Shown here piece after piece: positions 1 to 64,000 of a stretch of 64,000 nt of DNA. The stretch lies in assembly GCF_945290125.1 (NCBI RefSeq), contig NZ_CALYQV010000002.1, forward strand, positions 21,010 through 85,009. Direction: 5' to 3'. The position numbers and the translations under genes were made by a program. This stretch comes from an uncultured Lactobacillus sp. Its GTDB lineage: Bacteria; Bacillota; Bacilli; Lactobacillales; Lactobacillaceae. The notes under the pieces were generated by a model, which did not search any database, was not told where the DNA came from, and saw nothing but the letters and a program-made list of their open reading frames with translations. How positions within the stretch are numbered: the stretch's first letter is position 1; every line of letters starts with the position of its first letter.

Positions 1-1
1 A

Positions 2-1261
2 CATTTTACCAGTGTGAGTCCGAACAATTATGGTTATTCTCCTAGTGGAGAAATCTTCTATTTAATTAGAATGATATTGCCCTTAACCGTGCTATATTTG
101 ACTGATGAATTAGATTTTGGGCCCAAGCAATTGCAAATGGTGATTGAAGGCATTTCGGGGCTTTTTTCCGGCACTATTGTACTTTCCAACCTTTTCGTTA
201 TTTCCCTGAAATCATACGAAACAGGAACTATCAGCGCCAACATTTTTGAATGGTTCTTTAATCCCAATATTGGTTATTCTCACATGGCTTCTAAAGGTTT
301 CTTCAATTTTACCAACATGATTTCGGCCGTTCTCTTTATGTTGTTGCCACTTATGCTCTACTATCTTTTCACCTCTTTTAACTGGCATACCATTTTATTA
401 AATGTGGTGCAGGCTCTGGCAATGATTGAGATCGGCACCAAAGTTGCTGCTATCGGTCTGACTGGTGGAATAATAATTGGCCTCATCCTGTTTGGCATAC
501 ATAAATATCTGATTAAAGATGTGAAAAAGGGTGGCAAGGCGTTCTTAGTTGCTGTCTTAATAGAAGCAGGATCCCTAGTGATATTGCCTTTCGGCCCTGC
601 AATTCAGCGTTATAATTATGAAATTTATCTGGCTAAACAGTCTGACCATGATTTATCGGACGAAAAAAGGGAATTAGCAGCTGGTTTACAAAAATATCCT
701 AATGGCGAAAAAAGAAAAGAGTTTTTGCGTTACTTCATTAAGAAAAATTATCAAGAATATGCGCTTAATCCCAAATTTGTATTTAAAAGCTATCCTTACC
801 AATATGACCCTGAATTTTGGCTCAACATTATGAATGAACCGGGTCAGTCGCGAATGGAAAACCGTCATATTGAAAAGGCTATGCTTAATCAAGTAATCAA
901 AACCAATAACAACAAACTAGACAAGCTTTTTGGTATTTCTTACATCCGAGAAAATAATATTTTTAATTTAGAACGGGACTTTACTGCCCAAATATATTCC
1001 TTAGGCTGGCTGGGAATGCTCTTGTATGTTGGACCATATTTGGCAGTGTTAATTTATGGTGCTTACAGGTGGCTCAGGTATAAAGCAGCACGGACTTATT
1101 TAGTCAGTTCCTTAATCGTTGCCAGTGGTTTCATCCTACTTGCTGCTTTCTCTTCCGGTAATGTGGTGGACTTTTTGACAGCCAGCTTTATCTTCGCCTT
1201 TATTGAAGGAAATCTATTAGTTCAAGTTCGTAAAAAAGAAACAATAGAGATTGCCAATTAA
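2..1261 (+). CDS. O-antigen ligase-like polytopic membrane protein, 5' end outside window
   Basis: The frame is open from the second base and the first possible start (GTG at 14) has no ribosome binding site, so the gene very probably begins upstream. The visible ~419 residues show several hydrophobic segments in the first ~195 residues. A hydrophilic loop of ~110 residues (about 200-310, rich in K/R/N/E) follows, then two or three more membrane segments. One large extracytoplasmic loop between membrane bundles is the layout of Wzy/WaaL-type (O-antigen ligase) proteins, which in lactobacilli act in exopolysaccharide or wall-glycan assembly. The family call rests on topology and general resemblance only; no polysaccharide genes are visible next to it. 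It converges on the lac operon, sharing the terminator at 1364-1394. Confidence 0.5.
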   Translation, partial: HFTSVSPNNYGYSPSGEIFYLIRMILPLTVLYLTDELDFGPKQLQMVIEGISGLFSGTIVLSNLFVISLKSYETGTISANIFEWFFNPNIGYSHMASKGFFNFTNMISAVLFMLLPLMLYYLFTSFNWHTILLNVVQALAMIEIGTKVAAIGLTGGIIIGLILFGIHKYLIKDVKKGGKAFLVAVLIEAGSLVILPFGPAIQRYNYEIYLAKQSDHDLSDEKRELAAGLQKYPNGEKRKEFLRYFIKKNYQEYALNPKFVFKSYPYQYDPEFWLNIMNEPGQSRMENRHIEKAMLNQVIKTNNNKLDKLFGISYIRENNIFNLERDFTAQIYSLGWLGMLLYVGPYLAVLIYGAYRWLRYKAARTYLVSSLIVASGFILLAAFSSGNVVDFLTASFIFAFIEGNLLVQVRKKETIEIAN

Positions 1262-1363
1262 TGTAAAATGTAGCTTTATCATAGTTTCAATTTTAGACAA
1301 GGGACTAACTGCCACAATCAGACTTGTTCCCCTTATTTTTCAAAAAATTTACTGACCATTGGA

Positions 1364-1394
1364 AAACCCCGAAATTTATCCAATTTCGGGGTTT
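1364..1394. terminator. Bidirectional hairpin terminator between convergent genes
   Basis: A perfect 13-bp inverted repeat (AAACCCCGAAATT / AATTTCGGGGTTT) with a 5-nt loop lies between the O-antigen-ligase-like gene and the end of lacG. A-rich and T-rich ends allow it to work on either strand. Confidence 0.8.
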
Positions 1395-1417
1395 AAACTA
1401 AGTTAGTTGCTTAAATT

Positions 1418-2842
1418 TTATTCTTTATTCATTGTATCTGCTAATTCTTTAAACCATAAAGCACTCCTTTTAACATAACGCTTCTGAGTTTTGAAATCTA
1501 CATAAAATAGACCATAACGTTTGTTGTAGCCATTTGCCCAGGAAAATTGATCTTGCAAAGACCATACAAAGTAGCCTTGGACATTCACTCCTTCACTGCG
1601 AGCTTTTAAAAGGGCAGCGACATGTTGATCAATGAAATCAATTCTTGGAGTATCATCAATAATCTTATCTGGTCTGACAAATTTATCCTTATAACCTAAG
1701 CCATTTTCAGTCACATAAATTGTCTTGCAGTTAGGATAATCATGACTGATACGTTTTAATGTGTCATAGAGACCCTGTGGGAAAATATTCCAGTCCCAAT
1801 CAGTTGTCGGTACCCCTGGCTTTTTGACAGTTTCTCCTACTCCCTTAAACTTAAAGGAAGAAGTACCCTTGTCACCAGTACCGTTAAAGTGGTTTTCACT
1901 TTCGCCATGATACGCTTTAATAAACTGATTTTGATAATAATTTAAACCAAAAATATCATTTTGTGATGCAGCTTTAGCGAGAATATCCAAGTCACCGTCT
2001 TGAATATCCAAATGAGCGTCATTTAACTGCAATATTTCATTAATTGATGCCATGGTATCGTCTGAGTAATAGCCTAAGAACGTCCCGTCAAGCAAAAATT
2101 TATTCAAAAACGCATCTTGCAATTTAGCTGCATGTTTATCTTCAGTGCTGGTTGATATTGGATATACTGGTTGAACAACATGAATTAGACCAATTCTACC
2201 TGGTAAACCCATCTCTTTATATAAATTAACCACTCTGGCGTGTGCCACTAACTCGTTATGTTCAGCCTGAATTGCACTAGTAACGTCAAAATGATGGTTT
2301 GGTGGAAAAGTACCGGCAATGTACTGTGAATATGCTAAAGAAATTAGTTCATTAATTGTAAACCAGTTTTTTACTTCTTTAAATTCATTAAAGCAAAACT
2401 TGGCATAGTCCACAAAGTAATCAATATTCTTACGGTTTAACCAGTCACCATTATCAAATAAAGTTTTAGGACTATCAAAATGATGTAGGCTAACGTAAGG
2501 TTCAATGCCATTATCAAGACATTCTTTGAACAATTTATGATAATATTCCACACCTTTTTGGTTTACTTGACCGTAACCCTTAGGAAAGATTCTGGTCCAA
2601 GCAATTGAAACGCGCACAGCATTTAAACCATATTTTTTGGCAAGCCCAATATCTTCTGGATACCGGTTGTAAAAGTCACTAGCAGGATCTGGTGAAAATC
2701 TGCCTTGCTTTTCAAGGTAATCATCCCACATCGTTTTGCCTTTACCATCAACTTGAGTGCTACCTTCAACTTGATAAGCGGCAGTGGCACCACCCCACAC
2801 GAAATCGTGAGGTAATTTTTGTACTCTATTTAGTAAAGTCAT
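1418..2842 (-). CDS. lacG: 6-phospho-beta-galactosidase, GH1 (LacG)
   Basis: Hydrolyses lactose 6-phosphate, delivered by the lactose PTS, to glucose and galactose 6-phosphate in the cytoplasm. At 474 residues it has the normal family length and resembles lactococcal LacG along its whole length. The GH1 acid/base Glu lies in TINEL (about E165) and the nucleophile in TENGLG (about E379). The phosphate-binding set S434, K441 and Y443 sits in the SWANGYNKRYG segment, which separates phospho-galactosidases from ordinary beta-glucosidases. It is the last gene of lacT-F-E-G, 11 nt after lacE. No tagatose-pathway genes (lacABCD) are in the window, so galactose 6-phosphate must be handled elsewhere. 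Confidence 0.93.
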   Translation of the reverse strand: MTLLNRVQKLPHDFVWGGATAAYQVEGSTQVDGKGKTMWDDYLEKQGRFSPDPASDFYNRYPEDIGLAKKYGLNAVRVSIAWTRIFPKGYGQVNQKGVEYYHKLFKECLDNGIEPYVSLHHFDSPKTLFDNGDWLNRKNIDYFVDYAKFCFNEFKEVKNWFTINELISLAYSQYIAGTFPPNHHFDVTSAIQAEHNELVAHARVVNLYKEMGLPGRIGLIHVVQPVYPISTSTEDKHAAKLQDAFLNKFLLDGTFLGYYSDDTMASINEILQLNDAHLDIQDGDLDILAKAASQNDIFGLNYYQNQFIKAYHGESENHFNGTGDKGTSSFKFKGVGETVKKPGVPTTDWDWNIFPQGLYDTLKRISHDYPNCKTIYVTENGLGYKDKFVRPDKIIDDTPRIDFIDQHVAALLKARSEGVNVQGYFVWSLQDQFSWANGYNKRYGLFYVDFKTQKRYVKRSALWFKELADTMNKE

Positions 2843-2853
2843 TTTATTCTCCT

Positions 2854-4599
2854 TTATTCAGAAATGTTAGCAATTATCAGGTCCAGACACTTGTCAGCAT
2901 GTTGTGTCATATCTATATATTGCTTACCAGTAGTCGTAATCATCTTTGCGTTATTCTTATCACATTCCTTTTTCAGTTCATCTTTCATCGCATTCATTTG
3001 CGGTGCCAAAATAACGATGTCCATTCCTGAAAGCAAATCGTGGTGAGCACCAAATGAAGTAGCAGCCACTGCTAAAGGTAAATTGTTTTCAGCAGCTAAC
3101 TTGTTTAAGGCTTTGGCTAAAATACCACTGGTACCACCACCAGCACAAAGTACGAGAACATTCAGACTTTTACCATCTTTTGTTTTAGCTAGTGGAATTT
3201 TGCTTTCACTTGCAGTTTTATTAGTATTATTTTCAGAAACAGAAGCTGCTGGTTCAGTACTGGTATTAGTAGCAGTTGCATTAGTAGATTCGCTTGTGTC
3301 ATTATTTACTTTTGCAGCTTCTTCAGTACATTTTTGCATGTCATATGCTTTAAAGAATGGGTAGTACATTACAACATCAACTACTAGAAGCAATATTGCC
3401 AAGATAATTGACCCAATCGAAAAACCGGTACCCATTATCAAGCCGAGTGTTCCTGGTGTAGTCCAAGGAAGATTATAAATAAAGCCAGGCATGTGGAAGA
3501 CATCAACAAATATTTTAAAAAGCCAGACATTGGCAATTGGTGTCAAAATGAAAGGAATAAAGAAGACTGGGTTCAAAATTAATGGTGCACCAAATAAAAT
3601 TGGCTCATTAACCCCAAATAAAACTGGAATTGATGCAGCACGACCTACTGCTTTTAATTCCTTTGATTTAGACATGAAAGCAAACATTAATGTAATTACT
3701 AAAGTAGCGCCAGTACCACCTAAAGTAGCAACAAAGTACTGTGTACCTTGAGCCAAAATTCTGTTGGCACCTGCAATGTTACCAGCTTTCCAAGCAGACA
3801 AGTTTAATTCAACATTGCTTAAATAGATAGCAGTAACTGCTGGTTCAACAATAGATGGTCCCTGAATTCCGATAAACCAGAAGAAAGCCATCGCACCATA
3901 TACTATTGCCAGACCAAAATAACCGTCTGCTGCGGTAAACAACGGAGATAAAACTTGAATAATCCAAGCAGCTAAATTTGTCCCGGTCGCAGCTCTAAAA
4001 GCTAATGAAAAGATCCAGAAGAAAAACGTACTAAATGCAAAAGGAATAATGTTTTTAAAGGCTCCTGCAATATTTTGGGGTACAGCATCTGGCAATTTAA
4101 TCGTAATATTATGTTTAAAACATTGGTAGTACACATTGGGAACTATAAATGCTACCAGAAAGGCACAAATTAATCCTTTGGTACCAATCATTGCAACTGC
4201 AAAATACAGGTTGTTCATTTTATCAGTTAAAGTATCAACAGCTACCAAGACAAAAGAAACCTGTGCAGTAAACTGCACACCTACAGTTGGAATCTGATCC
4301 GTTTTCGGTAAATCCAAATTAAACGAATCAGTTAAGGCCTTAGCAACCGATGAAGAAGCCATTAATGCTAAAACTCCCATGGACATGTTGTAAAACATGT
4401 TTAATGCATTAGCCACTTTGGTTGGCCAGGCAAAGTGCCAAATCAAAGGCACGTTAGCTATCAGTAAAAATATACTGGAAAAGATAATTATCGGCATTAA
4501 AGCAATAAAGCCATCTCTGACCGCGCGCAGATATTTATTAGCGGCGACTTTTTGAAAGAATGGCTGTGCTTTTTCAATTTGCTTAATTACAGCATTCAT
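2854..4599 (-). CDS. lacE: Lactose PTS EIICB permease (LacE)
   Basis: Membrane transporter that takes up lactose and phosphorylates it to lactose 6-phosphate. The 581 residues hold an N-terminal EIIC channel domain (about 1-430), with the family motifs GVNEPILFGAPL and GGTGATLV. A Ser/Thr/Asn/Glu-rich linker (about 430-475) follows, then a EIIB domain whose phospho-accepting cysteine is about C485 in VLCAGGGTSG. The length and the C-terminal B domain match lactococcal and staphylococcal LacE. It lies between lacF (19 nt upstream) and lacG (11 nt downstream). EIIA is the separate LacF protein, so the operon has a complete A, B, C set. Confidence 0.93.
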   Translation of the reverse strand: MNAVIKQIEKAQPFFQKVAANKYLRAVRDGFIALMPIIIFSSIFLLIANVPLIWHFAWPTKVANALNMFYNMSMGVLALMASSSVAKALTDSFNLDLPKTDQIPTVGVQFTAQVSFVLVAVDTLTDKMNNLYFAVAMIGTKGLICAFLVAFIVPNVYYQCFKHNITIKLPDAVPQNIAGAFKNIIPFAFSTFFFWIFSLAFRAATGTNLAAWIIQVLSPLFTAADGYFGLAIVYGAMAFFWFIGIQGPSIVEPAVTAIYLSNVELNLSAWKAGNIAGANRILAQGTQYFVATLGGTGATLVITLMFAFMSKSKELKAVGRAASIPVLFGVNEPILFGAPLILNPVFFIPFILTPIANVWLFKIFVDVFHMPGFIYNLPWTTPGTLGLIMGTGFSIGSIILAILLLVVDVVMYYPFFKAYDMQKCTEEAAKVNNDTSESTNATATNTSTEPAASVSENNTNKTASESKIPLAKTKDGKSLNVLVLCAGGGTSGILAKALNKLAAENNLPLAVAATSFGAHHDLLSGMDIVILAPQMNAMKDELKKECDKNNAKMITTTGKQYIDMTQHADKCLDLIIANISE

Positions 4600-4618
4600 T
4601 TTTAAACTCCTTTTTCAT

Positions 4619-4972
4619 TTACTTATTTTTTAGTTCATCCAATTCCTTCAAAGCGGAATTATACTTTTCATACAAATCTATAAAGTATTTAGCTTCATCC
4701 CTTAACAACATCGTAGTCATTAAAGTATCCTGCCCGTGTGACATGATAAATGTGGTTTCCATTTCTTCACCACTAGCTTCTTTACTCATTAGTTTTGTTT
4801 GTGCATTATGAGCATCGTTTAAAGAGCTGTCTGCACTTTTAACCAGCTCTCTGGCCTTGTCATAATTGCCTTTTTTAGCTTCATCAAGTGCTGTGATTAA
4901 CGCAGTCTTCGCATCGCCAGCATAAGCGACTATTTCAAAGCCTGCCATTGAAATTTCTTCTTTAGTTGCCAT
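4619..4972 (-). CDS. lacF: Lactose PTS EIIA component (LacF)
   Basis: Small cytoplasmic phosphocarrier that accepts phosphate from HPr and passes it to the EIIB domain of LacE. It is 117 residues long, with the helical lactose/cellobiose EIIA pattern. The active-site histidine is about H79 in MSHGQDTL, and the metal-ligand Asp is D82, as in lactococcal LacF (H78/D81). Its start overlaps the end of lacT by 11 nt, indicating translational coupling. It could also serve the two EIIC proteins in this window that have no EIIA partner beside them. Confidence 0.9.
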   Translation of the reverse strand: MATKEEISMAGFEIVAYAGDAKTALITALDEAKKGNYDKARELVKSADSSLNDAHNAQTKLMSKEASGEEMETTFIMSHGQDTLMTTMLLRDEAKYFIDLYEKYNSALKELDELKNK

Positions 4973-5840
4973 CTTTTTTCTCCTTTTCTTTTGGTCCTAA
5001 AATTTGATGAATGTGAATGATAAAATAAACTCTTTCTGCGTCTGACGGATGAAAATTAAATTCAACATTAAGAGCCTGAAAAATTTCTTCAGTTATTTTG
5101 TAAGATCGCGGATATGCTTTGATCATGTCACATTCAATCTTTTTATCGATAGATTCATTTTTTTCTGGCGGACGCCAGAGCCTTTTGGCCAGATACTGCA
5201 AATGAATTAGAAATCGTCTAAAGCTGTCCCGATTTTTGCCATTTTGATAAATGTTATTGTTATCCAGGACATTAAGAACGACATTAATTAATTTAGACGT
5301 GTTAAAAATATATTTCGATTTACCCTCGTGCTTGGCAATACCCGTAGGAATCTTGCTGTTGATAAAATGAAGCGCTATACTTTTGACCTCTGAAGGTGGG
5401 AATTCAACGCCTAATTTATCGTTAATAATTCCAAGAGCTTCGTCTGCAATTTGATATTCTTTTGGATATTTTTCACTTAAATCCGGAATTTCATTTTCCC
5501 GATATTTTCCTGCTAACAGTAATTTGTAGGCGCCATTGACATGTTCACTTAAGGTGAGATAAATCGAATCATAAACCTGAAAATGATAATTGATTCGCGC
5601 ATTTTCAATAACCGCAAAAACTGCTGAAATAATATCTGCAGGAATATTATGGAAAAGGTAATTAAACGACTCTTTATCCTTCTTATTGTCTAAATAAAAT
5701 ATTTTCTGAATTTTTTTAGTATCAACTAGTCTATTTTTGCCCTGTTCAAACCCCACTCCCTTACCGAAAACAATAGCTTCCTGTCCTTTCCCAACATCAA
5801 CTAAAATGCTGTTATTATTAAAAATTTTTTTAAGGCGCAT
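4962..5840 (-). CDS. lacT: BglG/LicT-family transcription antiterminator of the lac operon (LacT)
   Basis: RNA-binding antiterminator that should let transcription pass the leader terminator when lactose is being transported. It has a CAT RNA-binding domain at residues 1-55, PRD1 at about 65-170 and PRD2 at about 175-285. PRD histidines are seen in LSEHVNG, ALHFIN and FIIHIHQIL. The frame could open 22 codons earlier, but I chose the ATG at 5840. It is preceded by AAAGGAAG at good spacing and gives the usual N-terminus (MRLKKIFNNNS, 292 aa), whereas the upstream codons run through the leader terminator hairpin. It is the first gene of lacT-F-E-G and overlaps lacF. Confidence 0.9.
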   Translation of the reverse strand: MRLKKIFNNNSILVDVGKGQEAIVFGKGVGFEQGKNRLVDTKKIQKIFYLDNKKDKESFNYLFHNIPADIISAVFAVIENARINYHFQVYDSIYLTLSEHVNGAYKLLLAGKYRENEIPDLSEKYPKEYQIADEALGIINDKLGVEFPPSEVKSIALHFINSKIPTGIAKHEGKSKYIFNTSKLINVVLNVLDNNNIYQNGKNRDSFRRFLIHLQYLAKRLWRPPEKNESIDKKIECDMIKAYPRSYKITEEIFQALNVEFNFHPSDAERVYFIIHIHQILGPKEKEKKDGN

Positions 5841-5860
5841 AACATCTTCCTTTTTTGCAG

Positions 5861-5925
5861 AAAAAAAGAGACTACTAGCAATAGCCGATGAACAATAAAA
5901 ATTCATCAGTTATACTAGTAGTCTC
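5861..5925 (-). terminator. Leader terminator of the lac operon
   Basis: On the minus strand GAGACTACTAG pairs with CTAGTAGTCTC (5915-5925 with 5868-5878), the inner part pairs further (TGATGAA/TTCATC), and a seven-T run follows. It sits between the promoter and lacT, where a LicT-type attenuator belongs. Confidence 0.8.
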
Positions 5926-5949
5926 GCCTAATTTGATAGTAACAATCTA
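5919..5949 (-). promoter_or_regulatory. RAT (ribonucleic antiterminator) site for LacT
   Basis: The leader RNA carries ATTGTTACT, then a short loop and GGCGAGAC. This resembles the LicT/SacY RAT pattern (GGATTGTTACTG...GGCAAAACC). Its 3' half overlaps the first strand of the terminator stem at 5915-5925, so forming the RAT hairpin and forming the terminator would exclude each other. Confidence 0.65.
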
Positions 5950-5971
5950 CTTAAATTTTCAATACAGATAA

Positions 5972-6008
5972 AGCATATCACACTTTTAAAATTATGCAAA
6001 CGCTTTAT
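5972..6008 (-). promoter_or_regulatory. lac promoter with overlapping cre-like site
   Basis: On the minus strand TTGCAT (5994-5999) and TATGCT (5972-5977) are separated by 16 nt. A cre-like box (plus strand TGCAAACGCTTTAT, about 5995-6008) covers the -35 region, a position fitting CcpA repression. It differs from consensus at the last positions. Confidence 0.5.
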
Positions 6009-6019
6009 TTAATTTCTTT

Positions 6020-6640
6020 CTATTTCTCCTTGATAAACGATGAATCCGGAATCCTAATTAAGTAATAACGAGTAGCATTATGCCCTGCATGCATGCCAAT
6101 ACCATTTTGCCAGACTTTTTTATAGTTAGCGGTGTATATAGCAACGTAAGCTCGTTGATATTTGCGGTCCATTGTCTGCAGTTGCTTTTTGTCGTAGGGA
6201 ATTTTAGCCGCATTAAGATCCAGAGGACTTTTACCATAAGCCACCGTAGCAAAATCACTGGATACTTTAATTTTTTTACCTGGCCTGTAATAAGTGAAAG
6301 TCTGGGTACTAATTCTTTTCTTTTTCGAATCAATTGTAACGTAACTTGAGTTGCCTTCTCCCGGGTTCATGACAATCGGTTCATAGGTAATATGAGACTT
6401 AATCTTAGTCGTATCATCAAGATCCGGGTTATCCAGCATAGTCTTGCCAAATAACCAGACAATCCCAACTAACAGAGCGGCTACTTCAATAATATCTATT
6501 AAAAAATTGGGCCAGCTAAATTGCCGGTGCTTCTTAATAATCATTGTGATGCGGCGCTTACGAATGTTTTGCACAACAAAAACAAAATAAAGAATAACTA
6601 CTACCCATAACAATACTCCAAGTAGATTCCAGCTAATCAT
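6020..6640 (-). CDS. Small membrane protein of unknown function (lactobacillar LVIS_2131-like)
   Basis: 206 residues. Two hydrophobic helices at about 4-24 and 48-66 flank a short K/R-rich cytoplasmic segment. A soluble region of ~140 residues follows, probably outside the membrane, ending in a basic tail. GGAGG lies 5 nt before the ATG. It resembles a lactobacilli-only family that I recall under the name LVIS_2131; I know of no assigned function. It is monocistronic: the lac promoter lies just beyond its 3' end and another unknown gene lies upstream. Confidence 0.6.
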   Translation of the reverse strand: MISWNLLGVLLWVVVILYFVFVVQNIRKRRITMIIKKHRQFSWPNFLIDIIEVAALLVGIVWLFGKTMLDNPDLDDTTKIKSHITYEPIVMNPGEGNSSYVTIDSKKKRISTQTFTYYRPGKKIKVSSDFATVAYGKSPLDLNAAKIPYDKKQLQTMDRKYQRAYVAIYTANYKKVWQNGIGMHAGHNATRYYLIRIPDSSFIKEK

Positions 6641-6741
6641 AATGGACCTCCTGCATCTTCTTCCATTATATGGTAAAAAACACCTTTTGAATAGTTACGT
6701 TCAAATTTGAATTAATTTTCACCTACTAAGTCTCAGATATT

Positions 6742-7287
6742 TTATTTCTTAGTCTTTGTTTCTTTTTGTGACTTTTTTGTTTTAGGCTTTTTAACAATGG
6801 TCTTCTTTTTAGCAGAAGCAGCAGGCTTTTGGTATTCACGTACTTGTTTTATTTTTTCCTGCATAGCATCTGTTAATTTGGCAATAACTTCGGCTTCATT
6901 TTGCTCAATTTCTGCTTCTGTCGCGATTTGATCAATTCGAAATCCTGATGCATTCAAATATTCCGACTGCGTTTCAAAGTATACTGCAACCGGATATTCA
7001 TTACCTTCCTCGAAAAAATTGGCATTCTTTTTATAATTACTATATGGCAAGTTGATCATATTGGTCTCTAATGCAAAAGTTATAGGTCTTTGACCGCTAA
7101 TTTCAAGAGCAATATGACTCAGTGAATTATGCTTAAGGGCAGCTTTAGTTTCCTTAACTAATTTAGTTGCCTGCTCACGTAATTTGGTTTTGGACTTGCT
7201 GATATCAGCGTATTTAGTAGTTTCTAAGTCTTCAATATAATCTTGCTTTTCTATTTTAGTAGTGAAATCTGTTAAGCTTATTTTCAA
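6742..7287 (-). CDS. Unknown cytoplasmic protein with lysine-rich C-terminal tail
   Basis: I do not recognise a family. The protein is 181 residues with no membrane segment or signal. Residues 1-60 look helical and charged, about 60-130 are mixed, and about 130-150 form a charged helix. The last ~30 residues are almost entirely K, T, P, A and S, like the basic tails of histone-like or nucleic-acid-binding proteins. The start is TTG at 7287, supported by AAGGA 8 nt upstream; no in-frame ATG fits. The tail may bind nucleic acid or polyanions, but that is inference from composition only. Confidence 0.6.
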   Translation of the reverse strand: MKISLTDFTTKIEKQDYIEDLETTKYADISKSKTKLREQATKLVKETKAALKHNSLSHIALEISGQRPITFALETNMINLPYSNYKKNANFFEEGNEYPVAVYFETQSEYLNASGFRIDQIATEAEIEQNEAEVIAKLTDAMQEKIKQVREYQKPAASAKKKTIVKKPKTKKSQKETKTKK

Positions 7288-7511
7288 GTTAAAAATCCTT
7301 ATCTAATTTATCAATTTTTATCATCTTTTATACGATACTCAAATTTTTGTTCAAAAACAATTTATTTTATTTCTTTTAAAAATAATTTTTAAAAAACATT
7401 TTTTCTGCTCAGGGTTATTTTATAATATTTTTGAAATTATTTAGTTTAAAGAAAACGAAAGCTACGCACTATTTTTGTAAATATTAAATAACGCTTTAGC
7501 CCTTAAAATTT

Positions 7512-7527
7512 TGCAAAAGCGCTTTTA
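7512..7527 (+). promoter_or_regulatory. cre-like box
   Basis: TGCAAAAGCGCTTTTA is a near-palindrome close to the CcpA cre pattern, ~50 bp upstream of the predicted -35 of the multicopper oxidase gene. Confidence 0.4.
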
Positions 7528-7561
7528 TAAAAATTTATCAAAAAAACATAGACTTATCTAC

Positions 7562-7590
7562 TTTACAAGCGCTTTCACATAGAGTAAATT
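7562..7590 (+). promoter_or_regulatory. Promoter of multicopper oxidase with overlapping cre-like box
   Basis: TTTACA (7562-7567) and TAAATT (7585-7590) are spaced by 17 nt. The cre-like palindrome TACAAGCGCTTTCA (7564-7577) covers the -35 and spacer, so CcpA bound there would block transcription. Confidence 0.5.
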
Positions 7591-7644
7591 TAACATGTAA
7601 CTAAAAATTTTTCACTAAATTTTTTAACTGAAAGGTAGACGAAT

Positions 7645-9222
7645 ATGTCAGATAAAGTTTACACAGATTATTTCTATAATTCTGAAGATTTTGATAAAAA
7701 CCACCAAATGGGATACAAAGATCTTCATATTCCTGAAGGAGTTGAAGCTCAGCCTTTGATTGTTCCTCCAGTATTAGAGCCTGATAAACAAGAAAATAAC
7801 GATGTTTGGTATACAATCGATTCTCAAGAAGGCGACTTCCAATTTTTGCCAGGGAAAAAGACTCACACATGGGGCTACAACTTCCCAGTTCTTGGTAAGA
7901 CTATGGTTTTAACCAGAGGTCAACACGTTCATGTAACTTTGAAGAACAGCTTACCAGAATTGACTACTTACCACTGGCACGGTATGGAACTTTCAGGTCC
8001 CGGTAACGATGGTGCTTGTCACTCACCAGTATACCCAGGTGAAGAAAAGCAAATTGACTTCATAGTTAAACAACCAGCAGCTTTAACTTGGCTTCATGCT
8101 CACCCATGTCCATCAACTGCCATGCAAGTTTGGATGGGATTAGCTATGGGCGTTGTTATTACTGATGCCAACGAAGCTAAGTTGCCAATTCCTAAGACTT
8201 ACGGCAAGGATGAGTTCCCAATTATTTTGCAAGACCGTATTTTCCACGAAGACAACCAATTTGACTACAAGGCAGACTACAACGCGATGGGCATCTTTGG
8301 CGACACTCCAATCATCAATGGTGTTGTTCGGCCATACGTTGATGTCACTACTCAAAAAGTACGTTTGCTCTTCTTAGGTGGTTCTAACCGTCGTGAATGG
8401 CGCCTGCACTTTAGTGATGACTTGGTAATGACCCAAATCGCCGGTGATGACTCATTCTTGGAGCACCCAGTTAAATTGACTAAAGTCTTAATTGGACCAG
8501 GTGAACGTCAACAAGTAGTTGTTGATTTCAGCAATTATAAAGAAGGCGATGTTGTCAATCTTTACACTGACGACTTCAAGTTGGTTGAATTTAGAATTCA
8601 CAGTTATGAAAAAGATGACAGCGTAATTCCTGATACTTTATTTAAACCATATGATCCAGTTGTTAACCCTAACTCACCAGTTCCTCATGTTACTATGGAT
8701 AACCACAACATGATCAACGGTAAGTTGTTCTCAATGAAAAGAATTGATATGAAGCAGGAATTGATGAATGCTGAATATTGGGATGTAACTAACACTAACG
8801 ATAAAGTTAACGGCATGTTGCACCCATTCCACACTCACGGTGCTCACTTCCTTGTTGTATCACGTAACGGTAAAGAACCATATCCAAACGAAAGAGGAGT
8901 ATACAAGGACACTATCGAAGTAGCACCTCAAGAAACAGTTCGCATAAAGGTTTACTTCCAAAATACTGGTGTCTTCATGTACCACTGCCACATTATCGAG
9001 CACGAAGATGCCGGTATGATGGCGCAAATTCAAATTGTTGATCCAAAAGACCCAGACAAGAAATTTCATTTGATGGACATGGAAACTCTGACTAAAGCTT
9101 TTGCTGAAGAAAGAGGCGTTCCAGAAGATGAAGTCTTCTGCCCAGGTATGGACGTTGAAGGTATGGCAGTTAAAGGTGAAGACCACAGTCTTGACGCTCT
9201 GTCAGGCGCAACTCACCACTAA
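7645..9222 (+). CDS. Cytosolic multicopper oxidase with C-terminal FMN-acceptor-like motif
   Basis: Oxidises a substrate (Cu+, phenols, amines or bilirubin-like compounds in this family) and reduces O2 to water at a four-copper site. All ligand motifs are intact in 525 residues: HWHG (110-113), HAHP (151-154), HPFHTHGAHF (about 397-406) and HCHIIEHEDAGMM from 447, with the type-1 Cys at 448 and an axial Met. There is no signal peptide or Tat motif, so it should be cytoplasmic. Three cupredoxin domains are expected for this CueO/SufI-like size. The last residues read D-A-L-S-G-A-T-H-H (D517-T523), a match to the motif that ApbE-type transferases flavinylate, joined by a flexible acidic segment. 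It is monocistronic, with cre-like control upstream and a terminator just after. Confidence 0.9.
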   Translation: MSDKVYTDYFYNSEDFDKNHQMGYKDLHIPEGVEAQPLIVPPVLEPDKQENNDVWYTIDSQEGDFQFLPGKKTHTWGYNFPVLGKTMVLTRGQHVHVTLKNSLPELTTYHWHGMELSGPGNDGACHSPVYPGEEKQIDFIVKQPAALTWLHAHPCPSTAMQVWMGLAMGVVITDANEAKLPIPKTYGKDEFPIILQDRIFHEDNQFDYKADYNAMGIFGDTPIINGVVRPYVDVTTQKVRLLFLGGSNRREWRLHFSDDLVMTQIAGDDSFLEHPVKLTKVLIGPGERQQVVVDFSNYKEGDVVNLYTDDFKLVEFRIHSYEKDDSVIPDTLFKPYDPVVNPNSPVPHVTMDNHNMINGKLFSMKRIDMKQELMNAEYWDVTNTNDKVNGMLHPFHTHGAHFLVVSRNGKEPYPNERGVYKDTIEVAPQETVRIKVYFQNTGVFMYHCHIIEHEDAGMMAQIQIVDPKDPDKKFHLMDMETLTKAFAEERGVPEDEVFCPGMDVEGMAVKGEDHSLDALSGATHH

Positions 9223-9256
9223 TTATTACTTTCACTAAAGAATTAGTTAATTTTAC

Positions 9257-9286
9257 AAAAATCGTTCATTAATTTGAACGATTTTT
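9257..9286 (+). terminator. Terminator of multicopper oxidase gene
   Basis: ATCGTTCA and TGAACGAT form a stem around a 6-nt loop, extended by A/T pairs and followed by a T run. Confidence 0.85.
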
Positions 9287-9321
9287 TGCTTTTAAGAAAC
9301 AATCTATGTTTAAATAGCTTT

Positions 9322-10032
9322 ATGAAAAAGAAAAGATTTTCCATTAAAGCTATTTTATTTATATTCCTAGGTCTCGTTCTCTTAGGTGCAGTTTTTGGTG
9401 CCCTTAATTCTAATAGTTTTAAAGATCGCTATGACTGGGTTACCCTGAAATCCTCTCAAAAACTGGATGTTCCACTAGAAAACCAGTACCCAGAACTACC
9501 AAATGGTTGCGAAGTAACTTCCTTATCAATGCTGTTACAGTATTATGGTATTAAGGTAAATAAACTAAACTTATCCGAAAATATTAAGCATGTATCTTCT
9601 TATACGGATGATGGCAAATATCGAGGCAATCCCCATGTAGGCTTTGTCGGTTATATGAGCCAGGCAAATGCTGGCTGGTGCGTTTATAATGAGCCTTTAG
9701 AACAAATAGGACTAAAATATACTAATCGGATTAAAAATTTTACTAATCATGATTTTATTCAAGTAATGAAATTAGTTTCTGATGGTCATCCTGTGCTAAT
9801 CATAACTACCACAAACTTTAATCATGTTAGCGATATGCAAACATGGCAAACAGCTCAAGGTGAAGTTCATGTAACACCATCTTCTCATGCTTGTGTTATT
9901 ACTGGCTTTGACAAAAAAGCTCATGTTGTTTATGTTAATGATCCTTTTGGCCATAAAAATAAAAAAATTCCGTGGCAAAACTTGGAGAAAAGTTATAATC
10001 AGCAAGGAAAACAAGCATTATATCTAGAATAG
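9322..10032 (+). CDS. Membrane-anchored C39-like (papain-fold) peptidase
   Basis: 236 residues, starting at the ATG at 9322, which directly precedes a typical membrane-anchor sequence (KKKRF then ~18 hydrophobic residues, about 10-27). Upstream codons would run through the previous gene's terminator. The rest fits Peptidase_C39_2 (PF13529). The catalytic Cys is about C63 in PNGCEVTSL, the His is in SSHACVITG, and the following Asn/Asp is in VNDPFGH. These secreted or anchored proteins are common in lactobacilli; their substrates are mostly unknown and I cannot assign one here. The ribosome binding site is weak. Ends at a strong terminator. Confidence 0.75.
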   Translation: MKKKRFSIKAILFIFLGLVLLGAVFGALNSNSFKDRYDWVTLKSSQKLDVPLENQYPELPNGCEVTSLSMLLQYYGIKVNKLNLSENIKHVSSYTDDGKYRGNPHVGFVGYMSQANAGWCVYNEPLEQIGLKYTNRIKNFTNHDFIQVMKLVSDGHPVLIITTTNFNHVSDMQTWQTAQGEVHVTPSSHACVITGFDKKAHVVYVNDPFGHKNKKIPWQNLEKSYNQQGKQALYLE

Positions 10033-10033
10033 A

Positions 10034-10069
10034 AAAAAGAGCAGATTCAATTAAGAATCTGCTCTTTTT
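10034..10069 (+). terminator. Terminator of the C39-like peptidase gene
   Basis: A perfect 15-bp stem (AAAAAGAGCAGATTC / GAATCTGCTCTTTTT) with a 6-nt loop starts 1 nt after the stop codon. Confidence 0.9.
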
Positions 10070-10080
10070 CAAATCGAGGC

Positions 10081-10207
10081 TCGTTATTAATAACAAGTGA
10101 CTACTTCTGTTCACATCAGGTTGGTCAACCACCAGCACTTCCCGCGCCTGCCACTTAAGGCGAGTGTCCTCACACAAATACGCATCTCGCGTTTTTGTCG
10201 ACTCGCA
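10081..10207. repeat. GC-rich structured intergenic element, possible ncRNA or dispersed repeat
   Basis: This stretch is clearly richer in G+C than its surroundings and packed with self-complementary segments. GCGAGT (10160-10165) pairs with ACTCGC (10201-10206). Inside them, ACAAATACGC (10174-10183) pairs with GCGTTTTTGT (10189-10198) with one mismatch. GGTTG/CAACC form a small hairpin at 10119-10130, and CGCCT/AGGCG another at 10145-10162. It lies between the 3' ends of convergent genes, so it is not a leader. I do not recognise an Rfam family. The strand is undetermined. Confidence 0.45.
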
Positions 10208-10684
10208 TTAATTATTATACTTATTCGAATGACGTTTGTAAAATTTTTTTATCCTGAAAAAGATTTCCACACACATACTTGATAAAAGCATCCCGAGAGC
10301 AATTGACCCTGTTACTATTATTACTCTTATAACCGCATCATTAGCTCCACTCAGGTTGCCCGAGGTTAATTCTCGCACTGCCTGATAAGCAGGAACCCCG
10401 GGTACTAGAGGCACAATTGCCGGAATATAAAAAACTGTAGCCGGACATTTTTTTATCCTGGCAAAAACTATTCCTAATATACCAATGGCAAATGAACCAA
10501 GCAAGTTTGAGAGCAGCCGTCCCATTGATGCTCTCATTGCCAGCCAATAGATGATCCAGCTAATAATACCGCTCATACCAGCTAAATTAAGCACTCGGCG
10601 CGGAACATTAATTGTTAGGGCAAAGCCAACAGAAGCTAAATAAGCAAAGGCAACGTTAATTACTATTTCTAACCAAAAAGGCAT
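10208..10684 (-). CDS. Threonine/serine exporter, C-terminal half (ThrE_2, split system)
   Basis: 158 residues with four or five membrane segments, matching the C-terminal ThrE_2 domain (PF12821), including PAIVPLVPGVPAYQAV. It should pair with the 258-residue protein encoded 3 nt upstream to make one ThrE-type exporter in the membrane. The start ATG is preceded by AGGAGC. It is the last gene of the ABC-F / ThrE-N / ThrE-C run. The substrate (threonine, serine or a related small molecule) is from family knowledge only. Confidence 0.85.
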   Translation of the reverse strand: MPFWLEIVINVAFAYLASVGFALTINVPRRVLNLAGMSGIISWIIYWLAMRASMGRLLSNLLGSFAIGILGIVFARIKKCPATVFYIPAIVPLVPGVPAYQAVRELTSGNLSGANDAVIRVIIVTGSIALGMLLSSMCVEIFFRIKKFYKRHSNKYNN

Positions 10685-10687
10685 TTT

Positions 10688-11464
10688 TTAAGCTCCTAAA
10701 AACTTTAACACAATACCAACTCCACCGCCTAACGCAAAGGCTGTGAGCAAGGCCTCACAAATTTTCGCCATTCCTGAAAGAATATCGCCCTTAAACAAAT
10801 CCCGCAGAGCGTTAGTCAAAGCCAAACCAGGTACTAACGGCATCAACGCACCGGTGAGAATGTTATCAATAATCATTTTGGGAAAAAGATTAACTAAACC
10901 AGCTGCTACAATAGTCATAACCAGAGCAGCAACCAGTTCAGCCAAAAACTTGACGTTGGTAAAACGTTTAAAATAATAAAAAGAGAGAAATCCGATTGCT
11001 CCAACGAAAGCTGCGGCCGGAAAATCAACCCAATCATAATTATTCATAAACATTACCATCAGCGTGGCACTTAAAACCGCAGCACCAATAGTTTGCAACC
11101 ATAAGGGAAATGTGGGAAAACCACCGTGGGCAATTTTATCTACTTCCCGTTTAACTTCTTGCAAAGTGATTTTTTTATCCGCAAAAGCTCGCGATAATGA
11201 GTTAATCCGGTCAACCAACTCAAGATTAATATTGCGTTCATGTACTAAAATACTCTGACAATAATTGCCGTGGTCGAGACTCATAAAAACGCCTGTTGGT
11301 ACCACAAAGACTCGCGGATCGGGTTCCCCGGCACTTTTAGCAATACGCAGCATTGTATCTTCAACCCGATACATTTCACTGCCCCCTTCTATCATTAGCT
11401 CACCGGCAGTTAAACAGGTATCAAGTAAATCCTGGTAAAACAGTTCACTTTGTTCAGCACTCAT
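10688..11464 (-). CDS. Threonine/serine exporter, N-terminal half (ThrE/DUF1212, split system)
   Basis: 258 residues. The soluble N-terminal ~115 residues (EGGSEMYRVEDTM, VVPTGVFMSLDHG) are the hydrolase-like part of the ThrE N-terminal domain (PF06738). About five membrane segments follow, with PLVPGLALTNALRDL. The partner half is the next gene. An 8-nt gap follows the ABC-F gene upstream, so the three are probably cotranscribed. A complete fused ThrE is encoded separately at 36799-38154. Confidence 0.87.
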   Translation of the reverse strand: MSAEQSELFYQDLLDTCLTAGELMIEGGSEMYRVEDTMLRIAKSAGEPDPRVFVVPTGVFMSLDHGNYCQSILVHERNINLELVDRINSLSRAFADKKITLQEVKREVDKIAHGGFPTFPLWLQTIGAAVLSATLMVMFMNNYDWVDFPAAAFVGAIGFLSFYYFKRFTNVKFLAELVAALVMTIVAAGLVNLFPKMIIDNILTGALMPLVPGLALTNALRDLFKGDILSGMAKICEALLTAFALGGGVGIVLKFLGA

Positions 11465-11472
11465 TTTTCACC

Positions 11473-13020
11473 TCAAAGTTTATTCATCGTTTCAATATCA
11501 ATAGTTTTATTAACCCAGTTACCTTGGAAAAAGTCTCGTTCGTGACTAACGATAATGACTCCGCCAGGAAACTTAACGATAGCTTGCCTAAGTGCATCTT
11601 TAGCATCGCGATCCAAATGATTGGTAGGCTCATCTAAAAACAATAAATTAGCAGGTTCAAACAACATTTTAGCCAGTTTAACTTTTTCTTGCTCACCACC
11701 CGATAATTTTTTCAAAGGACTCATTGCCTGCTGAGCGGTAACACCTAATTTCGCCAGAGCGCCTCTTAATTCTTTAGGCTTAATCTGTTCAAAATTTTCC
11801 TGCAGATATTGCAGAGGAGTCATATTATTATTAGGCCAGGTCAACTCCTGCTTAAAGTAAGCAATCTTGGCAGTTTCTGATAATTTATAGGTGCCGAAAA
11901 TGGGTTCTAATTGCCCCAGCAACGTTTTTAATAACGTGGTTTTACCAATCCCATTAAAGCCAGTAATAGCAACTTTTTCATTATTTCCAACTGAAAAATT
12001 AAAAGCTTCTTTTACCAGCGCCTGGTCATAGCCGATAACCAAATCCTGTGTTTGTAGAAGTAAATTGGCTGCTGTTGCTACATAAGGAAATGCAAAATGC
12101 GGTTTTTGATTGCTTTTGGGTGGATTCAGCACTTCCATCTTTGCCAACTGGCGCGCCCGTGATTTGGCAATTTTCGACCGGGTTCCAGCCTTATTTTTAC
12201 GTATATATGCTTCCGTTTTAGCAATTTTGCGTTGCTGGTTAGTATAAGCCTTCATGTAAGTTTCCCGATTAGCTTCTTTTTGCCTCATTGCCTGCTTTAA
12301 TGTACCGGTATAACGCGTGATTGTGCCCAGATCAATATCAATAATGCAGTTGGCAATTCTGTTTAAAAAGTCATAATCATGACTAACAACAATAAAAGCA
12401 CCCTCAAAATCATTCAAATAATCAACCAGCCAGTCAATATGAACAACATCTAAGTAGTTGGTTGGCTCATCTAACAGTAAAACAGCCGGAGTTTGCAGCA
12501 GCAATTTAGCTAAAATGATTTTTGATCTTTGACCACCTGACAATTGGCTCACATCATGATCATACCCTAACTCAGCCAGGCCTAAACCAGAAGCAACACG
12601 TTCAATTTCTGTATCAATATTATAAAAGTTGTTTTCCTCTAAGTAAGTTTGCAGCTTACCCGCTTTTGCGAGTAGAGAATCAGCTCCTTCAGTTGCATAT
12701 TGCTCATAAAGTGAGTTTAATTCTTGTTCTTTTTGATAAAGGGGAGCAAAAGCTGTGCGCAAAAACTGCCGAATCGTCACGCCTTGCTGCAATTTAGCAT
12801 ACTGATCGAGATAACCAACTGCTACCTTATTTTGCCATTTAATTTGACCTTCATCAGGCAGTATTTCACCAGTTAAAATTTTAATCAAAGTGGATTTGCC
12901 AACCCCATTTTGGCCAGTGACTCCCATATGGTCTTCTTTATTAAGGACGAAACTGGCATTTTCATACAAAGTTTTATCCTCAAAGCCTTGTCCTAAATTT
13001 TTAACTGTTAATAAACTCAT
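11473..13020 (-). CDS. ABC-F family ATPase (YkpA/YbiT-like)
   Basis: 515 residues with two ATP-binding cassettes and no membrane domain. The first has Walker A GQNGVGKST, signature LSGGQRSKIILAK and Walker B LLLDEPTNYLD. The second has GFNGIGKTT, LSGGEQEKVKLAK and LFLDEPTNHLD. The cassettes are joined by a basic, helical linker (about 235-315), which in ABC-F proteins reaches toward the peptidyl-transferase centre. Members tune translation or protect ribosomes; this one looks like the housekeeping YkpA/YbiT branch rather than a resistance factor, though I cannot exclude the latter. GGGAG precedes the start. It is the first gene of the ThrE operon. Confidence 0.88.
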   Translation of the reverse strand: MSLLTVKNLGQGFEDKTLYENASFVLNKEDHMGVTGQNGVGKSTLIKILTGEILPDEGQIKWQNKVAVGYLDQYAKLQQGVTIRQFLRTAFAPLYQKEQELNSLYEQYATEGADSLLAKAGKLQTYLEENNFYNIDTEIERVASGLGLAELGYDHDVSQLSGGQRSKIILAKLLLQTPAVLLLDEPTNYLDVVHIDWLVDYLNDFEGAFIVVSHDYDFLNRIANCIIDIDLGTITRYTGTLKQAMRQKEANRETYMKAYTNQQRKIAKTEAYIRKNKAGTRSKIAKSRARQLAKMEVLNPPKSNQKPHFAFPYVATAANLLLQTQDLVIGYDQALVKEAFNFSVGNNEKVAITGFNGIGKTTLLKTLLGQLEPIFGTYKLSETAKIAYFKQELTWPNNNMTPLQYLQENFEQIKPKELRGALAKLGVTAQQAMSPLKKLSGGEQEKVKLAKMLFEPANLLFLDEPTNHLDRDAKDALRQAIVKFPGGVIIVSHERDFFQGNWVNKTIDIETMNKL

Positions 13021-13094
13021 TATGCATCTCCCTAGATAGTAAGATAAGTAGTACTGTAAAAAGTAAAGCAGTTGTTTTGTCTATCAGTTTAATT

Positions 13095-13108
13095 TGTAAA
13101 CGCATGCA
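13095..13108. promoter_or_regulatory. cre-like box upstream of the ABC-F gene
   Basis: TGTAAACGCATGCA matches the TGNAANCGNNNNCA pattern at every fixed position. It lies 75 bp upstream of the ABC-F start, next to the terminator of the upstream gene. Confidence 0.35.
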
Positions 13109-13112
13109 ATAA

Positions 13113-13137
13113 AAAAGTGGGCAATTTGCCCACTTTT
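13113..13137 (-). terminator. Terminator of the LCP operon
   Basis: AAAAGTGGGCA / TGCCCACTTTT form a perfect stem with a 3-nt loop; the stem overlaps the stop codon of the upstream-encoded membrane protein. Confidence 0.85.
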
Positions 13138-13495
13138 ACATTCTTTCTTGTTCATATTTCTGCAAGGCATCCAATATTTTTGGCCAATAACGCTTAGGCA
13201 AAATTAATTGCAACTTGTTGTTATATATTGGAAAATCACTTGCTTTCATTCCCGTAATTTCGGCTAAATCCTCATCGGATAAGTGATATTTACTTGCGAT
13301 CCGCTTTATTTCAACGGAAGCATGACCCCGAAACCATGAAAGAGCAAAGAAAAATAAGGCAAATATGCTAGCCACTAAAACAGCAACCGGTAAAGACCAG
13401 TGCAATGTGCGTAAGCAGATGAAAATTACGGCAAGAAAAGCAATAAAAGCTGATATCACACCATAAACAATTAGAAATACAGATTGCTTACGCAT
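13136..13495 (-). CDS. Small two-helix membrane protein of unknown function
   Basis: 119 residues. Two hydrophobic helices at about 7-28 and 34-54 are followed by a soluble ~60-residue C-terminal part (HLSDEDLAEITG, KLQLILPKRYWPKIL) that looks helical. GGAGG is placed ideally before the ATG. It lies 26 nt downstream of the LCP gene and shares its terminator, so it is probably cotranscribed with it. I know no function; a link to wall-polymer attachment is only suggested by position. Confidence 0.65.
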   Translation of the reverse strand: MRKQSVFLIVYGVISAFIAFLAVIFICLRTLHWSLPVAVLVASIFALFFFALSWFRGHASVEIKRIASKYHLSDEDLAEITGMKASDFPIYNNKLQLILPKRYWPKILDALQKYEQERM

Positions 13496-13521
13496 ATTTT
13501 ATCCTCCTTTGCTAAGAACAC

Positions 13522-14703
13522 TTATTGACCAGAATTAGTCCCACTTGAAATAGTTCCACTAGAACTGCTATTTGACTCATCAGTTACTACTGAACGGTAA
13601 ATTTGATAGTTAGTAAACGGACTTGGATCCTGCCATTTAATGTTATTGTTCTGCTCATTTAGCCTGTTGAGCTTCGTTTCATCATTATCCAATATTTTTT
13701 TATCCAAGTCAAGATTGGTACGGATCTTGTCAGAAGCCTTCTGTAGTTCTTTGGTAGATGCTACCTGAATAGAAGAACCGTTAATCCAAGCATCATGTCC
13801 TTGAATATAACCGCTTGAAATATTTTGGGAGCAACCACGATATGTCAAAGCTAATGCTAACATATCATTAAAGGTAAGATTGGTTTTAACATACTTCGAA
13901 AAAATCTTAACCAGCTTACGGTAATTAGTTATTGAATCGACAGAGATAGCCTTGTGGACAACTGCGGTAATTACTTGCCTTTGGCGCATTTGTCTGCCAT
14001 AATCGCCTCGAGGATCATCATGGCGCATTCTAACATAAGCTACAGCATGACGTCCGTTTAGGTGTTGCTTTCCTTTATGGAAATCACACCAGTCATACGA
14101 AAACTTAAACGGTACTTTGACATCAACCCCGCCAACAGCATCAACTAAGCTTTTTAACGCCTTCATGTTAACTTCTACATAATAGTGAATAGGAACACCG
14201 ATTAAAGCAGAAACAGTTTTCATGGAAGCAGAACTGCCGCCAATTCCATAAGCTGAATTAACCCGAAACATATTGTACTTGTTTCCCGGATCACCTAAAA
14301 TATTGGCAAGGGTATCACGAGGAATAGAAGTCATTGTTGCTTTATTCTTAGCCGGGTTAGCAGTAGCCAAAATCAAAGTATCCGAGTTGCCCTTATCATG
14401 TCTGCCTTCAAGTCCTTGATCAACTCCAAGAATCAAAACTGAGATTGGTTGTCTGTTGGCAATACGAGCAGAGGTGGCATAATTGCCACTATCACCATCA
14501 ATTGCGCTGTGCAAAGCAAAATACATGTGAGCTGCCCAAGCCAGACCCAGGCAAACACACAAAACAGCCACAATACCACAAATCCGTGCGAAAACGCTGC
14601 CCTTGAATGCTTTAGTTGGTTCTGCTAAAGCAAGATTACGTTGAAGATTTAGAGAAGAATGTTCTTTATGGTAATCTTCTCTGCGTTTTGAATTTGGATT
14701 CAT
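13522..14703 (-). CDS. LytR-CpsA-Psr (LCP) family cell-wall glycopolymer transferase
   Basis: Transfers lipid-linked wall polymers (teichoic acid, capsule) to peptidoglycan on the outer membrane face. It has a cytoplasmic N-terminus, one membrane helix (about 42-64) and an extracellular LCP domain. Conserved charged residues are in GVDQGLEGRHDKGNSDTLI, SIPRDT and DPRGDYGRQMRQRQ, which bind the polyprenyl pyrophosphate head. The tail is Ser/Gly/Asn-rich. The frame extends to a TTG at 14757 without a ribosome binding site. I prefer the ATG at 14703 (393 aa), although its AGAGGA lies very close. It is followed by the small membrane protein gene. Confidence 0.88.
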   Translation of the reverse strand: MNPNSKRREDYHKEHSSLNLQRNLALAEPTKAFKGSVFARICGIVAVLCVCLGLAWAAHMYFALHSAIDGDSGNYATSARIANRQPISVLILGVDQGLEGRHDKGNSDTLILATANPAKNKATMTSIPRDTLANILGDPGNKYNMFRVNSAYGIGGSSASMKTVSALIGVPIHYYVEVNMKALKSLVDAVGGVDVKVPFKFSYDWCDFHKGKQHLNGRHAVAYVRMRHDDPRGDYGRQMRQRQVITAVVHKAISVDSITNYRKLVKIFSKYVKTNLTFNDMLALALTYRGCSQNISSGYIQGHDAWINGSSIQVASTKELQKASDKIRTNLDLDKKILDNDETKLNRLNEQNNNIKWQDPSPFTNYQIYRSVVTDESNSSSSGTISSGTNSGQ

Positions 14704-14852
14704 TCCTCTATTTAATCCCTTTCGTATTTTTCCATCTATTATTTTTAACACTTTCAAACTTGAATTAAAATAATATCAATTATAATTAATAATATCTTAT
14801 TTTTTATTCTTTAGTATAATTTAATTATATATATCAAAAAAGGAGATTTTAA

Positions 14853-16658
14853 ATGTCAATTCCTAAACGAAGTGAAGTTCCCGCAAATCTAAAATGGGAT
14901 CTAACTAGAATATTTAAATCAGATACTGACTGGGAAGACGAATATACACGTCTTAAAAAAGAAATACCAGTTTTAAACACCTTGAAAGAAAATTTTGTTA
15001 CATCAGGTACATCATTATATAATGGAATAACTAAAATTTTAGCACTTAGCAGAAGGCTGGAAAAAGTTTACTCTTATGCTACTTTAGCTAGTGATGTTGA
15101 CACTGGAAACGCACACTATTTAGGTTATGTTGCTCAAGTACAAGGATTAGCCAGTCAATTTGAAGCAGCCACCGCTTTTATGAACCCTGCAATTTTAAGT
15201 GTTTCTACCGCAAAATTAGCAGCATTTAAGCAAGAAGAACCAAGATTGGTCAACTATAATCATTTACTTGATCAGATTACCAGAATGCGGCCTTATACTC
15301 TATCCGCCAAAGAAGAAAAACTGATTGCAGATGCTGGAGATGCTTTGTCTGCTTCTGACAATACTTATAATGTTTTGACCAACTCGGACATGAAGTATGG
15401 TTACACTCAAAATGATAACGGAGAAATGGTGCAGCTTTCTGACGGATTGTATTCTTTATTGATTCAATCTCAAAAGCGTGAAGTAAGAAAAGGTGCATTT
15501 GATTCAATGTACGCCACATACGGTCAGTTTGAAAATTCTTTGGCTGCTACCCTGTCTGGTGCTGTAAAAGAACATAATTACAATGCCCGTGTTCATCATT
15601 ACCAATCAGCACGCGAATGTGCAATGAATGAAAATAGTGTACCAACAGTTGTTTACGATACTTTAATTAGCGAAGTAGACCAGCATTTAAACCTTCTTCA
15701 TGACTATGTAGCTTTACGCAAACAAATTTTAGGCTTGAACGATTTACAAATGTGGGATATGTATGTTCCTTTAACTGGCAAACCGGCTTTATCTTACACA
15801 TTTGATGAAGCCAAAAAAGAGGCTAAAAAAGCTTTACGACCATTTGGCGAGGATTATTTAAAGCAAGTTGATTATATTTTTAATAATCGGGTAATCGATG
15901 TAGTTGAATCAAAAAACAAGGCTACCGGTGCATATTCTGGCGGATGCTACGATACGGATGCGTATGAACTACTTAACTGGGAAGACAATGTTGATTCATT
16001 GTACACATTGGTTCATGAAACAGGTCATTCCGTTCACAGTATGTATACAAGACAAAACCAGCCATATGTTTATGGCGATTATCCTATCTTTGTTGCTGAA
16101 ATAGCTTCCACAACTAACGAGAATATTCTAACAGAATACTTTTTAGCACATATCACTGACCCTAAAACCCGCGCTTTTGTTTTAAATTATTATTTAGACT
16201 CTTTCAAAGGAACTTTATTTAGACAAACGCAGTTTGCAGAGTTTGAACAGCGCATTCATGAACTAGATGCTGAAGGTGAACCTCTAACTGCTGATCGTTT
16301 AGATGATATGTACGGTAAATTAAACGAGCGCTATTATGGTGATGCGGTCGAGCCAGGGGGAGAAATTGCTAAAGAATGGGCCAAAATTCCTCATTTTTAT
16401 TATAATTTCTACGTTTACCAGTATGCTACAGGATTTGCTGCTGCCACTGCTCTGGCCAATAATGTCGTGCATGGTACTGCTGAGCAAAGAAAAGCATACA
16501 TTAGCTTTTTGAAAGCTGGTTCCAGCGACTACCCAGTTGAAATCATGAAAAAAGCAGGAGTTGATATGACTAAGCCTGATTATTTGGAAGAAGCCTTCAC
16601 CACTTTTGCCAATCGTCTAGCTGAATTTAAGAAAATTGTCCAAAATAATCTTAAATAA
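14853..16658 (+). CDS. pepF: Oligoendopeptidase F (M3 zinc metallopeptidase)
   Basis: Cytoplasmic zinc peptidase that cuts oligopeptides of roughly 7-17 residues, part of peptide use and turnover in lactic acid bacteria. The 601 residues match PepF length. The zinc motif HETGH (in LVHETGHSVHS, about residue 390) and the downstream Glu in the FVAEIASTTNE segment are present. AAGGAG precedes the ATG; a TATAAT hexamer lies at 14815-14820. It is monocistronic, ending at a strong hairpin, and divergent from the LCP gene. Confidence 0.93.
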   Translation: MSIPKRSEVPANLKWDLTRIFKSDTDWEDEYTRLKKEIPVLNTLKENFVTSGTSLYNGITKILALSRRLEKVYSYATLASDVDTGNAHYLGYVAQVQGLASQFEAATAFMNPAILSVSTAKLAAFKQEEPRLVNYNHLLDQITRMRPYTLSAKEEKLIADAGDALSASDNTYNVLTNSDMKYGYTQNDNGEMVQLSDGLYSLLIQSQKREVRKGAFDSMYATYGQFENSLAATLSGAVKEHNYNARVHHYQSARECAMNENSVPTVVYDTLISEVDQHLNLLHDYVALRKQILGLNDLQMWDMYVPLTGKPALSYTFDEAKKEAKKALRPFGEDYLKQVDYIFNNRVIDVVESKNKATGAYSGGCYDTDAYELLNWEDNVDSLYTLVHETGHSVHSMYTRQNQPYVYGDYPIFVAEIASTTNENILTEYFLAHITDPKTRAFVLNYYLDSFKGTLFRQTQFAEFEQRIHELDAEGEPLTADRLDDMYGKLNERYYGDAVEPGGEIAKEWAKIPHFYYNFYVYQYATGFAAATALANNVVHGTAEQRKAYISFLKAGSSDYPVEIMKKAGVDMTKPDYLEEAFTTFANRLAEFKKIVQNNLK

Positions 16659-16718
16659 CACTTGCAAGTTTTGCTTACAAATAATATAACTGATATGTAA
16701 ATTATAATTTCTTACATC

Positions 16719-16753
16719 AAAACCCACTTTCTCTTTAACTGAAAGTGGGTTTT
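16719..16753. terminator. Bidirectional terminator after pepF
   Basis: AAAACCCACTTTC / GAAAGTGGGTTTT is a perfect 13-bp stem between the convergent pepF and glnQ-like genes. Confidence 0.88.
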
Positions 16754-16827
16754 AAATTGTAAAATTTTTTACGCTTTACTTTTGTTACTAAGTTATTGGG
16801 CTAAATTGCCAGCAGGTAGGTTAATTT

Positions 16828-17577
16828 TTATGCTTCCAATACTCTGGCTAAAAAGTCCTGGGCACGCGGAGTTTGCGGCTGTGCAAAAAATTGTTGTGGT
16901 GCAGCTTTTTCCTGAATATAGCCGTCTGCCATAAACCATACTTCATCCGCAACATTTTTGGCAAAGCCCATTTCGTGAGTCACAACGACCATTGTCATCC
17001 CTTTTTGGGCCAAATCCTGCATTACCTTCAATACCTCGCCTACCATTTCTGGATCAAGCGCCGAAGTTGGTTCGTCAAAGAGCATTACTTCGGGATCCAT
17101 TGCCAAAGCGCGTGCAATAGCAACCCTTTGCTGCTGTCCACCGGAAAGGCTGGTTGGAAAAGCATCTGCCTTGTCAGCTAAACCTACTTGATCTAACAGC
17201 TCAAGCCCTTTAGCTTTAGCATCACTGTCACTCAGCCCTTTTACTTTCATAGGTGCCAATTTGATATTTTCAATAATGCTCATATGAGGAAACAAGTTAA
17301 ACTGCTGAAAAACCATTCCCATTCTCTCGCGTAATTTATCAAGCTGGTCTTCGCTTAAAGCAGTTAATTCTTTATCTTCAAAAATCACTTTGCCGGAAGA
17401 TGGCTGATCTAGCAAATTTAAGCACCGTAAAAATGTACTTTTACCAGCACCTGAAGGACCAATTAAGCAAATAACCTGGCCTTCATTGACTTGAGCGTTG
17501 ATATCTTTTAGAACTTCATTACTACCAAATTTTTTCTGCAAGTGTTCAACTTTAATTACGGGTTTTGCGTTAGTCAT
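16828..17577 (-). CDS. glnQ: Polar amino acid ABC transporter ATPase (GlnQ-like)
   Basis: 249 residues. Walker A is GPSGAGKST, the Q-loop is in FQQFNLFPH, the signature is [15 protein letters not shown] and Walker B is [14 protein letters not shown], followed by the switch His in VVTHEMGF. This is the PAAT/GlnQ subgroup that powers uptake of glutamine, glutamate, arginine or similar. It overlaps the end of the binding-protein/permease gene by 8 nt, so the two form a translationally coupled importer. The exact substrate cannot be read from the sequence. Confidence 0.92.
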
Positions 17578-19063
17578 GATTCATTTTCCTTTCAATTACT
17601 TTCATTAGACTGGATAAACCAAAAGTAATGATGAAGTATAAGATCATTGTGATTACCAATGGCATAACTCCACGATATGTATCAGCCTGGACTACCCGTG
17701 ACTGATAAATCAAATCTTTGACGCCTATTACCGAAACTATAGAGCTTTCCTTGATTAGAGAAACAAATTCGTTTCCCAGAGCCGGCCAAATATTTTTCAT
17801 TGCCTGCGGCATAATGACGTAACGCATAGTTGCTGTCCGTGACAAGCCTAAAGAACGAGAAGCCTCTGTCTGGCCAACAGCAATCGAATTAATGCCTGAG
17901 CGAATTACCTCCGCTACATAAGCTGCAGAGTTAAGAGAAACAGCAATTATACCGGACAGTAAAGCCGGAATATTTATCACTAATCCTAAGCCAAAATAAA
18001 CAAAGAGTAATTGTACCATTAAGGGCGTACCACGGATAAATTCAACATATGCTGTCGCAATCGAACGGGCAATTTGATTATGTCCTAACCGCATAAATGC
18101 CAATATTGCACCTAATAAGAATCCAAAAAAGACAGAAATTGCGGAAATAAATAAGGTATAGCCAACTCCTGCAATAAAGAAGTCTTTATAGGCCCACATT
18201 GAATTGGATGCTTTAACTTCTTTTTTCGTTTTACCACTTGTTAAGTATTTGCCTGCTTGCGGTAAATACTTTTTATTGATTAAATCTTTCTGCTTAATTT
18301 CTGCAATTGATTTGTTAGCAGATTTGACTAAACTATTAGCTCCCTTATGAAAAGCAACTGATGTAGCAGATGACTCGGTCTTTAGACCTGCTGGAATCAC
18401 CATTATGCCATCAGTATTTTGAGCAAAAGCCTCAGCTGTTGCCTTGTCAACAGATACCGCATCAACCTTGTGCGTTTTTAATCCTAAAACCAAGTCGTTG
18501 TCTTTATCCATGGTTTTCAGTTTGACATTTTTGGCCTGTTTCTTAAGCATTGTTGCTTGCATGCTACCAGTTTGAGCACCAATTGACTTGCCGGCAAAAG
18601 ACTTATAATTATGATATTTACCCTTATCTTCTGTTCTTATCAGTAATTTTTGTTCACTTCTATAATATGGTTGACTAAAGGCGACACTTTGAGCCCTTTT
18701 AGGTGTTGCATTCATTCCGGCAATGACCATGTCAACTTTTCCAGTTTCAAGACCTACTAAAAGAGAATCAAAGTCCATGGACCGCACTACAAGCTTAACA
18801 CCCATATCATGGGCAATTTTTTCTCCTACTTCAACATCCATACCTACTATTTTAGATTTGCCGTTAATGTTTTTGACAAATTCATAGGGAGGATAATCTG
18901 GACTGGTCCCCATGACTAGCTCGCCTTTTTGTCGGACTTTTCGTAGATAATTGTCAGTTCTTTGTTCAGTTTGTCCTTTATCAGCTGCTGCAGTTTGGGG
19001 TAACAGAGTTAACATCAAGACTGCTATCAACAAAGTTTCAAGCAATTTCCACGGTTTCTTCAT
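17570..19063 (-). CDS. glnP: Amino acid ABC transporter, fused substrate-binding protein and permease (GlnP-like)
   Basis: 497 residues. It has a signal or anchor peptide (1-27), a periplasmic-binding-protein-like domain (about 38-270, with [12 protein letters not shown] and [15 protein letters not shown]) and a permease domain (about 285-495) with the EAA-loop region around [21 protein letters not shown]. The binding domain is covalently attached outside the cell, as in lactococcal GlnP, but with one binding domain rather than two. With GlnQ it makes a complete importer. GGAGG lies before the ATG. Confidence 0.9.
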
Positions 19064-19157
19064 AATTTTCCTCCATTATTTGTTTTTATTATGACAATTA
19101 TAAAGATATAAAAAAAGAATTACAACTATTACTTAATAACAATATTTTTTTAAGTAA

Positions 19158-19203
19158 TAAAAAAAGGCTCTATTTATTAGTAAGAACAACTAGTATATAG
19201 AGC
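19158..19203 (-). terminator. Terminator of the lactate oxidase gene
   Basis: On the minus strand GCTCTAT...ATAGAGC pair with an imperfect inner stem, followed by a run of T. Confidence 0.7.
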
Positions 19204-19231
19204 GATTTTACTATTTAAATTTCCAAATTAA

Positions 19232-20461
19232 TTAAGCTTGAGAAGCACCGGTTACGGCATCTGAACCATTATTTTTCAATTGGTTTTCAGCAGTCACAGG
19301 ATATGGCTTAACTCTTGAAGGATCAGTATTTGACTTTAAGTTATCAGCCGTATAATTAATATGAGTAATCTTAGCATGTTTAACATCGTCAATTGTCTTG
19401 CAGCCGGTCAATTGCATGTCAATTAACAGTTCTTGATTAAGTTGTTCAATAACTGATTGAACACCCTTGGCACCACCCAGTGCTAGACCATATAGATATG
19501 GACGGCCAATACCCACCATATCAGCACCAAGAGCCAAAGCCTTAAAGACGTGCGAACCACGGCGAACACCAGAATCAAAGACAATCGGAACCCGATGATT
19601 AACAGCTTTCGCAATTTCTGGCAACATGTCAATTGTTGCAGGGCCACAATCTACCTCACGACCACCATGGTTAGTGACATAAATACCGTCAGCACCAGCA
19701 CCCATAGCGATATAAGCATCCTCAGCACAAACAACACCTTTAACGAATACAGGTAAGCCAGACATTTCCTTGATACGTCTAACATCTTGTGGGCCAATCT
19801 TTTGGGCCGAAGAAGCATACATTTGAGCTACAGTTTGGCCTTCACCTTTAGCTCCTTGGTAGCGGGTAAAGAAATCTAAAGGTACAGGATAAGCAAAGTT
19901 AGTTCTAAGATTAGCTTCACGAAAGCCAGAAATCAACGCATCTACTGTCAGAAAAATTCCCTTATAGCCGGCTTTCTTAACTGCATCAAAGACCATTTTA
20001 TTAAAGTCCCAGTCTTTACTAAGGTACAGCTGGAAAAAGCGTGGTGCATCTGGAGCTGCTGCAGCAATATCTTCAACGCTCTTATTTGCATATGTACTGG
20101 ATGAAAAGAGTGCACCAGCTGCTGCTGCGCCCTTTTGGGTAGCAATTTCTGCATCCTTATGAGCAATTCCGTGACAAGCAATAGGTGAGATCATCACCGG
20201 TGTTTTCAGTTTCATGTCCATAAATTCAGTATCTAATTGCGGATGATCCATATTAGTCAAAGCACGCGGTACAATTTGAAAATGGTTGAAAGCTGTAGTG
20301 TTGTTACGCCAAGTCCATTCATTTTCAGATCCCGAAGCAATATAATAATATGCTCCTTCAGGCATAACTTCCTTTGCCCGTTCCTCAAGTTCATCGAGGT
20401 TGACCATATTTAAAGCTTCATTACGTTCGCTTTGAGGAAAACCGTTATAATAGTATGTCAT
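19232..20461 (-). CDS. lctO: FMN-dependent L-lactate oxidase with C-terminal FMN-acceptor-like tag
   Basis: Oxidises L-lactate (or another 2-hydroxy acid) to the keto acid, passing electrons to O2 as H2O2. The TIM-barrel motifs are present: YYYIASGSENEW, SPIACHG, FVKGV, and the catalytic THIS-type segment VTNHGGREVD, followed by DSGVRRG and the FMN phosphate-binding GIGRPYLYGL. Aerococcus lactate oxidase is ~374 residues and ends about where the IDDVK segment ends here. This protein has 409, with a ~35-residue polar extension ending D-A-V-T-G-A-S-Q-A (D401-S407), which fits the covalent-FMN acceptor motif. AGGAG precedes the ATG. It is monocistronic with its own terminator. Which hydroxy acid it prefers is not certain. 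Confidence 0.88.
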   Translation of the reverse strand: MTYYYNGFPQSERNEALNMVNLDELEERAKEVMPEGAYYYIASGSENEWTWRNNTTAFNHFQIVPRALTNMDHPQLDTEFMDMKLKTPVMISPIACHGIAHKDAEIATQKGAAAAGALFSSSTYANKSVEDIAAAAPDAPRFFQLYLSKDWDFNKMVFDAVKKAGYKGIFLTVDALISGFREANLRTNFAYPVPLDFFTRYQGAKGEGQTVAQMYASSAQKIGPQDVRRIKEMSGLPVFVKGVVCAEDAYIAMGAGADGIYVTNHGGREVDCGPATIDMLPEIAKAVNHRVPIVFDSGVRRGSHVFKALALGADMVGIGRPYLYGLALGGAKGVQSVIEQLNQELLIDMQLTGCKTIDDVKHAKITHINYTADNLKSNTDPSRVKPYPVTAENQLKNNGSDAVTGASQA

Positions 20462-20621
20462 TATTAAGACTCCTCTTCTTTATTATTATTTCCGCTTTTT
20501 ATTATACATGTAAATGCATACAAAAGTTAGTGAAATTTTAAAAGGAATGTTTAAATTACAAGATTTATACTATAATTTTTTCACAAAAATAATAGCAGTT
20601 TTATCCTTTTAGCCAGCCTTG

Positions 20622-21419
20622 CTATAATTTATGCTTAATGATGTGAGTGAAATAAGTAACAAGATAAATCGCTACTTCAATTACAGCTATAAAAAAGGTT
20701 ACAGGCAAATTAGTAATGTAGCCCAGATATAATCCGAGCCAAACGCCAATTAAAGCGAAAAAGACAGACCAAGCGATCATTGACGGAATAGTTTTGCCGA
20801 GATAATTAGCAGTAGCAGGTGGCAAAGTCAACAAAATAAACACTAAAAGAGAGCCAACTATTTGTGCGCCGATTGAAACAGACATTGCTAAAGTTATTAA
20901 AAAAATCACGCTGATTGCTCCGGTTTTTACCCCATGAGCAAGTGCACCAATGTGATCAAAGGAATCAAAGTTTAGGGGCCGTTGAATACTAAAAATCATT
21001 AGTAGCACTATTACGGACAAGACTATTAGTTGAATTACGCCTTGATGGTCAACTCCGATAATACTACCAAACAAGATGTTAGTAGCATAATTGCTGTTTG
21101 CACCGGATATTGCCAGAAAAAGAACGCCCAAGCCAGTAAATAAAGCTGAAATTGCACTGATTGAGGATTCTTTTTGCTCGCTATGAAGCGATAGTTCTCC
21201 CACACTAATTGAACCAAGCAGCGTAAATAGCAGCATGCCCCACAGAGGGCCAATTCCAAGCCAAACTGCAAACGCAGCTCCAGCAAAACCAATTTCCGAC
21301 AATGTATGTGCTAAAAAACTAAAATTGCGCGCAACTACATAGACGCCTACTGTACCACAAGTTATGGCAATAAAGGTGCTAGCTAGAAAGGCATTACGCA
21401 TAAAACCATAGGCAAACAT
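20622..21419 (-). CDS. adcB: Zinc/manganese ABC transporter permease (AdcB/ZnuB-like)
   Basis: 265 residues of mostly hydrophobic sequence with 7-9 membrane segments, matching the ABC-3 permease family (PF00950), including SEIGFAGAAFAVW and LPPATANYL. It works with the ATPase whose stop codon overlaps its ATG, and with the lipoprotein encoded two genes upstream. It is the last gene of adcA-amidase-adcC-adcB. Zinc is favoured over manganese from resemblance and from the zinc-type amidase in the same operon. Confidence 0.87.
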   Translation of the reverse strand: MFAYGFMRNAFLASTFIAITCGTVGVYVVARNFSFLAHTLSEIGFAGAAFAVWLGIGPLWGMLLFTLLGSISVGELSLHSEQKESSISAISALFTGLGVLFLAISGANSNYATNILFGSIIGVDHQGVIQLIVLSVIVLLMIFSIQRPLNFDSFDHIGALAHGVKTGAISVIFLITLAMSVSIGAQIVGSLLVFILLTLPPATANYLGKTIPSMIAWSVFFALIGVWLGLYLGYITNLPVTFFIAVIEVAIYLVTYFTHIIKHKL

Positions 21420-22072
21420 TATTCATATGCCTCCTTAAATTGAGACATTTCACCATGCTCAATTTGACCATGGTTTAAATATAAATAATTCTGCATATAT
21501 TTGTGAGCTAATGACACATCATGAGTCACAAATAAGACTGTTATTTTATGTTTTGCATTCAAATGCTTGATTAACTTCATCAATTCATCCTTAGCCATAG
21601 GATCAAGACTTGCTGTAGCTTCATCTAAAATAATCATGTTCGGATTATCCAGTAAAGCTTGCGCTAAATAAGCTCTTTGTTTTTGACCGCCAGAAGCCTC
21701 CCCCATCCGAGTATTTTTAATTTGATACAGGTTGGTTTCTTCTAGTTGCTTTTTTATTGCTTTCTTGACAGTACTACTTTTGATAATAGGGGCATTTAAC
21801 CCTACAAATGCTTCGATTGATAACGGATATTCAGCATCTATGTTGCGAAACTGAGGCACGTACCCCAGCCGAACATCATCCGCAAACTTAAATTCACCCG
21901 CACTAGGTGTCAACATACCCATTAGAATGTTAATTAGAGTTGTTTTTCCTGTACCGTTCGGACCTAGAAGAGCCGTAAGCGAGCCCTTTTCTAACTTAAA
22001 ATTCAAATTATTGAAAATAGTATTTTTGTCAAATCTCATTGCGAGATTAGTGACTTCTAAAATATCAGACAA
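21419..22072 (-). CDS. adcC: Zinc/manganese ABC transporter ATPase (AdcC/ZnuC-like)
   Basis: 217 residues. Walker A is GPNGTGKTT, the signature is ASGGQKQRAYLAQAL and Walker B is MIILDEATASLDP, with the switch His in VTHD. It is slightly shorter than usual ZnuC. The first codon of the supported N-terminus (SDILEV) is TTG at 22072; no better in-frame ATG lies before Walker A. It overlaps adcB by one base and starts 21 nt after the amidase stop codon. Confidence 0.88.
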   Translation of the reverse strand: MSDILEVTNLAMRFDKNTIFNNLNFKLEKGSLTALLGPNGTGKTTLINILMGMLTPSAGEFKFADDVRLGYVPQFRNIDAEYPLSIEAFVGLNAPIIKSSTVKKAIKKQLEETNLYQIKNTRMGEASGGQKQRAYLAQALLDNPNMIILDEATASLDPMAKDELMKLIKHLNAKHKITVLFVTHDVSLAHKYMQNYLYLNHGQIEHGEMSQFKEAYE

Positions 22073-22093
22073 TTTACATTATTCCCACTTTTA

Positions 22094-23239
22094 TTATTTA
22101 AAATTGCCCACTTTGACAAATTGATTAACATCAATCGGGTAATATTTGCGGCCCATAATTTTTACACGACCGCCATACGTACGGACATAGTTGCCACGAT
22201 ACAATTTATTGGTACCAACTCGCTGACCGTTACCATCATAAATATAAGCATTATGACCTAAACATTGAAGTTTACCTTCTACGTTGCTGGCAACGACATA
22301 TTCATTAATACCTATTTGTAAATATTTGCGCTTTTGAATAGTTAGATCACCATAAATGGTTAGCTTGGAGCCAGCTTTTTTAGTTGGTAAATCCGTTGCT
22401 ACCCCATTTTTATCATAAACAAGCGCATTATGCATCAGAGTCCTAGTAGCGACCGGTTTTGGCAAAACAGCAGGTTTTTTAGCGGGTACAACAGGTGTTG
22501 TAGGTGCTGGAACCTGTGTAACTATCGGATTACTACCAACAGGAGCAGTTGGTATTGCTGAAGCCCCTTGATCATAATAATACTTAACCAGATCAAAGAA
22601 GTCATCCATGGAGTAACCCCATTTTGCAAAATAACCATCCGGATCAGTGTGATCAGTTCCGCCTAAAAATTTAGATACAGCATGATGAGACCAAATCGTA
22701 CCTTTACCATCATGAACAGCATTATCCGGTACTAAATTATACTTGTGCAAAAGCTGCGCAACGTAAACAGCATCATTGTTGACACCTTTGGCAAAATCAG
22801 CAAGATTATTTTCCTCACATAATTCCACTTGAATAAAACGATTATTGGCTACAGGGCCTGCACCCCAAACGCCATAATCAGGAGTTGTCATCTGAATAAC
22901 TCCAGTCTTATCCACAAAAGCATGAACATAGGAATAAATATTCATCCATTCACGATTAAAATAAATAGCTTCATTGTGTGCTGTAGCATTAGGCGTAGCA
23001 GTCTCGTGAATAACCACACCTTCGGGCTTGCCGTTGCGATAATTAATTGGATTGGCAGCAGTAAAGTCATTATATTTAATGCCTTCTTGCGCCAAAATTT
23101 GTTCCGCAAATGTTACACCGCTATAACTATTTTGTTTTGCAGTGTCATTAATTGTACCAGCCTGAACTGTTACCGGTTGTGGCACTGCCATGGTTATAAC
23201 AGTTGCCCCCAATGCCAAAACAGCAATCAATTTCTTCAT
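22094..23239 (-). CDS. Secreted N-acetylmuramoyl-L-alanine amidase (Amidase_2) with two SLAP repeats
   Basis: Cuts the bond between muramic acid and the stem peptide in peptidoglycan. The signal peptide spans about 1-28 (Ala-rich, cleavage near VQAG). An Amidase_2 domain follows (about 50-215), with zinc-ligand candidates in VIHETATPN, IWSHHAVSKF and GTDHTDPDG. After a Pro/Val/Thr/Ala linker (about 225-260) come two SLAP domains (PF03217) that hold the enzyme on the wall. I start at ATG 23239, which has GAGG 8 nt upstream; ATG 23245 is possible. It lies 13 nt after adcA and 21 nt before adcC, so it is transcribed inside the zinc-uptake operon. Confidence 0.88.
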   Translation of the reverse strand: MKKLIAVLALGATVITMAVPQPVTVQAGTINDTAKQNSYSGVTFAEQILAQEGIKYNDFTAANPINYRNGKPEGVVIHETATPNATAHNEAIYFNREWMNIYSYVHAFVDKTGVIQMTTPDYGVWGAGPVANNRFIQVELCEENNLADFAKGVNNDAVYVAQLLHKYNLVPDNAVHDGKGTIWSHHAVSKFLGGTDHTDPDGYFAKWGYSMDDFFDLVKYYYDQGASAIPTAPVGSNPIVTQVPAPTTPVVPAKKPAVLPKPVATRTLMHNALVYDKNGVATDLPTKKAGSKLTIYGDLTIQKRKYLQIGINEYVVASNVEGKLQCLGHNAYIYDGNGQRVGTNKLYRGNYVRTYGGRVKIMGRKYYPIDVNQFVKVGNFK

Positions 23240-23258
23240 TTTCATCGCCTCATAATAA

Positions 23259-24158
23259 CTACTTTCGGGCTACTTCAGCCAAGTTTTGATAATTATCCTT
23301 CATCCAATCTAAATAATTTGTATTATCAGGAATTGTTTCCCTTACTTTTAAAATAGGAATATTTTGTTTTTGAGCCAATTTCAAAAAATTAGTAACAGTT
23401 GAACTAGATGTCTGTTCATTGTCCACAAAAAATGCAATTTTTTGTTTTTTAATCCCTTCGGTCATTTTTTGAACGGAGACCGGACTGGGATCAGTATTGT
23501 TTTGAATTGCTTTCTCAAAATCTTTATTTGCCACTTTAATATTAACAGATTCTAAGGCATAATCAAAAACAGGTTCACTAACATAAATCGGTTTTTTAAC
23601 ATGATGATTTAATTTAGCAGCAGATCTCTGAATTTGAGCAATCTGGGCTAAATACTTTTTCCCATTTTTACGATAATAACGAGCATGCTCCGGATCTTTT
23701 TTACTGAGCCGCTTAACTAAGTAATTAACATACTTAGTAGGCATAGTCAAATCAAACCAGATATGAGGATTATCACCCTTTTTTAATCCCATTAAGTCTT
23801 CACCAACGCGCACCGGTTTTTTATCAACTGAAGAAGCCAATTTGTCCATCCAGCTGTCATAACCTAACCCATTTTCCACTACTATGTCAGCATTTGATAA
23901 TGCTTTAGCATCATTAGTGGTAGGCTGAAAGTCATGAGGATCAACAGATGACTTGGTAATTATTGCTTCTGCTTTACCGTACTTACCCACTACATTTTGA
24001 GCAATGTCAGAATAAATATTTGTAGTGGTCATAATAGTAATTTTATTACTTTTATGTGGTTTCTGAGAACAAGCACCTAACGTCAAAAGAACTAAACCCA
24101 ATAGGGTAATTGCAGTAAATATCTTTTTTAATCTAGTAAATTTCACTAATGTTGTCAT
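23259..24158 (-). CDS. adcA: Zinc/manganese-binding lipoprotein of ABC transporter (AdcA/ZnuA-like)
   Basis: 299 residues. The lipoprotein signal has lipobox LGAC (Cys about 30), so the mature protein is tethered to the outer face of the membrane. The cluster A-I binding fold (PF01297) has metal-ligand candidates in DPHDFQP, NPHIWFD, the SEPVFDY region and the later DNEQ region. It lacks the long His-rich loop seen in many zinc-specific ZnuA proteins, so manganese cannot be ruled out. It is the first gene of the operon. The start codon follows AAAAGGA very closely; a GTG four codons later is an alternative. Confidence 0.87.
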   Translation of the reverse strand: MTTLVKFTRLKKIFTAITLLGLVLLTLGACSQKPHKSNKITIMTTTNIYSDIAQNVVGKYGKAEAIITKSSVDPHDFQPTTNDAKALSNADIVVENGLGYDSWMDKLASSVDKKPVRVGEDLMGLKKGDNPHIWFDLTMPTKYVNYLVKRLSKKDPEHARYYRKNGKKYLAQIAQIQRSAAKLNHHVKKPIYVSEPVFDYALESVNIKVANKDFEKAIQNNTDPSPVSVQKMTEGIKKQKIAFFVDNEQTSSSTVTNFLKLAQKQNIPILKVRETIPDNTNYLDWMKDNYQNLAEVARK

Positions 24159-24332
24159 TCCTTTTCATTTTGAAGTGCTATTTTAATTAACACGGCAACT
24201 TTTTAATTAATTGCAGTAAAAAACCAAAGTTACTTACCATTAATAACCATTATACACTAAAGACGAATTGCTTTAAAATAGCGTACTATTATAGTTATAT
24301 TACAGTTTTATTGCTAGAAGTAGATAGCATTG

Positions 24333-24395
24333 TTGTTTCCACTAATCTAAAAAGCGTGCGAAATTTTCGCACGCTTTTTAGATTAGTGGAAACAA
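24333..24395. terminator. Long perfect inverted repeat, bidirectional terminator (copy 1)
   Basis: Two 31-nt arms (24333-24363 and 24365-24395) are exact reverse complements, centred on GCGTGCGAAA/TTTCGCACGC. The core and the sequence to its right recur at 27381-27431. Confidence 0.85.
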
Positions 24396-24418
24396 TTAAA
24401 CCTTGTAGTGTACTTTCA

Positions 24419-25888
<1,470 letters not shown>

Positions 25889-25906
25889 CTAAAAATATTT
25901 TAATAA

Positions 25907-27166
25907 TTATTTATTGCTTTTTGGTTCTGAATCAATTTTATTGAAGAAAGGCAGATAAATAAAATAGCTTAAAACACAAATTAAGAATTCATATATTGCC
26001 CAAGCAATACTACCTCCACCTGCTAAGAACCCGTGAACTATTATTGGTGTACCTGTAGGGACACCAATTCCAGGAAGTATGGGTAAAATACCAACTTTTA
26101 TCCCTAAAATGGCAATTATAATGGCAATTAATGGTGTAAGAATGAAAGGAATTGCCAAAATAGGATTCATGACAATAGGAGTACCAAACACTAACGGTTC
26201 GTTAATTCCAAATAAATTTGGAATTATAGATAGTTTACCTAAAGTCCTATATTGCTGTTTGTGTGCCCTTAGCATTGCAACACATAAACCGATTGTTAGC
26301 CCGGAGCCAGCAAAAGTTGACATGCCATAAATAGCTCCAGTATAAATATTAGGAATTACATGTCCAGCATTAAATGCTGCAAGATTGGCGGCATCTAGTG
26401 GCATCCATATTCCTATAAATACTGAGACTACAATCATTACACCATGAATTCCAAAAATCCATAATAGATGAGTGATTAAAACTAACAAAATCATTGTAAA
26501 TGCATTATTACTTAGTAATGTTAATGGAGTGGAAATAATGGTGAAAATAAAATTATGCAGACTTTGAAATTTAGTTAATGAGAATAAATACCGGATTGCT
26601 AGAAAGACAAAAGCAATTATGAATGATGGTATTAATGCTGTGAAAGAGTTCGAAACAGTTGGTGGCACCCCTTCAGGCATTTTGATTGTCCACCCTTTAT
26701 TTTTTAGAAAAAGATATAACTTAGCTACTATTAATGCTACTAAAAACGATGTAAATAGTCCCTTGGCTCCCAGCCATTCTGAGGGCAAAGAAACTATTGA
26801 AGCAGATTTATCTGTATTAAATGGAGTGACAATTAAAAAACTAACTAATGCGATAATACCGGCTTCAATACCATATTTTTTGTTTTCTTGTCCACTTAAC
26901 TCACAAAATTTATTTGCCACTAAAAAGACCGCATATAAACTAAGAACATTGATAGTAATGTTAGCAGGAATACTAAGTATTGACTTAAGATTTAGTGAAA
27001 CTAATAATTTTTGATAGGCAGGGATTTGAAGATTATTTATTAAACTTCCAATCGCACCTAAAATAATAATTGACATTGACGATAACAGACCATCAGAAAT
27101 AGATTTAACATAAATATTATTTTGAATTGTCTGTGCACCTTTTAAAAACTTATCTTGTATTTTCAT
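25907..27166 (-). CDS. PTS EIIC permease, lactose/cellobiose family
   Basis: 419 residues, all EIIC: about ten membrane segments, with the substrate-site motif GINEPLVFGTPIVMNP and the WIFGIHGVMI segment. There is no EIIB or EIIA domain and none is encoded beside it, so it must borrow those components (LacF or others). Paired with a phospho-beta-glucosidase, it most likely imports a beta-glucoside. A good ribosome binding site (GGAGG) precedes the ATG. A palindrome upstream (27326-27345) may be its operator. Confidence 0.88.
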   Translation of the reverse strand: MKIQDKFLKGAQTIQNNIYVKSISDGLLSSMSIIILGAIGSLINNLQIPAYQKLLVSLNLKSILSIPANITINVLSLYAVFLVANKFCELSGQENKKYGIEAGIIALVSFLIVTPFNTDKSASIVSLPSEWLGAKGLFTSFLVALIVAKLYLFLKNKGWTIKMPEGVPPTVSNSFTALIPSFIIAFVFLAIRYLFSLTKFQSLHNFIFTIISTPLTLLSNNAFTMILLVLITHLLWIFGIHGVMIVVSVFIGIWMPLDAANLAAFNAGHVIPNIYTGAIYGMSTFAGSGLTIGLCVAMLRAHKQQYRTLGKLSIIPNLFGINEPLVFGTPIVMNPILAIPFILTPLIAIIIAILGIKVGILPILPGIGVPTGTPIIVHGFLAGGGSIAWAIYEFLICVLSYFIYLPFFNKIDSEPKSNK

Positions 27167-27325
27167 CTATAAACCTCCAATGTTTTTAGATAAAAGCTAT
27201 TTAATTGCTATTAACTGATCAGCTATAAAATATTATTATCTATAAACAGTTAACGTTCTATATGCAAAAACCAGAACTTTTCTAACCATTTCACAGATTA
27301 ATAATTTTGTATACTTTTAATTCAA

Positions 27326-27345
27326 TTAGTATAAAATGATACTAA
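27326..27345. promoter_or_regulatory. Palindrome upstream of the EIIC gene, possible operator
   Basis: TTAGTAT and ATACTAA are perfect reverse complements separated by 6 nt, about 160 bp upstream of the EIIC start. GntR-type sugar regulators bind sites of this kind, but no regulator gene is adjacent. Confidence 0.3.
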
Positions 27346-27380
27346 AATCGACGGACAATTCTTTAAATAATGACAACCTA

Positions 27381-27409
27381 AAAAGCGTGCGAAATTTTCG
27401 CACGCTTTT
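27381..27409. terminator. Terminator (copy 2 of the repeat at 24333-24395)
   Basis: AAAAGCGTGCGAAA / TTTCGCACGCTTTT form a 14-bp stem identical in its core to the other copy. The right flank (AAACAATTAAAC) is also shared. It ends the lrgAB operon. Confidence 0.8.
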
Positions 27410-27450
27410 AGAGTAAGTAAACAATTAAACATAAAACTAATAATTATAAA

Positions 27451-28176
27451 CTATAACCCAACTAGGTGGGCAAATACCGGCACTAACAGATTATCAACTA
27501 AAGCTGTAGCAACAACCGCTACTGCAGCAGTAGCTCCCTGAACGGAACCTAATTCTAAAGCAAAAGCAGAACCAATAGTATGTCCTGCAGCTCCCAGTCC
27601 TAAGCCTGTACCTAAAGGATCACTGTTCAAGTTAAACCACTTAACCAATTGCTTTCCTAAGGCATAAATAACTACAGCATTAAGTATACATGCCATAGCA
27701 GTTACTGAAGCATTACCGCCAATTGCGTTTGTTAATGGCATTGCTACTGCTGTTGTAGCAGACTGACTGAGCATTGACTTTATTCCAACCGCATCCAGTC
27801 CGACCGCTTTAGCAACAAGAGTTATTAAAGCCATTGAAATTAACGTTCCAAAAACTAAGCCCAAAAGAATTACTAACCAGTTTTTCTTTACGACATCGTT
27901 ACGCTTATACAATGGCACTGCGAAAGCAATTGTAGCTGGAGTGATGAACCAGAAAATGATATCACCTCCGGGTTTATAGGCTTTAGTATAAATAGTGGCA
28001 GTTGTAACGTTGAAATACTTCGCCAGAACAATTAAAACTGCTATTCCTAAAACCATGGCTACAAATAACGGTTGAAAAAGGAAAAAGCCTTTAGACTTCT
28101 TAAACAACCATTGACCAATTAAAAATACAATCAGAGATAAGAAAACGCCAAATAGTGGATTGGTAATGTATTTCAT
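27451..28176 (-). CDS. lrgB: LrgB/CidB-family membrane protein
   Basis: 241 residues with about seven hydrophobic segments, of the LrgB family (PF04172). Conserved stretches are LPLTN-like AMPLTNAIGGNASVTA and GLGLGAAGHTIGSA. LrgA and LrgB form a two-component membrane system. It was first described as antiholin-like in staphylococci, and was later shown to move pyruvate in Streptococcus mutans (LrgAB) and Bacillus (PftAB). It starts 3 nt after lrgA and ends at a terminator. Downstream of lytSR, as in the classical arrangement. Confidence 0.92.
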   Translation of the reverse strand: MKYITNPLFGVFLSLIVFLIGQWLFKKSKGFFLFQPLFVAMVLGIAVLIVLAKYFNVTTATIYTKAYKPGGDIIFWFITPATIAFAVPLYKRNDVVKKNWLVILLGLVFGTLISMALITLVAKAVGLDAVGIKSMLSQSATTAVAMPLTNAIGGNASVTAMACILNAVVIYALGKQLVKWFNLNSDPLGTGLGLGAAGHTIGSAFALELGSVQGATAAVAVVATALVDNLLVPVFAHLVGL

Positions 28177-28179
28177 TAT

Positions 28180-28611
28180 TTAACATCCCCCTACTTTTTT
28201 ATGGTCAATAACGGTTAATTGGTTATTGGTTATTTTTTCTATAACCCAGCTAAAAAATTTAGTAGTATATGCAGTAACAACCAATAAAATAATGGTAGAA
28301 GCTATTACTACTATAATTAATTGCAAGCCCTGTGCTTTCATAATCTTTAAATTTCCGGCCAGTGAAATTCCAGAGGGAACAAACATAAACCCAATTAGAG
28401 AAATTAATGCGCTGCCGAAAGAATCAACCCACTCAACCTTAATTACATGAAATGTCAGTAAAACGTAAAGCAGGACTAATCCTATTACCGGAGTAGGTAC
28501 TGGAAAAGTTTTAGGCATCAGGTCAGAAATTATCTGGGCAGTAAACAAAATTGCCGCATAAATAAACATCTGAACTAAAATTGGTGCTGATTTTGTCTTT
28601 TCTTTTTTCAT
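28180..28611 (-). CDS. lrgA: LrgA/CidA-family membrane protein
   Basis: 143 residues with four membrane helices, of the LrgA family (PF03788), with PVIGLVLLYVLL and FMFVPSGISL. It is the partner of LrgB. Transcription should depend on LytR, encoded just upstream on the same strand. The 155-bp gap before it contains cre-like sequence near 28682-28695 (TGTAAGCGATTTAA, two mismatches), so CcpA may add control. Confidence 0.9.
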   Translation of the reverse strand: MKKEKTKSAPILVQMFIYAAILFTAQIISDLMPKTFPVPTPVIGLVLLYVLLTFHVIKVEWVDSFGSALISLIGFMFVPSGISLAGNLKIMKAQGLQLIIVVIASTIILLVVTAYTTKFFSWVIEKITNNQLTVIDHKKVGGC

Positions 28612-28766
28612 AAAAATCGCTTTCCTTTCTCATTACAGCTTTCTTGCTTTCAAGTACTAAGATAATAGCTAATTTGAGTTCTGTAAGCGATTTAACTGCG
28701 AAATGCAAAAAATGACCTGTGAATTACACATGAGCAAACTCACAAGCCATTGTTATCAGATTAAAT

Positions 28767-29504
28767 TTACATACCCAGTTGTGCATTTAATTCTTTGCGA
28801 TAAGATCTGCCAACTTGAATTTTAGAATTGTTGTCCATGATTAATAAAGAAGTATGATTAAACCAAGGTTGAACTTCTTTAATATTTTCAATATTTACTA
28901 TTGCATTGCGATGAACTTGCATAAAGCACGAGTCAGTTAAACGCTCCTTCAGCCAAGATAATGTTTTACGCGTTTCGTATTTTTGCTTTTCAGTTTCAAT
29001 TGTTAGTACACCGTTATTGACTGTTGCTGCTATTATTTCAAGTTTTTTAACGACAACGTTACGATCCTCAAGCTCAATACTTAAAACTTCACTTTCTGCT
29101 TTTTCATGTTGCACAACACTGTTACTTTTAGTTTTTAACACCTTTTCTGCTTTTTGCAAAGCTTGGTCAATTCTTTCCTGCTCAAATGGTTTGAGAACAT
29201 AATCTAGTGCTCCCACATCAAAAGCTTTAACTGCATAGTCATCATATGCCGTTGCAAAGACTATCATGGGTGAATAATTTAACTGTTTAAGCTCATCTGC
29301 TAATTCAAAGCCATTCTCTTCATTAAGTGAAATATCCAAAAATAACAAGTCAATTTCATGTTTGAGTAAAGTTCCCTGTGCTTCTTTAATATCTTCTGCT
29401 TGATAAAGTTTTACACTTTTTTTATTTAAAACCGGACTCTTTTTAATCAAGTAAGATAATTCAGCGCGAGCTAATGGCTCATCGTCAACTATCAGGATTT
29501 TCAT
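28767..29504 (-). CDS. lytR: LytTR-family response regulator (LytR)
   Basis: 245 residues. The receiver domain (about 1-120) has acidic pocket VDDEP, phospho-Asp in LFLDISLNE, and TA/K residues in FATAYDDY and LKPF. A LytTR DNA-binding domain follows (about 140-243, with FMQVHRNAIVNI and VGRSYRKEL). The ATG at 29504 is preferred: it has GAGGGG 9 nt upstream, while the ATG at 29513 would touch it. It is the response partner of LytS, 27 nt upstream, and the likely activator of lrgAB. Confidence 0.92.
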   Translation of the reverse strand: MKILIVDDEPLARAELSYLIKKSPVLNKKSVKLYQAEDIKEAQGTLLKHEIDLLFLDISLNEENGFELADELKQLNYSPMIVFATAYDDYAVKAFDVGALDYVLKPFEQERIDQALQKAEKVLKTKSNSVVQHEKAESEVLSIELEDRNVVVKKLEIIAATVNNGVLTIETEKQKYETRKTLSWLKERLTDSCFMQVHRNAIVNIENIKEVQPWFNHTSLLIMDNNSKIQVGRSYRKELNAQLGM

Positions 29505-29531
29505 TTTAAGCATCCCCTCTAACTTCTAAAT

Positions 29532-31262
29532 TCATTTTTTGGCATTTTTCAACGGTATCTCAGCTTTAAAAGCAGTACCATTCTCACCAGTTTGGATTTG
29601 TAATTGACTATTAGTACCGTATAAGCCTATCAGACGTTTATTTAAATTATAAAGTGCAGTACCGCTGCCACCGGATTCACCAATTGGTTCTTTACCCAGT
29701 CTTTTTAAAATATTTGGTTTAATACCAATACCATTGTCTTTAACCAAAATTATAAAATATTCATTTTTAGAGCTTAAATTTATAATGACTTTATTACCAG
29801 TTTTTCTGCCCTTAAATGCATGTTTAATGGCATTTTCCACAAATATTTGTAAACAAAATGATGGTAATAATGTATTATCCGGTACAGTTATTTGATAGTC
29901 AACCGTGAATTTATGAGGAAAACGCAGCTCTTCAATTCCAATATATGCACTGACATACCTTTTCTCCTGCTCAAGAGTGATTTCTTTTGCCTGCCCATTT
30001 TTTAAACTTAGTCTAAAAAATGTGCTAAGTTCCATTAATGCTCTGTGAGCTTCATCAACATTTACTCTCATTAACGCACCAATAGTATTAATAGCATTAA
30101 AGAAAAAGTGCGGATTTATTTGAACTTGCAAAGCTCTAATTTCTGCTTCATTCACTAAACTTGTCTGCTGCTCAGCAATCCCAATGGCCAATTGACCTGA
30201 AAAAATCATGGCTAGTCCGCGAACTAAATTTTCTTCAACTACTGTCATTTCTTGTTCTGCACAAAAATAGAGTTTTAATGCACCAATAGTTTTTTTATTC
30301 ACCTGTAAAGGACAAACAATTGCGGAAGTTAAGGGACAGTCTTGATGAGGACAGCCAATTTCATTTTTGGAATGTGCCAATTTTTCTTTGCCGGTAGCAA
30401 TAACAGTCTTGGATAAGTCGGTAATTACTGGTTCTCCAGCTATGTGATGGTCTTGGCCTGCACCAACATGAGCTAAAACATTAACTCGATCAGTTAGACC
30501 CACAGCATCAAAATTAGTGTATTTCTTGATGATTTTACAAACATGTTTAGCAGAATCAGAATCAAGGCCATGACGAAAATAAGGCAACGTTTTGTTCGCC
30601 AGTTCCAGAACATCCTTGGTCTGAACAACACGAAGTTGACGCTCATTAGACAAATAAGTCTTCAAAATTTCAATGAATAAACAAGACCCAACCGTATTCA
30701 GCAAAATCATAGGTACAAAAATTAATTTGATTAAACCAAATCCATGAAAAGCAAAAATAAAAATCATTTGAATTAATTCTGCTAAAAAAGACAAGATAGC
30801 CACCCAAAATGTTGATGGGTATAAATTATTTTTCTTAACCTTATCACCTAAAATTCCGATTAAATATCCAATTAAGACTGAACTTACAATATAAAAATAG
30901 TCAGAAAAGCCACCAAAAATGACTCGATGCAATCCACCTACTAAACCAACTAAAAGTCCTACATAAGGTCCCGCGGTGAGACTGGCAGTAGTAATAACTA
31001 GCATTCTTGTATTAGCAATCGAGTCGGTTTGGGGTAAGCCCGTAATAATCAAAGGAGTAAAAATTTCTTTTGAACTCGAAATTTCTACACCAGTGAGATT
31101 CGCAATTACCACAAAGAGCGAAAAAATAATGAATAACCAAATTTGTGATTTTAGTGTCCTTTTCTCAATTAAATCCCTAAAAAAACGCATGTTAACAAGG
31201 AGAAACGCCAGTATCATAATAATACCAAGGCGTTCTGATAATAATATGAATAGATTGAACAC
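29532..31262 (-). CDS. lytS: LytS-type membrane sensor histidine kinase
   Basis: 576 residues. Five or six membrane helices form a 5TM-5TMR_LYT sensor (about 1-190). A GAF domain follows (about 215-355), then a His_kinase domain with the phospho-accepting His in QINPHFFFNAINTI. The HATPase domain has N-box FVENAIKHAF and G-box motifs DNGIGI and GGSGTALYNL. The true start is a GTG at 31262, giving the usual VFNLFILL N-terminus and having GGAG 6 nt upstream. In Bacillus this family senses external pyruvate; here the ligand is unproven. Confidence 0.92.
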   Translation of the reverse strand: MFNLFILLSERLGIIMILAFLLVNMRFFRDLIEKRTLKSQIWLFIIFSLFVVIANLTGVEISSSKEIFTPLIITGLPQTDSIANTRMLVITTASLTAGPYVGLLVGLVGGLHRVIFGGFSDYFYIVSSVLIGYLIGILGDKVKKNNLYPSTFWVAILSFLAELIQMIFIFAFHGFGLIKLIFVPMILLNTVGSCLFIEILKTYLSNERQLRVVQTKDVLELANKTLPYFRHGLDSDSAKHVCKIIKKYTNFDAVGLTDRVNVLAHVGAGQDHHIAGEPVITDLSKTVIATGKEKLAHSKNEIGCPHQDCPLTSAIVCPLQVNKKTIGALKLYFCAEQEMTVVEENLVRGLAMIFSGQLAIGIAEQQTSLVNEAEIRALQVQINPHFFFNAINTIGALMRVNVDEAHRALMELSTFFRLSLKNGQAKEITLEQEKRYVSAYIGIEELRFPHKFTVDYQITVPDNTLLPSFCLQIFVENAIKHAFKGRKTGNKVIINLSSKNEYFIILVKDNGIGIKPNILKRLGKEPIGESGGSGTALYNLNKRLIGLYGTNSQLQIQTGENGTAFKAEIPLKNAKK

Positions 31263-31432
31263 GTCTTTCTCCAATCTGCAAATCAAGTCGGAATTAACCT
31301 TTTATATCATATTAGTATGGCAAATTTTTCAGTTTAAGCAATAGAAATCGCATTCAACTGCTCAAAATAATGTTTGAAATGATAAAATTAGGGGTTTAAA
31401 TTTTTTCAGTATACTTAAACTAATTTTTAGTC

Positions 31433-31467
31433 AGAAAAAAGCACTAAGCCAACTAACAGCTTAGTGC
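31433..31467 (-). terminator. Terminator of the fruR-fruK-fruA operon
   Basis: GCACTAAGC / GCTTAGTGC (31441-31449 with 31459-31467) with a 9-nt loop, followed by T residues on the minus strand. Confidence 0.85.
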
Positions 31468-31503
31468 ATATTTTTTAACTCTCAATAGCATCTAAAATTG
31501 AAT

Positions 31504-33474
31504 TTATTTTTGATCTTGGTTGTCAACAGGCTTTTTCCACAAACCTAAGATTACACCTGCAACAATGGAGCCAATGATAGTAGCAACAAAGTACAGTAAA
31601 ATGTGGTTAGCAAGTGGAGATACCCAGAGACCACCGTGAGGTGCAGGAACACCAATGCGCCATAGACCTACTAAGGCACCGCCAACGGCAGATCCAATAA
31701 TACATGAAGGCAAAACGTGTCCTGCATCAGCTGCAGCAAACGGAATAGCACCTTCAGTAATGAATGAAAAGCCTAGAATCCAGTTGGTTAAACCAGCGCG
31801 CCGTTCATCCATAGTGAACTTGTTCTTAAAGAAAGTTGTACCGATTGCAGTCGCAAATGGCGGTACCATGCCTCCAACCATTACGGCAGCCATCATTACT
31901 GCGGCAACCGTTGAATGAGGGTCATTAGCAAAAGCACCGGAAGCAAAAACGTAAGCGGCTTTGTTGAAAGGTCCACCCATATCAATTGACATCATGGCAG
32001 CTAAGATAGTGGTTAAAACTACTAAATTGCCAGTGCCCATTTGGTTTAAGAAATTAGTAATCGCAAAGTTAACGGCACTAAAGATTGGGTTAACAATGTA
32101 GTACATAATAAGGGCAATGAAGAGCAGGCCTAAGATTGGGTAAATCAGCATCGGCTTCATTCCTTCAAGAGACTTCGGCAACTTGGCGAACAATTTCTTT
32201 AAGCCGACTACTAAATAACCAGCAATAAATCCAGAAGCAAGTCCGCCTAAGAAACCGGCAGGAGATTTGGCATTAGTTACCACATTGGCAACATAAGCAC
32301 CACCATAGGCACCACTATAAACTGTGGCCATGAAACCACCGACAAAACCAGGCATTAATGCCGGCAAGTCTCCGATTGATTCGGCGATGTAACCTGACAA
32401 AATCGGCACCATGAAGGCAAAAGCCATGTTTCCGGCATTATTTAAGAAAATAAAGGCAGGAGATTTAGGACCACCAGCGTAGTTTTCCACAATAAAGGAA
32501 ATTGCCATTAAGATACCGCCACCGATAACAAATGGCAACATGTGAGAAACGCCGTTCATGAGGTTCTTGTAAATTGAACCCCAAATACCTTCTTTAGCAT
32601 TGCCACTGTCATCGCTACTCGTTTCACCGTTTGAATGGTAGACACTGGCTTTAGAAGCCAAAATGTCATCAATCAATTCATCAGGTTTGTTGATACCGTC
32701 AACAACGGGACGAGAAATTAACGGCTTGCCATCAAAACGAGGCATGTCAACTTTCTTGTCTGACGCAATAACAACCCCTTGAGCACGGCTAATCTCATCG
32801 GCAGTCAATTTGTCCTTGACGCCTTCTGAGCCGTTGGTTTCGATACGTACATCAACACCACGCTTTTTACCAGCTTTAATTAAAGCTTCTTGAGCCATAT
32901 AGGTGTGGGCAATACCGTTAATACATGCGGTAACACCGACAATTAAAGGCTTCTCTACCTTATTAGTTTCACTGGTACTTGCAGCTTGTTCTTTTTCGGC
33001 TTTTTTAGCTTCATCCTTTTGCTGTTCCGCATCTTCAAAAAGTTGGATCACTTCTTCAGGAGTTTGCGCTTTTTTAAGAGCATTAACCAGATCAGGGTCA
33101 ATTAATAAGCCGGACAATTTAGCTAAAGCTTGTAAGTGAGTATTGTCAGCGCCATCTGGAGCAGTAATCATAAAGAATAAATGAACTGGTTGACCGTCAA
33201 GCGAATTGTAGTCAATCCCCTTTTCACTTTTAGCAAAAAGCACGCGCGCTTTGTTAATTGTCTTATTCCGAGCATGTGGCATCGCAATACCATCGCCAAT
33301 ACCCGTGGTAGATTCGTTTTCACGAGCCCAAATTGACTTAATGAATTCATCTTCGTCATTGACGATGCCGGTTTTGACTTCTAAATCAGCCATTTCTTTA
33401 ATAGCATCTTCTTTGTTAGTCGCTTTAAGCGCCATAATCATGGATTCAGGAGCCAAAATATCTTTAATTTTCAT
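31504..33474 (-). CDS. fruA: Fructose PTS EIIABC permease (FruA)
   Basis: Imports fructose and releases fructose 1-phosphate. Single 656-residue chain: an EIIA domain (about 1-150, active His in AMPHARNKT), an Ala/Glu/Lys-rich linker, a EIIB domain (about 172-270, phospho-Cys in GVTACINGIAHTYMA) and an EIIC domain (about 295-650, ending in an 8-10 helix bundle with PAPHGGLWV). This is the standard Gram-positive FruA layout. It is the third gene of fruR-fruK-fruA, 16 nt after fruK, and is followed by a terminator. Confidence 0.95.
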   Translation of the reverse strand: MKIKDILAPESMIMALKATNKEDAIKEMADLEVKTGIVNDEDEFIKSIWARENESTTGIGDGIAMPHARNKTINKARVLFAKSEKGIDYNSLDGQPVHLFFMITAPDGADNTHLQALAKLSGLLIDPDLVNALKKAQTPEEVIQLFEDAEQQKDEAKKAEKEQAASTSETNKVEKPLIVGVTACINGIAHTYMAQEALIKAGKKRGVDVRIETNGSEGVKDKLTADEISRAQGVVIASDKKVDMPRFDGKPLISRPVVDGINKPDELIDDILASKASVYHSNGETSSDDSGNAKEGIWGSIYKNLMNGVSHMLPFVIGGGILMAISFIVENYAGGPKSPAFIFLNNAGNMAFAFMVPILSGYIAESIGDLPALMPGFVGGFMATVYSGAYGGAYVANVVTNAKSPAGFLGGLASGFIAGYLVVGLKKLFAKLPKSLEGMKPMLIYPILGLLFIALIMYYIVNPIFSAVNFAITNFLNQMGTGNLVVLTTILAAMMSIDMGGPFNKAAYVFASGAFANDPHSTVAAVMMAAVMVGGMVPPFATAIGTTFFKNKFTMDERRAGLTNWILGFSFITEGAIPFAAADAGHVLPSCIIGSAVGGALVGLWRIGVPAPHGGLWVSPLANHILLYFVATIIGSIVAGVILGLWKKPVDNQDQK

Positions 33475-33490
33475 TTAAATTCTCCTCAAT

Positions 33491-34405
33491 TTACGAAATT
33501 TCTTCAACATTAATTTGTGGCAGCACCGCATCAATCTGACTTTTAACGGCAATATCTTTAGTAAAAGCTGTGGCAGCACCACAGGCCATACCGATACGGA
33601 AACTTTCTGCTGGATCATTTGTTTTCACATAAGTACCAACAAAACCAGCTATCATAGAGTCTCCTGCACCAACCGAATTGACTGCAGTTCCAACAGCTGC
33701 TTTAGCATGATAAAAATGCTTAGGGGTTATCAAATAACCACCCTTACCAGCCATGGAGACCATAACATTTTGTGCACCCAAGTTAAGCAATTTGCGTGCA
33801 CATTCAAGCATCTTTTTGTCAGAATTAAAAGTAGTATTAAATAAATCAGCTAGTTCATGATGATTGGGTTTAATTACAAGTGGTTTGTAGCTTAAAGTAT
33901 CGAGTAATGCCTGACCGGTAGTATCAATCACAAAATCTGCTTTGGCCTCTTTTATAGTAGGCAAAAGTTTTTTGTAAAAATCTACTGGTAAGCTGGGAGC
34001 TAATGAACCACTTAAAACTACTATGTCACCTTTTTGCAAGTCATTTAGTCGCGCTTTAAAAGCAGTTATTTCCTGCTCTGTAATATTAGGCCCGGCAGCA
34101 TTAATTTCTGACTCCTGCTCTGCGTGCACCTTCACATTAATGCGGGTCACATCAGAAATAGTAACAAAATCGTTAACAATGCCGCGCTGATTAAGTTGGC
34201 GTACCAGCTCTTTGCCAGTAAAGCCACCCACAAAACCCCAGGCAGTATTATCAATATCCAGCTGATTAAGTATTTGTGAAACGTTAATCCCTTTACCGCC
34301 CGCCAAAAACGAGCAGTTATTAGCGCGATTAACTTCACCACGGTTAACCTGCTTTAATTGAATTACATAATCCAAAGCAGGATTAACGGTAACCGTATAA
34401 ATCAT
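33491..34405 (-). CDS. fruK: 1-phosphofructokinase (FruK)
   Basis: Phosphorylates fructose 1-phosphate to fructose 1,6-bisphosphate, feeding glycolysis. It is a PfkB-family sugar kinase of 304 residues, with IYTVTVNPALDY at the start, the GGKGINVSQILN substrate motif and the GAGDSMIAGF catalytic motif (Asp as base). The ATG at 34405 overlaps the stop codon of fruR by one base (TAATG) and has AGGAG upstream; the longer frame with two extra codons is not needed. Confidence 0.95.
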   Translation of the reverse strand: MIYTVTVNPALDYVIQLKQVNRGEVNRANNCSFLAGGKGINVSQILNQLDIDNTAWGFVGGFTGKELVRQLNQRGIVNDFVTISDVTRINVKVHAEQESEINAAGPNITEQEITAFKARLNDLQKGDIVVLSGSLAPSLPVDFYKKLLPTIKEAKADFVIDTTGQALLDTLSYKPLVIKPNHHELADLFNTTFNSDKKMLECARKLLNLGAQNVMVSMAGKGGYLITPKHFYHAKAAVGTAVNSVGAGDSMIAGFVGTYVKTNDPAESFRIGMACGAATAFTKDIAVKSQIDAVLPQINVEEIS

Positions 34406-35160
34406 TAGCAAATCTCCTTCAGTTTAATTTTGACAGGCAGTAATTTTTTCTCTTTTGCACTTAACGCAGTAGTGAGAACTGTGACGTTTTTGACTTGCGC
34501 AAAAGTAGCAAAACTGCACTCGCCAATTTTAGAAGTATCGGCCAAAATATATGTCTGATTAGCTTGAGCAATTGCTGTTTTTTTAATTGCGGCTTCTTCA
34601 GTATCAGGTGTGGTTAGATTGCCACGGTCATCAAGTCCATTTGTGCCTACAAAACTGGCGGAAAAGTTCATCCTCTGCAGTTGTTGCAGAGCAGCTTGTC
34701 CCACTACCGCATGTGTATTTTCTTTGATTCGGCCACCCAAAAGTATAGTCTCAATCCCATGGTTAATAGCACAAAGTGCAGTTTCTAAACCATTAGTCAC
34801 AACGGATACTCGTGGAATATCAGCAATAAAAGGAACCATCTCATATGTTGTTGTTCCTGCATCAATAAAAATATAGTCATATTGATGCACAAAATTCTTA
34901 ACAGCATATTGAGCAATCAGCTTTTTATCATTATGGTTCATAGATAACCGAATATGTTGCGACACATCATGAGTAAAACTTTTGACTGACTGGGCACCGC
35001 CATGCACCCGTTTAATCAAACCTTTTTCTGCCATTTGATTTAGATCTCGTCTAATGGTTGACTCTGAAGTTGAAGTTATTGAGCAGAGATCACTAACACG
35101 GCATAAACCATGCTGGTTAACGAAATCCTCAATCACTTTTTGCCTTTCAGGCGTTAACAT
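34405..35160 (-). CDS. fruR: DeoR-family repressor of the fructose operon (FruR)
   Basis: 251 residues. An N-terminal DeoR helix-turn-helix (about 15-55, with SESTIRRDLNQMAEKGLIKRVHGGA) is joined to a DeoRC sugar-phosphate sensor domain with IFIDAGTTTYEM and GTNGLDDRGNLTTPD. Fructose 1-phosphate is the usual inducer. I start at the ATG at 35160 (MLTPERQ), which has GGGGTGA upstream and the normal family N-terminus. It is the first gene of the operon, so it controls its own synthesis. Two direct repeats upstream are its likely binding sites. Confidence 0.92.
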   Translation of the reverse strand: MLTPERQKVIEDFVNQHGLCRVSDLCSITSTSESTIRRDLNQMAEKGLIKRVHGGAQSVKSFTHDVSQHIRLSMNHNDKKLIAQYAVKNFVHQYDYIFIDAGTTTYEMVPFIADIPRVSVVTNGLETALCAINHGIETILLGGRIKENTHAVVGQAALQQLQRMNFSASFVGTNGLDDRGNLTTPDTEEAAIKKTAIAQANQTYILADTSKIGECSFATFAQVKNVTVLTTALSAKEKKLLPVKIKLKEIC

Positions 35161-35200
35161 ATATTTCACCCCAGCGAGTATTTTATGCGCTTTAATAATT

Positions 35201-35260
35201 AAAAGCAATCATTTTCAATCATAGTTTGTCACTTTCCTGCAAAATCGTTCATTTTCAGCA
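35201..35260 (-). promoter_or_regulatory. Two direct repeats, likely FruR operators
   Basis: AAAAGCAATCATTTTCAATC (35201-35220) and AAAATCGTTCATTTTCAGCA (35241-35260) share AAAA-C--TCATTTTCA. They are exactly 40 bp apart, near four helical turns, so both face the same side of the DNA upstream of fruR. Confidence 0.5.
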
Positions 35261-35321
35261 AAAAAAATAGAAATCGCATAAATTATGCAACTTCTATTAT
35301 GCTAATCAAAACAATTTCCAG

Positions 35322-36485
35322 TTAAAAATAGTCATAAAAACTTACTTTACCGTTTAAAAATTCCAATTTACTGGAACTCAGTTTTTTTATTAATCCTAAA
35401 TTTATTGCTTGCTTTAAAGTTAAATGGCCTAGTAAAACCTTTGTCCAGTTAGTTATTGACCCATTAAAATCAGGTTTGGCACTGGTTTTAACGCAACTGG
35501 TTTCACCAGAATTATTCACCAGATGCCAAACCCCAGCGTTCCACGGACAAATGTCATCCTCTGTAACTTCTAAATTGGCAGTTCTTTCACCAACAAACTT
35601 CACGGCAGACGCAATTTCCCCAAAGTCAACAATTCTTGACATCATGTAAGGCCGAATACTAATGCTTAAGCCACTTTGATCAGGAAAATATTCCTCAAGC
35701 AATGAATCTTCTGGTGCTGTAATTTCAAACTCGGTACATGAAGATATGTGACCACCAATAAAATTAAGCAATGCCGTGATGGCAGTGGCGTTTGTATAAT
35801 ATATTTCGTCAACCTTAAATTTTTTGTTTGCAAAACGATAAAACATATAGGCCTGAGGAGCTTGATTTTCATCAACATAAATAACAATGTTTCTATCAGG
35901 ATAATAAGTTTCCAGTCTGTGCCACCACCATTTTGCTCTAATAACTGTATTACGTTCCTCACCTGCATTAATTTGCTTTTGGTATAGCTTTTTTATCAAA
36001 CTGCTTAATGTCGGATTGCTCCAATTACCTCTTACAATTTTGCCAGTCTTGGGTAACTTGAAATACTTAAACATTGTAGGTTTAATACTATATGTTTTTT
36101 GATAAATACTATTTTCATAACCATATTGCTGATAAAATGTTTCGGACCACGGTGCTAAATTAGATAGTGAAACACCTTCGTCATGAAGATCTTCCAGTAT
36201 TTCTTTCATTAGTTTGGAAATATCTCCACGGCCGCGATTTTCCGGATATGATGAGACATAGCCAATTCCTGACATTTTAATTTGATGATCAAAAATCTGA
36301 CTTGCAAAATGGATCGCCATAATATAACTTGCAAGTTTACCATCATGAAAAATGCCATAACTGTCACTGTGCCGATAACAACTCATAAAATTATTATCTT
36401 TTTTCAGATCATTAGTTTTTAAAAAGGCATATTGAATTAAAGGGACAACTTCATCTAAAATTTCATTAGTTTTATCTAGTTTCAT
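35322..36485 (-). CDS. Eis-type GNAT N-acetyltransferase
   Basis: 387 residues. A GNAT fold (about 1-150) has the acetyl-CoA segment VSSYPENRGRGDISKLM. A second, degenerate GNAT domain and a C-terminal SCP2-like domain (about 285-385) follow, the three-part Eis plan (Enhanced intracellular survival family, PF13527/PF13530). Such enzymes acetylate amines, including aminoglycosides in mycobacteria; the natural substrate in lactobacilli is unknown. It stands alone, divergent from the fused ThrE gene. Confidence 0.8.
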   Translation of the reverse strand: MKLDKTNEILDEVVPLIQYAFLKTNDLKKDNNFMSCYRHSDSYGIFHDGKLASYIMAIHFASQIFDHQIKMSGIGYVSSYPENRGRGDISKLMKEILEDLHDEGVSLSNLAPWSETFYQQYGYENSIYQKTYSIKPTMFKYFKLPKTGKIVRGNWSNPTLSSLIKKLYQKQINAGEERNTVIRAKWWWHRLETYYPDRNIVIYVDENQAPQAYMFYRFANKKFKVDEIYYTNATAITALLNFIGGHISSCTEFEITAPEDSLLEEYFPDQSGLSISIRPYMMSRIVDFGEIASAVKFVGERTANLEVTEDDICPWNAGVWHLVNNSGETSCVKTSAKPDFNGSITNWTKVLLGHLTLKQAINLGLIKKLSSSKLEFLNGKVSFYDYF

Positions 36486-36798
36486 TAGTTTTCATTTCCT
36501 CAGCTAATATTTATTTTTACGCGCTTTAAAGAACGGTTCAATGCTTGCCAGTCAATTTCTAACTATAATCAATCAGCAATTTTATAATACCGTTTTCATA
36601 AAAATTGATCTAGCTTAAATTAATTGGCCTATGCGTCTTTAGCTATACTCATAATTATATGAACAGAATAATATTATTTTGGTCTAACGTATAAGCCGAT
36701 TGATATTTTTGCCACAATATACCTTGTCAAATTGGTCCAGCCACTAATATGGTAAAATTAAAACACTATATTAATAAAAGAAAGGTCAAAAAGCAGTT
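36486..36798. other. Intergenic region between divergent eis-like and thrE genes
   Basis: 313 bases without a credible gene. A weak promoter candidate for the rightward gene is TTGTCA (36724-36729) and TATGGT (36748-36753), spaced by 18 nt. AAAGG lies before 36799. I see no clear operator. Confidence 0.4.
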
Positions 36799-38154
36799 AT
36801 GAAAGACGAACAATCTCCAGCATCATATCCCAAGATTTCTAGTAAGCATCACATGAGAATTCACTGGAAACAGTTTTTTAAAAGTTCAGATAATACTTTA
36901 GTCAAGGATATTACCCTGGTAGAAAAAGGATCTTTAGTCGGTAGAATAGGTATAATGCTGCTGCAATGTGGCACTGGAGCTTGGCGTGTCCGCGATTCGA
37001 TGAATACCATTGCACGTGCACTTAAAATCACTTGTTCAGCCGACATTGGTTTAGTAACTATCAGTTATACCTGTTTTGATATTGATAACAAATCATATTC
37101 GCAGACACTTTCTTTGCCAACTACAGACGTAAATATGAATAAGTTAAATGAAATGGAAGATTTTGTCCGCAAATTTGAAACTGAAAATGATCACTGGACA
37201 ATTGGCGCAGTTCATCATAAATTGAATCAAATTGAACGCCATACTCAAAACTATCCCCTAATTATTTCCGCTTTGAGTGCAGGTTTAGCATGTGCCAGTT
37301 TTATTTTTTTACTTGGTGGTGGCTTGCCAGAAATGTTTTGTACATTTTTAGGTGCTTTTGTTGGTAACTATTTACGTCAACTAATGGGTAAAAAGAAAAT
37401 TACACTTGTTGCCAAAATAACTGTCGGTGTGGCGGTTTCCTGTGCTGTATATTTCCTATGCTTTAAATTAGGAGCAATAGTTTGGGGCTGGAGCAATAAT
37501 CATGCCTATGGCTATATCGGCTCAATGCTCTATGTCATTCCCGGTTTTCCTTTTATCACATCTGGTCTTGATATGTCTAAACTTGATATGCGGTCAGGAC
37601 TTGAAAGACTGGCCTATGCGATATTAGTAGTTATGATTGCTTCAATGGTAGGCTGGGGCATGGCTACCTTACTTTCTTTATCACCAGGTGCTATGCCAAA
37701 ACTAAATCTTAATCCGGCTTTATTAACAATGCTTAGAATAATTGCTAGTTTTTGTGGCGTTTTTGGCTTTTCAATTATGTTTAATGCTAAATTATCAATG
37801 GCAACAGTTGCTGCCGTAATTGGTGCCCTGGCAAATACTCTGCGTTTAAGTCTAGTTGAATTTAACCATGTTCCAGCCGCTCTAGCAGCATTCATCGGAG
37901 CTTTATTAGCAGGACTAATTGCCAGTTTCGTACGTGATAAAGTTGGCTTTCCCCGTATTGCAATTACTGTTCCCGCAATTGTCATAATGGTTCCTGGCTT
38001 ATACATGTATCACGCTGTCTTTAATTTTGTCATTACTAACATTAATGTCGGTGCTTATTGGATTATGGATGCTTTGATGATTATTACTGCCCTGCCGATC
38101 GGCTTATTAACAGCCCGCATTTTAACAGATGCAAAATGGCGCCATTGTGACTAA
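36799..38154 (+). CDS. Threonine/serine exporter, fused ThrE
   Basis: 451 residues joining both ThrE halves in one chain. A soluble N-terminal domain (about 35-180, with GTGAWRVRDSM and IGLVTISYTCF) leads into about five membrane helices (PGFPFITSGLDM). A second set follows, with PAIVIMVPGLYMYHAVF near the end (PF06738 plus PF12821). It is about the length of Corynebacterium ThrE. It is not close in sequence to the split pair at 10208-11464, so the organism has two ThrE-type systems. Ends at a terminator. Confidence 0.85.
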   Translation: MKDEQSPASYPKISSKHHMRIHWKQFFKSSDNTLVKDITLVEKGSLVGRIGIMLLQCGTGAWRVRDSMNTIARALKITCSADIGLVTISYTCFDIDNKSYSQTLSLPTTDVNMNKLNEMEDFVRKFETENDHWTIGAVHHKLNQIERHTQNYPLIISALSAGLACASFIFLLGGGLPEMFCTFLGAFVGNYLRQLMGKKKITLVAKITVGVAVSCAVYFLCFKLGAIVWGWSNNHAYGYIGSMLYVIPGFPFITSGLDMSKLDMRSGLERLAYAILVVMIASMVGWGMATLLSLSPGAMPKLNLNPALLTMLRIIASFCGVFGFSIMFNAKLSMATVAAVIGALANTLRLSLVEFNHVPAALAAFIGALLAGLIASFVRDKVGFPRIAITVPAIVIMVPGLYMYHAVFNFVITNINVGAYWIMDALMIITALPIGLLTARILTDAKWRHCD

Positions 38155-38182
38155 AATACTTAACTGGAATTTTTAATTATTT

Positions 38183-38208
38183 TACCTAACTAGATTCTTA
38201 GTTAGGTA
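38183..38208 (+). terminator. Terminator of the fused thrE gene
   Basis: TACCTAACTA / TAGTTAGGTA with a 6-nt loop and T-rich tail. Confidence 0.85.
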
Positions 38209-38333
38209 TTTTATTAGGAACATATACACTTATCTTCCTTAATTTGTTCGCTTTTTACTCTATTTTTATTATTAAAATTGTGCTAAACTAAAATAACAAG
38301 TAAAAATCAAGAACATTATCTAAGGAGGATTAC

Positions 38334-39353
38334 ATGAGTTCAGTCGTCACACCAGAATTTACACGGGGCTTGCCTAAAGCCGAATTGCATTTGCATATCG
38401 AAGGAACATTAGAACCTGAATTGAAGTTAAAGTTAGCCAAGCGTAATCATGTAGATATAGGACAAACTACAATTGAAGATGTCCAAAAGACTTATAATTA
38501 CCATGATTTGGCATCATTTCTATCTGTCTATTATCCAGCAATGAATGTTTTACAAACTGAAGAAGACTTTTACGATTTGGCTTGGGCCTATTTAACTAAG
38601 GCTGCCGCCAACAATGTTCGGCATGTAGAATTATTTTTTGACCCCCAAGCTCACACTAGCCGCGGTATCCCATTTGAAGTTGTACTCAATGGCCTTTATC
38701 AAGCTACTGTTGATGCACGTGCATTAAACGTTGACGCTCACCTAATCATGTGCTTTTTACGCGACTTTTCTAAGGAATCTGCTAGAAAGACCTTGCGAGA
38801 AGGTCTTAAGTACCGTGATAAGATAATTGGCATTGGACTTGACTCTGATGAACATAACAATCCGCCATTAAAATTTGCTCGCCAGTTTGAAGACGCAGCT
38901 GCGGCTGGACTGCACATCACTACTCACTGTGACATTGATCAAAAAGATTCAATTGAACATATTCGTCAGGCTTTAGAAATTATGGAAGTTGAGCGACTTG
39001 ACCATGGTACCAACATTGTGGAAGATCCAGACCTGGTTGAATTAGCCGCCAAAAGACAGATTGGCTTAACTTCCTGCCCGTTATCTAACAGCTTTGTTTC
39101 ACCAGAAATGAAGGGTAAAGAAGTAATCGATCTTTTGAATGCGGGAGTAAAAGTTTCTATTAATTCAGATGATCCTGCTTACTTTAAGGGCTATATCAGT
39201 GATAATTATTATGCTTTGGCACAAAAATTTGATCTTTCACGAGATCAAGTTGTACAACTTGCTAAGAATTCTTTTGAGACCTCTTGGATTAGCCAACGCC
39301 AAAAGCAATTATATTTAGATGAAGTAGATCAATTTGTAGCACAATTTAATTAA
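38334..39353 (+). CDS. Adenosine/adenine deaminase-like metallohydrolase with altered active-site motif
   Basis: 339-residue amidohydrolase TIM barrel of the adenosine-deaminase family, whose members remove the 6-amino group of adenosine or adenine. The metal ligands ELHLHIEGTL and the SINSDDPAYF motif are present, as is the second-shell His in ERLDHGTNIVED. However, the HAGE motif, whose Glu donates the proton, is replaced by HCDI (in THCDIDQKDSI). GIGLDSDE resembles the adenine-deaminase branch. GGAGG precedes the ATG. It may use the nearby Asp, act on another substrate, or be inactive. Monocistronic with a terminator. Confidence 0.75.
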   Translation: MSSVVTPEFTRGLPKAELHLHIEGTLEPELKLKLAKRNHVDIGQTTIEDVQKTYNYHDLASFLSVYYPAMNVLQTEEDFYDLAWAYLTKAAANNVRHVELFFDPQAHTSRGIPFEVVLNGLYQATVDARALNVDAHLIMCFLRDFSKESARKTLREGLKYRDKIIGIGLDSDEHNNPPLKFARQFEDAAAAGLHITTHCDIDQKDSIEHIRQALEIMEVERLDHGTNIVEDPDLVELAAKRQIGLTSCPLSNSFVSPEMKGKEVIDLLNAGVKVSINSDDPAYFKGYISDNYYALAQKFDLSRDQVVQLAKNSFETSWISQRQKQLYLDEVDQFVAQFN

Positions 39354-39376
39354 GTTTTCGACTGTAAATATCACAC

Positions 39377-39405
39377 AAAAAAGGTAGAATTTTTCTACCT
39401 TTTTT
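39377..39405. terminator. Bidirectional terminator
   Basis: AAAAAAGGTAGAA / TTCTACCTTTTTT, a 13-bp perfect stem with a 3-nt loop, between the deaminase-like gene and the broken GH43 gene. Confidence 0.88.
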
Positions 39406-39409
39406 ATTA

Positions 39410-40884
39410 CTACAGATTTTCATACATTAAACTAATCGAATGAAATTTAACGCTATTTTGACCAATTGCTCTTAAACCGATTACTACACCTGTAAAAGGC
39501 GAATCACTAACTTCATTAGTAAAATGTCTGGTCAGCATACTGGTTTTAGCAATTTCAGTTTCATCATCCTTTAAAATCACACAATAATTTTCTTGTCTCA
39601 TTTTTAAAATAAATTTGATTGTAGTGCCTCTTATTTTACCTTTAAATTCTGCTCAATTTTCAAGTCGCTGTCTCGTTTGCTTATTTGAATTATATTTTGC
39701 TCATTATTATACAAAACTGCAAAATAATGTGCGTCATCTTTATAGACAGTTAATCCAGCTAAATTATTACTCAGCCCTTCAACCTTTAAGCAAAAGGAGA
39801 ATTCACCCTTAAATTCAGTTTGCGCAAAACCAATAAAAGAAGGTGCAAGTTGGCTCACCTGAGACACTTTAAGAGGCAGCATATTAGCCTTTAATGTTAA
39901 TTTGTTTTTTACAAGCTGATAATCAGGTAATCCTGCCACAGAAAGCAAATTATCTGCACCAAAGTACTCCTCACTATGCGATTGTAAATTAGTTTATAAT
40001 GGCGCGGTCACATTAACCGTTGCCTTGCCAATTTTTTCTTTTTTATTAACTTCAATTTTGTTGGCATCCCAATTGACAGGAAATAAAATTGTCTCACGTC
40101 CTAGTAAGGTGCGATGAATATGGGGCGGCTGTCTGGTCGTAAGTGCAACTAGACAGAATCTTTCTTCATCTATTTGAACTATATCCGCGTGACCAACGCA
40201 CTGAAGCTCATTTTTGTAATCACGGTTTGTCAAAATGGGATTATTAAGGACGCTGTGGTAAGGCCCATCAATGTTATCAGCAACTTGCATTGTTACCATA
40301 TGCCCTGAACGAGTTCCTCCTTCTGCTAAAAGAAGCCAGAACTTGCCAAATTGATAATAGTTATGCGGTCCCTCAGGATCGCGGCCACCAGTGCCACAAC
40401 TAATTATTTTTTCTTCACTTAATATTCTTCCAGTGTCCGGATCTAACAAAAATTGCATTATTTTACCGGCTTCTGTTATTTGCAGATAACACTTATCATT
40501 CAAAAATGTTAAGGAAGGATCGATGCCCATTCCCTCTTTTATCCAAATAGGCTGCGACCAGCCTTGACTGGGATTTCGGGTTTTGACAATAAAAGTGCCT
40601 TTGGGTATAAAAGCACAAACGATATAAAAAACACCATCATGAAAACGAATAGTAGGAGCAAAAGCGCCAAGAGAGTTTTTAAGATTGCCATACGGATAAT
40701 GTTTTGCAGTGCTTTTATCTATCACGTGACTTACCAATTGCCAATTTAGCAAATTTTTGCTTTGATAGACCGGTAATCCGGGAAGAAACTCAAATGTTGA
40801 GGTAACTAAATAGTAGGTATCGCCAACTTTACAAATACTGGGGTCAGGATGAAAACCTCTTAAAACTGGATTTTGATATTTCAT
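39410..40884 (-). pseudogene. GH43 beta-xylosidase/arabinofuranosidase, broken by a stop codon and a frameshift
   Basis: The first 296 codons encode a complete five-bladed GH43 catalytic domain of XynB3 type. The catalytic Asp is in GFHPDPS, a second Asp in GIDPSL and the acid Glu in GRDPEGPH. A TAA at 39994-39996 then stops the frame. The same frame continues without another stop to 39631 and encodes the start of the C-terminal beta-sandwich (about 120 residues). The end of that domain (SDSPFTGVVIGLRA) is found at 39410-39601 in a different frame, so a frameshift or small deletion lies near 39602-39633. Intact relatives are ~530-560 residues. The truncated catalytic domain could still be made. 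It follows the GH3 gene by 27 nt. Confidence 0.85.
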
Positions 40885-40911
40885 AGTTATTCTTTCTTAA
40901 TTAAGTTTTTA

Positions 40912-43143
40912 CTAATCAACTAAGGTAAAATCCTGTGCCAAACAGTCCCGTGAATTACTGCCGATATATAGAGTAAATTCCCCGTTTTCTAAGACTTTTT
41001 CACCTGTATTATCAAAGAAAGTCAATTGCTTAGGACTAATATTAAAACTGACAGTTTTCTCTGTATGAGCTTTGATATTTATCCTCTTAAAATCAATTAA
41101 CCTTTTTACCGGCTGAACAATCGTGGCTACTTTGTCGTGCATATAAAGCTGAACTGTTTCCTCACAGTCCCAGTCACTGTCATTTTTTAGCACCACTTTA
41201 GCTACAATTTGTTCAGCATGATGCAGTTCTTTTTTATCTAAACTCATCTTTTCGTAACTGATATGACCATAAGATAGGCCATAGCCAAATGGATATAAAG
41301 GTTCAGCAGGAGCATCCAAATATTTTGATAAAAAGCGACCAACATGTTGCGAATCATGAACGGGACGGCCAGTTGACAAGTGATTATAATAAAGCGGTTC
41401 TTGTCCTGAACTGTACGGAAACGACATTGTTAATTTTCCAGAAGGATTGGCTTTGCCAAATAAAATATCTGCGATTGCTGCCCCACCTTCAGTTCCAGGG
41501 AACCAGCATTCAAGAATACTGTCAACTTTGTCTTTGACATTTGTTAACACTAGTGGGCGGCCACTAATAATTAGTAGAACTACTTTTTTACCTAATGCAG
41601 AAATTTTATCAATCAAATCTAACTGATTAGCTGGTAAAGAAAGATTCGTTTTTGAACCTGCTTCTCCGGCTTCAAGGGTACTTTCTCCCATTGCCAAGAT
41701 CACAACATCTGATTCTCGGGCTGCTTGAAGTGCTAATTTGTTATTATTCTTTTCTTTCTCTTCAGTTGAAATGACCTGAGAAATTGCTTCATCAGACGGA
41801 AAACCCATTTCTTTCAGCATCTGGCGACTACGGTTAATATCTGTCCCCTTGGCGGTTTTAATATCAGGCACATAGCGTTTTAGTCCCTCATAAATTGAAA
41901 TGCTGTCTTTAGATTCACCATGTACAGCCCACATTCCCAGCAAAGAATGTTCGGTACTGTACGGTCCTATCAACGCAAATTTCTCATTTTTATTAAGGGG
42001 TAAAACATTATTTTTATTTTGGAGCAATACCACGGCTTCTGTGGCAATTTTTCTGGCCAGATTCCGTTTATCTTCGGATAAAACACTTGCCTTTTCTCTA
42101 GCTAGCGATGTTCCCCGATAAGGATCTTCAAACAAACCAAAGTCATTTTTCAATGATAAGACACGCCAAACGGCTGCATCAATTTTCTTTTCGTCTAATT
42201 GACCATTAGTTACCAGCTTCTTTAAACCGTTAGCATAACACGGCGATTTCATATCTATGTCGACAGTAGCATCCAAAGCTTTATAGGATGCCTCAACTGT
42301 ATTTGCAGCAAATCCATGTTTAACCAGTTCATAAATTGAAGCATAATCGGAGATAATAATACCCTTAAAGCCCCAAGCTTTTCTGAGCAAGTTATCCAAC
42401 AATTTCTTATCTGCAGTCGATGGAACACCATTTAAAGCTGCCAAAGAAGTCATTGCTAATTTTGCACCAGCTTTTACCGCTGCTTTATAAGCAGACAAAT
42501 AATTCTGATAAAGGTTGCTAATTGACATATCAACAGTATTGTATTCTCTGCCAGATTCAACCCCACCATAGCCAGCAAAGTGCTTAAAGCAGGCTGCTAC
42601 TCCTTTATCGTCCTCTATTTTTTCCTGAAAACCTTCAACCATTGCCTCAGCATATTTAGAATTAAGGTATGGATCCTCACCGGGAGATTCTAAGACCCTA
42701 CCCCATCTGGCATCATGTACGGTATCAAGCATAGGAGCATAAGCAACCTGAATACCAGCAGCTGAAGCTTCATCCGCTGCCGTAGCAAAGGCCTTTTTGA
42801 TGATTTCCGGGTTCCAGGTTGCACCTAAGCCTAAGGGAATTGGATAAATTGTTTTATAACCATAGATTACATCGGACATAAACATCACAGGAATATGATG
42901 TGGCTGTCTTGCCATCTGTTGGTCCTGTACTTTTCGAGTAGCCTCAGCTCCAGCAACGTTGAGAACCGATCCGGTTAAGTCAACCATTTTCTGTGAAATA
43001 CCTAATTTATCTCGCGGACCGTATGAAATATCGTTTGCTTGAAAAAATTCCCCTGATAATTGGATTAACTGTCCAATTTTTTCGTCAAGGCTCATTTCCT
43101 TCAGTAGTAGTTTTAATTGTTTTTCTTCCATAATATATACCAT
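40912..43143 (-). CDS. GH3 beta-glucosidase/beta-xylosidase (BglX-like)
   Basis: 743 residues without a signal peptide, so intracellular. It has a GH3 N-terminal barrel (about 1-330, with the nucleophile Asp in IIISDYASIYE and substrate residues in FKHFAGYG), an alpha/beta sandwich domain (about 370-600) and a fibronectin-III-like C-terminal domain (about 640-740). It removes terminal beta-linked glucose or xylose from unphosphorylated oligosaccharides. AGGAGG lies only 3 nt before the first ATG (43143) and 15 nt before a second (43131); I keep the first. It is encoded 50 nt after an EIIC gene and before the broken GH43 gene. Confidence 0.88.
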   Translation of the reverse strand: MVYIMEEKQLKLLLKEMSLDEKIGQLIQLSGEFFQANDISYGPRDKLGISQKMVDLTGSVLNVAGAEATRKVQDQQMARQPHHIPVMFMSDVIYGYKTIYPIPLGLGATWNPEIIKKAFATAADEASAAGIQVAYAPMLDTVHDARWGRVLESPGEDPYLNSKYAEAMVEGFQEKIEDDKGVAACFKHFAGYGGVESGREYNTVDMSISNLYQNYLSAYKAAVKAGAKLAMTSLAALNGVPSTADKKLLDNLLRKAWGFKGIIISDYASIYELVKHGFAANTVEASYKALDATVDIDMKSPCYANGLKKLVTNGQLDEKKIDAAVWRVLSLKNDFGLFEDPYRGTSLAREKASVLSEDKRNLARKIATEAVVLLQNKNNVLPLNKNEKFALIGPYSTEHSLLGMWAVHGESKDSISIYEGLKRYVPDIKTAKGTDINRSRQMLKEMGFPSDEAISQVISTEEKEKNNNKLALQAARESDVVILAMGESTLEAGEAGSKTNLSLPANQLDLIDKISALGKKVVLLIISGRPLVLTNVKDKVDSILECWFPGTEGGAAIADILFGKANPSGKLTMSFPYSSGQEPLYYNHLSTGRPVHDSQHVGRFLSKYLDAPAEPLYPFGYGLSYGHISYEKMSLDKKELHHAEQIVAKVVLKNDSDWDCEETVQLYMHDKVATIVQPVKRLIDFKRINIKAHTEKTVSFNISPKQLTFFDNTGEKVLENGEFTLYIGSNSRDCLAQDFTLVD

Positions 43144-43193
43144 ATACCTCCTAATGAAAAAGAGGTTTATTGCAACCTCTTCTATTATATAGT

Positions 43194-44450
43194 CTATTTA
43201 GCTGCATTTTGTTCTTGTGCTAAAGCTTTCTTGTCTGCTCTTCTAAACCATGGATACCATAGAATTGGTGAAATCACTAACTGGATCAGCAGAACTAAAA
43301 TAACAATTGAGATATGTCCCCCTAATAATGCGTGCACTCCTAGTGGCAATCCAAATACTGCCTGAGCACCCGTACATCTAGCAACTATGCCTAGTTTAGT
43401 TAACAAACCAGCTATCATGACAACAATAGCATTATTTGTCACAAACGGCACAAAGAAATCAAAATTAAGAACTAATGGAGTACCGAAAATTACAGGTTCA
43501 GTAATTCCAAACAAGGCAGGAACAATTGAAATTTTACCTAAAGTCTTATATCTCTGACTCTTAGCAATAAAAAGCATTAGTAAAACCAGACCTAAAGCTG
43601 TTCCGCCCCAAGTGTAAAAATTAAAGAAGGCATAGCCATAAATGTTAGGAACAGAACGACCGGCTTTGTATGCTGTTAAGTTTTGCATATCAAGTGCCAT
43701 CCAAATAGGAACAACAATTGGTGTTATTACGTTTGTACCATGAATACCAAAGAACCAGACTAATTGTTCAATTAAACAAATTAGAACCATAGCCCAGAAT
43801 GAACCACCAATATTTTGTAAAGGTGCTTGAATGATAGTAAAAATTAGTTGATGAAAACTGCCAAATGGAGTAACACTAAATCCTAAGGCAACAATCGCAA
43901 AAAATACACCTAATAGTAAAGTAGGTATTAAAGCGGCAAAAGTATCAGATACCATTGGCGGAACACCAGCCGGCATTTTAATAGTCCACTTGTGCTGTTT
44001 CATGTAAACATATGATCTACCCACAACAATACCAACTATGATTGCTGAAAAAAGACCATCAGCACCAATCCAGGTAACTGGAATTGCTGTAACATTTTTG
44101 ATACTTCCAAGTGGTGTAATGATCAAAAATGACATTAACGAAATAATACCTGCACTGGTGCCGTCATCATCTTTGAGAAACATCCCCGCAATATGTTTAG
44201 CCATTAAAAAGGCAACATACAAAGCAATAGCACCAATAGTGACTGAGTTGACAAATCCCATAATTTTTGCCAGCTGCAACATTTTCCACTTGCTGGCGTA
44301 AACCGCAATTAAAGTAGCAAAGGATCCGATGATCATCGGCCCTAAGGTGGCCATCATTGCACCCATAACTGCTTGCAGGTATTTATTATTTCCTACCCTG
44401 TCAAACCACGGTTGCATTCTTTGAAAAAACTTTGTCATTTTTTCTTTCAT
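43194..44450 (-). CDS. PTS EIIC permease, lactose/cellobiose family
   Basis: 418 residues, EIIC only: about ten membrane segments with GITEPVIFGTPLVL and FFGIHGTNVIT. It is related to, but distinct from, the EIIC at 25907-27166. No EIIA or EIIB gene lies nearby. AAGGAGG precedes the ATG. It is the first gene of the EIIC-GH3-GH43 run, divergent from an AraC regulator, so it presumably imports a beta-linked oligosaccharide. Its partner GH3 would need an unphosphorylated substrate or tolerate phosphate, which is unusual. Confidence 0.87.
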   Translation of the reverse strand: MKEKMTKFFQRMQPWFDRVGNNKYLQAVMGAMMATLGPMIIGSFATLIAVYASKWKMLQLAKIMGFVNSVTIGAIALYVAFLMAKHIAGMFLKDDDGTSAGIISLMSFLIITPLGSIKNVTAIPVTWIGADGLFSAIIVGIVVGRSYVYMKQHKWTIKMPAGVPPMVSDTFAALIPTLLLGVFFAIVALGFSVTPFGSFHQLIFTIIQAPLQNIGGSFWAMVLICLIEQLVWFFGIHGTNVITPIVVPIWMALDMQNLTAYKAGRSVPNIYGYAFFNFYTWGGTALGLVLLMLFIAKSQRYKTLGKISIVPALFGITEPVIFGTPLVLNFDFFVPFVTNNAIVVMIAGLLTKLGIVARCTGAQAVFGLPLGVHALLGGHISIVILVLLIQLVISPILWYPWFRRADKKALAQEQNAAK

Positions 44451-44586
44451 AAAAAACTCCTCCTTTTTGCTCCCGTTATTTCATTAAATATAGTAAAGCG
44501 ATTTCAGATGTGTTAAAATACATTTTCCAGAGGAAAAAGCTGTAAAATAATGACCTTCCATTATAACATTATGCGAGGTGATAACA

Positions 44587-45423
44587 ATGTCCTATATCCA
44601 ACATGAAAAAATCAGCAATTCAAAAAAGTTACCTTTCAAGATTTTTAATTTTCACGCCCACAATTTGAACAGAGTAATTCCCTTACATTGGCATCAAAGC
44701 ACTGAATTACTATATTGTGCTCAGGGTAAACTTGAAGTGAAACTAAAAGATCAAAGTTATTTGCTATGCAAAAATGATTTTGTAGTAATTAATCCGTATC
44801 AAATTCACTCAACTCAAAGCCCACAAAAAAACTGGGTATTATGTATTCAATTACCATTGCCTTTTTTAAGCGAGATGACTAATAGCAAGTTTTTACATGA
44901 ATATGTTTTTAACGCTAATTCATGCATTGAAAAGTCAGAAAATGATCAAGAACTTATTTCAACATTTGCCAGCATTATTAGCTTACAAAATAAAGAAACC
45001 AACTTGGTGACTAACCTCAAAATTATGACAGAGGTGATAAATGTCATTCGCATATTAACTGAATACTACGCTCAAGAAAGTAAAACTATTGAAGAAGAGA
45101 GTAATATCAATTTTATAGAAGAACTCACCAAATTTGTATTAAAGAACTATCAGCATGAATTGCGAATTAACGATGTTGCACAATACTTTTGCTATTCAAA
45201 TGGTTATACCTCACGATTAATCAAGAAAAGCCTAGGCTCCTCTTTTTCCGATCTTCTAAGATTAGTCAGAATCAATAAGGCAATTGATCTGATGAATTCT
45301 TCTTCCAAGTCCTGGGTAAAAATCTCTGAATTAACAGGCTTTATAACATATCGTAATTTGTATAATGCTTTTTATTCCGTCTATCACATGTCGCCTAATC
45401 AATTTAAAAAACAAAATAAGTAA
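44587..45423 (+). CDS. AraC-family transcriptional regulator
   Basis: 278 residues. An N-terminal cupin sugar-sensing domain (about 10-140, with HWHQSTELLYCAQG) is followed by a C-terminal AraC double helix-turn-helix (about 180-275, with RINDVAQYFCYSNGYTSRLIKK and the MSPNQFKKQ end). The ATG at 44587 has GAGG 8 nt upstream and is preferred to the GTG at 44578. It is divergent from the EIIC-GH3-GH43 genes and most likely their activator. Its sensor type is shared with regulators of xylosides and beta-glucosides. Confidence 0.88.
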   Translation: MSYIQHEKISNSKKLPFKIFNFHAHNLNRVIPLHWHQSTELLYCAQGKLEVKLKDQSYLLCKNDFVVINPYQIHSTQSPQKNWVLCIQLPLPFLSEMTNSKFLHEYVFNANSCIEKSENDQELISTFASIISLQNKETNLVTNLKIMTEVINVIRILTEYYAQESKTIEEESNINFIEELTKFVLKNYQHELRINDVAQYFCYSNGYTSRLIKKSLGSSFSDLLRLVRINKAIDLMNSSSKSWVKISELTGFITYRNLYNAFYSVYHMSPNQFKKQNK

Positions 45424-45443
45424 TATAGTATTTCGGCTAAGCA

Positions 45444-45481
45444 AAAAGACTAACTCTCATCAAAACGGAAGTTAGTCTTTT
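45444..45481. terminator. Bidirectional terminator
   Basis: AAAAGACTAACT / AGTTAGTCTTTT with a 14-nt loop between the convergent AraC gene and the flavoprotein operon. Confidence 0.82.
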
Positions 45482-45526
45482 AACTTGGGATATTATTTTG
45501 TTATTTTAGGAATTATTTTTTGCTTT

Positions 45527-46972
45527 TTATTCCTTAGCTGCAATTGCTTTAATTGCATTACGGCCTGAAAAAATACAATAGCCTGCATGTGTTCCAGGAA
45601 CATTAACACCATAAGTATCACCATACAGAACAGCAGAACCGTCACCGCCGATAGCATATAAGCCTGCAATAGGTCTGCCTTTAGTATCTAGCACCTCATT
45701 ATTGGTATTAACACGAAGGCCGTCACCAGTAGTATAGGCACCAACACCTAATTCAATAGCGTAAAATGGGCCCTTGCCATCAACTGGCAACAGATATTTG
45801 GCTGGTTTATGAAAGTCGGTATCTTCGCCGTTTGCCACCATCTCATTATAGTGCTTAACGTAAGCAACTAAATTAGGAGTATCAATTTCTTGAGCTAATT
45901 CTTCCAGCGTTGCAGCCTTGTGCAGATATTGGCGCCCTTCTTTTTCGGCCTTGGCAATATCATCACGCAAAGTTGGGTACCTGTCTTCTGGAACAAATGG
46001 CTTCATTGATCTTGGGTATGATTTATCAGTAAAGTCATCCAAAATCTTTTGACTAAAGATGCAGAAGACCCGATCTTGGCGATTCATTGAATTGCCTTCG
46101 TTAGCCCAGTTCACAACAGCTGCACTTTCATCAACAAAGCGCTCGCCTAATTCATTTACCCACATTTGCGGCTGGTCACAAACTGAACTCCAGATAGCTG
46201 TACCCCATAATTTGAATGACGGGACAGTCTTATCTTTTAGTTGGCCTCCAAACATCATTGCCATTCCTGTGAAGTATTTTTTAGCACCCAACTTCCAGGC
46301 CAGTCTCAAACCGTCTCCAGTATTTTTACCAGAGTTAACGGGAATAATGTTATCAGGATTTTGGTGAGGTGTACTTTCTAATAACTTTTGGTCGTTCAGA
46401 TAACCACCTGTAGCCAAAACCACATTCTTAGCATTAACAACTTTAGCAGTTTTTTCTACAACATTAGTCAGAGTAACATCATAAGTGTGGTCAGCATTTT
46501 GCTTTAGATCAGTTACTCTAGTTAAAGTAAGAATCGTAATGCCCTTATTCTTAGCATATGGTTCTAAGCCATTATGAATAGCATCATGACCCTTGCCTTT
46601 AAACAAGTGCCAGGTTCTTGCACCGGAACCCAGGTTTGCTACCATACCAATTTCAGCACCATGGTTTTCAAGCCAAGAAACATTTTTACCGGCATTGTCA
46701 ATATATTTTTGCCACATTTTGCCATCTGCCTTGTAATGCGAATAAGTCAGTTCTTCTTTAAGTAAATCTTCCTTATTAAGAACCGCGTTATCCTTTTTTT
46801 GCAATTCTGAATCGGCAGCAAAAACACCTTCAACATAATTGCCAGTGCCGCCAGTTGTTTTACCTTTTTCAACCAGCAAAGTTTTTAAATTATTGTCAAC
46901 AGCTTCATCTGCAGCAGCAAAACCAGCAAGACCAGCACCAACAATTACTACATCGTATTTTTCTTGTGTCAT
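45527..46972 (-). CDS. FAD_binding_2 flavoprotein reductase without FMN_bind domain
   Basis: 481-residue single-domain member of the fumarate-reductase/flavocytochrome-c flavoprotein family. The FAD-binding GxGxxG (VVIVGAGLAGFAAA) is at the N-terminus, the ATGGY motif near the middle, and IGGDGSAVLYGDTYG near the end, next to the flavin. It lacks the Arg motifs (TTRD, ANRLGG) that bind fumarate in flavocytochrome c3, so another unsaturated substrate is likely. It has no attached FMN domain and would need an electron donor. Last gene of the four-gene operon starting at 51677, 69 nt after the FMN_bind reductase. Confidence 0.82.
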   Translation of the reverse strand: MTQEKYDVVIVGAGLAGFAAADEAVDNNLKTLLVEKGKTTGGTGNYVEGVFAADSELQKKDNAVLNKEDLLKEELTYSHYKADGKMWQKYIDNAGKNVSWLENHGAEIGMVANLGSGARTWHLFKGKGHDAIHNGLEPYAKNKGITILTLTRVTDLKQNADHTYDVTLTNVVEKTAKVVNAKNVVLATGGYLNDQKLLESTPHQNPDNIIPVNSGKNTGDGLRLAWKLGAKKYFTGMAMMFGGQLKDKTVPSFKLWGTAIWSSVCDQPQMWVNELGERFVDESAAVVNWANEGNSMNRQDRVFCIFSQKILDDFTDKSYPRSMKPFVPEDRYPTLRDDIAKAEKEGRQYLHKAATLEELAQEIDTPNLVAYVKHYNEMVANGEDTDFHKPAKYLLPVDGKGPFYAIELGVGAYTTGDGLRVNTNNEVLDTKGRPIAGLYAIGGDGSAVLYGDTYGVNVPGTHAGYCIFSGRNAIKAIAAKE

Positions 46973-47041
46973 ATTTCTTCCTCAAGTAAAAAATCATGTA
47001 CAAATCAATTTTTAAAATTTAATACATGATTTTAAATAAAA

Positions 47042-48907
47042 CTACTTACCGTCTTTAGCAGTTTCAGCTGCATCAATTCCGGCTAATCTACCAGAGATAT
47101 AAGCAAAGCCTAAAGTACCACCTTCAAAGTCGACATAAGCCTTACCGTACATTCCAGATGCATCGGCACCAGCTACGTAAAGGTTAGGTACAGGTTCACC
47201 TTTTGGATTCAAAGCATGCATTTTTTCATCAATTGTGGCACCGCCAAGAGTTCCTAGGTTCCGGGCAATAAATTTCACAGCGTAAAATGGTCCGTTTTCT
47301 ACTGGAATCATTCTCTTGGTATCGGAGAAGAACAAATCATCTTCACCCTTCTTCTTAGCATCATTGTATTGCTCAACTGATTTTACCAAGTTTTCCTTGT
47401 CAACACCCATCTTTTCAGCCAATTCTGCAATTGTATTACCAATAAATACAACGTTAGTTGAAGCAAGCTTATTTAATAGTGCAGTAAAGTCTGTCTTCTC
47501 GTGTTCATGCTTAATATTTTCTTCAGTATCTGTTGGATAATTAAATTCCATGTAAAATTCACGGTGATTCTTCCACTTGCTATAGTGATCTTCTATTGCA
47601 ACCGTACCGCCTTCTTTGATCTTATCCAGCATTGCCTGATCTAAAACAACGAATTCAGTTTGTTGTGGTTGTTCTGACAATTCGGCTCCATGCACAGCAA
47701 AATCTAACGCGTGAGTTTCACTGGCATAACGCTGGCCACGATTATTAACGCGCAAGTTTGGAAAGTCTGCCAAAGCATTAACAGGCATCCAGTTGGGGCC
47801 GACAAGTTTAGCCATATCGCCAATATCTTTATTGCTAAATGTTTGCCAGAAGTAATGGGTTGAGCCGTTAATATGATGAGCAGTTCCTGCATCCCAGGCC
47901 ATGTTCAAACCGTCACCGGTGTTTTGCAAAACCTGTCCTTGTGTGCTGACATCACCCAAGTATTCCTTACGCATTTCAGGGTTACCGCCAAAACCACCTG
48001 TGGCAATAACAACTTTCTTAGCATTAACATGGAGCGTTTCTTCATCACTTTCAGCAATTAAGCCAACAACTTTGCCGTCATCATCTTGCAGTAATTTTTT
48101 ACCAGCAAAGCCAAAGTACATCTTGCCACCAATTGACTTGAACTTCTCAATCAATTTAGTTACTGCCTTAGTACCGCCTTCTTGATAGCCATGAAGAGTA
48201 GCCGGCATACCGATATGGTCATAACTGCCGCCAGTACCTGCGTCAACTAATTTCATAATCGCGCCGTTTTCATTTAACCAATCGACGGTTTTACCTGATT
48301 CATCGATGATGCGCCGAACAAGAATTGAGTTCATGTAGCCTTGAGAAGCGTCCATGTATTCGTCATAAAGCCATTTCTTGGAAACGACTGCATCTTGATC
48401 CTTTTGTTGTTGACTGTCGCCAGCAAACATACCTCCGGCAAACGTACTTGCACCAAGTGGAGAAATGGTTTTTTCAAATAAAGCAGCGCTTGCACCATGT
48501 TGACGAGCAGCTAAAGCAGCTGCTACACCAGCACCACCGGCACCAACTACAGCGACGTCAACGTTAATAATCTCTTCTTTCTTACCGGTATTTTGACTGC
48601 CATTTTCTTTAAGAGCATCGTAGTCAACATCAGCTTTATCAAGGGCTTCTTTTACACCCGCAATAATACCACGAGAAGTTTCGGAAGCTCCAGAAACGAC
48701 GTCAACATCAACTGATTGCTGGTCAACAATCTTTTGGGCCATTTTCTTAAATGCATTGTCAGCTAAACTGTCTGGCGCATATTTATCCAATGGTTTAACA
48801 TTAACGATTTTATCTGTGTTTACCTCAACTTCAAGGTTAATTTGGCTTTCTTTGCCTTGACCCGAGCCAGTGTATTTGCCCGGATTTGCAGTTATTTTTT
48901 TGGTCAT
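47042..48907 (-). CDS. FMN_bind + FAD_binding_2 flavoprotein reductase
   Basis: 621 residues. The N-terminal FMN_bind domain (about 1-92, PF04205) has the covalent-FMN motif D-V-V-S-G-A-S at residues 69-75. A linker follows, then a FAD_binding_2 domain (about 115-615) with VAVVGAGGAGVAAA and ATGGFGGN. There is no signal peptide, so it is a cytosolic counterpart of urocanate/cinnamate-type reductases; electrons should pass from a donor through FMN to FAD. The fumarate-binding Arg motifs are absent (HALD and DFEGGT in those places). AAAGGA precedes the ATG. It lies 28 nt after the MFS gene. Confidence 0.88.
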   Translation of the reverse strand: MTKKITANPGKYTGSGQGKESQINLEVEVNTDKIVNVKPLDKYAPDSLADNAFKKMAQKIVDQQSVDVDVVSGASETSRGIIAGVKEALDKADVDYDALKENGSQNTGKKEEIINVDVAVVGAGGAGVAAALAARQHGASAALFEKTISPLGASTFAGGMFAGDSQQQKDQDAVVSKKWLYDEYMDASQGYMNSILVRRIIDESGKTVDWLNENGAIMKLVDAGTGGSYDHIGMPATLHGYQEGGTKAVTKLIEKFKSIGGKMYFGFAGKKLLQDDDGKVVGLIAESDEETLHVNAKKVVIATGGFGGNPEMRKEYLGDVSTQGQVLQNTGDGLNMAWDAGTAHHINGSTHYFWQTFSNKDIGDMAKLVGPNWMPVNALADFPNLRVNNRGQRYASETHALDFAVHGAELSEQPQQTEFVVLDQAMLDKIKEGGTVAIEDHYSKWKNHREFYMEFNYPTDTEENIKHEHEKTDFTALLNKLASTNVVFIGNTIAELAEKMGVDKENLVKSVEQYNDAKKKGEDDLFFSDTKRMIPVENGPFYAVKFIARNLGTLGGATIDEKMHALNPKGEPVPNLYVAGADASGMYGKAYVDFEGGTLGFAYISGRLAGIDAAETAKDGK

Positions 48908-48935
48908 TACAAAATTCCTTTCAAAATCAAATCAA

Positions 48936-50162
48936 TTACTTACCACGCGGAGCATTTTTAGCAACATTAGCATCAGGTAAAATGCCAATGAAAATTGCTG
49001 TCATCATTAAGACAATACCCTGAATGATAAAAGTCAACATAAAGTTACGTCCAGCAATCATTGAAATAATAACTGGGATACAATATGAAAATAGTAATGA
49101 AACAGTACCGATCAAACCACCTGCTGAACCTGCATATTTGGGACCAATTTCAGGGAATGAGATTGGCATTGCCTGCATCAATGGGCCGGTCATCGCACCG
49201 AATAATCCACCAAGTACTAAAGAAATGGTTAATGGCAATCCTAATGGAATGAACCAAGTAAGTGCAATTAATAGACCGGCAATCAGGGTTACTGTAATCA
49301 TGATTGGCTTAGCCTTTTTAGCTTTGCCAATTAGTGCAGGACCAAATAATGAACCACAAAGACTACCGATGGTAGCTATAGCAGCGATATTATTTCCTTG
49401 AATGGTAGACATTCCTCTTGCGGCAAAAGCTGGTGGCATAATATTAGAGAAAGCCTCACTTGCTCCCATTCCGACACCAACACTGATAGCGACAATCCAA
49501 GTCTTTTTACTGTGTGCAGCTTCTTTAAAGAAATCAAGGGATGATTCAGCTTTTCCTTGTTTTACTTGAGGTTGTGGAATTTCTTCACCCTTAGGGGCAT
49601 CTTTTATAAATAGCAGCCAGCAAACTGTCAGAACTAGTAATAAACTTGCTGAAAATGTAAAGGCTGCCTTTACACTTGGAAATAAAGGACTGGTGATACG
49701 GGTTAAGATAATACCTACACTAGCCGATGCGAAGAAAACTCCCATAGCTAAATTAGTATCTTGCTTAAACCAAATACCAAAAATCTTGATAGTATTTGCA
49801 TTTAAAAGTGCCATATACACGCCAAACAATAACAACATGATCATCATGGTGACAAAATTAGTGGCAATTATCCGGCCATAAGCACCGAGTAAAGAAATAA
49901 TTAGTCCTACTGAAACAATTTTCTTAGCACCAAATTTATCTGCAAGTGAGCCAGCAGGAATACTTAAGAAAACTGCGACCAACATTGGTGCCATTGCCAA
50001 ACTTTGAAACTGTGCTGTTGACAGATGCAAAGCCGGAATAATTTGAACAGCTAATGTTGAAATTTGAAACTGAATGTAATTGCTCGTTGCATCAAGCAAA
50101 GCTACAATCGCTAAGATTACCCATCTATAGCTGGAAAGCTTAGGTAACTGTTTTTCATCCAT
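48936..50162 (-). CDS. MFS transporter of module A
   Basis: 408 residues with ~12 membrane helices. The MFS signature between helices 2 and 3 is GSLADKFGAKK. The protein resembles CynX/NarK-like or OxlT-like anion carriers. It lies 30 nt after the reductase gene and 28 nt before the FMN_bind reductase gene, all on one strand. It therefore probably brings in the substrate of the reductases or exchanges it for the reduced product. It is close in sequence to the carrier at 59510-60706. Confidence 0.85.
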   Translation of the reverse strand: MDEKQLPKLSSYRWVILAIVALLDATSNYIQFQISTLAVQIIPALHLSTAQFQSLAMAPMLVAVFLSIPAGSLADKFGAKKIVSVGLIISLLGAYGRIIATNFVTMMIMLLLFGVYMALLNANTIKIFGIWFKQDTNLAMGVFFASASVGIILTRITSPLFPSVKAAFTFSASLLLVLTVCWLLFIKDAPKGEEIPQPQVKQGKAESSLDFFKEAAHSKKTWIVAISVGVGMGASEAFSNIMPPAFAARGMSTIQGNNIAAIATIGSLCGSLFGPALIGKAKKAKPIMITVTLIAGLLIALTWFIPLGLPLTISLVLGGLFGAMTGPLMQAMPISFPEIGPKYAGSAGGLIGTVSLLFSYCIPVIISMIAGRNFMLTFIIQGIVLMMTAIFIGILPDANVAKNAPRGK

Positions 50163-50192
50163 AATAAATTAAAACTCCTTTTGTGATTAAAA

Positions 50193-51677
50193 TTAATTTT
50201 CAGCGGCATATTGCCCAGCTAAACGGCCAAATGTTTGAGCATGACTGCAAGTAAGACCTGGAACACGGTCTGGGTAACTACCCCAGAAGAAACCACCACT
50301 GGCATTACCGGCCGCATACAAATGAGGAATTGGCTTACCCATCTTATCAATTACTTCCATCTTGGTATTAATACGCAAGCCATCTAGTGTTGCTAGAAGG
50401 CGACCACCCATAATAACGCCATAGTATGGTGCTTTATCAACTGGGAATAATCTGAATTTTTCTTTACCAAAATCAGTATCAACGCCCTTGGCACACATCT
50501 CGTTATAACGTTTAACACTGTTAACCAGGTTATCTTTTGGTAAGTTCAATTTCTCAGCCAATTCTTCAATGGTATCTGCTTTTTGAACCATGCCATCATC
50601 AATTCTGCGTTGAATCTCAGCCTTATTTTCTTCAGTATTATAAATACCGGGCCAGCCTAAGCGTGAGCAACCTTGAGTCTTAAATTGTGCCAAGTGATCC
50701 ATAGTATCTTCTGACCAAATTTGTGCTTCTAGGTATCCCGGTTGTTTAGACATTGCATTAATATCAAATTGGTAAGGGACACTCTCGTTGCCAAAACGTT
50801 CGCCGTTCAGGTTAACTTTTAGCATTGGGTATGCACCCATCCAGAAATAACCAGGACCTTTAAAGTCAATTTGATAATGTTCTTCAGCGTTGGTACCAAC
50901 AGGAACAGCACCGCGGTCAAAAATAATCTCAGCTGGCTCTTCATCACGAGCTGCTCCCACTTTAAGTCCTGCCAGAATACCGGAACCATCATCACGCGGA
51001 CCATCAGAATAAACGTTCTTCTTGTAGCCAAGTGGATCCCACTTCTTCATTAATTCAACGTTGCCGCCATAGCCACCTGTACAAATGATGACACCCTTGG
51101 TAGCCTGATATTTTGTTTTTTCACCGCTATCACGATCGCTGGTAATGACACCGGTAACCGCACCACTATCATCAGTAACGAGTTCTTCAAGCTTAGTATT
51201 GTATTTAAGAGTTACTCCTAACTCCTTAACTTTATTAATTACCCAATCACCATAGTGAGCCCAGCCGTTGTCAGGCGTAGCAATTGCAAGTTCAGTGTTA
51301 AAGGCTGTGTTAACAACTGTTTCATAGTACGCATCTTTTTGTGGTCTCAAGACTCCACCATTCGGCTTTAGAATGTTATCTTCAAGCCAGTTAGCTGTTT
51401 CATCAGCATGGTTAGCCCAGGTCCAAAGTAATCTTTCATCAACATTATCTTGGAAAAATAAGGTTAAAAAGTTCATTAATTTAGCTTTATCCACCTTAAT
51501 ACCTGCTCGTTTTTGAGCATTACTATTTAGAGCGGCGAAGAAAGAACGGTAGAGAAATTGTGAACTACCCTGTTTATCAATTAACAGAACTTTAGCTCCT
51601 TTTTCTGCCGCGGTACATGCTGCCATACCACCGGCATTGCTGGCACCGGCGATAATTACATCATAAGTATTTTCCAT
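50193..51677 (-). CDS. FAD_binding_2 flavoprotein reductase of module A
   Basis: 494 residues. It has N-terminal VIIAGASNAGGMAA for FAD, central CTGGYGGN, and C-terminal NASGGFFWGSYPDRVPGL next to the flavin. There is no FMN_bind domain. About 70% of residues appear shared with 60733-62220 over the first hundred residues. Substrate-binding Arg residues of fumarate reductases are missing; the conserved YPDRVPG Arg may take the carboxylate role. It is the first gene of the operon 51677-45527 (reductase, MFS, FMN_bind reductase, reductase), downstream of a LysR gene on the same strand. Confidence 0.85.
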   Translation of the reverse strand: MENTYDVIIAGASNAGGMAACTAAEKGAKVLLIDKQGSSQFLYRSFFAALNSNAQKRAGIKVDKAKLMNFLTLFFQDNVDERLLWTWANHADETANWLEDNILKPNGGVLRPQKDAYYETVVNTAFNTELAIATPDNGWAHYGDWVINKVKELGVTLKYNTKLEELVTDDSGAVTGVITSDRDSGEKTKYQATKGVIICTGGYGGNVELMKKWDPLGYKKNVYSDGPRDDGSGILAGLKVGAARDEEPAEIIFDRGAVPVGTNAEEHYQIDFKGPGYFWMGAYPMLKVNLNGERFGNESVPYQFDINAMSKQPGYLEAQIWSEDTMDHLAQFKTQGCSRLGWPGIYNTEENKAEIQRRIDDGMVQKADTIEELAEKLNLPKDNLVNSVKRYNEMCAKGVDTDFGKEKFRLFPVDKAPYYGVIMGGRLLATLDGLRINTKMEVIDKMGKPIPHLYAAGNASGGFFWGSYPDRVPGLTCSHAQTFGRLAGQYAAEN

Positions 51678-51729
51678 TTTTGTCCCTCACTTTTTAAAAC
51701 TAATATCTCAATCGCTTACATGATACTAT

Positions 51730-51743
51730 GAATCTAGTGATTC
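51730..51743. promoter_or_regulatory. Dyad upstream of reductase A, possible LysR site
   Basis: GAATC-TAGT-GATTC is a perfect dyad 53 bp upstream of the reductase start, near where a LysR activator should bind. No equivalent dyad is obvious in module B. Confidence 0.3.
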
Positions 51744-51809
51744 TTTTCACGCGTTTCAGAATTGAAGATTACAAAATGGAATGCAGCCATTAAGCCTTTG
51801 AAATTAAGC

Positions 51810-51850
51810 AAAAAAAGCTTGCAGTATCAACATTTATATGTTGACTGCAA
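51810..51850 (-). terminator. Terminator of LysR gene A
   Basis: On the minus strand TTGCAGT and ACTGCAA pair, with a second stem CAACAT/ATGTTG inside, followed by a T run. Confidence 0.85.
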
Positions 51851-51879
51851 ACTCTGCAAAAATCACTTTCAGTTGTGAA

Positions 51880-52791
51880 TTACTTATTTTTATTTTCAAA
51901 TAAATATTCGTTTATTGCTGATTTCAATGTGCCTACCACTTTTTCAAGTACAGAATCATTGGTAAAGCTTTCCATATATGCAATACCGTAAGGCGAAATA
52001 TCATGATAATCAATGGGAATATATTTAATCCCCTCTGTTTGATAATCTGCAATGAAATTAGGTAAGATGCCATAACCCCAGCCTCCCCGAACATAAATAT
52101 CCATTGCCAAAAAGTCTTGTACAAATTTAATATGATCCATCCCTAATTTATTGATTAGGGCAGTTTGAAAATTTAATTGCACATTTAATGAGCTATTTGG
52201 ATCAAGTAAAAACAAATCCTGATCGACCAAATCAGAAATATTAATCTTAGACTTTTCAGCCAATTTTGAGCCTTGAGGACATGCTATAACTACTTTACCC
52301 TGAACCATTGGTTCAAAATTGATGTCTTCAATGATATCAACATCTTCTCGAGCAATTGCACATAAGTCTACATGATGGTTGAGAAGTTCACCGATTGAAT
52401 TATTAAGAACAAAAACAAATTGAATATTTAGATTGCTACCAGATTCCCGTAATTTACGCAAAAAAATTGGTAAGATTTTTTGCTCAAATGGTGTATCACA
52501 AACTCCTATTCGCACAAGGGTTTCTGGATCATTCTTCTTACTCTGTAAATAGGCAACAGTATAATCCATATCATCTACTACATTTCGTGCCACACGATAA
52601 AAATATTTGCCGGCACTTGTCAGTGAAATACGATGATGCGCACGATTAATTAAAGTTACCCCGATGGTATTTTCAAGATCTTTAATATTTTTGGAAACTG
52701 CTGATTGGGAAAAATTTAACTGCTCAGCTGCGATAGTAAAACTTGAATTATCTATAGCCTTGATAAAACAACGTAATTGAGTAAAATTCAT
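51880..52791 (-). CDS. LysR-family regulator of module A
   Basis: 303 residues. A winged helix-turn-helix (about 1-60, MNFTQLRCFIKAID, LNFSQSAVSKNIKDLE) is followed by a LysR substrate-binding domain (about 90-295). The ATG at 52791 has GAGG 8 nt upstream and gives the same start as its paralogue; the GTG at 52800 is less likely. It lies upstream of the reductase-MFS-reductase-reductase operon on the same strand, separated by its own terminator, and probably activates it in response to the imported compound. Confidence 0.9.
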   Translation of the reverse strand: MNFTQLRCFIKAIDNSSFTIAAEQLNFSQSAVSKNIKDLENTIGVTLINRAHHRISLTSAGKYFYRVARNVVDDMDYTVAYLQSKKNDPETLVRIGVCDTPFEQKILPIFLRKLRESGSNLNIQFVFVLNNSIGELLNHHVDLCAIAREDVDIIEDINFEPMVQGKVVIACPQGSKLAEKSKINISDLVDQDLFLLDPNSSLNVQLNFQTALINKLGMDHIKFVQDFLAMDIYVRGGWGYGILPNFIADYQTEGIKYIPIDYHDISPYGIAYMESFTNDSVLEKVVGTLKSAINEYLFENKNK

Positions 52792-52898
52792 TTTTATCAC
52801 CTCATTAAAAACCTTAAATTAATTTCTGTATATATTATAATAAAAGCTTTTAATATAAAAACATAGATTTGTATTGTCCAATTTGATTTAGTGTATAC

Positions 52899-52929
52899 AA
52901 AAAGACCATTTATCGCAAATGGCCTTTTT
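52899..52929 (-). terminator. Terminator of the double-motif flavoprotein gene
   Basis: AAAAAGACCATTT / AAATGGCCTTTTT form a 13-bp stem with one G-U pair in the transcript. Confidence 0.85.
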
Positions 52930-52937
52930 AAAAATAG

Positions 52938-54740
52938 TTACTTTATCTTACTTAACGCATCGTTAACAGCATCTTTTAGACCGCGTGACGAACTTGAGGC
53001 ACCACTGACTGCATCAACATCAACGGTATTTTCTTGAACCATTTTGGCAGGTAAAGTCTTGATAGCTTTCAAGCCGTAGTCATCTGACTCAGCTTGTTTC
53101 AAAACTTCAATATTCTTTAAGTTCTTTTGCTCATCAACAGTTACCCGGACGACTATTTCATCACCCATACCTTTAGTTGATTTACCAATATATTGATTTT
53201 CTCCGGTTTCATAGCTTTCGTGTTTAAGATCCGAAGTCAAGTGCTTTTCAGGCACAGTAGCGCCACTTGCTGCATCAGTTGTTGCAGCAACTTTTGGTTT
53301 AGCAGCATTTTCTCCCGCAATCTTGCCCCAAATTAAGCATTCTGCCAGGTTATTACCCCCTTGGTATTGGTTAGCGCAGATTCCACCTAACTCACCAGCA
53401 GAATAAAGATTAGGAATCGCTTTACCTCTGGTATCCAAAATTTCGGCATTCTTATTTCTTCTAGGACCACCTTGTGTATTAAGCATAGTTTGTTCCAGTC
53501 TGACAGCATAAATTGCGTTACCAGTAAATGCACGTAAAGTTGCCGGCTCTCTTCTAAATTCTGGATCATCCTGCTCTTGACATGCTTTATTGAAACGATT
53601 AAGGGTGTCAGACAATACAGAAGGTTCAACCCCAATTTTCTCGGCTAATTCGGAAACAGAGTCAGCCTTGATAACATTTTCTGTGTATGGCTTGTAATCA
53701 CCGATAATTTTATCATTATCTAATTCATGCTTTTTGGTTTCATCAAAAATCAAATACGGGTGCTCTTGATTTAGTGGCACTTTCCATTGACCATGATTCT
53801 TAATATGACCGTGGCGGTTTTCTTCAGTTTCATTAAAGTATCTGGTACCATCATCACCGACAACAAACGAACTGCCGGTAGCAACCGCTTCATTTTGAGG
53901 CCCTAACATTAAACGGCCACGTTGTCCTGCTGGTACCGCAAAAGCCATGCCATGAAGTAAACCTAAAGATTCATAATTATGTAAATGCCAAAAATCAGCG
54001 CCAACCTCCTGAGCCATTCTCAGACCATCACCTTTGTTGTAAAGGGTACCTAAAGGTGCCAGTCTTTTGGCGCCAATAAAGTCTTCAATCATTCTTTGGT
54101 TATTTTCAAAACCACCGGTGGTCATAACAACACCGTTTTTAGCCTGAACTTTGAGTAATTTGCCATCACGCTTAATTACTACACCGTAAATCTTTTTGGT
54201 TTCCGGATCTTGAATTAGTTCTTGAGCAGGTGTGCTGTACAAAACATCAATTTTGTCTTGCCGTTTCACTACCTGCTCTTTTAAAATCTGCCATAAGGAA
54301 GCATCAAACCAATGTTTAGTTACAGTGGTGAAATCATAGGACTCTGAACCTGGAAATTCCGGAAATTCCCTGAAAGCATAGCTTTTATCAGGGGCATATT
54401 CCTTAGCACTATTTGGTTTGACACCCAAATATTTAGAAACATATTCAGGAATGTGCACCATCCCGTCGACATAGGTGTTAATCATCTTTTCGTCAAGTTC
54501 CATTGGCGCCGTTAGTTTCTGATAATACTTTTTCAACTCATCAAAATCATTGCCAGTACCAATTAATTGGGCAGAATAACGGGTATTACCACCTTCGTGC
54601 CCTTCGGGAGCTGCATCAACCAGCAGCACTTTGACATCATGATCAGCCGCAAACCGTGCGGCAGTGGCTCCAGCACCACCAAATCCTAAAACAACAACAT
54701 CATAATTTGCATCCCATGCAATATTCTTGTGATAAATCAT
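52938..54740 (-). CDS. FAD_binding_2 + FMN_bind flavoprotein reductase with a second FMN-acceptor motif in the linker
   Basis: 600 residues from the ATG at 54740, chosen for AAGGAG directly upstream. The FAD_binding_2 part (about 1-485) has VVVLGFGGAGATAARFA and TTGGFENN. A linker holds D-A-A-S-G-A-T (residues 489-495). A C-terminal FMN_bind domain (about 510-600) has its own D-A-V-S-G-A-S (576-582). The domain order is the reverse of the 621-residue reductase. The ANRLGG motif of fumarate reductases is replaced by ANQYQGG. It is monocistronic, divergent from the cupin operon, with a cre-like sequence (AATCGCTTTCA) near 54760. Confidence 0.87.
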   Translation of the reverse strand: MIYHKNIAWDANYDVVVLGFGGAGATAARFAADHDVKVLLVDAAPEGHEGGNTRYSAQLIGTGNDFDELKKYYQKLTAPMELDEKMINTYVDGMVHIPEYVSKYLGVKPNSAKEYAPDKSYAFREFPEFPGSESYDFTTVTKHWFDASLWQILKEQVVKRQDKIDVLYSTPAQELIQDPETKKIYGVVIKRDGKLLKVQAKNGVVMTTGGFENNQRMIEDFIGAKRLAPLGTLYNKGDGLRMAQEVGADFWHLHNYESLGLLHGMAFAVPAGQRGRLMLGPQNEAVATGSSFVVGDDGTRYFNETEENRHGHIKNHGQWKVPLNQEHPYLIFDETKKHELDNDKIIGDYKPYTENVIKADSVSELAEKIGVEPSVLSDTLNRFNKACQEQDDPEFRREPATLRAFTGNAIYAVRLEQTMLNTQGGPRRNKNAEILDTRGKAIPNLYSAGELGGICANQYQGGNNLAECLIWGKIAGENAAKPKVAATTDAASGATVPEKHLTSDLKHESYETGENQYIGKSTKGMGDEIVVRVTVDEQKNLKNIEVLKQAESDDYGLKAIKTLPAKMVQENTVDVDAVSGASSSSRGLKDAVNDALSKIK

Positions 54741-54879
54741 GGTAATCTCCTTAATATAAATCGCTTTCATTAGTCAAATTAATTTTATCACATTATATTT
54801 TTTCAATATATATTATTCAGAAAAACAATAATCAATTATTAATAAATATCAATTAGCTTACGTTTACTGTTAAAATAAC

Positions 54880-54910
54880 TTGACTTAAAGTTCACGTTAA
54901 GGATTAAAGT
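54880..54910 (+). promoter_or_regulatory. MerR-type promoter of the cupin/CMD operon
   Basis: TTGACT (54880-54885) and TAAAGT (54905-54910) are 19 nt apart, longer than normal. The spacer contains a dyad, CTTAA...TTAAG (54884-54888 with 54897-54901). A long spacer with a central dyad is the hallmark of promoters activated by MerR-family regulators. Confidence 0.45.
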
Positions 54911-54945
54911 AATCTTATTAAATCAAATATAAAGGAGTTAAAAAA

Positions 54946-55359
54946 ATGGACGACCATAAAAGTGATGTGCAAAATGGTATTTTTGCTTTAGGCGAAAAAA
55001 ATAATGCTTATCAAAAATATTTTAAGGGTCAAAGCTACCTGCGAAGTTTAGTCAGTGATCCTAATATTAATGTTAGCGTCTCAAATGTTAGTTTTGAACC
55101 TGGTTGTCGCAACAACTGGCACCAGCATATCGGCGGCTTTCAAATTTTATTAGCTACTGCCGGTGAAGGCTGGTATAAAGAAGAAGGCAAGCCGGCACGT
55201 AAACTGCACCCAGGGGATGTAGTCGTAGTTCATGACAGTGTCAAACATTGGCATGGTGCTACTAAGAACAGTTGGTTTGCACATATAGCTATTACTGCGG
55301 GTACACCCAAATGGCTGGAGCCTGTTACAGAGGAAGAATATGAGAAACTGGAGGACTAA
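54946..55359 (+). CDS. Cupin-domain protein
   Basis: 137 residues forming one small beta-barrel (cupin_2). Metal-ligand candidates are in NNWHQHIGGFQILL (two His) and the later HDSVKHWHG. It has the usual partner, a carboxymuconolactone-decarboxylase-like protein encoded 2 nt downstream; such pairs are common in bacteria and are often induced by aldehyde or redox stress. No precise reaction is established. AAAGGAG lies before the ATG. Confidence 0.82.
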   Translation: MDDHKSDVQNGIFALGEKNNAYQKYFKGQSYLRSLVSDPNINVSVSNVSFEPGCRNNWHQHIGGFQILLATAGEGWYKEEGKPARKLHPGDVVVVHDSVKHWHGATKNSWFAHIAITAGTPKWLEPVTEEEYEKLED

Positions 55360-55361
55360 AA

Positions 55362-55679
55362 ATGAAAAAACAAACTGCTGGTAGAGATAAATTAGGTGAT
55401 TTTGCTCCTAAGTTTGCGGAATTAAATGATGATGTTTTATTTGGCGAAGTTTGGTCAAGAGAAGATAAATTATCTGCGCGCGACCGTAGTATGATTACCT
55501 GTGCTGCATTAATGGCACAAGGAGCTTTTCCCCAGCTTAAATCACATATGATTATAGGAAAAAAGAACGGTATTACCAAAGACGAAATGGTGGAGTTGAT
55601 TACTCACTTGGCCTTTTATTGTGGCTGGCCTAAAGCATGGTCTGCGTTTGGCCTGGCGCAAGAAGTTTTCACTGATTAA
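55362..55679 (+). CDS. Carboxymuconolactone decarboxylase (CMD) family protein
   Basis: 105 residues, all-helical CMD fold (PF02627), with the core RDRSMITCAALMAQGAF...LKSHM and the C-terminal ITHLAFYCGWPKAWSA. It has one Cys in the core rather than the CxxC of AhpD, so it is not an obvious peroxidase. GGAGG lies before the start within the end of the cupin gene. It is probably cotranslated with the cupin protein, and the two may act on one small substrate. Confidence 0.83.
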   Translation: MKKQTAGRDKLGDFAPKFAELNDDVLFGEVWSREDKLSARDRSMITCAALMAQGAFPQLKSHMIIGKKNGITKDEMVELITHLAFYCGWPKAWSAFGLAQEVFTD

Positions 55680-55871
55680 AATTTTTAACTAAAACGGCTG
55701 GTCTGTTTTGCTCATATAATCTCCAAACTTGTCCTAAATTTGAGGGTCATATCACTGCTTCGTCCGGCTGCTTTTTTATGTCTAAAAACTTTGACCTTTA
55801 AAGGTATCAGCAGCTGAAAATTTATGTTACTCTTGATGGGTATTAAAAGAAATTACGGGAGTAAAACGATC

Positions 55872-56840
55872 ATGAGCAAAAAAATTTTAATTTTACACAC
55901 TGGTGGTACCATTTCAATGTCAGAAGATGAAAATGGCAAAATTAAGCCCAACAGTCAAAATCCATTGGCTGATTTGTCTTTAAACGTTGATGATGACGTT
56001 CAATTAGTTACAGAAGAAATTTTTAATTTACCCTCACCCCATATGACTCCTGAACGCATGTTGCAACTTTCTTTGCGTATCCGCCAAGCTGAAGCAGAAG
56101 GCTTTTTTGGCGCAGTTGTAACTCACGGCACTGATACTTTAGAAGAAACAGCCTTATTTTTAGATCTAACCATCTCCAGCAAAATGCCTGTAGTAGTAAC
56201 CGGGGCCATGCGTTCTTCTAACGAAATTGGCAGCGATGGCCTGTACAATTTCAGGACTGCAATTATGGTGGCAAGCTCTGATGCTTCCATTGGTAAAGGT
56301 GTTGTAGTAGTCATGAATGATGAAATTCACCCGGCACGCTATGTCACTAAAACTCATACCACAAATGTAGCTACTTTTCGGACAGCCACTTTTGGTCCAA
56401 TTGGCGTTGTTTCAGAAGGTCACGTCAATTATGTGCAAACTATTAATCCGCAACAGCACTTACCTATTGATCATGTCGTTTCAAATGTCTATCTGGTGAA
56501 AGCATATGCAGGAATGGGACCAGAAATTTTTCAAGCCTTGGACAAACCAACAACTAATGGAATAGTTATTGAGGCTTTAGGTGCCGGCAACATGCCACCA
56601 CAAACACTGCCAGCATTGCAAAAATTGCTTGATAACGATATTCCGTTAGTATTAGTTTCACGCTGCTTTAACGGTATCGCTGAACCGGTTTATGACTACG
56701 AGGGCGGCGGTGTCGGTTTAGCCAAAATGGGTATTATCTTCTGCCGCGGCCTTAATGGCCAAAAGGCCAGAATTAAACTCTTAGTGGGACTAAGTGCCGG
56801 ACTTCATGGTGAACAATTAAAGAAATACATTAACAAATAA
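55872..56840 (+). CDS. ansA: Type I L-asparaginase
   Basis: Hydrolyses asparagine to aspartate and ammonia in the cytoplasm. 322 residues from the ATG at 55872 (MSKKILILHTGGTI), which has GGGAG about 10 nt upstream; the longer frame starts in untranslated sequence. The first catalytic Thr is in HTGGTISM and the second in the THGTDTLEETA motif, with the following Lys region. No signal peptide, so the cytoplasmic type I group. Ends at a terminator. Its gene stands between the CMD gene and the TetR-LepA operon. Confidence 0.9.
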   Translation: MSKKILILHTGGTISMSEDENGKIKPNSQNPLADLSLNVDDDVQLVTEEIFNLPSPHMTPERMLQLSLRIRQAEAEGFFGAVVTHGTDTLEETALFLDLTISSKMPVVVTGAMRSSNEIGSDGLYNFRTAIMVASSDASIGKGVVVVMNDEIHPARYVTKTHTTNVATFRTATFGPIGVVSEGHVNYVQTINPQQHLPIDHVVSNVYLVKAYAGMGPEIFQALDKPTTNGIVIEALGAGNMPPQTLPALQKLLDNDIPLVLVSRCFNGIAEPVYDYEGGGVGLAKMGIIFCRGLNGQKARIKLLVGLSAGLHGEQLKKYINK

Positions 56841-56850
56841 AATATGTGTT

Positions 56851-56878
56851 AAAACCAGCTGCATAGGTAGCTGGTTTT
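56851..56878 (+). terminator. Terminator of asparaginase gene
   Basis: AAAACCAGCT / AGCTGGTTTT with an 8-nt loop followed by T residues. Confidence 0.88.
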
Positions 56879-56882
56879 TTGC

Positions 56883-56925
56883 TTGCAAAAATTGACAATT
56901 ATTTGTAAAATGACCGTTGGTCATT
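56883..56925 (+). promoter_or_regulatory. Promoter and TetR operator of the tetR-lepA2 operon
   Basis: TTGCAA (56883-56888) and TAAAAT (56906-56911) are 17 nt apart. The perfect dyad AATGACC-GTT-GGTCATT (56909-56925) begins inside the -10 box and covers the start site. The next gene encodes a TetR regulator, so self-repression is very likely. Confidence 0.65.
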
Positions 56926-56930
56926 ATTGA

Positions 56931-57617
56931 ATGAAAGGAGTAGAAAATATTATTATGTATGTCTTGACTCCCAAAGAAAAAGAAGCCAAAAAGCAGCTAA
57001 TAGCAGCTGCTGCCAGTAAATTATTTCAAAAAAATGATTTTAACCAAATATCGATGGCGCAAATTGCGCATGAATCCGGTGTAGCCAAAGGCACACTATT
57101 TAATTATTTTAAAACCAAAGAAAACATCTTTATGTATCTGCTGCTTTCCGGTTATCAAGACTACCTTAAGGAAGTGCTCCAGCGTTTCCAAAAAGCTGAA
57201 AATATCACTTCTTGGAATGATTTTGCTGCTTTTTTACTAGAACAAAATCACTTGTTAATTCATCAAAGGCCCGATTTATTACGGCTTAACGCATTACGGG
57301 GGCCAATTTTAGAAGCAGCGGCAGACAGAGAACAAACTTTAGCTGGTCGGGAAAAGTTATATGAAATAAATCGGCAATTGGGTCAGGCAATTTCTGAAAG
57401 AATTATTCTATTAGATGTTAAACAGGCCAGTCACCTTTTTATTATTCAAAGCGCCATAATTAGCGGACTCATGAACATGATGAATCTGGACGAATTTCAT
57501 CATGATCAGTTACCAGTTGATTTTAAAGGATTTCAAATTGATCTCGAACAAGAAGCCAATCAAATAATGTTATTTTACTTGCAAGGATTACAACAAAAAC
57601 TGGAGGGAACCAAATAA
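56931..57617 (+). CDS. TetR-family transcriptional regulator
   Basis: 228 residues in the longest form. An N-terminal TetR helix-turn-helix (FNQISMAQIAHESGVAKGTLFNYF) is followed by a helical ligand-binding domain. Two starts are possible: ATG 56931, which has no ribosome binding site, and ATG 56955, which has AAAGGAG but 14 nt away. It lies 1 nt before a LepA-like GTPase gene, and its dyad operator overlaps their common promoter. It therefore most likely controls itself and that GTPase in response to an unknown small molecule. Confidence 0.87.
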   Translation: MKGVENIIMYVLTPKEKEAKKQLIAAAASKLFQKNDFNQISMAQIAHESGVAKGTLFNYFKTKENIFMYLLLSGYQDYLKEVLQRFQKAENITSWNDFAAFLLEQNHLLIHQRPDLLRLNALRGPILEAAADREQTLAGREKLYEINRQLGQAISERIILLDVKQASHLFIIQSAIISGLMNMMNLDEFHHDQLPVDFKGFQIDLEQEANQIMLFYLQGLQQKLEGTK

Positions 57618-57618
57618 A

Positions 57619-59433
57619 ATGAAACTTGCGAATATCAGAAATTTTGCCATAATTGCTCATATTGATCATGGTAAATCGACCTTAGCTGACAGAATTATGG
57701 AACAAACTGATACTGTGAGCAAAAGGCAATTAAGTGACCAACTACTCGACAGCATGGAAGTTGAACAAGCGCATGGAGTAACAGTTAAGTCACGATCTGT
57801 ACGTAACTTTTATCAAGCAGACAATGGTCAAGAATATGAATATAATCTAATCGATACTCCGGGACACGTTGATTTTTCTTACGAAGTTTCTAAAAGTCTG
57901 GCTGCCAGCGATGGTGCTATTTTATTAGTTGACGCAACCCAAGGCGTACAAGCACAAACGGTAGCTAATTTACGTTTAGCTTTAAAGCATAACTTAACAA
58001 TCATTCCAGTTATTAACAAGATTGATAATGCAGCTGCCGACGTAGCAGCAACAGAAGCTCAAATACGTGCTTTGCGCCCAGAATTTGCGCATATGGACAT
58101 TTTAAAAATTTCTGCTAAAACCGGGGAAAATGTTCACCAGGTCTTAGAAGCTATTTATCAAAAAATCCTGGCTCCTCAAGGAAACCCAGATGCACCCCTT
58201 AAGGCCTTGATTTTTGACTCGCAATACGATTCCTATCAGGGAATTATTGCCGATGTCAGACTAATCGACGGCCAGTTAAAAAATCAGCAAAAATTGGAAT
58301 TAATGCAGGGCGTGAGTAAATTTAATGCTCAAGCAGTGGGAATCTTCACGCCAGATATGAAGCCGGTAAAGGAATTAAATGCGGGAGAAGTCGGCTATAT
58401 TGTGACTGGGATTAAGGATGTTGCCAGCGTTCAGGTTGGCGATACCTTAACCGCTGCAGAAAATCCTACTAAAAATGCCATTCCGCACTTTAAGCCAGCG
58501 CAGTCAATGGTTTATGCCGGTTTTTATCCTAAAGGAAATACCAGCTATGAGGCTTTAAAGCAGGCTATTAGTAAGCTAGCTCTCAATGATTCAGCTTTTC
58601 ATTACACCCCAGAACAGTCTGAAGCTCTCGATGCCAGCTTTCGTTGCGGCTTCTTAGGTATTTTCCATTTGCAAATAATCCAGGAGCGACTGCGCGATGA
58701 ATATCATGTAGAAGTGTTGACAACCGCACCGAATGCCACCTACCACGTTTATCTCAAGCAGCCTCAGCCTAAGCAGGAATACCTCACCATCACTAACCCG
58801 GCGAAATTTCCTAATTTTTCTGAAATTGATTATGTTACCGAATCTTATGTTAAGGCAGTAATCACTACCCCAAATGAATACTTGGGTGCAGTCATGAAAT
58901 TATGTGACCAGCATTTTGGGGAAATGGTAGACTTGGACAATCAACAAGATTTAGTCACATTAACGTACAAATTGCCTGTGTCTGAAATTGCCTATGACTT
59001 TTTCAACAGCTTAAAATCAATTACTCACGGCTTTGCGACTCTTGATACTGAATTTTTGGATTACGAACTAGTGGATGTAGTTAAAATTCAAATTCAGATT
59101 AATTATGCCGCTGTTGATGCTCTCGACATTATTGTGCCACGGCAAAAAGCCGATTTAATTGCTCATAAGTTAGTTAAAAAATTAAAATATACGGTTCCGC
59201 GTCGTTTATACCCAATGCCTGTGCAGGCAGTGGTGGAAAACAAGTCAATTGCTAGAGTTGACGTGCCACCTTTACGTAAAAATGCGGCTGTTAATGGCGA
59301 AAAAAGAAGTATCTCGAAGAAACAACAACTTTTACGCAGACAAAGTTTAAATAAGAGACAAGCCGTTAAAAGTGACATTAAGTTGCCGCAAAGTGTCTTC
59401 GATGCTATCTTAAATATTAATGAACCGGATTAA
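57619..59433 (+). CDS. Divergent LepA/EF-4-like ribosomal GTPase (LepA paralogue)
   Basis: 604 residues with the LepA domain plan. The G domain has P-loop AHIDHGKST, DTPGH, NKID and a SAK-like motif. Domain II, two EF-G-like domains (III and V) and a LepA-type C-terminal domain with basic helix (KKQQLLRRQSLNKRQAVKSD) follow. It lacks the EF-G domain IV. It departs from canonical LepA in the switch I region: the near-invariant ERERGITIK is EQAHGVTVK. The C-terminal VDIPQEAF pattern is altered to IKLPQSVF. It is thus probably a second, specialised EF-4 rather than the housekeeping copy, and it is under TetR control. GGAGGG precedes the ATG. Confidence 0.85.
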   Translation: MKLANIRNFAIIAHIDHGKSTLADRIMEQTDTVSKRQLSDQLLDSMEVEQAHGVTVKSRSVRNFYQADNGQEYEYNLIDTPGHVDFSYEVSKSLAASDGAILLVDATQGVQAQTVANLRLALKHNLTIIPVINKIDNAAADVAATEAQIRALRPEFAHMDILKISAKTGENVHQVLEAIYQKILAPQGNPDAPLKALIFDSQYDSYQGIIADVRLIDGQLKNQQKLELMQGVSKFNAQAVGIFTPDMKPVKELNAGEVGYIVTGIKDVASVQVGDTLTAAENPTKNAIPHFKPAQSMVYAGFYPKGNTSYEALKQAISKLALNDSAFHYTPEQSEALDASFRCGFLGIFHLQIIQERLRDEYHVEVLTTAPNATYHVYLKQPQPKQEYLTITNPAKFPNFSEIDYVTESYVKAVITTPNEYLGAVMKLCDQHFGEMVDLDNQQDLVTLTYKLPVSEIAYDFFNSLKSITHGFATLDTEFLDYELVDVVKIQIQINYAAVDALDIIVPRQKADLIAHKLVKKLKYTVPRRLYPMPVQAVVENKSIARVDVPPLRKNAAVNGEKRSISKKQQLLRRQSLNKRQAVKSDIKLPQSVFDAILNINEPD

Positions 59434-59454
59434 ATTAAAGCCTTAAGCAAACTA

Positions 59455-59486
59455 AAAACGCGAAATTTTAAAATATTTCGCGTTTT
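59455..59486. terminator. Bidirectional terminator
   Basis: AAAACGCGAAAT / ATTTCGCGTTTT with an 8-nt loop between the LepA-like gene and MFS gene B. Confidence 0.88.
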
Positions 59487-59509
59487 ATTTTGTTTATTTT
59501 ATTTATTGT

Positions 59510-60706
59510 TTATTTTCTTTTTGCACTATTAGCATCTGGCAGTGCCAAAACAAAAAATGCTGTTGTGAAGGACAAACCAGCTTGAATCATAAATGTTAAG
59601 CCATAATTTTGTCCAGCAATTGAAGAAATGACAACTGGTAAAATATATGATAGCAAAGTAGATGTCATACCAACAATACCACCAGCACTACCAGCATATT
59701 TTGGCCCTATTTCTGGAAATGAAATAATCATTGATTGCAAAATTGGACCAGCTGAAGCACCAAACAATCCACCAAGTACTAAGTCTACAATTAAAAGACC
59801 GTTACCAGATAAGTATGCAACCATAAACATTGCTAAGGCCGAAACGGTGACAAAGACTACCATTATTGGTTTAGCTTTTTTCATCTTGCCAATAATTGCT
59901 GGCCCAAGCATAGCCCCAATCAGACTACCAATCTCTGCAACAGATGCAATTGCATTAGCACCAGTTGGTGTCATTGCTTTGCCATTAATTAAAGCCTGTG
60001 GCAAAATCCCTGTAAATGACATGGAAGCAGCTTGACCAATACCCCCGGCAATCGCAACTAACCAGGTCTTTTTACTTTTAACAGCAATATTAATATATTT
60101 TGTTACTGGTTCTGAAGGAGGAATTTTTTCTCCTTTAGGAGCATCTTTAATAAACAGCACCCAGCAAATTGACAAAACGAGTAACAATGTTGAGGAGAAC
60201 ATATAAGCTGCTCTAACACTAGAAAATAACGGTCCCGTTAATTGCGAAAGAATAATTCCAATGCTGGCTGAAGCAAAAAACATGCCCATTGCTAAATTAG
60301 TATCTTGTTTAAACCAAATACCAAAAATTTTAATTGTATTGGTACTTAAAATTGACATGTAGACGCCAAACAGCAATAGCATAACCATCATCATAGCAAA
60401 ATTAGTTGCTATTAAACGACCATAGGCACCAATAATTGAAATAATGCATCCTACAGTTACAACCTTTTTAGCACCAAATCTATCTGCCAAAGATCCTGCT
60501 GGTAAACTTAAAACTACAGCCACCAACATGGGAGCCATTAGCAAACTTGAAAATTGAGCAGTTGAAATGTGTAAAGCAGGCATAATTTGTGTTGCCAGTA
60601 CAGAAACCTGAAATTGAATATAGTTACTAGCCACGTCCATTAAGCATACTATTGCTAGAATAACCCAACGATAACTAGAAAGACGAGGCATTTGTTTTTC
60701 TTCCAT
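59510..60706 (-). CDS. MFS transporter of module B
   Basis: 398 residues, ~12 membrane helices, with GSLADRFGAKK after helix 2. It aligns along its length with the module A carrier (same LSSYRWVILAIV start and same LLLFGVYM and IKIFGIWFKQDTNLAMG segments). It lies 26 nt downstream of the reductase gene and ends the two-gene operon. Presumably it carries the reductase substrate; the differences from copy A suggest a different but related compound. Confidence 0.85.
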   Translation of the reverse strand: MEEKQMPRLSSYRWVILAIVCLMDVASNYIQFQVSVLATQIMPALHISTAQFSSLLMAPMLVAVVLSLPAGSLADRFGAKKVVTVGCIISIIGAYGRLIATNFAMMMVMLLLFGVYMSILSTNTIKIFGIWFKQDTNLAMGMFFASASIGIILSQLTGPLFSSVRAAYMFSSTLLLVLSICWVLFIKDAPKGEKIPPSEPVTKYINIAVKSKKTWLVAIAGGIGQAASMSFTGILPQALINGKAMTPTGANAIASVAEIGSLIGAMLGPAIIGKMKKAKPIMVVFVTVSALAMFMVAYLSGNGLLIVDLVLGGLFGASAGPILQSMIISFPEIGPKYAGSAGGIVGMTSTLLSYILPVVISSIAGQNYGLTFMIQAGLSFTTAFFVLALPDANSAKRK

Positions 60707-60732
60707 ATTTACTTTCTCCTTCTAAAAGCAAA

Positions 60733-62220
60733 TTAATTTTCAGCGGCGTTTTTACCAGCTAGTCGTCCAAAAGTTTGAGCCCGGCTACATGCTAGACCCG
60801 GGACACGATCAGGATAACTACCCCAGAAAAAGCCACCACTGGCATTACCTGCCGCATATAAATGAGGAATTGCATTACCCTTTTTATCAATAACTTGCAT
60901 GTTAGTGTTAATCCGTAATCCATCAAGAGTAGCTAATAAGCGACCGCCCAAAATTATGCCATAGTATGGACCCTTTTCAATTGGAAACATTCGATAAGGT
61001 TCCTTACCAAAATCGCTATCTTCTTTGTTTTGGCATAGCTGATTGTAGCGCTCAACACTTCTGACTAAGTTATTTTCCGGTAATTGCAGTTTAGCGGCCA
61101 ATTTTTTAATACTATCTGCTTTTTGTGCTGTCCCATCATCAAGTCGGCGCTGAACTTCAGCTTTAGCACCCTCTGTATCATATATTCCTGGCCAATTTAG
61201 TCTTGAACAGCCTAATGTATGAAACTGTTCTAAATGATCCATTATTTCTTCATTCCAAATAACAGCTTCTAAATAACCGGGTTGTTTTGCTGCACTATTG
61301 ATGTCAAATTGATATGGTTCACTTTCATTTCCGAATCTTTCACCCTGTAAGTTAACTTTTAAAAACGGGTATGATCCGAGCCAAAAGTAGCCAAACCCAC
61401 GATAATCCACTACATAGTGATCTTCTGCATTTGTACCTACTTTGACACCGCCTCGATCGAAAATGGTTTCTGCTGGTTCTTCATCACGGGCTGCTCCAAT
61501 TTTAAGACCAGCGATGATACCTGACCCGTCATCACGTGGGCCATCAGAATAAACATTCTTCTTTAGTCCAAATGGATTCCATTTCGCCATCAGACTCTTG
61601 TTTCCACCATATCCGCCAGTACAGATAATAACGCCTTTATTAGCATAATATTCCGTTTTTTGGCCGTTGTGACGATCACTGGCAACAATGCCTATAACTT
61701 TACCTTCATCATTAGTAATCAAATCTTCCAACTTGGTATTATATTGTAAAGTCACCCCTAATTCTTGAGCTTCATTAATTACCCAAGAACCATAGTGAGC
61801 CCAATCAGTATCATCCTCATTTGCAATCACATTTTCGACTGGAAAAGCAGTATTGATAAGAGTTTCATATCTCGCATCCGGTTGAGCCATAATGTGACCG
61901 CCATTAGGTTTTAAAACATTATCTTCAAGCCAATTTACAGTCTCAGCACTATTATTAACCCATTTCCATAAAAGACGTTGATCAACATTAGACTGAGCAA
62001 ATAAAGTTAAAAAATTAATCAACTTTGCTTTGTCTATTTTTATGCCAGCCTTTTTTTGTGCATTACTGTCTACTGCAGCAATTGATGAGCGATATAAATA
62101 TTTTGAATCACCCATTTTATCAATTAACAAAACTTTCGCACCTTTTTCAGCTGCAGTACAAGCAGCCATTCCACCAGAATTGCTTGCTCCCGCTACGATT
62201 ACGTCATAATTGCTTTCCAT
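60733..62220 (-). CDS. FAD_binding_2 flavoprotein reductase of module B
   Basis: 495 residues from the ATG at 62220, chosen because it gives the same N-terminus (MESNYDVIVAGASNSGG) as the module A enzyme; the longer frame adds 12 residues without support. Motifs: FAD-binding GASNSGGMAA, CTGGYGGN and GGFFWGSYPDRVPGL. There is no FMN_bind domain. Unlike module A, no FMN_bind reductase gene is in this operon, so electrons must come from elsewhere, possibly from the 47042-48907 protein. A LysR gene precedes it on the same strand. Confidence 0.85.
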   Translation of the reverse strand: MESNYDVIVAGASNSGGMAACTAAEKGAKVLLIDKMGDSKYLYRSSIAAVDSNAQKKAGIKIDKAKLINFLTLFAQSNVDQRLLWKWVNNSAETVNWLEDNVLKPNGGHIMAQPDARYETLINTAFPVENVIANEDDTDWAHYGSWVINEAQELGVTLQYNTKLEDLITNDEGKVIGIVASDRHNGQKTEYYANKGVIICTGGYGGNKSLMAKWNPFGLKKNVYSDGPRDDGSGIIAGLKIGAARDEEPAETIFDRGGVKVGTNAEDHYVVDYRGFGYFWLGSYPFLKVNLQGERFGNESEPYQFDINSAAKQPGYLEAVIWNEEIMDHLEQFHTLGCSRLNWPGIYDTEGAKAEVQRRLDDGTAQKADSIKKLAAKLQLPENNLVRSVERYNQLCQNKEDSDFGKEPYRMFPIEKGPYYGIILGGRLLATLDGLRINTNMQVIDKKGNAIPHLYAAGNASGGFFWGSYPDRVPGLACSRAQTFGRLAGKNAAEN

Positions 62221-62352
62221 TTTTACCAACTCTTTCTTTAAATATATTTTGTGCACACTCTTAAAGTAGCATGTTAATTTGGTAATTAGGCAAGCACATT
62301 AAAATGTAAAATAACAAACTGGAATGCTTGAAATATTTCGGTTTTTAGCAGC

Positions 62353-62392
62353 AAAAAAGCTCGTCAACCTTTTGCCAATAGATTAACGAGCT
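62353..62392 (-). terminator. Terminator of LysR gene B
   Basis: AGCTCGT / ACGAGCT with a long loop and T run on the minus strand. Confidence 0.78.
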
Positions 62393-62420
62393 ACTTTTAA
62401 TCTTCAAACTATTTATGGAA

Positions 62421-63308
62421 TTAAATAGTCCATTTTACCGCATTTTTAAAAACTTGAATTACTTTGTCAATATCAATATTTCTAACAGCAGACTTCATAT
62501 AAGCAATGCCATATGGCGGTATTTTGTGGCAGTCAAGTGGTAAATATTTAACTTCATTTGCATTATAATCTGCAATAAAATTGGGTAAGATACCATACCC
62601 CCAATTTGCTTTAACATATATTCCCATTTTAAAGAAATCACTGACAAACCTTATATGCTTCACATTCATATTTGCAATTAATTCATTTTGCGTTTGAAAG
62701 CTTAACGAATTTGTCGGATTAAATAAAAATATATTTTGTTGCTGTAAATCTTTTAAAGTAACTTTTTCTTTTTTACTTAGTATAGAATTTGAAGGACACA
62801 TCACTACAAAATGTCCCTCAATTAAGGGCTCAAAACTAATATTCTTAATTGCCTCTACACTATCACGCGAAACAAGACAAATGTCTACATGATGATTTAA
62901 AATTTCAGAAATTGAATAATTTAATACATCGATAAAGCGTATATCAAGACTTTTATCAATTTTATGCAATTCATGCAAAACAACCGGCATTAGGTCTTCT
63001 TCTAACGGAATATTGCAAACCCCTATTCTTAAAGAGTTTCCAATTTTATTTTTATTGCTTCTAAGGTAATCCTTGGCATAATCCATGTCATCAACCACAT
63101 TACGGGCTACTTTATAAAAATATCTGCCCGCATCTGTTAGTGAGATTCGATGATGCTCACGAACTATTAATGTCACTTCAAGCTCGTTTTCTAGATCCTT
63201 AATATTTTTTGAAACAGCTGGTTGAGTAAAATTCAAAGCTTCTGCTGCAATAGTAAAACTCGAGTTATCAACCGCTTTAACAAAACAATGTAATTGTGTA
63301 AAATTCAT
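62421..63308 (-). CDS. LysR-family regulator of module B
   Basis: 295 residues. The helix-turn-helix (MNFTQLHCFVKAVDN, LNFTQPAVSKNIKDLE) is nearly the same as that of LysR A, so the two may read similar DNA sites. The effector domain (about 90-290) is more different, as expected if each senses its own compound. It precedes reductase B and MFS B, separated from them by its own terminator. Confidence 0.9.
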   Translation of the reverse strand: MNFTQLHCFVKAVDNSSFTIAAEALNFTQPAVSKNIKDLENELEVTLIVREHHRISLTDAGRYFYKVARNVVDDMDYAKDYLRSNKNKIGNSLRIGVCNIPLEEDLMPVVLHELHKIDKSLDIRFIDVLNYSISEILNHHVDICLVSRDSVEAIKNISFEPLIEGHFVVMCPSNSILSKKEKVTLKDLQQQNIFLFNPTNSLSFQTQNELIANMNVKHIRFVSDFFKMGIYVKANWGYGILPNFIADYNANEVKYLPLDCHKIPPYGIAYMKSAVRNIDIDKVIQVFKNAVKWTI

Positions 63309-63730
63309 TTTATAATCCTATTTATAACTATATTTAAACTAATTATATAACTATTGTAAGGCTTTTTAAAAAGTATCTTGTGTTTATAAAATGAGCTATT
63401 AACTCGACAGATATAATTGTCTAATTTTTATTTTTCCTAATCCACAATTATTCAATTAACACTAATTTCATTTATTAAAAATATATAAAAATCAGGATAG
63501 TATAAATCAATTTAAACCTGATAGCATATATGCTACTATGCTAAAGAAACAGAGAAATTATGATTAAAGAAGTTATCTTTGGATATTATGATAAAAAGAG
63601 TTTAGAAAATTTTTACAGGTAAATTGTAAAATGAAGTTGAACACTTGCCCTGATTAAAAAATAAAAAAAGTCCATTGGACTTCTCTGATAGAATGTAATT
63701 AACCCAATCAATTCTAGAAAGAAGTTTCCA
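63309..63730. other. Intergenic region with possible truncated gene and left end of an IS30-type element
   Basis: 422 bases. The first ~250 are AT-rich and hold only a short palindrome (TAGCATATATGCTA, about 63524-63537). A 20-codon reading frame follows at 63560-63622. The probable left end of the insertion sequence is near 63615-63640, with a small inverted repeat AAGTCC/GGACTT at about 63668-63683 ahead of the transposase start. Confidence 0.45.
63560..63622 (+). pseudogene. Possible gene fragment cut by the insertion sequence
   Basis: The ATG at 63560 opens 20 codons (MIKEVIFGYYDKKSLENFYR) ending at a TAA that probably lies in the insertion-sequence terminus. It could be the first residues of a gene interrupted by the element, or a chance frame; the sequence beyond the element is outside the window. 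Confidence 0.25.
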
Positions 63731-64000
63731 ATGAACTCCCTTAATTCTACCATATCTACTCACCAAAAGGGCCAACATCTTGCTTTGCAAGACCGCGTAA
63801 TTATTCAAGTTTTACGCAGCCAAGGCCAGTTCTTGCGTCAAATTGCCCGTGCCCTCAACTGTTCGCCCACCACGGTCAAGTACGAGCTTGAACGCGGCCA
63901 GATTTCTTTGTATCACGGCAAACGTTACCGCTACGATGCCCAGAAAGCGCAAAGACGCTACCAGATAAGCCGCTTAAACTGCGGCCGTAAGCAAGCTTTT
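63617..64000 (+). mobile_element. IS30-family insertion sequence, left part only
   Basis: The start of an IS30-type transposase lies here, with a sharp change to higher G+C after 63730 compared with the AT-rich DNA before it. The left terminus is estimated near 63617 from the GTAAATTGTAAAATGAAGTT segment, which resembles ends of lactobacillar IS30 elements as I recall them. The right end is not in the window, so inverted repeats and target duplication cannot be checked. Confidence 0.6.
63731..64000 (+). CDS. IS30-family transposase, 3' end outside window
   Basis: The ATG at 63731 opens a frame with no stop to the window end (90 residues seen). The N-terminal helix-turn-helix reads GQHLALQDRVIIQVL, FLRQIARALNCSPTTVKYEL and ERGQ, the HTH_38 pattern that binds the IS30 ends. 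The DDE catalytic domain would follow outside. Base composition is much richer in G+C than in neighbouring genes, suggesting recent arrival from another lactobacillar lineage. Confidence 0.85.
   Translation, partial: MNSLNSTISTHQKGQHLALQDRVIIQVLRSQGQFLRQIARALNCSPTTVKYELERGQISLYHGKRYRYDAQKAQRRYQISRLNCGRKQAF

Follow-up and report, generated by a model that had tools for sequence, protein, structure and literature searches.

We found that a cytosolic-type CueO/laccase-like multicopper oxidase (MCO; 525 aa, 7645..9222, + strand), encoded in the 64,000-nucleotide stretch of Lactobacillus DNA analysed here (the window), carries a predicted flavinylation tag at its C-terminus. The tag, DALSGAT followed by HH, is an exact match to the ApbE motif D-x-x-[ST]-G-A-[ST], and we put the probability that FMN is covalently attached to this tail at about 0.85. 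The sequence and its conservation place the tag at 9193..9213 (+) with T523 (codon ACT, 9211-9213) as predicted acceptor; the protein ends in ...GMDVEGMAVKGEDHSLDALSGATHH-stop, with ...KGEDHSLDALSGATHH as its final residues. An earlier note on this DNA had already proposed this tag and acceptor, and both were confirmed at these positions when the sequence was re-read. Its wider reading of the tail as a candidate FMN acceptor site is strongly supported by our comparisons: the tag is present in all full-length MCOs of the genus, ApbE is encoded in every genome concerned, and the same tag occurs on other redox enzymes.

Both Cu-oxidase_2 and Cu-oxidase_3 exceeded the Pfam cut-off in the MCO. The copper-site residues H110, H112, H151, H153, H393, H396 and H398, together with H447, C448, H449, H453 and M458, all of which we take to be copper ligands, did not vary across the 41 sequences aligned. 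Pfam returned Cu-oxidase domains only, with no FMN_bind (PF04205) up to E=1 and no FMN_red (PF03358) fold. By reading, no hydrophobic segment was seen in the N-terminus MSDKVYTDYFYNSEDFDK, which agrees with the absence of a signal peptide that the earlier note had claimed. In the AlphaFold model (mean pLDDT 86) the body is confident, and the last 18 residues (508-525; 9166..9219, +), the length of which differs among homologues, have pLDDT values below 50. In this tail, which is predicted to be disordered, the motif is predicted to be accessible to ApbE. The closest chains of solved structures cover residues 3-503, with up to 664 bits. A 99% identical MCO is encoded on the nearest named contig, from the bee-gut species L. 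melliventris, which places the source genome near this species within Lactobacillus.

To describe the tag across the genus, we searched 75 genomes for the MCO. Among the 41 that matched, 40 full-length homologues were kept; the match in G062, an 18-residue fragment at a contig edge, was excluded, and the MCO frame of G011 contains a TGA. All 40 homologues carry D-x-x-[ST]-[GSA]-A-[ST] between 1 and 4 residues before the end, with G (29/40), S (9/40) or A (2/40) at position 5. Random C-termini, which the earlier note had set against its own proposal, were thus not seen within the genus. The loose motif, with G, S or A at position 5, was picked after inspection of the data, the strict motif being the one with G. 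We shuffled the final 60 residues of each of the 40 homologues, with kinship ignored. Per protein, the loose motif then fell within the final 15 positions at a rate of 0.00027 (seen: 40/40) and the strict motif at 0.00012 (seen: 29/40). Seven close relatives of the window MCO (L005-L011) have the form DALSSATHH. It counts against the proposal that G is missing in 11/40 tags and that S is the last residue in 31/40, which makes the latter poorer acceptors. For ApbE, a review gives motif substitutions as about 50% for G to A and 10-55% less for T to S (PMC12052999). The changes in the MCO tags (free x positions, S/T swaps, G to S or A) lie near this tolerance, with G to S falling outside the section of the review that was used (PMC12052999).

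The codons of the tag point to selection on its residues, because D is encoded by two codons and the second A by three without either residue varying, and position 4 is encoded by TCN, AGY and ACN. At positions 2 and 3, by contrast, the residue itself varies freely among the 40 MCOs. In length, the linker ahead of the tag varies between a few and several tens of residues. Two loose motifs were found past the last copper site in 3/40 MCOs (L013, L015 and L035), and further near-copies were seen by eye in L027, L034 and L040. The tails of L027 and L034 also contain His/Met-rich stretches between the tags, which are perhaps copper-binding.

The source genome encodes two ApbE proteins, one lipoprotein-like and one non-lipoprotein (L002). 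The ORF of the lipoprotein-like ApbE adjoins that of a protein that matches FMN_bind and contains two SGAT motifs, a neighbourhood that we take to resemble the locus for extracellular electron transfer in other Firmicutes. L002 ApbE (309 aa; PF02424, E 7.6e-69) showed no signal peptide and no lipobox by reading and would be located, like the MCO, in the cytosol. On the same strand nearby lie a phosphatase-like ORF and an NADPH:FMN reductase (PF03358). A non-lipoprotein ApbE was found in 72/75 genomes of the genus, in 60/60 near-complete ones and in 40/40 with a tagged MCO, although the alignments of two of these 40 (G007 and G074) cross one stop. The other three genomes are all incomplete and did not match the MCO either. 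A second, L001-like ApbE was found in a long open frame in only 10/40 tagged-MCO genomes (40-43% identical to the query).

In a sample of the order, ApbE was present in 107/118 genomes. Because it is nearly universal both there and in the genus, its presence or absence has no power as a test of the tag, and this test was dropped. It is the check that the earlier note had proposed; tag and ApbE occurred together in 40/40 genomes. A point against the proposal is that a full-length MCO is missing in 35/75 genomes (34 without match and one with the 18-residue fragment) compared with ApbE in 72, so the MCO is not a required partner of ApbE.

One feature of the candidate enzyme counts against FMN attachment. 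The cytosolic kind of ApbE keeps the Ser and His of the FmnB triad, with Glu at the position of the catalytic Asp301 as mapped by hand. This Glu was present in 20/20 ApbE copies parsed from 19 genomes of the genus (L225 left out) and in six ApbEs of the order that are non-lipoprotein by reading (L259, L260, L261, L265, L266 and L278), whereas the lipoprotein-type copies that were read retain Asp. Four residues on, most cytosolic copies have Lys where FmnB has Thr. The transferase activity of the cytosolic ApbE is thus putative.

Furthermore, we searched for the tag outside the MCO. At the DNA level, the pattern D..[ST]GA[ST]HH gave 38 matches in 29/75 genomes of the genus and none when the pattern was reversed as a control. 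Among these matches, 21 were in the MCO (20 genomes), 16 at other C-termini and one was spurious, with a stop inside. The 16 other C-termini belong to eight lactate-oxidase-like (LOX-like) proteins, two of them fragments, six PAS_10 proteins and two fumarate-reductase-like proteins. At the scale of the family, 19/397 genomes matched and the reversed control gave two matches; outside the genus, one of nine matches was credible (L247, genus g21). The L247 protein is fumarate-reductase-like and has the tandem terminal tags DANSGAS and DASTGAS. In the loci gathered around tagged genes, and hence in a biased sample, the loose tag ends 124 of 773 distinct ORFs. All 124 are redox families or PAS_10 proteins linked to FMN reductase, as assigned from signature strings and reading, with five representatives assigned by Pfam.

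One tagged enzyme is encoded about 10 kb from the MCO in the window itself. This FMN-dependent LOX-like enzyme (19232..20461, − strand) ends in DAVTGAS (19241..19261, −), followed by QA-stop. Its assignment follows from 83% identity, across 408 residues, to a LOX-like protein found in L162/L128, from which the family scores come (FMN_dh E 3.7e-119; TIGR02708 442.6 bits, under the cut-off of 645.5). For LOX-like, PAS_10 and pyruvate oxidase (POX) genes, the 30 loci listed per family were followed up. A terminal D-type tag was found on 28/29 parsed LOX-like proteins, to which L185 adds another; L180 has DAVSGAS 21 residues before its end, which reads DTTTGVSVR. The POX proteins, for which TIGR02720 is above cut-off, carry the D-type tag in 27/29 parsed cases, and L296 and L300 end in EATSGAS (D to E). 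At least two motifs occur in 27 of the POX loci parsed, the distant POX L298 has no tag, and in ten additional loci the loose tag ends 12/12 POX frames. The match of POX to solved pyruvate oxidases stops at query residue 572 or 573, ahead of the tagged tail. In the source genome, POX L311 (G000:C23:12098-13909, −) ends in two flavin tags with an acidic Glu-Pro linker between them.

Among the PAS_10 proteins, 25/29 read (L203 and L221 included, L223 left out) have the D-type tag. The other four have E for D and were counted as lacking it: L199, L204 and L209 end in EATSGAS and L205 in EATSGASHH. The PAS_10 protein of the source genome (L216; G000:C85:3954-4697, −) has three flavin tags in its tail. 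Genome G008 has its LOX-like, POX and PAS_10 genes next to one another, each of them tagged. Behind the terminal tag, LOX-like, POX and PAS proteins have QA, QN, EH or AH. Links to FMN reductase and ApbE were found in other genera. In L259:236-1486, from another genus, a single protein combines FMN_red, PAS_10 and two terminal tags and adjoins a cytosolic ApbE; in L261, from a third genus, a tagged PAS_10 protein adjoins ApbE.

The window also encodes two flavoproteins that are fumarate-reductase-like by reading and match FMN_bind. The first (52938..54770, −) has the FMN_bind motif DAVSGAS (52995-53015, −) and an extra motif, DAASGAT, in a linker (53256-53276, −). A further flavinylation motif outside the FMN_bind motif was also seen in the fumarate-reductase-like protein of L046. 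The second (47042..48907, −) has an N-terminal FMN_bind domain with the motif DVVSGAS (48683-48703, −). In total, we found 13 FMN_bind matches in the source genome; for 11 of these the frame is 596-678 residues long. Their motifs include the G-to-S variants DVITSAT and DVVTSAS, which parallel the DALSSATHH of the MCOs from L005-L011.

When the surroundings of the MCO gene were compared by eye in 24 loci of the genus, no redox partner was recognised among the conserved neighbours. The recurrent ones look like a peptidase-like ORF, which had no NCBIfam match, exporter-like ORFs and uncharacterised ORFs. The copper-operator box TACANNTGTA was found at most 300 bases upstream of the MCO in 2/24 loci (L098 and L105) and was absent from the corresponding 300 bases in the window. 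A cre-like site, TACAAGCGCTTTCA, lies at about 7564 in the window, 81 bases before the MCO start, with two mismatches, and recurs upstream of many MCOs of the genus. It was set aside, since 322 of 2000 shuffles of the upstream region in the window gave an equal or better site.

We also read the C-termini of 29 MCOs from other Lactobacillaceae genera, taken from 19 of the 252 matching non-genus genomes and from ten further loci, with L069 and L118 left out of this reading. None of the 29 ends in the tag; their C-termini read ..MPGM, ..MPGC, ..KMGMxM and similar. In the sample read, the MCO tag is confined to the genus Lactobacillus.

These observations can be combined into a mechanism, in which we infer that FMN is attached, what donates the electrons, which way they flow and that water is formed. 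The FAD:protein FMN transferase of the cytosol, ApbE, would link FMN to T523 via a phosphoester bond, on a flexible tether roughly 20-30 residues long that follows the last confidently folded segment. An FMN_red-type NAD(P)H:FMN reductase could then reduce the tethered FMN, either directly or via tagged proteins such as PAS_10, and the FMN would hand single electrons to the type-1 copper. From there the electrons would feed the trinuclear site, where O2 would be reduced to water. With the flavin near −0.2 V and the potential of type-1 copper well above 0 V, the step from one to the other would be downhill. A supply of electrons from FMN to the type-1 copper of the MCO is plausible, and we lean towards the complete relay, from flavin reductases through T523-bound FMN to type-1 copper with O2 converted to water, as rather probable. 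A bolder and less probable reading extends this to a membrane-free respiratory chain. Covalent-FMN tails would link LOX, POX, fumarate-type reductases and FMN reductase, with PAS_10 as carrier and the MCO as water-forming terminal oxidase, and electrons would pass in the cytosol by tail-to-tail flavin contact. The shared tag on oxygen-linked enzymes hints at an undescribed electron wiring between soluble enzymes.

The tail might also be flavinylated without its FMN acting as donor to copper, serving instead as a pool of bound flavin, as an O2-reactive group or as a Cu(II) reductase and thereby a source of Cu(I) for the enzyme. Such roles would be in keeping with a flexible tag, which can do without a fixed geometry, and with the occurrence of the same tags on unrelated enzymes; however, the tag-ending ORFs are without exception redox families or PAS_10 proteins, albeit in loci gathered around these genes, and this fits electron transfer. 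We regard a non-donor role as rather doubtful. The remaining explanations do without flavinylation. If the tag were a docking peptide that gathers redox enzymes on one scaffold, it would be understandable that several enzymes end in one short peptide, but that peptide equals the FMN_bind motif of the source genome, down to the same permitted variants, and tagged FMN_red and PAS_10 genes adjoin ApbE in two other genera. We therefore consider docking quite improbable.

We judge it very improbable that the tail is a His/Met-rich extension for copper binding or delivery in which the motif is incidental. The positions conserved are D, S/T, A and S/T and not His, and the motif is shared by LOX-like, POX and PAS proteins, none of which is, to our knowledge, a copper family, with QA, QN, EH or AH behind it, even though His/Met-rich tails occur in L027 and L034 and many MCO homologues end in HH. 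That the tag arose by chance or is a functionless inherited sequence is scarcely credible. All 40 homologues come from one genus and are not independent; the turnover of the linker, the free x positions, the synonymous and TCN/AGY codon changes and the repeated copies nevertheless speak against mere inheritance, as does the recurrence of the tag on several unrelated protein families.

If the tail does carry FMN, the bare terminal tag on cytosolic enzymes would add a class of ApbE substrates, and the MCO would be a flavin-copper oxidase of a kind absent from the literature searched. It would also reopen the questions of oxygen handling and of H2O2 production or avoidance in lactobacilli. Flavinylation work, in the part of the literature used, has dealt mainly with proteins outside the cytosol that have FMN_bind or a similar domain. 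Among the matches listed in a search of the open-licence PubMed Central literature, none described flavinylation of an MCO, a lactate oxidase or a pyruvate oxidase, and PMC12052999 mentions a multicopper oxidase once, in a reference title.

Among known systems, the tagged MCO has its family in common with the CueO/laccase-like MCOs of lactic acid bacteria (such as those of Pediococcus, L. sakei and L. plantarum); it differs in its tag, which is missing from the 29 MCOs that we read from other Lactobacillaceae genera. FMN_bind (PF04205) proteins, which include NqrC, RnfG, PplA and fumarate/urocanate reductases, have the same acceptor motif and are modified by ApbE. The MCO differs in having no FMN_bind domain, its motif being a bare peptide at the terminus.

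The tagged PAS_10 proteins resemble LjPAS of L. johnsonii in domain, size and fusion partner, a match by description (PMC4500961). LjPAS is a PAS_10 protein of about 28-30 kDa, fused to FMN reductases in other lactobacilli, and the purified protein slows the initial activity of the H2O2-forming FMN reductase FRedA/B (PMC4500961). In the part of that paper used, the authors read LjPAS as a regulator, and the word 'covalent' occurs 0 times in the main text (PMC4500961).

A bare terminal flavin tag as such is already known, both from FMN_red proteins and from an engineered tool. According to the part of PMC11334425 used, the FMN_red proteins of Lactococcus are flavinylated on disordered C-terminal motifs, as seen with co-expressed ApbE and alanine mutants. 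They bear the same motif as the MCO, likewise on a disordered C-terminal extension (PMC11334425). The Lactococcus proteins have a flavin-binding site of their own near the tag, whereas the MCO is a copper enzyme without a known flavin site. For the engineered flavin-tag, the review section used states that ApbE needs only seven residues and that terminal tags work best (PMC12052999). There a seven-residue terminal motif is enough but man-made, whereas the tag of the MCO is natural and conserved.
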